IMG/VR virus record: IMGVR_UViG_3300025168_000753 | Coordinates: 1-22,245 of that record | Length of the DNA: 22,245 nt | Strand: one strand, 5' to 3' | Origin: a virus | In this document: positions 1 to 22,245 of the stretch, in pieces | Numbering within the stretch: the stretch's first letter is position 1 | Layout of the letters: each line of letters begins with the position of its first letter | Notes under the pieces: generated by a model | What the model was told of the DNA's origin: nothing | What the model saw: only the letters and a program-made list of their open reading frames with translations | The model's database searches: none | Translations under genes and position numbers: made by a program

Positions 1-462
1 CTAAGAACCAATGAAGACATTGACGATTTGAAACAATACCTGAGCAAGATGGATTGGATGAAGAAGCAGGGAGAGATCTTCGCTCCCGCCTTATTCAATT
101 GGTTCTATGAAGTAAAGAAAACCATTCCGATCAAGGCGTACAGAAACAAAGAAGTTATTTTTGATTACCAACCAACTGATCTAGTCGCAGCGTTAACAGT
201 TGATAGAGGAAATTTTTACACATCATTAATTGAAGAGGGGGAGTTGGAATTTTCTTCCGACTGCCCACCCAGATTCAACAGATTGGATGAAGAAGAACTA
301 CCACTTGAGCGACCAGAGCCTGGATATATTCGCGTAAAAAACATGTGCATCTCTGACATCAGCGAGCCGCCTAACAAAAAACCATTGAGGGGATACCTTG
401 ATTGGAAAAAGAATGTGCTCTGGGATGTAGCCAAGGACAGACTAAAGGAGTTGCAATCATGA
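1..462 (+). CDS. Hypothetical protein, 5' end cut by window edge
   Basis: The reading frame is open from base 1 to the TGA at 460-462, so the start lies outside the window. The first usable internal start is a TTG at 28, which I do not favour because the frame continues upstream without a stop. About 153 residues are visible: a helical N-terminal part with aromatic residues (FNWFYE), then an acidic, Pro-rich stretch (DEEELPLERPEP) and a Trp-containing C-terminus. I recognise no domain. Its stop overlaps the next start as ATGA, and an AAAGGAG ribosome site for that gene lies inside its 3' end, so the two are co-translated. It is the first visible gene of a three-gene rightward group that runs into the terminase small-subunit gene tail to tail. 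Confidence 0.7.
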   Translation, partial: LRTNEDIDDLKQYLSKMDWMKKQGEIFAPALFNWFYEVKKTIPIKAYRNKEVIFDYQPTDLVAALTVDRGNFYTSLIEEGELEFSSDCPPRFNRLDEEELPLERPEPGYIRVKNMCISDISEPPNKKPLRGYLDWKKNVLWDVAKDRLKELQS

Positions 463-788
463 ACACCACCTCATGGCCTACAACAAAATCAACTCTCTTA
501 GATCTTTGCGAGGAGTTCTCTGAGAAGTACCACATCGACGCGCTTGGAATGTCGATTGAAAAACTCGAGGCAAAGATCGATGAAGAAGATCGTATTCGTT
601 TGATGGAGATAACAAATCCTGGAAAGGTAAAGCTTCACAGGATAACAGTTTGTGTAGAGCTTCAATCGACAAGCGAAGCAGAAGCACAAGACAAGCTTGA
701 ACGAATAATAAAAGGGGTGCTTCCTATTTTAAATAAGGGAGACACGATACTGGATACTCAATTCAAAGACATAACACAGGGGGAATGA
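459..788 (+). CDS. Hypothetical protein, 109 aa
   Basis: I chose the ATG at 459 rather than an in-frame GTG further upstream because AAAGGAG sits 8 nt before it and it forms a classic ATGA overlap with the preceding stop. The 109-residue product has a helical, charged N-terminal half (EEFSEKYHIDALGMSIEKLE) and a second half alternating strand-like and helical segments (ITVCVELQS, then EAEAQDKLERIIKGVLPIL), which could be a small alpha/beta fold. No catalytic motif or membrane segment is visible and I do not recognise the family. It is the middle gene of the left rightward group, 3 nt before the next start. Confidence 0.75.
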   Translation: MNTTSWPTTKSTLLDLCEEFSEKYHIDALGMSIEKLEAKIDEEDRIRLMEITNPGKVKLHRITVCVELQSTSEAEAQDKLERIIKGVLPILNKGDTILDTQFKDITQGE

Positions 789-791
789 TTC

Positions 792-1247
792 ATGATAAGC
801 GTGACAGAAATACAAATCTCTGGAGAACCAATCTTAACTGGCCGCGACAGACACACAGTCGATGATCTCGTTTGGTCTCTAGATGACAACAACGTAGGAC
901 ATGTCTACGAGAGCGAAGATGAGTTGTGTGGATTAGTTAAGTACCAAGCCATTGGTGACTTTGAAGACGGTGAGTACGGATTAATTCTAAATCACTACGA
1001 AGAAGTTGAGTCTATTTCATCTGACGGCACAGTAACCATGAAGATGGAGCATGTGTACTACGCCTCAACTAAAAAAGTCACCATCAAGGATGGCCTGGTC
1101 GATGTTGATTCAGTCAAAGAAGCGACTGTTGAACTGCTCAATCGATGTGGATACTGGGGTGTATTTATCGAGGCGCTTTACGAAGTGGACTTTGACATCG
1201 GGCTGCTTGATAAAAAGAAGTTTATCCACCTATCAGTTGGCAGCTAG
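792..1247 (+). CDS. Hypothetical protein, 151 aa
   Basis: The start is the ATG at 792, with a strong AGGGGGA ribosome site ending about 8 nt upstream. The 151-residue product is acidic and strand-rich (for example the EDGEYGLILNHYEEVESI region and the VTMKMEHVYYAS region), with a C-terminal part ending DKKKFIHLSVGS. No known motif, signal peptide or transmembrane segment is seen. It closes the left rightward group. Its TAG stop is shared with the TAG of the oppositely directed terminase small-subunit gene through the palindrome CTAG at 1244-1247, leaving no room for an intergenic terminator. Confidence 0.75.
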   Translation: MISVTEIQISGEPILTGRDRHTVDDLVWSLDDNNVGHVYESEDELCGLVKYQAIGDFEDGEYGLILNHYEEVESISSDGTVTMKMEHVYYASTKKVTIKDGLVDVDSVKEATVELLNRCGYWGVFIEALYEVDFDIGLLDKKKFIHLSVGS

Positions 1248-1921
1248 TCTTCGATCTCTTCCTCCACTTCTTCAACCTCTTCAACCAACTCTTCATCTGA
1301 CTCAACATCAGGTGAAGAGTATTCTTCCCCTTGATCCTCCTCCTCCTCGACCTTCTCCTCAACCTCTTCCATCTTCTCCATCTTCTCAATACGAGACTGC
1401 AACACAGGCGCAAGCTGATTCGATTCAATCAACTGCCTTAACCTGGACTCCACCTCTGCCCGATCCATCTGATCGATAGTCCCATGCTTAATCTCTTTCC
1501 TATCCACCATGAGCCCAGCAAGCTTCGCTCTGCCCATCTCCGCATTCACCGCTGCACCATAGCTCCCGTCCTCAAGCGCCGCATCTCGAATAGTTTTAAG
1601 ATCTCGAGCCACCTTATCAAAAGTAATCTCATACTTTTTCTGCTCACATTCCTGAAGATCCTTAATTTTATCTTGAACATGTCTGAACTGAGGGTCATGC
1701 AAGATCCTTGATGCAATGACGCCAGGATGTTTGTACCCAGCACGATGAGCACAATCAGTATTGGTCAAGTCCTGATAGACGTACAACTGAACAAACCTTT
1801 GTTGTTTAGCACTTAGCGGTTGTACCTGATGTTTAACAACGTACTTATCGACATCAGCTATGATGTCATCCTCATGATCAATATCAACGCGAGCGGCAGA
1901 GAGTTGAGTGCTTGTATTCAT
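1244..1921 (-). CDS. terS: Phage terminase small subunit with long acidic tail
   Basis: This 225-residue protein matches the Terminase_2 type of small terminase subunit, which recognises viral DNA and hands it to the large subunit for packaging. The family signature is the LSAKQQRFVQLYV segment at about residues 37-49, followed by a helix-turn-helix-like DCAHRAGY at 56-63 and SRILHDPQF at 71-79. A helical oligomerisation-like part covers about 85-178. The last 42 residues hold 25 Asp/Glu, an unusually long acidic tail. An in-frame TAG four codons upstream fixes the ATG at 1921 as the earliest start; no good ribosome site precedes it, so expression may depend on the upstream 69-residue gene 41 nt away. 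No large terminase gene follows it; downstream comes a convergent unknown gene. The family call is good; the tail's role is unknown. Confidence 0.85.
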   Translation of the reverse strand: MNTSTQLSAARVDIDHEDDIIADVDKYVVKHQVQPLSAKQQRFVQLYVYQDLTNTDCAHRAGYKHPGVIASRILHDPQFRHVQDKIKDLQECEQKKYEITFDKVARDLKTIRDAALEDGSYGAAVNAEMGRAKLAGLMVDRKEIKHGTIDQMDRAEVESRLRQLIESNQLAPVLQSRIEKMEKMEEVEEKVEEEEDQGEEYSSPDVESDEELVEEVEEVEEEIED

Positions 1922-1962
1922 ATCGTGATTCTAATCCAATTTTATTTTTAGGTTCAACATTA

Positions 1963-2172
1963 TTATTCATCAATTTTTTGTTTAACAAACATGTTGTGTT
2001 GAGTCTTCGCAAAATAGTTAACAACCTTCCTCTGCTTTCGATTCCTCATGTAAAAACTATCACCACTCTGGGATACGCCCACTGTCTCAATCACCCCACC
2101 CTGGTTCAAGAACTCCTTGACCTTATCATCAAGCTCTTTGCTCTCATCATCCTTCGTTTTATTTTTACTCAT
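1963..2172 (-). CDS. Small protein with a SutA-like EFLxxGG motif, 69 aa
   Basis: The ATG at 2172 has an AAAGGA ribosome site 7 nt upstream. The 69-residue product has a charged N-terminus, then KEFLNQGGVIETV at about 19-31 and a basic, aromatic C-terminal half. The motif resembles the segment EEFLSRGGKVQEI that I recall from SutA, a gammaproteobacterial protein that binds RNA polymerase and adjusts transcription in slow growth. SutA has an acidic N-terminus and a different C-terminus, so this is a motif-level similarity only. It lies between the TGACCCTA repeat array and the terminase small subunit, in the same direction as the latter. A role in redirecting host RNA polymerase, or in regulating late genes, is inference. 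Confidence 0.7.
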   Translation of the reverse strand: MSKNKTKDDESKELDDKVKEFLNQGGVIETVGVSQSGDSFYMRNRKQRKVVNYFAKTQHNMFVKQKIDE

Positions 2173-2253
2173 TTTATTTTCCTTTAAAATTTTTTTTATT
2201 TTTCAACCCCCACCAACCTCCCTACTCAAAGAGGTAAAAGTAGAGGGTATATT

Positions 2254-2267
2254 TATATAGCTATATA
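2254..2267. repeat. Perfect 14-bp AT palindrome beside the repeat array
   Basis: TATATAGCTATATA is a perfect palindrome. It is embedded in a larger imperfect inverted repeat, AGAGGGTATA (from 2242) against TATACCTCT (to 2272), and is followed at 2269-2282 by CTCTCT-TT-AGAGAG. The stretch is AT-rich and adjoins the GC-richer repeat array, an arrangement seen in iteron origins, where AT-rich DNA melts. It could equally be a -10-rich promoter or a dimeric protein-binding site. Confidence 0.6.
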
Positions 2268-2282
2268 CCTCTCTTTAGAGAG

Positions 2283-2461
2283 TGACCCTACTGACCCTAT
2301 GACCCACCCTTATAAATCAAACACTTAGCATACCGTAGGGTCAAGGGTCACGGTGGGTCAGTCTGACCCTACCTGACCCTACCCTAAACCGCGCCACAGT
2401 AGGGGTTTCAGCTAGGTAGGGTCAATCGACTCCGTTTTTTTGACCCTACCCTTTGACCCTA
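2283..2461. repeat. TGACCCTA repeat array (candidate origin, pac or operator cluster)
   Basis: Exact TGACCCTA starts on the plus strand at 2283, 2292, 2364, 2374, 2441 and 2454, and exact TAGGGTCA lies at 2336-2343 and 2417-2424. Close variants are TGACCCA at 2300, AGGGTCA at 2344-2350 and TGGGTCA at 2354-2360, giving about eleven sites in 179 bp. Most copies continue as TGACCCTACC. Neighbouring copies within a cluster are 8-13 bp apart, near one helical turn, so one face of the DNA could carry several protein molecules. No gene covers the array. Possible roles are a replication origin (AT-rich DNA adjoins it and a primase-helicase gene is about 0.9 kb away), a terminase small-subunit target, or a regulator-binding array upstream of terS. 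The repeats are certain; the role is inference. Confidence 0.85.
2336..2386. repeat. Imperfect dyad in the centre of the TGACCCTA array
   Basis: Three copies in reverse orientation (2336-2360) face three in forward orientation (2364-2386, the last truncated to ACCCTA). The exact core is GGGTCA-GTC-TGACCC at 2355-2369. With small gaps nearly the whole 51 bp can pair with itself, so the stretch could extrude a cruciform or form an RNA hairpin on either strand. No T-tract follows it, so a simple terminator is unlikely. Confidence 0.75.
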
Positions 2462-2518
2462 CCCAGGCCAGTCGATACCAACCTAGAATTTACTTTAACT
2501 TTACCTCCTAAATGTTTT

Positions 2519-2656
2519 TTACTCATCACCAGAAACCAGTGCAAGCTTAGTTAAATGTAGCACGATCATGATACCGGCAGACCAGAATATCACGGCAGAT
2601 TCCACCCCATAATTCAGGTAAACGTAATAACTTATTCCAAAAAAAAACCAATTCAT
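2519..2656 (-). CDS. Small membrane protein, 45 aa
   Basis: This short frame starts with an ATG at 2656 that overlaps the TGA of the upstream 101-residue gene as ATGA, and ends with TAA at 2519-2521. The product begins MNWFFFGISYYVYLNYG and continues with AVIFWSAGIMIVLHLTKLALV, so it has one clear transmembrane helix (about residues 22-42) and a hydrophobic aromatic N-terminal stretch that may be a second. No separate ribosome site is visible, consistent with translational coupling. The function is unknown. Small membrane proteins in early phage regions can serve in superinfection exclusion or lysis timing, but nothing here shows which. The overlap geometry and hydrophobic composition are the main support. 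Confidence 0.6.
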   Translation of the reverse strand: MNWFFFGISYYVYLNYGVESAVIFWSAGIMIVLHLTKLALVSGDE

Positions 2657-2958
2657 GGGAAAATGCTGCGTCTAAAGAAACTGTTGATGTAGTCTCTCTT
2701 AACCACACCCAGACTATTGTTCTTTGAAAAGTTATGAACCTCGCTTTCAGTCACATGTGATCCACCAGGGACATGAAATTTGTTCCGGTCCTGATTGTCC
2801 TGCATAAAAATGTACCGCCCAACCAGCAGGTTGTAACGCCTAACTCCATTCTTGTTGTAATGATTCGCCTCTCTAGTGTCTTTAAAAACCTCATCAATGG
2901 CAGATACAGAATTCCTTACCTGTTGTTTACTTTCTCGATCCCAATACTTAATTATCAT
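2653..2958 (-). CDS. Hypothetical protein, 101 aa
   Basis: I place the start at the ATG at 2958, which has AGAGGT 7 nt upstream; the in-frame ATG at 2982 has only an AGGGG directly against it, too close to work. The 101-residue product is basic and hydrophilic, begins MIIKYWDRESKQQ, contains a HVPGGSHVTESEVHNF segment and ends with RRSIFP. I recognise no family. The mix of short strands and helices and the positive charge would allow nucleic-acid binding, but that is not demonstrated. It is followed by the overlapping 45-residue membrane protein and preceded by a 161-bp gap with hairpins. Confidence 0.7.
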   Translation of the reverse strand: MIIKYWDRESKQQVRNSVSAIDEVFKDTREANHYNKNGVRRYNLLVGRYIFMQDNQDRNKFHVPGGSHVTESEVHNFSKNNSLGVVKRDYINSFFRRSIFP

Positions 2959-3050
2959 CTTAATACCTCTGTGAAGGTCCATCCCCTGTAGTATTTTAAA
3001 TTATTATCTTTATAATTCCCTTGTTCGGATACTCCGATTTTCGGACACCT

Positions 3051-3117
3051 AAAAAATCCTTTGCTTTGGGATTTCTCGGGTCAGACAATTTAGACTCCTG
3101 TCTGGCTCGAGATTTTT
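3051..3117. terminator. Hairpin cluster, candidate bidirectional terminator
   Basis: On the plus strand CTCGGGTCAGACA (3075-3087) can pair along all 13 positions, including two G-U pairs, with TGTCTGGCTCGAG (3099-3111), followed by ATTTTTA. On the minus strand AAATCC (3069-3074) pairs with GGATTT (from 3059 down), followed by a short T run. Both flanking genes run on the minus strand, so the minus-strand hairpin is the more useful one, although its stem is only 6 bp. The rest of the gap (2959-3119) holds a small hairpin, TCCGA-TTT-TCGGA at 3033-3045, and probably the promoter of the 101-residue gene. Confidence 0.45.
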
Positions 3118-3119
3118 AA

Positions 3120-3329
3120 TCAAAACTCTTTAGGCCGTATGATCCTAACCTCCTTTGAATCCTCATACCTATTGGTTGGTCCTTTATCTATCTCCCAACC
3201 CCATATGCCAGTGTCACTTCTGCTTTCCTCGAAGTATGCATTAAGCTTTTGCTCTGCTTCTTCTTCATTTTCAGCACTAACCAACATGTGAAAACTTCCT
3301 TCAACATTGACTCTGAATCCATACTCCAT
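3120..3329 (-). CDS. Hypothetical protein, 69 aa
   Basis: The start is the ATG at 3329, overlapping the TGA of the primase-helicase gene as TGATG, with GGGAG about 8 nt upstream; a GTG five codons earlier is less likely. The product begins MEYGFRVNVEGSFHMLVSA, then has an acidic helix (ENEEEAEQKLNAYFEES) and a strand-rich end with two Trp residues (GIWGWEI). The strand-helix-strand order suggests a small ferredoxin-like fold, but no family is recognised. Tight coupling to the primase-helicase gene points to a role in the same early programme. Confidence 0.7.
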   Translation of the reverse strand: MEYGFRVNVEGSFHMLVSAENEEEAEQKLNAYFEESRSDTGIWGWEIDKGPTNRYEDSKEVRIIRPKEF

Positions 3330-5359
3330 CACTCTATCTCCCACGGTTTTTTATTAGGATTGTTTTCCAGGTAATGCCAGACCGCCTTGCCTGGATCCGC
3401 ATGTGTCTTGACCACATCACCCATGTATTTCTGAACATGACTCACCGCCCTCTGAGAAGCTTTGTTACCATTAGGCATGCGAGACTTCTTCAGTGTCTCT
3501 CTGGCCAACATCTCCAGTTCGTTTCGATTGTAGAATGTAGTCAGGCTCATAGCACCCGCCACAATCTGCGCGATCTTAACCTCATCTTCCTCAGTCTTCT
3601 TGGCTTGCTTAGGGATATTGTGCGAGGTGAACTCATTCATCTTCCACATACCCTCATTGAAATCAAAACGCGCCGTGTGTTCATCAGGCTCTTTCGCATT
3701 ACGAGCTTCGTAAAAGAAAGAAACATCAGGCCGTTCACCCGCTAATTTAATACCGCTATCGAACCACCCTGCGAAAGCAGAGCCGCCTCGAGCAGACATA
3801 AAGGTTTTATCATCTGCCCTTTCCTTCCCTGTATGATGTGCGATCATGATGCTGGTGCTGTTCATCTCGATCAGCATGTCTATTCGATCAAGCAGCTTAT
3901 GAATCTCACTGTTGTTGTTCTCCTCGCCATCGAAGAAGTTGATGACTGGATCAATCATGACAATGTCTGGGTTATGAAATGCGATTTCATCAGAGATCTG
4001 TTGGATGTCTCCATCCCTCATCAGGTTCTTTCTCAATCGACCTGTGACAATCAGGTTGTCATAGCCCATAGGTATCAAGTGATCACTCGCTGCGAATCGC
4101 CGGTAATACATCTCCACCCTCTGCTTGAGAAACTCGGCAATGATTTCAGCCTGTAGCCACATCACCTTCAATGGCCGACTGAACGGGACACCCATGAAGT
4201 CTGTCCCAGTGCTGGCCCCAGCCGCGAATGCACCCAACCAGTTGCTCTTGCCGATCTTTGGCTTACCCAACAGCAGCACCCGACTGTTCTCGAAGATGAA
4301 CTTATCACCCCAGTAAAGTTCAATCTCGCTGTCATCAAGGTCCACCCACTCATCAGAGCTAAATGGTTTTAATCCCAGCGGCCCTTGTTCGGGCTGATCT
4401 ATAACCTCAATGGGATCTTCTTGAGACTGGATCTCCTTCAAATCCTGCGTAAGACCTGACTCCCAGGTAGAGGTCTCCCAACTCATAATGCCTGAGTCAA
4501 CGTCTTCAGGGTGTCGTTTGATGTGCCCAGAGGTAATGCTGATTACCGTTCTAGTAACTTCCATTAGATCCATTGGGGGGAAACAGGTTTGATTCCAGTC
4601 TTGCGCTTTGATAATGACCTCACGCATACCCCAGCCTTCCTTCACCCACTTGCCTATCAGCCTTGCCAAGGTATCGTTCCTCGAGCCAGGGTCAACCGGA
4701 TCCTCAGTGAGTTTATCTCTAACTAAGTTCTCGACCTTACCTCCTGAATTAAACTCATGGATGGCTTTTAGGTCGGTCTCTCCAAGAACGGGAAGATCTT
4801 CCATCCCATCCATGTGGTATGCGGTATCCATATCCCATCGATACCCATAGCTAGGCACGATCATGGCGTAACCACCATTTCCCCTGACATCCAGCTTGTT
4901 CTTGCCAGCACTATTCCTGACCAAAGAATTCCCCACGGAGTACAGGTAGTGAGCGCCTCCCCGAGGAGTTGTCTGCTTGATTGGAGTACGGCTGATTGCA
5001 CCGCCATCTACCCACGCAACACTCTCATCACTGTCAGCATCAACCACCACGAAGTTAATCCCTGTGATCGCAGCCCAGTTCGCTTGAGGGTATTGTTTGT
5101 GCCAGTGTTCGATCTCATCGTGAGATGGCTGTATTCTTTGGTAATGCTCCCACTTGACCCGCGGGGTCTTAGCCCATCGAGACTGTAGCTCTTGCTCAGA
5201 ATCAAATGGGTGGCGAGACCGAAAGTACTGAGGGACAACCTCTGATGGTGACCCACAAGGGATTAAGTGGAAGCCGTGCTCCCACAGATAAAAAAGTAAC
5301 TCTTCCTTGGCTTCAGGTGATACCTCACCCTCATCTTGAATCGGCAGATTAAAACCCAT
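3329..5359 (-). CDS. Primase-polymerase/helicase replication protein
   Basis: This 676-residue protein combines two domains. An N-terminal archaeo-eukaryotic-type primase-polymerase (about residues 24-200) shows VVVDADSD with metal-binding D107 and D109, the GGAHYLYS segment with H137, and the RGNGGYAMIVPS strand. A PriCT-like helical linker (about 226-280, SRNDTLARLIGKWV) follows. The C-terminal RecA-type ATPase (AAA_25/RepA-like) has Walker A GKPKIGKS at 365-372, Walker B DIVMIDPV at 465-472 and a sensor-like IAHHTGK at 506-512. Such proteins prime and unwind DNA at phage and plasmid origins. The ATG at 5359 has AAAGGA about 7 nt upstream and lies 4 nt after the regulator gene's stop, so the two form an operon. 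The match is strong; the exact subfamily is uncertain. Confidence 0.9.
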   Translation of the reverse strand: MGFNLPIQDEGEVSPEAKEELLFYLWEHGFHLIPCGSPSEVVPQYFRSRHPFDSEQELQSRWAKTPRVKWEHYQRIQPSHDEIEHWHKQYPQANWAAITGINFVVVDADSDESVAWVDGGAISRTPIKQTTPRGGAHYLYSVGNSLVRNSAGKNKLDVRGNGGYAMIVPSYGYRWDMDTAYHMDGMEDLPVLGETDLKAIHEFNSGGKVENLVRDKLTEDPVDPGSRNDTLARLIGKWVKEGWGMREVIIKAQDWNQTCFPPMDLMEVTRTVISITSGHIKRHPEDVDSGIMSWETSTWESGLTQDLKEIQSQEDPIEVIDQPEQGPLGLKPFSSDEWVDLDDSEIELYWGDKFIFENSRVLLLGKPKIGKSNWLGAFAAGASTGTDFMGVPFSRPLKVMWLQAEIIAEFLKQRVEMYYRRFAASDHLIPMGYDNLIVTGRLRKNLMRDGDIQQISDEIAFHNPDIVMIDPVINFFDGEENNNSEIHKLLDRIDMLIEMNSTSIMIAHHTGKERADDKTFMSARGGSAFAGWFDSGIKLAGERPDVSFFYEARNAKEPDEHTARFDFNEGMWKMNEFTSHNIPKQAKKTEEDEVKIAQIVAGAMSLTTFYNRNELEMLARETLKKSRMPNGNKASQRAVSHVQKYMGDVVKTHADPGKAVWHYLENNPNKKPWEIE

Positions 5360-5363
5360 AACA

Positions 5364-5648
5364 CTATCCTTTTGCTTTTGCTGGTACGCCCTTCCTTTTT
5401 TCGAGTGGCCTACTCTTAGTCATCGACCTGTCTGCTGGGATTGCAATGGTGCTATGAAGCTCGTTGGCTGGACCGTATATAGACTCCCAGTTCAACTTCC
5501 CATCCGACACATGCATAAACAGCTTCGCTAATTTAACACTAGGAGATCTGTTCAGTAAACGATACTGACTAATAGATCCTCGAGGCTTGCCTGTTCTCCT
5601 GGCTACCTCATCATCACCTAACCCCCATATCCAATCTGCTAACGTCAT
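5364..5648 (-). CDS. Cro/CI-like helix-turn-helix regulator
   Basis: The 94-residue product carries a helix-turn-helix at about residues 11-35 (GDDEVARRTGKPRGSISQYR) followed by SVKLAKLFMHVSDG, the pattern of short Cro/CI-type DNA-binding proteins. The C-terminal third is basic and likely unstructured (KSRPLEKRKGVPAKAKG). I prefer the ATG at 5648, with AAGGA 8 nt upstream; an in-frame ATG at 5657 has AAGG directly against it. It is the first gene of the leftward early operon and faces the rightward operon across a control region with inverted 8-mers, so it probably regulates both. No integrase or CI-size repressor is visible, so this is not evidence of lysogeny by itself. Confidence 0.75.
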   Translation of the reverse strand: MTLADWIWGLGDDEVARRTGKPRGSISQYRLLNRSPSVKLAKLFMHVSDGKLNWESIYGPANELHSTIAIPADRSMTKSRPLEKRKGVPAKAKG

Positions 5649-5727
5649 CTTATTCATCCTTGTGCTGCCTTTATTTTTAACTCATTAGACATCAACATTC
5701 CTTTTTCTTAACATCCAGAAGCCTATC

Positions 5728-5784
5728 ATACAAATATTGTAACTGTAAATTTTTTCTTGTAAGGGGTTGACATATTATTTGTAT
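5728..5784. promoter_or_regulatory. Inverted 8-mers, candidate operators
   Basis: ATACAAAT at 5728-5735 and its exact reverse complement ATTTGTAT at 5777-5784 flank the divergent promoter area. The match extends outward as CTATcATACAAAT against ATTTGTATAG. The left copy is itself part of a short inverted repeat, TACAA-ATA-TTGTA at 5729-5741. The right copy lies between the -35 and the likely -10 of the rightward promoter. This fits binding sites for the adjacent helix-turn-helix protein; binding is inferred. Confidence 0.5.
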
Positions 5785-5794
5785 AGTCCAGAAT
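5767..5794 (+). promoter_or_regulatory. Candidate rightward early promoter
   Basis: A perfect TTGACA at 5767-5772 is followed after 16 nt by CAGAAT at 5789-5794, a four-of-six match to TATAAT. It lies 44 nt before the start of the rightward replication/recombination operon. The weak -10 and the overlapping candidate operator suggest a regulated sigma-70-type promoter. The gene-free gap 5649-5837 should also carry the leftward promoter, for which I see only weak matches. Confidence 0.5.
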
Positions 5795-5837
5795 CTGGTT
5801 GTGGATGGTTGGTAGATGGTTAGTAAAGGAGTCTAAT

Positions 5838-6260
5838 ATGATCGAAGAAATCGAGTCTTTGGTTTCGCAGTTATCGGAAGCTGAAAAAAGTAAAGTAGTT
5901 ATTGAGGATACGATTGCTAGTTTAAAGAATAAAATTCTTCAAACAAAGCATGCCTCAACTTATTTGAACCCTTTGTCCAATACGGGTGGTTCAAAAACTT
6001 CGGACGGCCTCACTTATTCTATTCCCAAAAAAGTTGAGTGGGATCAAGCTGATCTGGATTTGATACTTGAATCCATTCCTCGGGCTGACTGGCCTCCATT
6101 TGTCACACAATTAACGTCATACAAAGTTGATAACTCGGCTTGGAAGTCTTGGGCAATTGAAAACCCAACGATGGCTTTTAAGTTTAACCGAGCTAGGTCA
6201 GTTACGTTTGGTAAAAAAACTGTGGCAAGGTCTAAAAGTAAAACTAATAAGGAGGACTAA
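5838..6260 (+). CDS. Early protein of unknown function, 140 aa
   Basis: I chose the ATG at 5838, with AAAGGA 7 nt upstream, over an upstream TTG. The first 40 residues form a probable coiled coil (EEIESLVSQLSEAEKSKVVIEDTIASLKNK is helix-like with heptad spacing). The middle reads DGLTYSIPKKVEWDQADLDL and continues with ADWPPFVTQLTSYKVD, and the C-terminus is basic and Lys/Ser-rich. Proteins with this YSIPKK..WD pattern are familiar to me next to Sak4-type recombinases in phages, always without an assigned role. Its stop overlaps the next start as TAATG, with GGAGG just before, so it is tightly coupled to the ATPase gene. A helper function in recombination is inference from position. Confidence 0.75.
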   Translation: MIEEIESLVSQLSEAEKSKVVIEDTIASLKNKILQTKHASTYLNPLSNTGGSKTSDGLTYSIPKKVEWDQADLDLILESIPRADWPPFVTQLTSYKVDNSAWKSWAIENPTMAFKFNRARSVTFGKKTVARSKSKTNKED

Positions 6261-7042
6261 TGTCCCTATTGAATCAGGTTGAAAACCGAGATCAAATCTC
6301 TGTGCCTGTAGTAAGGATGAATATCCAAGGCACTGATGGCTCTGGCAAGAGCACCTTCGGCGCTGGTGCAGAAGCACCTATATTTATCCAGGCAGAAGAC
6401 GGCTTGTCGTTTATCGATGTGCCAAGGTTCCCACTATGTAACACCTGGAATGAAATCCTAGATTGCGTAGAGGTTATAGCGAATGAAGAACATAGCTATA
6501 AGACTGTTGTCTTGGACACTACGGATAAAGCTTCAACCCTCTGCCAGCAACATGCTTGCGCGGAGAACGGTTGGAAAAGCATAGAGACACCAGGTTTTGG
6601 TAAAGGCTTTACCGCTGAGAAAGAGTATTGGATTCATTTGCTTAATGGATTTGATGCTTGTATTCGCAAAGGGATCAATGTGATTCTTCTGTCTCATGTA
6701 CAGGAGAAGACATTCAATGATCCAGAGCGTGAACCATACGACAGGTGGACTATGCGTTGCCCTAAAGGTGTTAACGCCGTGATTAAAGATTGGGTTGATT
6801 TTAATTTTTTTGCTTCTTACGAGATCAACACGGTCAAGGAAGGGACAAACAAAACGAGAGCAGTCTCATTCGGTAACCGCGCACTCTTCACAAAGTTTGC
6901 TGCTGCTTATGACGCTAAGTCGCGTATTGAGTTACCAGATAAAATTGATTTCAATTGGAATTCTTTCTACACGCATTACACCAACGCGCTTTCAGCTAAA
7001 ATTAACTCTCAACAACCATTGGCTAAGGAGGCCACAGCATGA
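6260..7042 (+). CDS. Sak4-like RecA-fold ATPase, phage recombinase
   Basis: This 260-residue protein has the layout of the phage nucleotide-binding AAA_24/Sak4 family. Walker A is GTDGSGKST at residues 24-32, Walker B is TVVLD at 82-86, and INVILLSHV at 139-147 contains the downstream polar residues typical of RecA-like cores. It lacks the length and the C-terminal domains of full RecA. Sak4 proteins assist single-strand annealing and homologous recombination together with a phage ssDNA-binding protein, and here a DUF669 protein follows directly with an ATGA overlap. A helicase and a RecB/Cas4-like exonuclease further on support a recombination module. The fold assignment is strong; the annealing role rests on family and context. 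Confidence 0.85.
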   Translation: MSLLNQVENRDQISVPVVRMNIQGTDGSGKSTFGAGAEAPIFIQAEDGLSFIDVPRFPLCNTWNEILDCVEVIANEEHSYKTVVLDTTDKASTLCQQHACAENGWKSIETPGFGKGFTAEKEYWIHLLNGFDACIRKGINVILLSHVQEKTFNDPEREPYDRWTMRCPKGVNAVIKDWVDFNFFASYEINTVKEGTNKTRAVSFGNRALFTKFAAAYDAKSRIELPDKIDFNWNSFYTHYTNALSAKINSQQPLAKEATA

Positions 7043-7605
7043 GTTTTTTTGATCAACAAGTAAATTTATCACAAATAGAAGATACGAGCGGTGATTTCTC
7101 ACCAATCCCAGAGGGCGAATACACTTTAGAAGCTAGTGGATATACAGAGAAACTCTCCTCTAAAGGAAGTGAGATGCTCGTATTAGAGTTCACAATTGTT
7201 GGACCTAGCTTCAGTGGCCGTAAGATTTGGGACAATTATGTCAAAGGTCAGCCAGTTGCTTACGGGATACTCAAGTCTTGGATCGTTGCAACCGGACTGT
7301 CTGGTGACCAAGAGCTTAACGTGCCTCTGATTAACAGCGCCATGAATCGTAGATTCCAGGCTAATGTTCACATGAAGGGAGGGAACAATGGCTTCGCAGA
7401 CAAGCCAAAGATTAAGACCTTCTTAACGCCACAAGCGGCTCCGGTTCAACAGCCTGTTCAACAGCAAGTTCAACAGCAAGTTCAGCAACCTGTTCAACAG
7501 CAAGTACAGCAGCCTATGCAGCAAGACATGCAGCCTGGGCAACCTACGGAGCAACCTAATATCGCTGCTGGCAACGCTCAATTCAATGCTTCATGGTCGA
7601 AGTAA
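7039..7605 (+). CDS. DUF669 protein, probable ssDNA-binding partner of Sak4
   Basis: The 188-residue product begins like DUF669 proteins: PIPEGEYTLEASGYTEKLS, then LVLEFTIVGPSFSGRKIWDNYV, a strand-rich OB-like domain over about residues 20-115. DUF669 genes regularly sit beside Sak4 or Erf-type recombinases and are thought to act as ssDNA-binding proteins. From residue 135 a run of seven PVQQ/QVQQ-type tetrapeptides gives a flexible Gln-rich tail ending NAQFNASWSK. Bacterial SSBs also have a low-complexity tail before a conserved tip, but this tip is not the acidic DDxxF type. The ATG at 7039 overlaps the ATPase stop as ATGA and has AAGGAG 8 nt upstream. Confidence 0.8.
   Translation: MSFFDQQVNLSQIEDTSGDFSPIPEGEYTLEASGYTEKLSSKGSEMLVLEFTIVGPSFSGRKIWDNYVKGQPVAYGILKSWIVATGLSGDQELNVPLINSAMNRRFQANVHMKGGNNGFADKPKIKTFLTPQAAPVQQPVQQQVQQQVQQPVQQQVQQPMQQDMQPGQPTEQPNIAAGNAQFNASWSK
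7441..7524 (+). repeat. 12-bp tandem repeat coding for a P/Q-V-Q-Q tail
   Basis: Seven units of 12 bp run in frame, consensus CCT/CAA-GTT-CAA-CAG, encoding PVQQ, PVQQ, QVQQ, QVQQ, PVQQ, QVQQ and PMQQ. The near-identity of the middle units suggests expansion by replication slippage, so copy number may vary between related phages. Confidence 0.9.
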
Positions 7606-7742
7606 TAGTTGTTTTCAGGGTTGGCTCAAAAGAATTTCGGCAGAGTTTTTTTGATGCTAACCAGGGTGTGGTCGATTATTTTGTCGGCCGCATCCTACCT
7701 GAAAATATTGTAAAGATTGTTGAGAAAAAATATGAACTATAA
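7593..7742 (+). CDS. Small hypothetical protein, 49 aa
   Basis: A short open frame fills the first half of the otherwise empty gap between the DUF669 and helicase genes. The ATG at 7593 overlaps the DUF669 gene by 13 nt in another frame and the frame ends at TAA 7740-7742. The product starts MVEVIVVFRVGSKEFRQSFF, continues through an Asp/Gly-rich turn and ends IVKIVEKKYEL, a plausible strand-strand-helix-strand mini-domain. There is no clear ribosome site, so it may depend on translational coupling. The absence of any other gene in the gap and the protein-like composition are the support; the function is unknown. Confidence 0.5.
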   Translation: MVEVIVVFRVGSKEFRQSFFDANQGVVDYFVGRILPENIVKIVEKKYEL

Positions 7743-7884
7743 AAGAAAGATGGAAGCGGTATTAAAGATTATACAACGACCAAATCTTAGCCTTTGGGCG
7801 ATTGATTACTGGCACGATGTTTATACAAAGCTTGCTAAGGAAGAGATAAATGAAGCTAAGAGAGTACCAAGAACAGTCCATTGA
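7732..7884 (+). CDS. Small hypothetical protein, 50 aa
   Basis: The ATG at 7732 lies inside the last codons of the preceding 49-residue frame, and the TGA at 7882-7884 lies 35 nt inside the helicase gene. The product is helical, basic and aromatic (KMEAVLKIIQRPNLSLWAID, then YWHDVYTKLAKEEINEAKR). No strong ribosome site precedes it. Overlaps at both ends are normal in this operon. It could be a chance frame, but with its neighbour it accounts for the only gap in the rightward operon. No function can be assigned. Confidence 0.45.
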   Translation: MNYKRKMEAVLKIIQRPNLSLWAIDYWHDVYTKLAKEEINEAKRVPRTVH

Positions 7885-9514
7885 TGGCATCAAGCATTGG
7901 TTTGGAACACAAACTTCTCCGCCATTACTTGTATTGCCAACTGGATCAGGTAAGACCGTAGTTTTTGCTACTCTGATTCAAAAATTATTTAAGATGAATC
8001 CTAATAAAAGATTTTTAATACTGGCTCATCGTCAAGAATTGATTAGTCAGGCCCGAGACAAATTACTTAGTGTCTGGCCATGCGCTCCTTACAGTATTAT
8101 GGCTGCTGGTCTAAAAAAGTTTGATGCAACAGCGCCTATTGTGATTGCCAGCAGAGATACACTGGCTTCAAAGAAACGGCTACATACATGCGAACCATTT
8201 GATTTGGTTGTAGTTGATGAGGCCCACCATGTAGGTCCAGATAAAAACAGCAGGTATCGAAAGATACTTAGCCATCTGCAAGAGATTGGTGATCCTTATG
8301 TAATGGGTGTGACTGCAACTCCTTACCGCATGGGCCAAGGAATGATCTATGGTATGGATGATGAATACTACTTCGGTGGTGTTGCTCACCAGGTTACCAT
8401 TCCAGATCTCATTGAGCAGAATTATTTATGTAGGTTATCTGCGTTTGCAGTAGCAGACAGCGCCATCATCGATGCATCCACTGCTCGAGTAAAATTCAAA
8501 GGCGGTGACTACCGAGAGGCAGACCTCGAGGTGATTGCTATGGAGGATAGCACCATAGTCCAGATCATTGATGACTGGATAGACAAAGCTTTCAGTAAAG
8601 GAAGGACCAGTTCAGTATTCTTTTGTGTCACTGTCGCTCATGCATACAAGATGTGCATGTATCTAAAGAAAAGCGGTATCAAGGCCGCTGCGATTACAGC
8701 CGAGACTCCAAACAAAGAAAGAGTACAAATACTCAAGGATTTTGAGTCAGGAGAGATCAATGCTTTGTGTAATGTAGCCGTGCTTACTGAAGGATGGGAC
8801 GCTCCTCGCACAGATTGTATCGCCGTATTACGCCCTACTAAATCTTTGGGGCTGTATGTTCAGATATGTGGGCGTGGCATGCGTACCTGGGGAGACAAGC
8901 AAGACTGTCTACTTCTGGATTACGGTGAGAACATGAAGCGTCATGGCTGTATCGATCGAGCCAAGCCAAAGAATAATAGAGATGAAACTGATGACAAGGT
9001 TTGGATATGTGACTCCTGCCTGGGTGTGAATGACTGGGATGAAAAGATTTGTTTTGAGTGTGGTGAGCCTAGGCCAAGTAAGGTTGAAGAAGAACCTGCA
9101 CAGGCTGAAGGAACTGGATTGGTTGATAAAGATGTAGCCGCGGCCAATGAGGCGGCTGAAGGTTATGTCCTGTCAGATGAGATGCAGGAAGCTGATACAA
9201 AGGAGCAGGTCAAAGTAGTAAGTAATATCTCTGCTGAATTTGCGGTCTCAGCTAACGGTAATCCGTACTGCAAGGTTAAGTTTTTGACGCACGATACCTA
9301 TTACCCATACAGTATGTCTCTTATGATTGGCATGTCTGGAAAAGCAGGTCTTGCTGCTGAGATGAAGTGGGGAAAATTAAGCAATAAATTATCGTGCCCT
9401 AATACCATAGAAGATGCGGTAGATGAAATAAACAATGGTGCATTTGATTTGATTCAAGACATCGTAGTTAGAAAAGAGGGGAAATACTGGAATGTTATCA
9501 ACGCAAATTTTTGA
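7850..9514 (+). CDS. SF2 DEAH helicase with zinc ribbon, RadD-like
   Basis: The 554-residue protein shows a complete superfamily 2 helicase core: Q-motif-like REYQEQSI near the start, motif I LPTGSGKT at about 29-36, motif Ia LAHRQEL, motif II VVDEAHH at about 122-128, motif III GVTATPYR, motif V-like TEGWDAP and motif VI QICGRGMR. Four cysteines at about 388, 391, 402 and 405 (CDSC and CFEC) form a zinc ribbon, followed by an acidic linker and a C-terminal domain of about 100 residues. This order resembles RadD (YejH), which takes part in repair and recombination of branched DNA. Its ATG has AAGGAAG 6 nt upstream. In the operon it probably unwinds or remodels recombination intermediates. The helicase call is certain; the RadD comparison is from layout only. 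Confidence 0.9.
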   Translation: MKLREYQEQSIDGIKHWFGTQTSPPLLVLPTGSGKTVVFATLIQKLFKMNPNKRFLILAHRQELISQARDKLLSVWPCAPYSIMAAGLKKFDATAPIVIASRDTLASKKRLHTCEPFDLVVVDEAHHVGPDKNSRYRKILSHLQEIGDPYVMGVTATPYRMGQGMIYGMDDEYYFGGVAHQVTIPDLIEQNYLCRLSAFAVADSAIIDASTARVKFKGGDYREADLEVIAMEDSTIVQIIDDWIDKAFSKGRTSSVFFCVTVAHAYKMCMYLKKSGIKAAAITAETPNKERVQILKDFESGEINALCNVAVLTEGWDAPRTDCIAVLRPTKSLGLYVQICGRGMRTWGDKQDCLLLDYGENMKRHGCIDRAKPKNNRDETDDKVWICDSCLGVNDWDEKICFECGEPRPSKVEEEPAQAEGTGLVDKDVAAANEAAEGYVLSDEMQEADTKEQVKVVSNISAEFAVSANGNPYCKVKFLTHDTYYPYSMSLMIGMSGKAGLAAEMKWGKLSNKLSCPNTIEDAVDEINNGAFDLIQDIVVRKEGKYWNVINANF

Positions 9515-10580
9515 ACAGATCGATGAGAAGATTGTAGAGTTAGAGACTCGATACCGAGGGCATTTTGGTATGAGTGGGGTGGGTGATGACGATGAGCGCA
9601 AGCTATGGTTAAGCTTTAGGCACTGCCTTAACTCTAGCTTTGAAGGCCGCATGCTTAGATTGTTTAACCTGGGGAATAGGATTGAAGATCAAGTGGTCGA
9701 TGATATTAAGCGCACCAAGGTAATGTCTGTAGCCGCTGAAGACCAAGACGGCAATCAGTTTAGCGCGTCACTTCTTGGTGGGCACTTTGCTGGATCTTGT
9801 GATGGATTGTTGAAGGGTGTATTCCCTGAGCCCAATGAAGAAACGATTGTGTTGTTGGAGGTAAAAAGTGCCAACGATAAGCGTTTTAAACAGCTCCAAA
9901 AGGAGGGGGATTATGGGGCTTGGAGCGAAACTTATCGTTGGCAAATCCATTGTTACATGGGTGCTTTCAGCTTAACACACGCTTTAGTAGTAGTGGTAAA
10001 TAAAAATACCAGCGAGATTTACACAGAGATCATTGAGTTTGAGCCAGAGATCTGGGAACAAGCCCAAGAAAAAGCCAAGAGAATCATATGTAGCGAGTCT
10101 CCACCCCCGCCATCGAGGTCGGAAAGTGACTGGCGAATGAAGAATGAAAGCTCTGCGTACCAGGACGTTTATTTTAAAAGACGCTTACCACAATCTGTTA
10201 ACTGTCGAAATTGTATAAATTCAAATCCTGTTGTAGAAAGTCATGGTGCTGTTTGGTATTGCTCCCGTAAAAAGAAAGCGTTAACTTTTGAAGAGCAACG
10301 CGCTGGGTGTGATGAGCATTTGTGGATACCAGCTTTAGTTAATGCTGATCATTTACCTGATGAAAGCACTGAGGATAAGATGGTTTATCGAGTAGGGATA
10401 ATGAAGATATTCAACGTGGTATCTAGTAAGCGAGGAGAGTACAAGTACAGTAGTTGTGAGATGAGAGAGCTATCCAAGACAGGCTTTGATTTGGAAATGA
10501 TTGATACTATGGAGCCAATTAAAAATGAATTTGATGGAACTTATGTAGAGACTATGGATGAATCAATCGTCCCATTCTAA
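9492..10580 (+). CDS. PD-(D/E)XK exonuclease, RecB/Cas4-like, with Cys cluster
   Basis: The 362-residue product carries a PD-(D/E)XK nuclease core in about residues 55-195: GNRIE (61-65), GSCDG with D104, LLEVKSA with E123 and K125, and YRWQIHCYMGA with Q151. This is the order of RecB-type and Cas4-type exonucleases. After it come C238-x2-C241, C257 and C273 with H275, a possible metal or Fe-S site at the C-terminal side of the nuclease. The gene starts 23 nt inside the helicase gene and is the last of the rightward operon. Its likely role is resecting DNA ends to give single strands for the Sak4/DUF669 pair. Its TAA interleaves with the TAG of the convergent DUF1064 gene (4-nt overlap). Confidence 0.85.
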   Translation: MLSTQIFEQIDEKIVELETRYRGHFGMSGVGDDDERKLWLSFRHCLNSSFEGRMLRLFNLGNRIEDQVVDDIKRTKVMSVAAEDQDGNQFSASLLGGHFAGSCDGLLKGVFPEPNEETIVLLEVKSANDKRFKQLQKEGDYGAWSETYRWQIHCYMGAFSLTHALVVVVNKNTSEIYTEIIEFEPEIWEQAQEKAKRIICSESPPPPSRSESDWRMKNESSAYQDVYFKRRLPQSVNCRNCINSNPVVESHGAVWYCSRKKKALTFEEQRAGCDEHLWIPALVNADHLPDESTEDKMVYRVGIMKIFNVVSSKRGEYKYSSCEMRELSKTGFDLEMIDTMEPIKNEFDGTYVETMDESIVPF

Positions 10581-10933
10581 GCGACCTTCGCTGGCCTTAC
10601 ATCTGCTCTTGGGTTTTTTACTATTAGTATTACCGTGCCAGGGTATAGGGCTTCAACTAATTTTTTCTTGAGAGAAAAGACTTGAGTGATTACGCCCTTG
10701 GTATCCTCTACTACAGTCTCGCCGTCTAACTTATATCGGAAGTCAGCAATGTATTTGCATATCCTCTTACCCTCTACCCAGCATTCGTAAGGAGTTTGTA
10801 TTTCCAGGTCAGTAATTTCTCCTGCGCCTTCCAAAGCTTTAAGTATCTTGTATCGAGCCCCTTCTAGTTTGGAATCAAAGACAATGCCATCGTACTCAAC
10901 CTTGATGGCTTTGTACTTGGACCTTCTCGGCAT
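10577..10933 (-). CDS. DUF1064 nuclease-fold protein
   Basis: The 118-residue product matches my memory of DUF1064, a small phage family with a PD-(D/E)XK-type core related in fold to Holliday-junction resolvases and VRR nucleases. Key residues are E24 in DSKLEGARYKILK, D64 in CKYIADFRYKLD and D77-x-K79 in VVEDTKG. It begins 3 nt after the 1335-residue gene's end and has only a weak ribosome site, so it is probably read through from the late operon. In phages such enzymes can resolve branched DNA before packaging, which would suit late expression. Activity is inferred from conserved residues and context. Confidence 0.75.
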   Translation of the reverse strand: MPRRSKYKAIKVEYDGIVFDSKLEGARYKILKALEGAGEITDLEIQTPYECWVEGKRICKYIADFRYKLDGETVVEDTKGVITQVFSLKKKLVEALYPGTVILIVKNPRADVRPAKVA

Positions 10934-10935
10934 TA

Positions 10936-13900
10936 CTAAACAATGCCCATTAATTTATTTAATTCGACCTGTCTTAGCGCATCATTAGATTGGTTTTTCT
11001 TAAACAAAGAACTAATCCCTGGTTGGCTTGTCAGTTTAGGTGCGCCGAACAAAGAGGAAAATTTTTCATCTTGATCAAAAAGAATCCCCGTCTGTGTGGC
11101 TGGAGAACTTACTGGTAGCCTTTCTCCAAATGACATTGTTGCTTCTCGCGTTATCATTCTCATGTCTATTGGATTTGCAGCCTTAGTATCCGTCTCTTTT
11201 TGAGCTTGTAATATTGTTTCTTTTGAAGGGAAGAAAGGAACGAACCTACCATTCATCACCTCTTTGTATTTAGGAGTCTTTGCTCTTTTAAGAGGTGCAG
11301 AAATCTCATTCTCAGATAGACCAAGACTTCTAGCATCTTCTATAGCCATAGATAAATCTCTTAAAGATTTAAACCTTTGCTCATTACTTACTACATAAGC
11401 TTTGGTAATGTCTTCTGCGCTCTTAACATTTCTGTTTCTAGCCACCGAGTTAAATATTCTTGCCGCTTGCCTGACATTGTCTGAAGCTTCAACCCCTCGA
11501 TAGTAAAGAGTGTTTTCAAGTTGAGGCTTTAATACCTTTAGGCCGCTTAATGATTCAGCAAAAGTCCCTGCGGTATTTAATCTTTCCCCTCTTCTATTTC
11601 TCATGGTGTTTGGATCCATTCCAACCGCAAGACCAACAGACTTTGGGAAATCTTTAAAGTTGAAGTCAATGTACTCAAGCAATGGTATCCCACTTCCAGA
11701 AAGAACCGAGTCAGTACTGGCGGAGAATTCTCCAGGTGACACACCAGGAGTTAATGATTCTGCAATATGAGAAAATCGTTTAGCAAATTTAAGATTGAAC
11801 GGATCTGCTTCATTGACAATAGGACGATCAAATTGAGTCCTATTCCTTACAATATCTAATGTTTTTTCAGCCACCATAGCCTCGCCAAAGAATGGCGTGA
11901 AGAATTCGCCAGAGGCATCAGTCAAAGCATTCAATATTATTTCAGTCAATTCTTGCTCAGAGGTAATGCCATTATTTACAGCATTCCACAAAGCAGTAGT
12001 GGGTCTCTTTAAATAATCATATGGATTGGTGTATGAGAAGTTATAAAGCTCAGTAATGTTTCCATCTTTATCTGAACCAACAGGAATCAATACGCTGTTG
12101 CGGTCCCAAGGCGCTGCAAAAGAGCGCTTGTATGCATTGACCTGTTCGTTATCAACTCCGGTTAATGCTAGACCAACGCCATACAACCCATTATTTAATC
12201 CTACGGTGACCGTACTTAGTCCAACCAACCGCCTCATACCAATAGAACGAACAGCAGCAGACTCACTTGATAGTTCTTTAACAGCCCTTCCCAGTATGTT
12301 GGATCCAGTACGCAGAATTTCAGCAGGAAACGCAATAAAGTTTCCGACTACAGGTATCCGTCTAATGTTTTGAACTAGTAATGGTACGCGAGAATAGTTA
12401 GGCACCGTGTCCTTAACAATCGCCGCCGATTCTCGCTTGAGGAATAACTCTTTAGCCTCATCATCAAGCTGTCGGACATCAACATCCAAACCAAAGTCGG
12501 TAATATTCCTAACATCAGTTGCTGGAATTTTAGCGTTGGGGTCTGCTTTTAATACTCCTTCTAGCCTACCTTTTTCCATCTTATAGCTGTAGATTTTCCA
12601 CATATCATCTGAGCCTTGATACAGCTTGTTAGCAAACGTGCTTTTTCTACTAGATGCAAGATCGATTATTTTTTTACTCAACCCTTTTGAATTACCAATA
12701 TAAGAATTTCCTGCATCTTTAATAAGATCTTCCCACTCACCTTTCCTCGCACCGCTGTCAACTATTCCTAGTTCAATAAAATCATTAAACTCTTTATCTA
12801 ACTCTATCTTGTTTAATCCAGATGACGGGCCTGTGATACCTGATTTCTCTGACAGCCTGTACTTATCAAAGCTGTTATTAAAAACAAGTCTAGCTGAATC
12901 AATTAAATTTTCTCGCTTTCCAAAGTTACCATTGGCCAATGCAAAGAAAGAAGCGGTCGTTGCGTTTCGTATCTGAGTGATTGGGCTATACACTGTCTTA
13001 GCCATCTGAGATATTCCCTTTACACCTAGCAGGGTGGCGTAGAATTTATTTTGAGCTAGGCTATCAAAGATTCCAGGGATGTCTTGGAAGGCCCTGACAT
13101 GTTCTGCTCTAGCCCACTTACCATTAAGACCACCATACTTTAACTTGTCTCCTTTAGAGTCACTTCCTATTTGAGCCCAGTCAGACAGATCATCACCAAT
13201 CTCATCTGCGTTTTTTAGAAATTTACTATTAGCTGGAAGTGCATTGTTAAAATCATCGATGCGTTTAAAGTATCTTCCTTTAGTAATGATCTTAGACTGG
13301 CCTTCAATTGTTTCTTGAACCTTAGTAAGCAACCCTTCCTTTCTCTCATCTAAAGGCCGATTGGTTGTGTAGTAAGTACCGTCTTTCTTTTTGGATCTTA
13401 CTAAAGAATCACCTGTGTACTCTCCTAGAAACTCTCTAATGGCAGGAAGGTTATCAAGTTTTTTACCCTTTAAAGGGCCTTGAGCTGCAGCGTACAGAAC
13501 ATCCTCATCAAACTGCATTCTGGTTTCCATTCCTTGTGAATTAAAGTTTTTCCTAGACAGCATGTTCTTTAGAGTTACATTAATCTCTGATGTTAATTCG
13601 GATCCAACCGTTCTTCCTTCATTAAGGAGTAAGGTTTTTAGTTCGTCTTTCGCTGCTTGCGTTTTTTCTAGCGTAGGAATGTAATCAGGATCTCGTAAAG
13701 ATCGATAAGTTCTCGTACCATAATATTCCATTTGACCATTAATAGTTTCTCTTAGGTTTTTATAGAACTCATCGTCACCTATTAGCTTGAGTTTTGTTTC
13801 ATCTGTAAGCGTCATGGATTGTTCTTTGATTTGCTTTTTAATATTTGTTGCGGCATCAAACAAACTAACGCGCTTAGTGTCATAAACCTTGTACAAACTT

Positions 13901-14943
13901 CCGATTTTTTTATCCAGTTGTTTAAGAGCGTTTAATCCATTCTCTCTTACGGTATCTGTTTTGTTAAACAAACTATTGTTTAAAGCGTCAATGGCTTCAT
14001 CGTTTAAAGTATTGTTGGTTGATCCTGATCTAGACAGGATTTTAAAACCTCTATGTATTTCATCAAAACTTTTAGCAAGCTGATTGTCTACTAAGTTAGC
14101 CTCAAAAAGCTGAGAAGCTTTTGCTTCTGCCACTGCTCGAGCAGGAGCCTCTCCTTGAAACGTCATGTATTTATTCCAAAGCTTTCTTATTTTACCAGGA
14201 CGAGTTAAGTCATCTGATTTTTGTAACCCACCTAATGGTGAGTTCATCTCTCTTAATCCTTTAAGAACATTCGATTGAGCTATATTTTTAGCAAGATCTG
14301 TTTTAGCCAATGCCGTCATTCCAACACCACCAACAGCACCAACACCTTTAAGTAATGGTGGTAACCCAAGGATCAAAGCCGCGCCTTCTCCTGCGACTTT
14401 CAAACGATTACCCAACTCTGCTGATACTTTTTCAATACCTTCGAGGTCTTCTGTGTCAGTTGGTTTTAAAGCATTGATATCGAAGAAGGTGCTTGCCATA
14501 GATTCTATGTCATGAGTAGCTACTGCAAAGTCAGCGGCAGTTACTGCTCCAGCCTGACCAAGTGTTCCAAGCCCTCGAGCTTTTGCCATCTTAGCTGCGA
14601 TACTCCCAGGTATTGCAAACTGAACCAGCATTTCTGAGAACTTTCCCATGCCGGTGTTTATTTCTGGCGTTATCTTGTCGTAAAATTTTCTGGTTCTATC
14701 AACCAACCCAGGATCGTCTAAAATAGATTCAAGGGGGGTGGCTGCTAAAGTAGCAAGTCCTTCAGTTGTTTTTATTAGACCAGCCGCTGGGCCTTTTAAA
14801 AAAAACTCACCTAAAGAATCCAACCCAGAAGTAGAGTCTTTTGACTTTCCCCCCATAGATCTTTTATTTAGAGAATTAAAAAACTCTTGAGGATCTCGAT
14901 CACCAATATCAACAACACGACCTGATGCTAAGGTAACCTGCAT
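10936..14943 (-). CDS. Large virion-type protein, 1335 aa, possibly internal/ejected
   Basis: This is the longest gene in the window. The product has hydrophobic Gly/Ala-rich stretches, at about residues 182-214 (GEGAALILGLPPLLKGVGAV) and 903-930 (RLVGLSTVTVGLNNGLYGVG), separated by long charged, helical regions. No enzyme motif such as a lysozyme or transglycosylase is clear to me. Size, position as the last large gene of a late structural block and amphipathic segments resemble the large internal virion proteins that podovirus-like phages inject with their DNA, or large polyvalent-type proteins. It starts 3 nt after the preceding gene's stop; AAGGA lies 12 nt before the ATG, farther than usual. 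A tail or tape-measure role remains possible. Confidence 0.65.
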   Translation of the reverse strand: MQVTLASGRVVDIGDRDPQEFFNSLNKRSMGGKSKDSTSGLDSLGEFFLKGPAAGLIKTTEGLATLAATPLESILDDPGLVDRTRKFYDKITPEINTGMGKFSEMLVQFAIPGSIAAKMAKARGLGTLGQAGAVTAADFAVATHDIESMASTFFDINALKPTDTEDLEGIEKVSAELGNRLKVAGEGAALILGLPPLLKGVGAVGGVGMTALAKTDLAKNIAQSNVLKGLREMNSPLGGLQKSDDLTRPGKIRKLWNKYMTFQGEAPARAVAEAKASQLFEANLVDNQLAKSFDEIHRGFKILSRSGSTNNTLNDEAIDALNNSLFNKTDTVRENGLNALKQLDKKIGSLYKVYDTKRVSLFDAATNIKKQIKEQSMTLTDETKLKLIGDDEFYKNLRETINGQMEYYGTRTYRSLRDPDYIPTLEKTQAAKDELKTLLLNEGRTVGSELTSEINVTLKNMLSRKNFNSQGMETRMQFDEDVLYAAAQGPLKGKKLDNLPAIREFLGEYTGDSLVRSKKKDGTYYTTNRPLDERKEGLLTKVQETIEGQSKIITKGRYFKRIDDFNNALPANSKFLKNADEIGDDLSDWAQIGSDSKGDKLKYGGLNGKWARAEHVRAFQDIPGIFDSLAQNKFYATLLGVKGISQMAKTVYSPITQIRNATTASFFALANGNFGKRENLIDSARLVFNNSFDKYRLSEKSGITGPSSGLNKIELDKEFNDFIELGIVDSGARKGEWEDLIKDAGNSYIGNSKGLSKKIIDLASSRKSTFANKLYQGSDDMWKIYSYKMEKGRLEGVLKADPNAKIPATDVRNITDFGLDVDVRQLDDEAKELFLKRESAAIVKDTVPNYSRVPLLVQNIRRIPVVGNFIAFPAEILRTGSNILGRAVKELSSESAAVRSIGMRRLVGLSTVTVGLNNGLYGVGLALTGVDNEQVNAYKRSFAAPWDRNSVLIPVGSDKDGNITELYNFSYTNPYDYLKRPTTALWNAVNNGITSEQELTEIILNALTDASGEFFTPFFGEAMVAEKTLDIVRNRTQFDRPIVNEADPFNLKFAKRFSHIAESLTPGVSPGEFSASTDSVLSGSGIPLLEYIDFNFKDFPKSVGLAVGMDPNTMRNRRGERLNTAGTFAESLSGLKVLKPQLENTLYYRGVEASDNVRQAARIFNSVARNRNVKSAEDITKAYVVSNEQRFKSLRDLSMAIEDARSLGLSENEISAPLKRAKTPKYKEVMNGRFVPFFPSKETILQAQKETDTKAANPIDMRMITREATMSFGERLPVSSPATQTGILFDQDEKFSSLFGAPKLTSQPGISSLFKKNQSNDALRQVELNKLMGIV

Positions 14944-14946
14944 AAT

Positions 14947-16848
14947 TTAAATTATTCCTTGCCTCTCCATTTCTTCTGCTGATTGAGAAATTAAATCGTA
15001 TTGACTTATCTTGCCTAATTCTTCCTCATCTGGATCAATAAATATTGTATCTTCAAAAGGACTGATTCCAGGATTACTTTCTATAAATAAAGATAACTGA
15101 TTGTTTTTCCAGTCTTGTTTGCTTTTTCCTAATGCCATTTTAGATAATTCTGCTTCAGTAAGATTTGGGTATGCTTCAGCAAGAGCTTCTTTAGTTAATT
15201 CAAACTCACTCTTGCTTGCTTCGATTGTATCCATCTCGTTGTAGTAAGCATTAACGGCTTCACTCAAACTATTAAATGGAACATATCCTTCTCGAGGAGA
15301 ACTCATTGCTCTAAAGGCTGACAGCATAGCTCTTCTATAGGTTGGATCTTCTTTGATTCTATCCATTGAGTTAACGATCGTGTCACGGAATTCCCCAGGG
15401 AGATCACCAAGATTAGTAAGGATATCTCTCCACTGTCTAGGCTCATCAACCTGTTCAGTAACAGTCATCTTTTCCTCTACGACTTCTTCTGCTGGCGCTT
15501 CTTCATCATCACTTAGAAGCGCATAACCCAAACCAGCTAATGAACCAGCACCAACAATTGTCCCCCCAGCAGTCTTCCATTTATTTCTTCCTATTTTTGC
15601 CAGCATTCCTGGCTTTAACTCTGGCTCTACAGGAGAAAGCACCTCTTCATCTTTTACTTTCTTAGCCTCTGCTTTCTTTGCTTTGGCTTCTGCTTTCTCT
15701 TTAGTCTTCTTGAGTTTGGCCGCTGCTTCTCTTTGTTTTTTTGTCGCCTTGCTTGATATGCCTAGTGTTTCAGCAGTTAGCTTAGGTATCGTTTTAGTTT
15801 GAGCATCACCAGTTACCCCTTTAAGAACAGACTTGAATCGATCAGAGTTTTCTCCAAACTGATCAGCAACTTTCTTTAACATGTTGCCAATTTCAGGACC
15901 GTACTTGGCTGTAATCTTTGCAATACCACCTACAGCAAAGCGTTGAGGTGTAGCTAGCCCACCATTGGCCGCAAGCCAACGCTCATCATCACCAAGCTCT
16001 CTAATTCCTCTTAGTATTTTTTTGCCTGGGAACCATCTAGTATCTCGAGACAGCCTGTCTTTTCTTTTTCGTTTGCTAGGGACTAATGATTCAATGCCTT
16101 CATAAACGGTTTCCTCTGTAGGTGATGGAGGAGGAAGCATTTCAGCAATTAAATCTTCATCAGATTTCATTAGGACTTCAGGATCTATAGGAGGAACGTA
16201 GTCTTCATAAACTTCTGGCAAACTTGCAATGCCGCCCTCTTCCTCCAAAACCAATTCCGCCTCGTCTTCATCATAGAATGGATTGATATCTTCAAAAATA
16301 AAGTCTGAGGCATCATCCCATGTTCTTTTTTCATCTGCCAAACCAAATACTGGATCGTTAGTAACGACAGCAGGGATTCTTGCTAAGTCAATTTTAGATT
16401 GATTTTTTAATAAACTTTTAAGATTTTGACCGCCTTCAGCAGTTTTAGACAATACTGGAACCACTGTTGATACAGCCTTGTCTACCATGTCATAAACTTT
16501 TTTACCTTTATATCCCATCCTTGCAAGCTGTGCCACAAGAGCACCTGGAGCACCTATGCCACTTGCCATTAGTCCAGCGGTTGCAGTGGCTAATGCCACA
16601 TCAATAGGATCTTCAGGGTCTACAAGTAAAGCGTCTGTAATATCCCTCAAGGTTATCCCTGATCCCTCCTCAGTTCTTGAAGCAGTGAAAAACCCATCAG
16701 GGAACGGATTGTATTCTTCAGCAGTATCAGAAAACCAATCCATTAACCCACCTTCCTCCATATTAATTGGAGCCACACCAGCCATCATCCCACTACCATT
16801 TCTTGTCTGAGGTGTTTGAAACATCGGTCGATTCATGTATTCATTCAT
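14947..16848 (-). CDS. Structural-type protein with GGIA/GGLA motifs, 633 aa
   Basis: I start at the ATG at 16848, with AGAG 7 nt upstream, rather than at a TTG two codons earlier. The protein has an N-terminal EEGGLMDWF near residue 33, a hydrophobic Ala/Gly stretch (about 85-110), an acidic region with EEEGGIASLP near 205, ANGGLATPQRFAVGGIAKI near 295-312, a Lys/Ala-rich coiled coil (about 370-402) and a hydrophobic segment (AGGTIVGAGSLAGLGYALL, about 427-446). The last 180 residues are helical and acidic. I recognise no enzyme. It sits between two other large virion-type proteins, so a virion or internal protein is likely. Similar GG motifs occur in the 623-residue protein of the same operon. 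Confidence 0.65.
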   Translation of the reverse strand: MNEYMNRPMFQTPQTRNGSGMMAGVAPINMEEGGLMDWFSDTAEEYNPFPDGFFTASRTEEGSGITLRDITDALLVDPEDPIDVALATATAGLMASGIGAPGALVAQLARMGYKGKKVYDMVDKAVSTVVPVLSKTAEGGQNLKSLLKNQSKIDLARIPAVVTNDPVFGLADEKRTWDDASDFIFEDINPFYDEDEAELVLEEEGGIASLPEVYEDYVPPIDPEVLMKSDEDLIAEMLPPPSPTEETVYEGIESLVPSKRKRKDRLSRDTRWFPGKKILRGIRELGDDERWLAANGGLATPQRFAVGGIAKITAKYGPEIGNMLKKVADQFGENSDRFKSVLKGVTGDAQTKTIPKLTAETLGISSKATKKQREAAAKLKKTKEKAEAKAKKAEAKKVKDEEVLSPVEPELKPGMLAKIGRNKWKTAGGTIVGAGSLAGLGYALLSDDEEAPAEEVVEEKMTVTEQVDEPRQWRDILTNLGDLPGEFRDTIVNSMDRIKEDPTYRRAMLSAFRAMSSPREGYVPFNSLSEAVNAYYNEMDTIEASKSEFELTKEALAEAYPNLTEAELSKMALGKSKQDWKNNQLSLFIESNPGISPFEDTIFIDPDEEELGKISQYDLISQSAEEMERQGII

Positions 16849-16850
16849 AA

Positions 16851-18248
16851 TCAATCTCTAAACAAAGCCATAAACTCACCAATACCACCAAGCCCTTTCA
16901 TAAAGCTAGATGGGTCTTGATAAAAACCTTTGGACCCTTGCTGACTTCCATAACCTTGCTGAATAGTTGCACCATATGGCGCGATACCGCCCAGCAAATC
17001 CTGTCCTCTTTTTAATCTCATGTAAGGTTCATCTGCCATTTGTTTAGCGGCAGTGTATTGAGAATCAAATCCTTTTTGCTGTATGCCTCTACCTATAGAT
17101 CCAAGGTTGCCTAAAGTTCCTATCTGATTACTCAACATATCAAACCCTTGCTGACCCAAACCAGAAATACCACCAGCACCTGCTCTTTGGTTAGCCGTTC
17201 CTGTTTGATAAGCATTTAACGCTTGATTAAATGCATCCGAAGAAAGCCCACCCATCCCAGACGCAGCTTGTTGTCTTCTGCGTTGTGCGTCTTCAAACGC
17301 GCTTTGAGCAATCTGTCGGCCTTGCACTCCTTGACTACCGTACAACTGACCGCCTTGCAAAGACCTTCCTCTTGCATCCTCAAAAGCGGATTGTCTGATT
17401 TGTTGGCCTTGTCTTCCATATTGGCCCATACCTTGAGCCGCTCTAGCTCTAGCGTCTTGCTGTCTGCCAAACTCACCCATAGCAGATTGCTGTGCTTGTT
17501 GATAACCTTGAGATCTAATGCCGCCTACCGCGTCCATCAATCCCCTGTTTAACGATCTATCGGACTCGCCTTGTTGTAATCTAGACCTTGACCCACCAAA
17601 AGCACCGGATCCAATTTCAGCACCTCTTCTCCCTATATCTGACTTGGCCCCGCTCTCTCTAATATCCCTCATGGTTTGTTGAACCACAGAATCTTCATAA
17701 GGATTCATGTAGTTTTGAGTTGATTGCGGGTTAAATCCTTGAGTGCTCTGACCGTACATACCTCTTATTGATGGATCATCAAAGCCACCACCAAACTGTC
17801 CTTGACCGCCACCTATATATGAAGAAGCTCTAGGATCTACATACCCTCGACCGCCGCCAAATCCAACATCTGCCTGTCCATAACTTCCGCCATAAAGATT
17901 TCTTGCGCCTTGATCCATATAGGGTCTGGCTTCGTTAGGATTAAATTGTCGAGAACCTTGGCGATACATTCTTTGAGCTTCATTTAACTGGCCACCAAAA
18001 CCACCTAATCCACCCGCTAAATTTCTTGCTTGAATCTCTTGAGGAGAAAGACCAGCAATTTGCTGCATAGGAATAGGGATAGGCTGAGACATCATGCCGC
18101 CCTGAGTAGGGCTTCCAAAATAAGAGGTGCCTAAGTTTCGGGCAATCGCTTCTATCCACGGAGCCCTTGTTGTTTGGTCAAACTTGGGTAAAGGTACTGC
18201 GCTGCCACTGGTGTCTACAGTTACTGTTTCTGTATCAAGCGCTCCCAT
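16851..18248 (-). CDS. Gly/Gln-rich virion-type protein, 465 aa
   Basis: The product is very rich in Gly, Gln, Ser and Arg. Residues 75-175 are low in complexity with regularly spaced Tyr and GGG runs. A more ordered part follows: YMNPYEDSVVQQTMRDI (180-196) and SGAFGGSRSRLQQGE (214-228), a pattern I recall from structural proteins of marine phages. Residues 253-325 contain repeats built on QSAFEDA (285-291, 314-320, and a degenerate QSAMGEF at 254-260), spaced about 30 residues. Its start overlaps the stop of the 623-residue gene as TAATG with GGGAG 7 nt upstream. It is probably a tail-tip, adaptor or internal virion component; the exact role is unknown. Confidence 0.7.
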   Translation of the reverse strand: MGALDTETVTVDTSGSAVPLPKFDQTTRAPWIEAIARNLGTSYFGSPTQGGMMSQPIPIPMQQIAGLSPQEIQARNLAGGLGGFGGQLNEAQRMYRQGSRQFNPNEARPYMDQGARNLYGGSYGQADVGFGGGRGYVDPRASSYIGGGQGQFGGGFDDPSIRGMYGQSTQGFNPQSTQNYMNPYEDSVVQQTMRDIRESGAKSDIGRRGAEIGSGAFGGSRSRLQQGESDRSLNRGLMDAVGGIRSQGYQQAQQSAMGEFGRQQDARARAAQGMGQYGRQGQQIRQSAFEDARGRSLQGGQLYGSQGVQGRQIAQSAFEDAQRRRQQAASGMGGLSSDAFNQALNAYQTGTANQRAGAGGISGLGQQGFDMLSNQIGTLGNLGSIGRGIQQKGFDSQYTAAKQMADEPYMRLKRGQDLLGGIAPYGATIQQGYGSQQGSKGFYQDPSSFMKGLGGIGEFMALFRD

Positions 18249-20119
18249 TACACGGCTCCCGAGGCATTCATGCCTTTCCTTTGAAGTTTATACATCTCTC
18301 TTGCTCCTAACCGCCTCTGCTCTTCTTTGTTGTTTTTTGGCGCACCAGCCATCTGGCCAATACCCCTTAACGCTGCTGCATTAGTAACGAATTCTCCATC
18401 GCTTAACATGGCGGGAATGTCATCAGATCTTTCAGTGCCTGGCCCAGATATCTGCCCATTCATTCTCGGATACCCGCCATTAGAAAGATACATCAATCCG
18501 CCATTAGCCATGTTTTCTTTGTTGGCTTTGTCTTTTAAAAATGCAGCATATTCTGGAACAGTCATTCCTCTTTTTGTTGCTTCTTGAAGCGCCAATAAAA
18601 ATGGATCTTGTGCTTTGTCAACAGCACCACCAATAAGGTCAAAAACCATAGAGTTAAATGCTGGACTTAGCCCACCAAATCTTTTTGAACCACTTGGGGA
18701 TTTACCTCCAGCAAAAGGATCTTGGCTTCTTCCACCCATAAGACCTGTATTCAATCCGCTTGGGTCATCTCTGAAAGAATCTAATCGATCAAATCCTTGC
18801 TCTCTAATTTTATTTGTTCTTTCTATTTCTTCTAAAATCATACGATCAATTTGTGCGCCAACATTTTTAGAAAATTCTTCTTTTTGAAGAGCATATTTTT
18901 TATCATCTTCATCACCTCTAAATGTGAATGTTTCTTTCGATTCAGGATTCTCTGCACCACGCCAACTGTTGTCTTTAAGCATTTCATCACTAACTTCTTT
19001 TTTATTTATAGACATCTTGTCTCTTAATGCATCTATTCCTTGGCCAGGAAGACCTAATATTTTTTGTACTATGTTATCGCCAGTTAACTTTCCAGTGTCT
19101 TCGTCATATTCTCTCATGAAAATATTAGGTCGGCCTTCTGCGGTCTTATCAGCCATCCTATTAAGTAAAGTTTTTAAACCGTGAGTTTTTTCCCCAGCCT
19201 CATTAGTCTTTCTCATGAGGTATCCAGGTCGGTTAGGAGCTACCGCATCTGCCGAATACTCTGTTAAATTCTTTATCATAGAAGGAATACTAGAAGATCC
19301 TTCTCCAAATTTTGGATTTAAAAACTCGCCAGCCTTACCCATGAAATCACTAATAGGTTTAACTATAGCATCGCCAATTACTGGAATTTTTTTACCTAAA
19401 GCAACTAGCGCACCAATGCCACCCCCCACGGCTTTTGAAATCATGTCGTTTAATCCAGGCACTGCGCTAAACGGAGTTAACGCAGTAATAATATTACCTA
19501 CAAGATTTGGACCTTGTGGGTTATCAAACATTCTATCTCTAACATTAAAATCTTTATACGCTGGGTCCATAGGCTGACCGCGCATATTCACATCAGGGTT
19601 TCTTATGTTTTCCCAAAGTTTCCCAATACCACCATCGGCTTTGCCATCTTGAGAATATCGAGAGGATCCAGATGAATCACTATCTCCTTTAAACTCACGA
19701 TCTGTTAAAACATTACCAAACATATCAAAAAGTTCTTGCCTGGTATAATTGATTGGCATCCCATCAATAATTGGAATTCTAGGATAATTAGGTATTTCTT
19801 CTTCAGTAGGGGTGTCTGTGGTTATTACTCCCGCATCACCAGGAATATTTGGAATATCTGGGGATCCAATGCCACCCGGAGTTGCAAAAAATCTTGGGTC
19901 GTAATTAGCGTATGGCTGACCAGCCAGCAAAGAGTATCCCGTTCCTTTAGATCCACCAGGCATATTGTAGTCTACAGGAGGCCCATCAATGCCATAACCT
20001 TGGGCCGCAAGCATCTTGTCATATTCACTCATGCCTGGAGTAAACGCACTCAAAGCATCTAAAACCTTTTGTTCACTTGCTTTTTCTATTGCACTTTTAT
20101 CGTCTTCTGTATCTGCCAT
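18248..20119 (-). CDS. Structural-type protein with C-terminal GPGTxRSDDIPAML motif, 623 aa
   Basis: The 623-residue protein has a Pro/Gly-rich N-terminal quarter, a middle with a hydrophobic segment (KAVGGGIGALVALGKKIPVIG, split here as KAVGGGIGAL and VALGKKIPVIG), a charged helical part and a C-terminal module. That module has MANGGLMYLSNGGY (from residue 537), then GPGTERSDDIPAMLSDGEF (from 559). The GxGTxxSDxIPAMLSxGEFV pattern is familiar from tail and structural proteins of many phages. The ATG at 20119 lacks a good ribosome site but overlaps the stop of a 13-codon frame as TAATG. It opens the block of four large late proteins after the spanins. A virion role is likely; the position within the particle is not shown. 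Confidence 0.7.
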   Translation of the reverse strand: MADTEDDKSAIEKASEQKVLDALSAFTPGMSEYDKMLAAQGYGIDGPPVDYNMPGGSKGTGYSLLAGQPYANYDPRFFATPGGIGSPDIPNIPGDAGVITTDTPTEEEIPNYPRIPIIDGMPINYTRQELFDMFGNVLTDREFKGDSDSSGSSRYSQDGKADGGIGKLWENIRNPDVNMRGQPMDPAYKDFNVRDRMFDNPQGPNLVGNIITALTPFSAVPGLNDMISKAVGGGIGALVALGKKIPVIGDAIVKPISDFMGKAGEFLNPKFGEGSSSIPSMIKNLTEYSADAVAPNRPGYLMRKTNEAGEKTHGLKTLLNRMADKTAEGRPNIFMREYDEDTGKLTGDNIVQKILGLPGQGIDALRDKMSINKKEVSDEMLKDNSWRGAENPESKETFTFRGDEDDKKYALQKEEFSKNVGAQIDRMILEEIERTNKIREQGFDRLDSFRDDPSGLNTGLMGGRSQDPFAGGKSPSGSKRFGGLSPAFNSMVFDLIGGAVDKAQDPFLLALQEATKRGMTVPEYAAFLKDKANKENMANGGLMYLSNGGYPRMNGQISGPGTERSDDIPAMLSDGEFVTNAAALRGIGQMAGAPKNNKEEQRRLGAREMYKLQRKGMNASGAV

Positions 20120-20160
20120 TACAGTCTTAGCTCAACAAAAATAAAATCATCTAATAGCAT
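20119..20160 (-). other. Possible 13-residue coupling ORF before the 623-aa gene
   Basis: An ATG at 20160 with AGAGGA 8 nt upstream opens a 13-codon frame (MLLDDFIFVELRL) whose TAA overlaps the next start as TAATG. The large gene downstream has no good ribosome site of its own. This may be a mini-cistron that delivers ribosomes to it, or chance. Confidence 0.3.
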
Positions 20161-20164
20161 ACCA

Positions 20165-20575
20165 TTATTCCTCTTCTGTAGTCTTATCGGATTTCTTGTA
20201 ATAATCTACTATTGATAAGATTTGGCGTAAATATCTTTTAATATCTGCCATGTTATTGCTAAGATTTTCATACCCTTTTGTGGTCAAAGAATACCACACA
20301 TTAGTTGGCGCGTTCCCTTGCTCAAGGTCGGCAAGATACTCCTCCATTAGCTGTGGGTTAAGCACGGTCCACTGAACTGGGTATCCTTCTATCGCGCTAG
20401 GTAATGGCGGGTGGTAAACAGGGGCTCTCTTTGCAATAGTTATCACCTCTATTGGCTTAACCACTGGGATGTCTTTACCGCCACCAAAAACAGCACAACC
20501 GCTAACCAGAAGAAGTGAGAATAGGAGGGCCAACTTCATCAAATTGGTTTGGATTCGTAATGGTTTTAAGGTCAT
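20165..20575 (-). CDS. Rz1-like outer-membrane spanin lipoprotein
   Basis: The 136-residue product starts with a basic segment and a hydrophobic signal (MKLALLFSLLLVSGC) with a lipobox LVSGC, placing the lipidated cysteine at residue 27. The ATG at 20575 has GGGAG 9 nt upstream; the second ATG at 20539 would give a standard shorter signal but lacks a ribosome site. The mature part begins Pro-rich (APVYHPPLPSAIEGYP) and ends in a helical charged region. It starts 74 nt before the end of the i-spanin gene, in another frame, which is the usual overlapping two-component spanin layout. It would span from the outer membrane to its partner and disrupt the outer membrane at lysis, implying a Gram-negative host. 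It is longer than lambda Rz1. Confidence 0.8.
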   Translation of the reverse strand: MTLKPLRIQTNLMKLALLFSLLLVSGCAVFGGGKDIPVVKPIEVITIAKRAPVYHPPLPSAIEGYPVQWTVLNPQLMEEYLADLEQGNAPTNVWYSLTTKGYENLSNNMADIKRYLRQILSIVDYYKKSDKTTEEE

Positions 20576-20939
20576 TTAACACATCTCCCGTCCCACGGTT
20601 TATGATTTTCTCAATAAGTTTTGGCTTCCGAATAGATAGAACGTTTAAGTCGTGCCTAGCAAATGTTTTTTTGATGCGTATCACTTCGTTTTGTGCTGCC
20701 ATGTTTTCTTTTGACAGCCGTTCAATTTGTCCAACAACCAATTCATGGTTAGCCAAAGTTCGTTGAAGGTCTTCGTTTTGTGATTCAATAGTCCCTTCAA
20801 GGGTTTTTTGATTCTGAATTGACTGTTCTAGCTGGAGATAAAACGCCTTTGTCTCAGCTTCTTTTTTGTCGTGATACATCTTAAAGGCACCTAACGTAAG
20901 TGCTAAAGCTAACCCTAATCCTGCGCTAATCTGCCACAT
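20502..20939 (-). CDS. Rz-like inner-membrane spanin
   Basis: I choose the ATG at 20939, which overlaps the upstream TAA as TAATG and has AAGGA 9 nt upstream; an ATG two codons earlier has it only 3 nt away. The 145-residue product has an N-terminal anchor (ISAGLGLALALTLGAF, about 4-19) followed by a long charged coiled coil (about 24-95), the type II membrane topology of Rz i-spanins. The C-terminal part contains KPKLIEKIINRGTGDVLNDL. With the overlapping lipoprotein gene it forms a spanin pair acting in the final lysis step. Confidence 0.8.
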   Translation of the reverse strand: MWQISAGLGLALALTLGAFKMYHDKKEAETKAFYLQLEQSIQNQKTLEGTIESQNEDLQRTLANHELVVGQIERLSKENMAAQNEVIRIKKTFARHDLNVLSIRKPKLIEKIINRGTGDVLNDLKTITNPNQFDEVGPPILTSSG

Positions 20940-21235
20940 TACCATTTTTCCTTATTTGCCCAATAAGCCGCTGACATTTTTCCTTTAGCAATGTTTTTTC
21001 CATGACGGGCTTTGAAACTCTTACGACGGGCCTTCTGCTTAGCTGACTCTCCCGCCTTCGGCTTACCCGCAGTAGAGACACCCTGCTGTCCAAAACGTAT
21101 TAATTTTAAGGTGTGGCCGTCTTGGGCCAAAACCATGTGGGATTTAGTCTTATGGCTGGGGGTGCGCTTAGGCTTGTTCACCCCTGCAAGATTATGTTTC
21201 TTTAACAGATTATTTTTTCTAGTCTCATGAGCCAT
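20939..21235 (-). CDS. Basic protein, 98 aa
   Basis: About a quarter of the residues are Lys or Arg. A central strand-like part (SHMVLAQDGHTLKLIRFGQQG) is followed by a strongly basic segment (KARRKSFKARHGKNIAKGK) and a conserved-looking end, MSAAYWANKEKW. I recall similar proteins in uncultured marine phage genomes, always unannotated. The start overlaps the upstream TAA as TAATG and the stop overlaps the i-spanin start in the same way. The charge suggests binding to DNA, RNA or a phosphate-rich surface. There is no membrane segment, so it is not itself a lysis effector. Confidence 0.75.
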   Translation of the reverse strand: MAHETRKNNLLKKHNLAGVNKPKRTPSHKTKSHMVLAQDGHTLKLIRFGQQGVSTAGKPKAGESAKQKARRKSFKARHGKNIAKGKMSAAYWANKEKW

Positions 21236-21378
21236 TATTTTTTCTTTTTAGTTGTTTTTTTTGCATTAGAAAAAGCTTTAGCTGTAGGAGCCCCCTTTGA
21301 CCCTGGTTTCCGCATAGTTTCCTTTGAACCTTTTTGTATTCTTTTGCGCTTTGCATGAATGTTTGAATATAAACCCAT
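21235..21378 (-). CDS. Very basic small protein, 47 aa
   Basis: This frame fills the gap between the 68- and 98-residue genes. The ATG at 21378 has AGAG about 7 nt upstream, and the TAA overlaps the next start as TAATG. The 47-residue product has 16 Lys/Arg and one Glu. It begins MGLYSNIHAKRKRIQKGS, has the core KPGSKGAPTAKAF at 24-36 and ends in a poly-Lys run. The same core is one I remember from small proteins of marine phages. Nucleic-acid or capsid-surface binding is plausible, but nothing shows it. Confidence 0.7.
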   Translation of the reverse strand: MGLYSNIHAKRKRIQKGSKETMRKPGSKGAPTAKAFSNAKKTTKKKK

Positions 21379-21387
21379 AATAATTCT

Positions 21388-21594
21388 CTATGCTAATAAA
21401 CTAATTGTTTGAGTTGACCCAGTAACTTGGATCTCAACCTTCCCATTCTTTGAAATATAAAGCGTTGGGCTAACAGTCTTAATTAATTCTTTAACAGGTT
21501 CCCCTTCCGCTGCGCTCTGCATTCTTTCATATTTCTGAACGGCCACTTGTTTCCAAGTCGTTTGAGTTACGGGGGGTATCGAATGTGTTTCCAT
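21388..21594 (-). CDS. Hypothetical protein, 68 aa
   Basis: The ATG at 21594 has GGAG 7 nt upstream; a GTG two codons earlier forms a GTGA overlap with the preceding stop but has its ribosome site too close. The product has a helical N-terminal half (TTWKQVAVQKYERMQSAAEG) and a strand-rich C-terminal half (TLYISKNGKVEIQVTGS). No membrane segment or known family is seen. It lies 2 nt after the tail-anchored membrane protein gene in the late lysis-proximal group. Confidence 0.65.
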   Translation of the reverse strand: METHSIPPVTQTTWKQVAVQKYERMQSAAEGEPVKELIKTVSPTLYISKNGKVEIQVTGSTQTISLLA

Positions 21595-21596
21595 CC

Positions 21597-22070
21597 TCAC
21601 GCTCCAAAGGCCAAAATAATCATCGTGATAACTATACCAGCAACCAGTAGCCCTACCACACCGACAATAGTATATAAAAAAATGTCATGCAGTAATTGTT
21701 TACGAGCTTTCTTTTTAGCAATAGCGGCCTTGATTGAGGCTGCATGGGCATTCCGAGATTCTTGCAAAGCATTCTGGTACGCGTCCCAAAATTTCTGCCC
21801 TTCATTGCTCATGTGGCAGATCATGCGAAGCTCTTCGTTGTACCTGTCGATACTCTGACGCGCCCAAGCAAGCTTCATTGCTTCTTGGGGGGTCAACGGT
21901 TGAGTCACGCTTTCGCGCTTCTCAAGCTCCAACTTATTCATCCCATCTTGGATCCCAGTCATTCTGTCCAAAATAGAATTTACGTTCGCGTTACCCTCTT
22001 TGACCGCGCTCACTAAACTGTTAATGCCGCTGATAGCCGCCGTTACTGCGGCGATAGACTCGAAAATCAT
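21597..22070 (-). CDS. Tail-anchored membrane protein, 157 aa
   Basis: I start at the ATG at 22070, two bases after the upstream holin-like gene's TAA; upstream alternatives would overlap that gene further. The N-terminus is amphipathic (IFESIAAVTAAISGINSLVS), the middle is charged and helical, and the last 27 residues form a strong transmembrane segment (FLYTIVGVVGLLVAGIVITM). The position between a holin-like gene and the spanins suggests a membrane function in lysis or its timing, such as an antiholin. I recall similar unannotated proteins in marine phages. The topology is clear; the function is not. Confidence 0.7.
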   Translation of the reverse strand: MIFESIAAVTAAISGINSLVSAVKEGNANVNSILDRMTGIQDGMNKLELEKRESVTQPLTPQEAMKLAWARQSIDRYNEELRMICHMSNEGQKFWDAYQNALQESRNAHAASIKAAIAKKKARKQLLHDIFLYTIVGVVGLLVAGIVITMIILAFGA

Positions 22071-22071
22071 T

Positions 22072-22245
22072 TTACTTACGGGCCATGTACGCAGTGGCCC
22101 CAAAATATAGACCTATGATCGAAGCTTGTGAAAGAAAAAGCATATCGGACAGCGAGGCTAGTGTGCTAAGTCGAGCCTCTGAAATGAATGGGAGCAACGG
22201 GAGCAAGGCAAAACCAACCATAGATATCATAGCAACCCACGCTAT
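22072..22245 (-). CDS. Holin-like membrane protein, 5' end cut by window edge
   Basis: The frame is open from the right edge to the TAA at 22072-22074 and gives the last 57 residues. They contain two hydrophobic segments (AWVAMISMVGFALLPLLPF and DMLFLSQASIIGLYFGATAY) separated by a short polar stretch, and end MARK with a basic tail. Two or three helices with a charged C-terminus and a position just upstream of lysis genes fit a phage holin, which forms lesions in the inner membrane. An endolysin is not seen in the window and may lie beyond the edge. The missing N-terminus prevents a class assignment. Confidence 0.6.
   Translation of the reverse strand: MAWVAMISMVGFALLPLLPFISEARLSTLASLSDMLFLSQASIIGLYFGATAYMARK

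Follow-up and report, generated by a model that had tools for sequence, protein, structure and literature searches.

An iteron array as the candidate replication origin of uncultured marine phages and its probable recognition by a primase-helicase

We analyzed a dense array of short repeats in a linear viral fragment from IMG/VR (record IMGVR_UViG_3300025168_000753), the whole 22,245-bp stretch of which is referred to here as the window. The array is very probably the iteron region of the phage replication origin, read by the winged helix at the C-terminus of the primase-helicase that the phage itself encodes. The array and its layout, its linkage to the helicase in two phage families, the concerted switching of the repeat unit and its covariation with two helicase residues were all obtained by computation. 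Because the repeat and the two helicase residues are swapped together, the recognition of the origin by the protein can be read off.

Organization of the array and the neighboring genes

Eight exact copies of TGACCCTA, six on the forward and two on the reverse strand, are located at positions 2283, 2292, 2336(-), 2364, 2374, 2417(-), 2441 and 2454, and the unit is found nowhere else in the window. The chance expectation is 0.52 copies per whole window, and the largest number in 100 dinucleotide shuffles was 3. Together with three further TGACCC cores at 2300-2305(+), 2345-2350(-) and 2355-2360(-), the array comprises 11 cores in about 179 bp, with adjacent copies within clusters spaced 8-13 bp apart. 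The region 2283-2461 is not covered by any ORF of 60 aa or more.

The repeats form part of a larger unit of about 2246-2502, in which an IHF-like site and a palindrome are also found, together with an inverted repeat rich in AT. Iteron cluster 1 (2283-2305, +) contains TGACCCTA at 2283-2290 and 2292-2299 and the TGACCC core at 2300-2305, and is followed by the IHF-like site AATCAAACACTTA (2315-2327, +), which fits WATCARNNNNTTR. Cluster 2 (2336-2360, -), composed of TAGGGTCA at 2336-2343 and GGGTCA cores at 2345-2350 and 2355-2360, is faced by cluster 3 (2364-2381, +), composed of TGACCCTA at 2364-2371 and 2374-2381. The subsequent spacer (2382-2416) contains in most relatives an exact DnaA box (TGTGGATAA), for which no match with two or fewer mismatches was found in the window. 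A lone reverse iteron, TAGGGTCA (2417-2424, -), precedes cluster 4 (2441-2461, +), with TGACCCTA at 2441-2448 and 2454-2461. At the edge nearest the helicase lies the flank AAAGTTAAAGTAAATTCTAGGT (2481-2502, -), which is conserved there in relatives of all classes. At the opposite edge, the palindrome CTCTCTTTAGAGAG (2269-2282) abuts the terminal iteron and is adjoined by the AT-rich inverted repeat GGTATATTTATATAGCTATATACC (2246-2269), a candidate melting or priming site. The GC content is 0.355 at 2100-2299 versus 0.505 at 2300-2499, and the single-strand DNA fold of the flank with the AT-rich inverted repeat is not unusual (z -0.75).

To the left of the array are a small ORF (1963-2172, -) and then terS (1244-1921, -). 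The small ORF encodes 69 aa and matches the SutA RNA-polymerase-binding domain (Pfam PF20661) at E 1.7e-7, which passes the cut-off, and a match of this ORF at the same place is also present in L069, L070 and L072. To the right, ORFs without a family match are followed by a 676-aa primase-helicase (3329-5359, -), the candidate initiator, which combines Prim-Pol, PriCT-1 and AAA_25 (RSF1010 RepA-like) domains with a C-terminal winged helix. The coordinates bear out what a sequence-only reading of this DNA had described, namely six forward and two reverse exact 8-mers and three variants in 179 bp, spaced near one helical turn within clusters, far above chance, in a gene-free stretch with an AT-rich flank between the primase-helicase and terS. 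The larger unit around the repeats had escaped that reading. The GC skew that the reading had proposed as a check follows gene direction, with no mark at the array, and lends the array no support.

The N-terminal part of the primase-helicase has pRN1 ORF904 as the best structural match for Prim-Pol (Z 12.9), and the middle part matches RSF1010 RepA at the domain level (1olo; VIA-align Z 11.3, rmsd 2.6, 134 residues). The C-terminal winged-helix domain (residues 583-663; 3371-3613, -) consists in the predicted structure of helices 583-602, 611-624 and 631-644 and strands 649-652 and 660-663, with pLDDT of about 80-89. These residues match winged-helix proteins with a Z of about 8, which can reflect a common arrangement, so the order of the elements was weighed as much as the match. 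Model confidence is uneven outside the winged helix (mean pLDDT 68; helicase core low), and we therefore make no claim on the whole-protein arrangement. The segment Asn632-Gln636 (NKASQ; 3452-3466, -) contains the two residues that track the iteron sequence, 632 and 636, which occupy i/i+4 positions where the third helix (631-644), the predicted recognition helix, begins.

Linkage of the array to the helicase in two phage families

A DNA-level search for the array in named phages gave no match, and the unit was therefore traced via the helicase. A dense TGACCC array is located 0.4-3.5 kb 3' of the helicase gene in many of the 80 relatives of the Prim-Pol helicase fetched from IMG/VR. IMG/VR was also scanned by DNA pattern alone, using paired TGACCCTA with no protein selection and defining as dense those loci with at least 8 cores in 250 bp. 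A helicase relative is encoded at 29 of the 34 dense-array loci versus 1 of the 85 loci with fewer cores; the pattern scan and the helicase-relative search have at least one contig in common. Two of the five exceptions represent the truncated end of a helicase from the second family (group 2, see below), two look by eye like repeats within coding sequence, and the last is L155. In L155, positions 1-450 of an AT-rich contig contain nine TGACCC cores (five TGACCCTA in 250 bp), with no such helicase in the fetched part, and the array adjoins an ORF resembling, by eye, a small terminase or a DNA-binding protein.

Two other repeat arrangements were observed at loci where no helicase relative was detected in the fetched DNA. 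Head-to-tail 11-bp repeats, TAGGGTCAcca, occur at L188:70-150, L206:2640-2730 and the end of L205. At L181:719-1010 and L201:3946-4240, two TGACCCTAat groups are placed about 230-250 bp apart and could be recombinase arm sites.

An array is present in every relative that spans the region from Prim-Pol to terS, and the 22 relatives without one end before terS. Related phages share a constant layout of ~230 bp, in which the iteron clusters are accompanied by the IHF-like site and by the palindrome beside the AT-rich inverted repeat; the flank AAAGTTAAAGT is also among the constant parts. An IHF-like site was found in 54 of the 58 related arrays (3% of shuffled sequences), and an exact DnaA box in 34 of the 58 (none in shuffles). 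The terminal palindrome stem is kept by two-sided changes in relatives (3 of 4 pairs), and RNAalifold on the flank retained only this 4-bp stem.

Group 2, which surfaced in the pattern scan, has a RepA-type helicase with a Toprim-like N-terminus instead of Prim-Pol, and its identity to the helicase of the window is about 25-32% over the helicase core. The group-2 array begins directly after the helicase stop codon, often with one to three DnaA boxes beside it. Of the 116 distinct group-2 helicases, 97 are followed by a unit that recurs at least five times in the 420 bp downstream of the stop codon, compared to 6 of 485 shuffled stretches. The alignment columns that best follow the unit, 620 and 616, are in the same C-terminal domain. 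Named phages of this group include Alteromonas PB15 and XX1924 (GGTTCA), Idiomarinaceae 1N2-2 (GGTACA) and Salicola CGphi29 (GGGACA); in PB15 the array falls within record positions 19538-19990. The array does not appear in the annotation read for PB15, XX1924 and 1N2-2. The result is a testable candidate origin, with its candidate initiator, for a set of marine phages that are uncultured and, via group 2, for isolated phages such as these three.

Concerted change of the iterons and two helicase residues

With TGACCCTA as the only query, the array seemed to be missing from many relatives, and absence from all close relatives was among the outcomes that the sequence-only reading had named as refuting it. 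The absence is only apparent, and the relatives in question carry the same layout at the same place with all iterons changed together. The iteron units observed include TGACCCTA, TGCACCTA, TGCCCCTA, TGTACCTA, CATACCTA and TATACCTA, and the cores in close relatives are GGGTCA, GGTGCA, GGGGCA, GGTACA and others. A distant Prim-Pol subclade (L365, L377, L380, L386, L390, L392, L413) has a TGCACAAC-like unit with at least five repeats in 250 bp. On a tree of the helicase without its last 90 residues, the iteron class switches at least 22 times.

The extent of such a replacement can be seen in the relatives L311 and L056, which differ at only 12 amino acids in the compared stretch, 11 of them within the last 77 residues. 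At the DNA level, most of the helicase gene is 96-99% identical in the two, and the final 300 bp have values of 0.86 and 0.80. The DNA that separates this C-terminal segment from the array is mostly 91-98% identical, leaving aside gene-content gaps, and identity drops once more at the array, starting some 0.4 kb ahead of it. When all close pairs are considered, C-terminal domains of different classes share 86% identity and those of one class 92%. Extra GGGTCA copies (GGGTCAaacagg...GGGTCA) were observed just upstream of the array in L034, L049 and L064, as well as in the class-A L051 and L025, even where the own iterons are GGTGCA or GGGGCA; they may be remnants of a former type.

For every shared protein, the alignment columns were compared one by one with the iteron class. 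Helicase residues 636 and 632 are the sole outstanding columns, with normalized mutual information (nMI) of 0.73 and 0.68, respectively (58 loci), against a 99th percentile of 0.45 for 481 columns; with permuted class labels the value never exceeded 0.29. In a core written as GGxyCA, residue 636 goes with the third base (x = G: Gln 26, Arg 9, Lys 1; x = T: Met 11, Lys 10, Gln 1) and residue 632 with the fourth (y = G: Glu 17, Gln 2; y = T: Asn 20, Asp 6, Gln 1, His 1; y = A: Val 8, Gln 2, Leu 1). Among 88 pairs with at least 93% N-terminal identity, which are not mutually independent, all 54 class-different pairs differ at 632/636 and all 34 same-class pairs agree. For pairs that are independent and lie on supported branches, residues 632/636 follow the class in 9-10 of 10 (p 0.004). 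Given the switches on the C-terminus-free tree, the independent pairs and the close pairs, relatedness does not, on these alignments, explain the residue-iteron association.

The two-residue rule was fixed on the first 58 loci and then applied to five more arrays, all belonging to a single clade. It made one prediction, which was correct, and abstained on four loci with new residue pairs. A rule on residue 636 alone, stated only after these arrays had been seen, holds for each of the five (GGGGCA with Arg in three, GGTGCA with Met and GGGTCA with Gln in one each). The same pairings in a held-out clade of different background support causation. Some matched initiator-iteron pairs have proteins that are 98-99% identical outside the binding domain. 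We propose from this covariation that the C-terminal domain of the helicase specifies the iterons.

From the combined observations we infer binding, melting, priming and the start of replication at the array, which may proceed as follows. The C-terminal winged helix of the Prim-Pol/RepA-type primase-helicase would bind the TGACCCTA sites, with recognition-helix residues 632 and 636 reading bases x and y, the third and fourth of the core GGxyCA. Host IHF, together with DnaA in most relatives, would probably help and shape the complex. The RepA-like helicase ring would then assemble at the palindrome and the AT-rich inverted repeat and open the duplex, and the fused primase would lay the first primers.

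Alternative explanations, significance and comparison with known systems

The sequence-only reading had left origin, packaging and transcription-control roles all open; the origin is now supported, with its binder named by covariation, and the other two roles are disfavored. It is very unlikely that the array serves in packaging, as a pac or cosB-like site to which the small terminase would bind together with IHF, as at lambda cos. Lambda cosB likewise combines repeated binding sites with IHF, IHF-like sites are present here, and the array of group 1 (the Prim-Pol family) never lies more than a few hundred bases from terS, so that position alone does not decide against packaging in that group. 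However, the array goes with the helicase in the second family, where in Alteromonas PB15 it follows immediately on the 3' side of the helicase gene, with terS some 6 kb away. The terS columns also do not follow the iteron class (best nMI 0.39), and DnaA boxes, which are found at the array in most relatives, are not known to have a role in packaging. We give similarly little weight to the array being mainly an operator, through which early transcription would be under the control of the primase-helicase or of some other regulator of the phage. The site spacing would suit cooperative binding, and initiators often repress their own promoters, but the array is located beyond the 3' end of the helicase gene, as much as 3.5 kb away, and not at its promoter. 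Moreover, the class-tracking residues sit in the helicase, and few of the relatives with an array were found to have the helix-turn-helix gene at 5364-5657. The array might have a secondary regulatory role.

There is also a slim chance that the array is an origin whose iterons are read by another protein, either a host factor or an unlisted phage protein, the helicase residues varying merely as passengers of the same recombination tract. The array and the helicase C-terminus are linked within a few kb, and co-transfer is therefore possible. This would not account well for L311 and L056, in which the intervening DNA is mostly 91-98% identical and the drop is mainly at the end of the helicase gene and at the array, nor for the same residue-iteron pairings in separate clades and the location of 632 and 636 on one face of the predicted recognition helix. 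Recognition by the winged helix of the primase-helicase is thus the explanation that we favor.

More tentatively, and with somewhat less than even confidence, we suggest that the co-circulating phages represent replication-compatibility types kept diverse by selection, in which a type change is the concerted replacement of recognition helix and iterons following a simple residue-to-base code. The high switching frequency points to selection on replication specificity itself. If this is true, possible causes are the avoidance of cross-initiation of origins in mixed infections and the escape from origin-targeting parasites or defenses; origin-directed nucleases against satellites are one known cause of such selection, having been described to select for iteron change in Vibrio satellites (PMC8263062). 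The many natural matched initiator-iteron pairs make the recognition code testable with natural variants.

Phage-encoded initiators with type-specific iterons are known from lambda (O/ori) and the satellite P4 (alpha/ori), although O is an unrelated initiator and alpha is an SF3 helicase. In SaPIs and in SCCmec Cch2, an initiator helicase reads iterons 3' of its gene via a C-terminal domain (PMC7581432), and PICIs have element-specific iterons and sometimes a fused pri-rep (PMC6092414). In these islands, iteron sets are arranged around an AT-rich region, and pri-rep is followed by ori and sometimes terS (PMC7581432, PMC6092414). The system described here resembles them in having an initiator helicase, C-terminal iteron recognition, iterons downstream of the gene and element specificity of the iterons. 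It differs in that the helicase is AAA_25/RSF1010 RepA-like (RecA fold) and not a SaPI-type Rep, that it belongs to a tailed phage whose window is without island genes, that the array is also accompanied by IHF and, in relatives, often DnaA sites, and that switching occurs between near-identical phages.

The oriV of RSF1010, as summarized in PMC4234260, combines a RepA-type hexameric helicase with iterons and short inverted repeats for priming. The RepA-type helicase (at the domain level), the iterons and the inverted repeats are shared, but RSF1010 has separate RepA, RepB' and RepC, whereas here iteron binder, helicase and primase are one ORF, with a primase of the Prim-Pol (group 1) or Toprim (group 2) kind. 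The pRN1 initiator ORF904 is likewise a Prim-Pol protein with a C-terminal winged helix and an origin 3' of its gene (PMC4234260), but its helicase is of the SF3 type and its origin is a 100-bp stem-loop with no iterons. In geminiviruses, the short iterons vary from one close relative to another and correspond to residues that set the specificity of Rep (PMC12548392), although these are rolling-circle ssDNA plant viruses with an unrelated protein. In a full-text search of open-licence papers for TGACCCTA, the matches listed were all unrelated. The kind of system is already known from SaPI/PICI, P4, RSF1010 and lambda O, while this class of helicase, the concerted switching at such frequency and the residue-to-base code appear to be new with respect to the open-licence literature covered.
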